Source: a bacterium (GTDB lineage Bacteria; JAHJDO01). From it: 6,135 nucleotides of DNA. A program made the translations under genes and the position numbers. The stretch lies in contig JAUSPT010000057.1 of the NCBI GenBank assembly GCA_030652805.1, positions 1-6,135 of the forward strand. Reading direction: 5' to 3'. Positions 1-6,135 of this stretch are shown here, in pieces. Each line of letters opens with the position of its first letter. The first letter of the stretch is position 1. The notes beneath the pieces are model-generated. The model did no database searches. It had not been told where the DNA came from and worked only from the letters and a program-made list of their open reading frames with translations.

Positions 1-67
1 ATAAACACATATGATACGGCCTCAGTAAAATATATTGGTACGATTCTTTATGTGCTGAGGAATTATC

Positions 68-86
68 TGTTACAGTTCAGATGTAG
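68..86 (+). repeat. Left terminal inverted repeat of the IS66-family element
   Basis: TGTTACAGTTCAGATGTAG is the exact reverse complement of 1805-1823. Similarity stops abruptly on both sides, so the repeat is 19 bp. It is the expected binding and cleavage site for the transposase. Confidence 0.93.
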
Positions 87-155
87 TCAATCGATAGCAA
101 GTAATATTTGTACTATAAAACTCAGCTTATACGTACCATAAAATAGTTCGTCTAA

Positions 156-176
156 ATGTGAAAATGCATGTGAAAA
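156..176 (+). repeat. Short tandem direct repeat in the IS66 left subterminal region
   Basis: ATGTGAAAA occurs at 156-164 and again at 168-176, a 12-bp period, about 70 bp inside the left inverted repeat. Subterminal repeats can be accessory transposase-binding sites, but the sequence is A-rich and only two copies exist, so this may be chance. Confidence 0.3.
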
Positions 177-223
177 ATAAATAAAAATTCAGGCTGAAAT
201 CCGCTAATATCAAGGGTTATAGC

Positions 224-252
224 TTGTTTTTATTTGGGATTTATGATAGAAT
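224..252 (+). promoter_or_regulatory. Likely promoter of the IS66 transposase gene
   Basis: TTGTTT (224-229) and TAGAAT (247-252) are separated by 17 bp. The -10 matches the sigma-70/sigma-A consensus at 5 of 6 positions and the -35 at 3 of 6. Transcription would start near 259, about 30 bases before the ATG. It lies inside the element, so the gene would be self-sufficient for transcription. Confidence 0.55.
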
Positions 253-271
253 AGATATATTAAAAGCGAAT

Positions 272-292
272 ATGAAAATGGTGTTTTCATGA
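272..292 (+). other. Possible six-codon leader ORF overlapping the transposase start
   Basis: ATG at 272 opens a frame reading MKMVFS and ends with TGA at 290-292, so its stop overlaps the transposase ATG as ATGA. The transposase has only a weak Shine-Dalgarno (GGTG at 280-283), so ribosomes ending the mini-ORF could re-initiate on it. The frame stays open upstream to about 185, but there is no good ribosome binding site for the mini-ORF itself. This is a suggestion, not a supported gene. Confidence 0.25.
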
Positions 293-1764
293 GTTCTAAT
301 TATCAAAAACAGTATCAAAAAGAATATGATGATTTACTTTTAGAGATAGAAGATCTGAAACGGTTGATGAAAAATCTTACCTCTACTATCAGCACCCTCA
401 ATGTCACTATTAATACTATGAATACCACTATCCAAAAAAAGGATGAAGAAATCAAAAAACTTATCCTTGAAAATGAAAGGTTAAAGAATAATAATAACAA
501 AGACAGTTCTAATTCCGGAAAGCCATCCAGCAAAGATGGTTTCAAGAAGACTATCTATAACTCCAGAGAAAAAACCGAGAGGAAACAAGGGGGACAGTAC
601 GGTCACAAAGGTAGTACTACTGATGTTTCAAAGATCAAACATATGATAGATTCAGGAGTTGTTAAACACTCTGTTATTCATGTAAACAAAACTAATGAAA
701 ATCAGAACAAACCATACATTACCAGGTATGTTCAGGATATTGAAATCACTTCGGTTATTAAGGAATACAGGTATTATCCAGATAGTTCAGGAAAATATGA
801 TGTTCCAAAAGAACAAAACAACGTGGTAACATACGGCAATGAACTAAAAGCTATTGCTATGCTTTTGGTTCATAAAGTTCCGGCTTCAATGGATCAGAGT
901 GTAGATTTTTTGAAAGCTATTACAAAAGATTGCTTTGATCTTACAAAAGCCTCATTAGTAAATTGGAGCAATTCTTTATCTGATCTACTGGATCCTTTTA
1001 CAGGAGAAATCCTGCAAAGTCTATATAATGCCAGTTATGTTCATACTGATGAATCCCCTATCAATATTAATGGCAGGAATCATCAATTGCATAATTACAG
1101 TAATGATAAATACACGCTTCAATATATGCATCAGAACAAGACTAAAGATGCTATGATAGAGCTTGGATTTTTACCTGATTATATCGGAACCTTGATACAT
1201 GATCATAATAAAATACAATATAACTTTGGAACAAACCATGCAGAATGCAATGTGCATGCCTTAAGGTACTTAAAAGGTGTGACGGACTTTACAAAACACA
1301 TATGGGCTGAAGACATGGCAAAACATTTGAAAGAAATATTGCATCAAAAGAATTTATTAAAAGCAGAAGGGATCGATTGTTTTGATGTAAATTCATTAGC
1401 CATGTATGTTAAAAGCTATGATCAAATACTTAAACAGGCAAGTATACAATACCAATCTGATTATGCTGCCAATGCTTACAAAGATGAAGAACGAAGGTTA
1501 ATAACAAGATTGGCAGAATACAAGGATAATCATTTGTTATTCATGTATGATTTTAAAATTCCTTTTTCCAACAATAGAGCTGAAGCAGATATCAGGCCTG
1601 GAAAACGAAAGCAAAACATAGGAATTTTTCGCAGCGAGGATGGAGCAAAATATTATCTGAAAATCAGAAGTTTCATTTCTACATTTCTAAAAAACAACAG
1701 AAATGTTTTTCAAGGGATCAAGGATGCATTTGACGATAAAGCCATAACTTTAAAATCAGTCTAA
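289..1764 (+). CDS. tnpC: IS66-family DDE transposase (TnpC type), full length
   Basis: This 491-residue protein is the transposase that would cut and join the ends of the surrounding element. Residues about 11-68 form a leucine/isoleucine-rich coiled coil, as in the IS66 N-terminal leucine-zipper region. Next come the SSNSGKPSSKDG linker (73-84) and RKQGGQYGHKG (98-108), counterparts of the family's SSKPPSSD and GGQPGH motifs. The catalytic triad is probably D254 (HTDES), D305 (IHDH) and E432 (NNRAEADIRP), with the family's C-x2-H at C320/H323 after the second Asp. The zinc-finger-like stretch before the catalytic core (about 105-180) has no cysteine, whereas many IS66 proteins carry CxxC there. 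Length is normal and no frameshift or internal stop is visible, so it looks intact. The ATG at 289 is the first in frame; its ribosome site is weak (GGTG, 280-283). Confidence 0.93.
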   Translation: MSSNYQKQYQKEYDDLLLEIEDLKRLMKNLTSTISTLNVTINTMNTTIQKKDEEIKKLILENERLKNNNNKDSSNSGKPSSKDGFKKTIYNSREKTERKQGGQYGHKGSTTDVSKIKHMIDSGVVKHSVIHVNKTNENQNKPYITRYVQDIEITSVIKEYRYYPDSSGKYDVPKEQNNVVTYGNELKAIAMLLVHKVPASMDQSVDFLKAITKDCFDLTKASLVNWSNSLSDLLDPFTGEILQSLYNASYVHTDESPININGRNHQLHNYSNDKYTLQYMHQNKTKDAMIELGFLPDYIGTLIHDHNKIQYNFGTNHAECNVHALRYLKGVTDFTKHIWAEDMAKHLKEILHQKNLLKAEGIDCFDVNSLAMYVKSYDQILKQASIQYQSDYAANAYKDEERRLITRLAEYKDNHLLFMYDFKIPFSNNRAEADIRPGKRKQNIGIFRSEDGAKYYLKIRSFISTFLKNNRNVFQGIKDAFDDKAITLKSV

Positions 1765-1772
1765 TTCTAAAA

Positions 1773-1799
1773 ATGCACTTAATTTAGCATGCCTTTTTT
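1773..1799 (+). terminator. Weak intrinsic terminator-like hairpin after the IS66 transposase
   Basis: ATGC at 1773-1776 can pair with GCAT at 1787-1790 across a 10-base loop, followed by GCC and six T (1794-1799). The stem is only 4 bp. The location, nine bases past the stop and just inside the right inverted repeat, fits a terminator, but the fold is weak. Confidence 0.3.
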
Positions 1800-1804
1800 A
1801 AATG

Positions 1805-1823
1805 CTACATCTGAACTGTAACA
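1805..1823 (+). repeat. Right terminal inverted repeat of the IS66-family element
   Basis: CTACATCTGAACTGTAACA is the exact reverse complement of the left repeat at 68-86. It begins 40 bases after the transposase stop codon. Confidence 0.93.
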
Positions 1824-1879
1824 ATGTCAACATAAATTTGCAGCATAGTAATTGAATAAAGATTGCAAGTTAAACTGAC
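1824..1879. other. Spacer between the IS66 and IS30 elements, no gene seen
   Basis: These 56 AT-rich bases separate two insertion-sequence ends. I see no ORF, promoter or repeat in them. They may be a remnant of the original host target, or part of an older element. Confidence 0.6.
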
Positions 1880-1911
1880 GTGTAAAAATTTAGTAATAAT
1901 GTATAATGCTA
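1880..1911 (+). repeat. Left end of the IS30-family element (two inverted blocks)
   Basis: The outer block GTGTAAAAATT (1880-1890) and the inner block AATGTATAATGCTA (1898-1911) are repeated inverted at the right end. The inner block contains TATAAT (1902-1907) pointing into the element, but no good -35 sits at normal spacing, because 9 bp present at the right end are missing here. Confidence 0.75.
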
Positions 1912-1931
1912 ATTTTGTGGCTGATTTTCCT

Positions 1932-2083
1932 GGATGTCAAGGGCGAGCTTGGCTCGTTTATCAAGGCGCAGCCGATGACCCTTTACATCCATAACGCATA
2001 AATCCTGTTGTTTGCGGGTATATGCACGTGCATATGCCCGCCTGCCTTCCGGCGAGGACAGGGTTCGGGACAGAGTCCTGAGG
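1932..2083. ncRNA. Candidate GC-rich structured RNA inside the IS30 element
   Basis: This stretch is much richer in G and C than its surroundings (33 of 59 bases in 1932-1990) and folds almost completely. Stem 1 pairs 1932-1943 with 1979-1990 (11 of 12 pairs). It encloses hairpin CGAGC-TTG-GCTCG (1944-1956) and small hairpin GGC-GCA-GCC (1965-1973), making a three-way junction. Stem 2 pairs CCTGT (2004-2008) with ACAGG (2058-2062) around a 28-nt near-palindrome (2014-2041) and a hairpin with a TTCC loop (about 2042-2057). A third hairpin pairs 2065-2071 with 2075-2081. No credible ORF was found. On the - strand it would form the 3' part of the transposase transcript; on the + strand it could start from the left-end TATAAT. 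I cannot match it to a named RNA family, and the strand is undecided. Confidence 0.5.
2014..2041. repeat. 28-bp near-perfect palindrome
   Basis: Two 14-base arms centred between 2027 and 2028 pair at 13 positions. The sixth pair (T2019 with G2036) is a wobble in RNA. The core is TGCACGTGCA and the outer arms are GCGGG and CCCGC. It could be the tallest hairpin of the candidate RNA or a DNA binding site for a dimeric protein. Confidence 0.8.
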
Positions 2084-2098
2084 TTTTGACTTTCTTTT

Positions 2099-3166
2099 CT
2101 AAGAAGCTAATAGCAGCATTTCGTTTGCTGTCTTATACCCAAATATTCTTCTTGGATAATTATTTATCCATTCTTCTATAAATTTGATCCGTTTCTTGCT
2201 GATTGACCCTATATCGACACCTTTTGGGATAAAACGCCTGATCAACTTATTCGTGTTCTCATTTGTCCCCCTTTCCCATGAACTATATGGATGAGCATAG
2301 TATATTTTAAACCTTTTCTCTATAGTGTTCTTTACTGACGATTCCATCCCTTTGTAGTTTAAAAACTCACAGCCATTATCTACGGTTACTGTTTTGAAAA
2401 TACTTTTGAATCTTTTTCCGTATTTAAGCTCCAGGTCATTAAGAGCTGCAACAACTGATTCCTGTGTCTTCGAAGGCATCTTAACGATTATCTCTGTTCT
2501 GCACTTTCTTTCACTTAATACCAGTAATGCAGCACCGCTGTCTTTTTTCTTGGTACTCCCTACGACGCAATCCATCTCCCAATGCCCATATACTTCCCTG
2601 TCTTCTATATCCGCCGGTCTCTCTTCTATGCTTGTTCCCTTAAGATTTTTATGCGCAATTGTCACTTTCTTGTAATCCCTTTTTTTGCCTTCCCTTTTAA
2701 CAGGAAGATCATCATTCGTAAGATTCAAGAAAACATCTCCTCTGTCGATGTAGTTATACAATGTTTTTGTGCAAATGGATGTCACAAATGGCGAATTTGC
2801 TGTTCCAAGTCTTCCGATCACAGCATCCGGAGAGAATTTTTCATTTATTATTTTGTTTTCAATGTACTTGACCAGTTTATGATCTTTGCCTATCTTTAAT
2901 CCCGGACCTTTGTTTTTTGAATTTTCTTCATATATTCTTTGTCCTGCATCTGCACAGTATTCGGTCCTATAAGTCAGATCGGAGTTTAACAGCATTATTT
3001 TGCCTTTAATTATCTCTCTTTCAATTGTCCGTGTTGATTTCCCGATTCGTTGACCTATTTCGTGGGCTTTAAGCTTTTCCTTCAACAAAATCTCGATTTT
3101 ATACCTTTCTCTGGCAGTAAAGTGTTTATTCTTTGTTGAATTTGCGATATTATTGTCTTGGCTCAT
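2099..3166 (-). CDS. IS30-family DDE transposase, full length
   Basis: This 355-residue transposase would mobilise the surrounding IS30 element. Residues about 14-55 form the N-terminal helix-turn-helix typical of IS30 (TARERYKIEILLKE, then the recognition segment around GKSTRTIEREI), which binds the terminal repeats. The catalytic core has D199 in HWEMDCVVG, D263 in TVDNGCEF and, most likely, E298 in the hallmark SSWERGTNEN motif, with NKLIRRFIPKG following. Length is typical and the frame is uninterrupted. I chose the ATG at 3166 because a strong AAAGGAG lies six bases before it. The longer frame starting at 3205 would put its ATG inside the promoter -10 box, so it could not be translated from that promoter. 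The 3' side leads into the GC-rich structured segment. Confidence 0.94.
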   Translation of the reverse strand: MSQDNNIANSTKNKHFTARERYKIEILLKEKLKAHEIGQRIGKSTRTIEREIIKGKIMLLNSDLTYRTEYCADAGQRIYEENSKNKGPGLKIGKDHKLVKYIENKIINEKFSPDAVIGRLGTANSPFVTSICTKTLYNYIDRGDVFLNLTNDDLPVKREGKKRDYKKVTIAHKNLKGTSIEERPADIEDREVYGHWEMDCVVGSTKKKDSGAALLVLSERKCRTEIIVKMPSKTQESVVAALNDLELKYGKRFKSIFKTVTVDNGCEFLNYKGMESSVKNTIEKRFKIYYAHPYSSWERGTNENTNKLIRRFIPKGVDIGSISKKRIKFIEEWINNYPRRIFGYKTANEMLLLAS

Positions 3167-3171
3167 GGTAT

Positions 3172-3179
3172 TCTCCTTT
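3172..3179 (-). promoter_or_regulatory. Ribosome binding site fixing the IS30 transposase start
   Basis: On the - strand this reads AAAGGAGA, six bases before the ATG at 3166. It decides for the 355-aa form over the 368-aa upstream extension. Confidence 0.85.
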
Positions 3180-3199
3180 GCAATGTTTTGTTTGACAAC

Positions 3200-3240
3200 T
3201 AACATTATACATTGGATTTACCGTGAGTCAATTTTTACAC
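3200..3240 (-). repeat. Right end of the IS30-family element (two inverted blocks)
   Basis: The outer block 3230-3240 (AATTTTTACAC) and the inner block 3200-3213 are inverted copies of the left-end blocks. The spacing between the blocks is 16 bp here against 7 bp at the left. The transposase promoter is embedded in this end. Confidence 0.75.
3204..3231 (-). promoter_or_regulatory. Promoter of the IS30 transposase, built into the right end
   Basis: On the - strand TTGACT (3231-3226) and TATAAT (3209-3204) are separated by 16 bp, with 5/6 and 6/6 matches to consensus. The -35 overlaps the outer inverted block by two bases and the -10 lies in the inner block, so transposase bound to the end could repress its own promoter. 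Transcription would start near 3197, about 30 bases before the ATG. Confidence 0.8.
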
Positions 3241-3273
3241 TTACGTCACTTCATTTTACAACTTACCGACTTA

Positions 3274-3284
3274 CACTGCTGAAG
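3274..3284 (+). repeat. Possible left inverted repeat of the DruA-transposase element
   Basis: CACTGCTGAAG matches the complement of 5992-6002 at 10 of 11 positions, with eight perfect inner bases (TGCTGAAG). Beyond it, only scattered matches remain. An 8-bp perfect match between two AT-rich regions could arise by chance. Confidence 0.4.
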
Positions 3285-3478
3285 AATAAACTTTTTTTTC
3301 ATAGTCTGCTGTAATATTTTGCTCTCAAAAAACAACATTACAGAGAAACAATGGTTTTATCTTGAAACCATAACGCATCTTGGCAAAACCTTTTTAGCTA
3401 TACTTTTCGTATAACACTTTTCTTGAAATTTGATATTCTGTATTATTTTTTTCTATCACCCTCTTTCTCCATTGATTT
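3285..3478. other. Non-coding 3' region after the DDE transposase, with three hairpins
   Basis: No gene is visible in these 194 AT-rich bases. Three inverted repeats stand out: CTGTAAT (3309-3315) with ATTACAG (3337-3343), ATGGTTT (3351-3357) with AAACCAT (3365-3371), and TATAC (3399-3403) with GTATA (3409-3413). None is followed by a T tract in the direction of transcription (- strand), so none is a textbook terminator. They may be transposase-binding sites in the element's subterminal region or RNA structure in the 3' leader-less tail. Confidence 0.5.
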
Positions 3479-4921
3479 TCATATTTCGAATCTGTACTGA
3501 TACCTTACGTCAACTTTTTCTTTTATTCGTTCAAAGTCCAGTAGGCATCCGCTGAATATGAGAAATATGAATTCTACGGTTCCCCTGACACCTTTTTTTT
3601 CAACAAGCTGCCTCAACTCTTTAAAATGCATTGTAAGTATATTTATTATATGTCCGACGTGCATAAGATAATGAAAACATTTCATTGCATTCCAATCATA
3701 CGAAAAGCAATGTTCATATGCATATCCATGATGTTTTTCAATAAGATTCTGTGTCTCAATATTCCATCTGGATCGACCTATTGTGTTACATCGTCTGGAG
3801 ACGTTTCTTTCTGTCAGTATTTTGGATGAAAGCCAAGCATATTGTTTCTGTTCATGGATCTCAAGCTTTCCGGTATCCTTGTTCTTTACATATATTGTTT
3901 CTTCGCATATCACCAGGTTCACAAAGATTTGCTTGCGCCTATTGTTTTCGTATCTGTATTCAATATCATTTGCCCAGAAGAAAACCTGTTTTACATTATT
4001 TATCATCTTTCCTTCATTTTTTTCTATACCACTGATTTTCTTTAATCCCTCATAGTCCTCCCATATCGATTTGAGAGAATCACTCTTTAAAGTTATCATA
4101 AAATCCCAGTTGTGCTTTACCAAAATTTCCATAACAGGCCCGTTCGCATAAAGACCGTCAAGCGTGACCGCTATCCCGAGTTTGGGAAAAACACTTTTTA
4201 CCCTTCCGGCAAGCCTTTTAAATGCTTTCAACTCACAATCCTGTTTGAGTTTATCCGAATCATCACACTCAATACTGAATTCGTCCCTATCAAGAAATTC
4301 GCTCATGAACGGTATCGTGACTCCATTTGGGAGAACAATGGATGCCTCGAGTACATATGTGTAGTATTTATATGCATCTTCAGGCATCCCGTGTACATGT
4401 CTCTTAAGGCAGCTATCGCTCCATTCCCATTCTCTTGTGAATTTTCCTGTCCCGTCAAAAGCTATTATATATTTGCCGTTATCTTTGTATCGATCCAGCT
4501 TTTTGCTTGCTATCAGTCTTTTTAAAAGCTCTATTATTGCATCTTCGATTTTATCAGGATCTATTCTTCCAAGCAAACGGGAAAGGGTGTCAGCATGAGG
4601 AAGAGTATCGAGTTCAGGAAAAAACACTTTCATGTTTTCCATCAGTATCCTGCTCATCTTTCTGTTGGCCTGTCTTTTTGATCCCATATGAAACACGAAC
4701 ATCAGTATCCCATAAAGCATGAGCATCGTAAAAGAATGATCTGTTTTTTGTGTATTTCGGGGATCTTCGATCTTCGATAGATCTTTTAGAAGATCCGGAA
4801 GTATTTTCTTGTATACTTTTAATACTTCTGCTCCTGTCTGATGCCTTGCCTCCATCTCCTGTCCTGGATCTTCATAACTACATTTACAGTTCCGGATAAT
4901 TCTTCTGTGCTCTCTGTTCAT
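3479..4921 (-). CDS. IS4-superfamily-like DDE transposase, second gene of the DruA-like operon
   Basis: This 480-residue protein (from the ATG at 4921) has the marks of an RNase H-fold DDE transposase related to IS4/ISAs1. Residues about 41-87 carry an N-terminal EDPRN...GSKRQANR region like the one in these families. Next come D156 (IIAFDGTGKF), D255 (VTLDGLYANG) and E389 in SRWNIETQNLIEKHHG. The last motif fits the IS4 signature R-x3-E-x6-K as R385, E389 and K396, with glycine in place of the usual tyrosine. I cannot name the exact IS family. Its ATG overlaps the TGA of the preceding gene as ATGA, so the two are translationally coupled; a GTG at 4927 is an alternative start two codons earlier. 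A GGTGAG stretch five bases before the ATG can serve as ribosome site. The frame is intact, ending in TGA at 3479. Confidence 0.88.
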   Translation of the reverse strand: MNREHRRIIRNCKCSYEDPGQEMEARHQTGAEVLKVYKKILPDLLKDLSKIEDPRNTQKTDHSFTMLMLYGILMFVFHMGSKRQANRKMSRILMENMKVFFPELDTLPHADTLSRLLGRIDPDKIEDAIIELLKRLIASKKLDRYKDNGKYIIAFDGTGKFTREWEWSDSCLKRHVHGMPEDAYKYYTYVLEASIVLPNGVTIPFMSEFLDRDEFSIECDDSDKLKQDCELKAFKRLAGRVKSVFPKLGIAVTLDGLYANGPVMEILVKHNWDFMITLKSDSLKSIWEDYEGLKKISGIEKNEGKMINNVKQVFFWANDIEYRYENNRRKQIFVNLVICEETIYVKNKDTGKLEIHEQKQYAWLSSKILTERNVSRRCNTIGRSRWNIETQNLIEKHHGYAYEHCFSYDWNAMKCFHYLMHVGHIINILTMHFKELRQLVEKKGVRGTVEFIFLIFSGCLLDFERIKEKVDVRYQYRFEI

Positions 4922-5862
4922 ATACACTCACCGTCCATTTCTTTTTCCCCGGTGAGATATTTTCTGAAATCCTTTTCCAACGGGTACATGTATATCTGCT
5001 TTTGAGACAAAACAGAAGTTGTTTTTGTGCTGTTCCTTCCTCGCCCTGTTGTATTCCCAAGATATGTCCAGTTGGCAGCACGATATGAAACACCCGAGTA
5101 TTTTTCTGAATCTACAAATGTTTCAAGCAACACAGGTGTATGACGGTGTTTTAGCCACCAGTCTTTTTGTATCTTCCTTGCTGCTTGCGAAAGTGAATAG
5201 CTTGCAAGATTTTTGATCTTTACCCAGGGGAATATCAAAAATCTTGTGTTATTGACAATAAGATAAAGTCTGGAAAAACGATCTTCTTTTGTCCATCCTA
5301 TCCACTTATCTCTTTTAGCAAGCGACCACGATGATGCTGAAAACATCATGCATCCTACATATTGAGGATGTTCTCCTCCTGTGGTTATTAAATATTTCAA
5401 CTGGTTTCCAAATGGACTGCCGTATTTGAGTTCGTGATATCGTTCAATATATTCATCCCACAAAACCTCTTTTTCTACTGTGTCTGCAATTTCTACCTTG
5501 ACAGGCATGAATTCGTTGATCACCCCATATATATCTTCTTTAAAATTTGTTTTATCTGTTATCGGGATCTTCTTTTTATGTGATCCGCGATATGTTGGAA
5601 ACGAATTGTTGTCCCATCCTGATGCCTTGTTCTTAGGCGGAAGTTTTATTTCGCCTGCTCTTTCAAGCATTTCTAACCCTTCTTCAATTTTCTTTTCCTT
5701 CTTGGTTAATACTGCGGATGCCCATCTCAAATTCTCACAGATAGTACGGATGAGTTCTTTCCTTGACAATCTTGGATACAGTTTTGATATTTCTTTGATG
5801 CTTGACAGGTCATTGGCTGTCAGGACACGACCATTCACTATATATTGCTCATTGTTATCCAT
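4918..5862 (-). CDS. DruA/DUF4338-family protein, first gene of the transposase operon
   Basis: This 314-residue protein shows the pattern I associate with DUF4338, the family containing DruA of the Druantia anti-phage system, whose biochemical role is unknown. Near the N-terminus, SRKELIRTICENLRW (33-47) is the family's SR-x2-L-x3-C-x4-W segment, followed by a helix ending LERAGEIKLPP (66-76). The core has YHELKYGSPFGNQLKYLI (142-159), RDKWIGW (184-190), NNTRFLIFPWVKIKNLAS (204-221), LLETFVD (245-251), YRAANW (260-265) and LGNTTGRGR (268-276), then YMYPL near the C-terminus. It is intact and has no signal peptide or membrane segment. No Druantia partner, in particular no large DruE helicase, is nearby, and the gene is coupled to a transposase, so a role in transposition is more likely than defence. 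That role is inference. The start is fixed by AAGGAG seven bases before the ATG. Confidence 0.88.
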   Translation of the reverse strand: MDNNEQYIVNGRVLTANDLSSIKEISKLYPRLSRKELIRTICENLRWASAVLTKKEKKIEEGLEMLERAGEIKLPPKNKASGWDNNSFPTYRGSHKKKIPITDKTNFKEDIYGVINEFMPVKVEIADTVEKEVLWDEYIERYHELKYGSPFGNQLKYLITTGGEHPQYVGCMMFSASSWSLAKRDKWIGWTKEDRFSRLYLIVNNTRFLIFPWVKIKNLASYSLSQAARKIQKDWWLKHRHTPVLLETFVDSEKYSGVSYRAANWTYLGNTTGRGRNSTKTTSVLSQKQIYMYPLEKDFRKYLTGEKEMDGECI

Positions 5863-5869
5863 GTATCTG

Positions 5870-5875
5870 CTCCTT
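5870..5875 (-). promoter_or_regulatory. Ribosome binding site of the DruA-like gene
   Basis: On the - strand this reads AAGGAG, seven bases before the ATG at 5862. It is a strong site and supports the chosen start. Confidence 0.85.
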
Positions 5876-5894
5876 GTATAGTTTTACAAATATC

Positions 5895-5923
5895 ATGATA
5901 ACATGGCTTTTTTTTAATGTCCA
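5895..5923 (-). promoter_or_regulatory. Proximal promoter of the DruA-transposase operon
   Basis: On the - strand TGGACA (5923-5918) and TATCAT (5900-5895) are 17 bp apart, each matching consensus at 5 of 6 positions. The spacer contains a run of eight A. Transcription would begin near 5888, giving a leader of about 26 bases with the ribosome site in it. Confidence 0.65.
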
Positions 5924-5988
5924 TAGGTTTGCGAAAAAATATTTTCAGTATACGCTTTAACCCTTTGTTTTTAAGCTATTTGAGAAAT

Positions 5989-6002
5989 GTGCTTCAGCAC
6001 TG
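5989..6002. repeat. Possible right inverted repeat of the DruA-transposase element, overlapping a small hairpin
   Basis: 5992-6002 (CTTCAGCACTG) is the inverted partner of 3274-3284 at 10 of 11 positions. The same bases form a self-complementary GTGC-TTCA-GCAC hairpin at 5989-6000, which the left copy does not have. Confidence 0.4.
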
Positions 6003-6003
6003 G

Positions 6004-6032
6004 ATTATATTATTAAACAGGATATATGTCAA
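6004..6032 (-). promoter_or_regulatory. Perfect consensus promoter reading into the DruA-transposase operon
   Basis: On the - strand TTGACA (6032-6027), a 17-bp spacer and TATAAT (6009-6004) match the sigma-70/sigma-A consensus exactly. Transcription would begin near 5997, inside the proposed right inverted repeat, and run about 135 bases to the DruA-like ATG. It may be a second operon promoter within a longer element, or a host promoter the element landed next to. Confidence 0.8.
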
Positions 6033-6135
6033 GATAAATCGTATAAAGGTGTGATTATCTTGTATTAATGACATTTATTGTCGTTTTTTACCAAGAACAA
6101 CTTCGGTAAATATAGATTTTATAGATAATATTGAC
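6033..6135. other. AT-rich right edge of the window, no gene seen
   Basis: No ORF or family motif is recognisable. A short hairpin GACA-TTTAT-TGTC (6070-6082) followed by six T (6084-6089) resembles a very weak + strand terminator, but the stem is only 4 bp and no + strand gene precedes it. Confidence 0.4.

Follow-up and report, generated by a model that had tools for sequence, protein, structure and literature searches.

The 6135-base contig analysed here in full, and referred to below as the window, carries what its sequence identifies as an ISAs1-type insertion sequence (approximately positions 3274 to 6002), in which a gene for a predicted Mom-type GNAT protein of the DUF4338 family is coupled to the gene for a DDE transposase. 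This arrangement is found again in numerous relatives of the GNAT gene, several of which have evidently moved together with their transposase in the recent past. The features of the element are as follows.

3274 to 3286, plus strand: probable right end of the element, a degenerate terminal repeat CACTGCTGAAGAA that agrees with the left end at 12 of 16 positions and has two mismatches to the end motif of the group
3479 to 4921, minus strand: ISAs1-type DDE transposase gene (480 aa), with D156-D255-E389 intact
4918 to 4921, minus strand: ATGA in which the stop codon of the DUF4338 gene overlaps the start codon of the transposase gene
4918 to 5862, minus strand: DUF4338 (PF14236) gene for a predicted Mom-like GNAT (314 aa)
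4945 to 5517, minus strand: predicted GNAT core (residues ~116-306) with H143, R184-D185, R207, S221, E247, Y260 and K288, matching Mom (8bv8)
5629 to 5841, minus strand: predicted N-terminal helical, winged-helix-like region (residues ~8-78; model pLDDT 77.9, best winged-helix match Z 5.4)
5895 to 5923, minus strand: promoter-like site TGGACA-17-TATCAT, upstream of the DUF4338 gene and inside the element, found only by consensus scan
5989 to 6002, minus strand: left end of the element, terminal repeat CAGTGCTGAAGCAC, with no mismatches to the ISAs1-group end motif of relatives

Both open reading frames were confirmed, as was the overlap described in an earlier note on this DNA: the minus strand around position 4921 reads GGT GAG TGT ATA TGA ACA, so that the DUF4338 gene ends and the transposase gene begins within one ATGA at 4921-4918 (a mechanical reading of the transposase frame opens at GTG 4927, the coupled start being the ATG at 4921). 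The 314-aa protein matches PF14236 over residues 105-276 with 139 bits (cut-off 27, E 2e-40), a match that spans only positions 34-222 of the 297 in the profile. Its partner matches PF13808 with 40.2 bits, above the cut-off of 32.3, and its D156, D255 and E389 are invariant among its relatives; against the NCBIfam ISAs1 equivalog it scores 13.5 bits, far under the cut-off of 70, which is cleared with 177 bits by a fused relative (L072). The left terminal repeat, identified with the ISAs1-group end motif CAGNNCTGANGCA that was derived from relatives of the window element, lies 140 bp upstream of the DUF4338 ATG, a spacing that is the same in these relatives. Between this ISAs1-type end at 6002 and its degenerate partner at 3274, the element measures ~2.7 kb and has both genes inside, which supports the earlier proposal of a single mobile unit. 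The promoter-like site at 5923-5895 (10/12 in the consensus scan) also falls within these ends. The element occurs only once in its genome, and this copy may be old, perhaps immobile, since no target duplication is visible around it in the window.

The remainder of the window deserves brief mention. The contig consists nearly entirely of three consecutive insertion sequences. An IS66-type element at 68-1823 has perfect 19-bp terminal repeats (TGTTACAGTTCAGATGTAG) and a sole transposase gene at 289-1764, without the small TnpA/TnpB genes, and an IS30-type element at ~1880-3238 has its transposase gene at 2099-3205 on the minus strand and inverted repeats near 1898-1914 and 3197-3213. Just beyond the left end of the DUF4338 element, a perfect consensus promoter (TTGACA-17-TATAAT; 6004-6032, minus strand) points into it.

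The pairing recurs widely. In a sample of 385 whole genomes that were not chosen by similarity to the window, PF14236 was found in 23 and came in two types, a long one of ~400 aa that resembles Druantia DruA and a short one of ~300 aa found beside or inside transposases. When neighbourhoods were fetched and partners scanned, the short type proved to be present in 15 genomes of this sample, 13 of which had at least one transposase pair (a second genome sample overlapped almost totally with the first and is not counted as independent). Public genome contigs, scanned with a narrow alignment, yielded at least 584 relatives, and the 80 loci retained from these are the ones nearest to the window and thus a biased set. 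All loci together contain 130 distinct short domains. Of these, 80 either form a fusion with a DDE transposase or have one no more than 700 bp away on the same strand, and four fusions recognised later (L050, L052, L205 and L211) bring the total to at least 84. According to Pfam and NCBIfam the partners belong to seven families, namely ISAs1, IS66, IS4 (two groups, one of which is Tn5-like), IS701, ISKra4 and IS1634. Transposase density is 0.138 per kb within ~2.6 kb of the DUF4338 gene as opposed to 0.016 per kb beyond, where transposases are about nine times rarer. The coupling seen in the window is also common, with a 4-bp overlap in 30 of 60 separate pairs, the DUF4338 gene coming first in 18 and the transposase in 12. 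Roughly one relative in three lacks a recognised transposase alongside; some of these are at contig ends and several have remnant ends. Relatives of the window transposase occur in only four genomes of the sample, too few to count elements without the enzyme. The window protein had no match in phage records by tblastn, and only two plasmid records matched it.

That the DUF4338 gene or domain belongs to what moves, so that the pair travels as a single element, follows from the sequences of multi-copy relatives, in which exact ends and perfect target duplications enclose it; the earlier note had proposed to look for shared borders of this kind among independent copies. In one Desulfoferrobacter genome there are four identical 1927-bp DUF4338-ISAs1 fusion elements (L204-L207), each with its own perfect 10-bp target duplication (AGAAATACCG, CAGGGAATAG, GAATCTATTG and AGTTCAATGT). 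An IS4-type fusion is present in three copies on an Arenicellales chromosome, two of them with perfect 10-bp duplications, and a Tn5-like fusion in five copies in one genome of the sample (L037-L041), with duplications of 9-10 bp. Separate pairs have behaved in the same manner: perfect 8-bp duplications surround three IS66-DUF4338 pairs (L106, L133 and L042) and 9-10 bp duplications surround two ISAs1 pairs (L099 and L082). Two side observations concern these mobile fusions. A clear preference of target is evident from the five Tn5-like copies, whose insertion site is the loop of a repeated hairpin (CCCTCACCCCCTTTAATTCCCCCTCTCCCG...). In some DUF4338-ISAs1 fusions the reading frame changes at a single-base run, A7 or C6 after T runs (L205 ~4714, L070 ~2329, L006 ~5242), which splits them, and since the four identical, recently moved copies have the frame change in common, this suggests programmed frameshifting or slippage.

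An idea of what the 314-aa protein might do came from its predicted 3D structure. The earlier note had considered a nuclease or a DNA-binding fold, and the AlphaFold2 model (computed from 15 sequences; pLDDT 84.7) points elsewhere: no nuclease fold was seen in it, and GNAT matches occupy the core. The top match among solved structures is Mom of phage Mu, in the form of the inactive mutant S124A (8bv8; Foldseek E 9e-7), and alignment of the model with this structure by VIA-align gave Z 15.3 with an rmsd of 3.8 over 170 residues, as compared with at most 12.5 for other GNATs. The N-terminal region is modelled as three helices and a hairpin that look like a winged helix, with winged-helix matches that are weak, also when the region is searched alone; DNA binding is not claimed for it. 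This region is missing from ISAs1 fusions that have the catalytic core. At the level of sequence, a search of solved structures with the 314-aa protein found no relative, and it scores 17.9 bits against the Pfam Mom model (PF25680), below the cut-off of 27.1; that model is nonetheless matched by 41 of 53 relatives at E ≤0.1 (best 8e-6). Comparing profiles against Mom alone gave a weak signal (P 0.004 and 0.009), which a larger alignment did not improve.

In a profile alignment, the KHYS, NSES, SFADER and VYQASNF motifs of Mu Mom pair with YHYLG, NLAS, TFVDSE and SYRAANW, and S124 of Mom, the residue mutated in inactive 8bv8, aligns with S221. Among 110 IS-linked sequences, H143, R184, W190 and R207 are invariant, while E247 is found in 109, S221 in 108 and Y260 in 107. 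The Tyr beside the His in Mom (E144 in the window protein) and the Asp of SFADER are not strictly retained. The best reading of the sequence and the model is that the 314-aa protein is a catalytically intact Mom-type GNAT, which would be an active enzyme. DUF4338 has been stated earlier to be a GNAT domain (PMC10853773), and what is new here is the specific likeness of its IS-linked members to Mom.

These results bear on the name that the protein would receive by family membership. The earlier note treated it as DruA, known from Druantia, and remarked on the lack of a DruE helicase, which is borne out over the whole 6135-base contig. However, a tree of 118 sequences places 110 IS-linked rows apart from eight DruA-type rows (three of which come from plasmid loci L190-L192 with a large DEAD/DEAH helicase nearby), with starred branches of 3.9 and 3.05 between them. 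All eight DruA-type proteins have W, V and G where the IS-linked proteins have H143, R207 and S221, and E247 is also replaced, in an alignment that can be trusted around the R-D-x-x-I-G-W motif and is less secure in other parts; none of them matches the Mom model. Membership of the 314-aa protein in Druantia is ruled out by its place in a separate deep clade and by the H, R and S at the diagnostic positions, and the label 'DruA' is misleading for it. The suggestion that Druantia recruited DruA from a mobile element finds no support in these data, the tree having no usable root and its clades being joined by very long branches. Long DruA-type proteins were also seen in other company, one (L057 2739-5049) adjoining a NurA-like protein (a weak match, below the cut-off) and one (L063 1702-5085) adjoining a HerA-type ATPase, which are perhaps another defence arrangement.

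DUF4338 genes that stand alone have a place in this picture as well. In the tree they nest among ISAs1-linked rows, and the partner label has to change at least 13 times across it. Desulfobacteria have a group of such genes, intact and sharing 58-91% identity with L087, that lie near ISAs1-linked ones in the tree; some members of the group have remnant ends (both at L087, the left at L089 and the right at L086). Stand-alone copies with such ends look like elements that have lost the transposase and retained the enzyme gene. Two DUF4338-only units are flanked by terminal repeats (L087 2726-3863, 1138 bp; L129 3034-4088, 1055 bp) and are possibly mobilised by a transposase located elsewhere. Separately, two 450-aa DUF4338 proteins (L046 3930-5282 and L210 3664-5022) are extended at the N-terminus by a stretch that matches nothing in Pfam, and no transposase adjoins them.

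Comparison with known systems shows in which respects the window element resembles them and where it departs from each. With Mom of phage Mu, which modifies DNA adenine, the 314-aa protein shares the predicted GNAT fold, the motifs including the serine linked to inactivation, and carriage by a transposing element; it differs in lying under the Pfam cut-off, in its additional N-terminal region and in having relatives coupled or fused to IS transposases, and DNA modification would apply to it by analogy. It shares with Druantia DruA the Pfam family, the R-D-x-x-I-G-W motif, Y260, G269 and G273, whereas the missing DruE, the deep separation in the tree, the four replaced residues and the lack of a Mom match in DruA set the two apart. 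The element is like ISAs1 in its PF13808 transposase, DDE residues and CAG..CTGA.GCA ends, and its relatives in their 9-10 bp target duplications, but is unlike it in its low NCBIfam score and in the ~2.7 kb that include a second gene. A second gene coupled to the transposase is also known from IS21 (IstB) and IS66 (TnpA/TnpB). IstB is an ATPase and TnpA/TnpB are small proteins of other kinds, whereas the accessory protein predicted here is a GNAT, common to seven transposase families. No earlier report of a DUF4338/DruA-transposase association was found in the open-access papers searched (subscription papers and ISfinder being outside the scope), nor in the papers searched was any role found for an enzyme of DNA-modifying type in the movement of bacterial insertion sequences.

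How might such an enzyme serve an insertion sequence? The earlier suggestion that DUF4338 acts in transposition stands as far as the protein being made with a transposase, in transposition units of seven families, and its exact role there is something that we infer. We give an even chance to the reading that it is a transposition accessory GNAT, adopted repeatedly by many insertion sequences, which would work together with the transposase, either on the DNA of the element itself or on the target. The N-terminal winged-helix-like region, or a fused transposase, would place the GNAT at the ends, the intermediate or the target, where it would attach an acyl-type group to a base, much as Mom acts on adenine, and this mark might label or protect the ends of the element, its excised intermediate or the newly made copy. 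The simplest reading would be that all these proteins carry out one enzymatic reaction on a substrate they have in common, DNA, because the catalytic set is strongly constrained whether the gene is coupled, fused or on its own, and the transposases it is paired with are of different kinds. A bolder version, in which insertion sequences with transposases of at least seven families draw on an interchangeable Mom-type enzyme to hypermodify bases of their own or target DNA during transposition, the chemical mark being part of the mechanism, is held tentatively, as a possibility that we rate below even. GNATs mostly acylate proteins or small molecules, and for this reason DNA as the substrate would be an analogy with Mom.

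This same point opens the way to a different reading, in which the GNAT acylates a protein, for example its partner transposase or some host factor, and thereby regulates transposition. Amine-modifying GNATs of proteins and small molecules are indeed numerous among the structural matches, and coupling or fusion would position the GNAT beside the transposase. This is nevertheless unlikely, since Mom stands well above the other GNATs (Z 15.3 vs at most 12.5) and has the catalytic serine in common, and a substrate site shared by seven differing transposase families is hard to imagine. Low probability is likewise attached to the idea that the GNAT scaffold is a non-catalytic subunit for DNA binding or target choice: the winged-helix-like region and the fused Tn5-like copies of one genome, all in the loop of one repeated hairpin, would fit it, but the retention of H143, R184, R207, S221, E247 and Y260 in 107-110 of 110 sequences, fusions and stand-alones included, would not, and ISAs1 fusions drop the N-terminal region while retaining the catalytic core.

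The gene might instead be a passenger that serves the cell or the element outside transposition, for example in anti-restriction or phage defence, and merely travels with insertion sequences. Intact stand-alone copies persist in Desulfobacteria after loss of the transposase, as a passenger might, and Mu Mom is described as shielding DNA from restriction (PMC6483171). Repeated fusion to transposases and the 4-bp overlap in half of the pairs favour joint action instead, and we regard a passenger as quite improbable. Ordinary passenger genes are seldom fused to a transposase. As for an accident, i.e. a fragment of Druantia that happens to lie beside an unrelated insertion sequence, the three insertion sequences in a row and the lack of a visible target duplication in the window are what one might see in such a case, but recurrence within exact, shared element borders, the overlap coupling and the place of the protein among IS-linked members in the tree refute it, leaving it a negligible chance.

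The finding of predicted Mom-type enzymes linked to insertion sequences has several consequences. Pfam would at present be hiding them under the name of a phage-defence protein, and some of the proteins annotated as 'Druantia DruA / DUF4338' belong to insertion sequences, so that tallies of defence systems are affected. DruA itself gains a structural and evolutionary reference point. Finally, should the domain act in the manner of Mom, modification of bases would be a general part of transposition, and this is testable with multi-copy elements that already exist.
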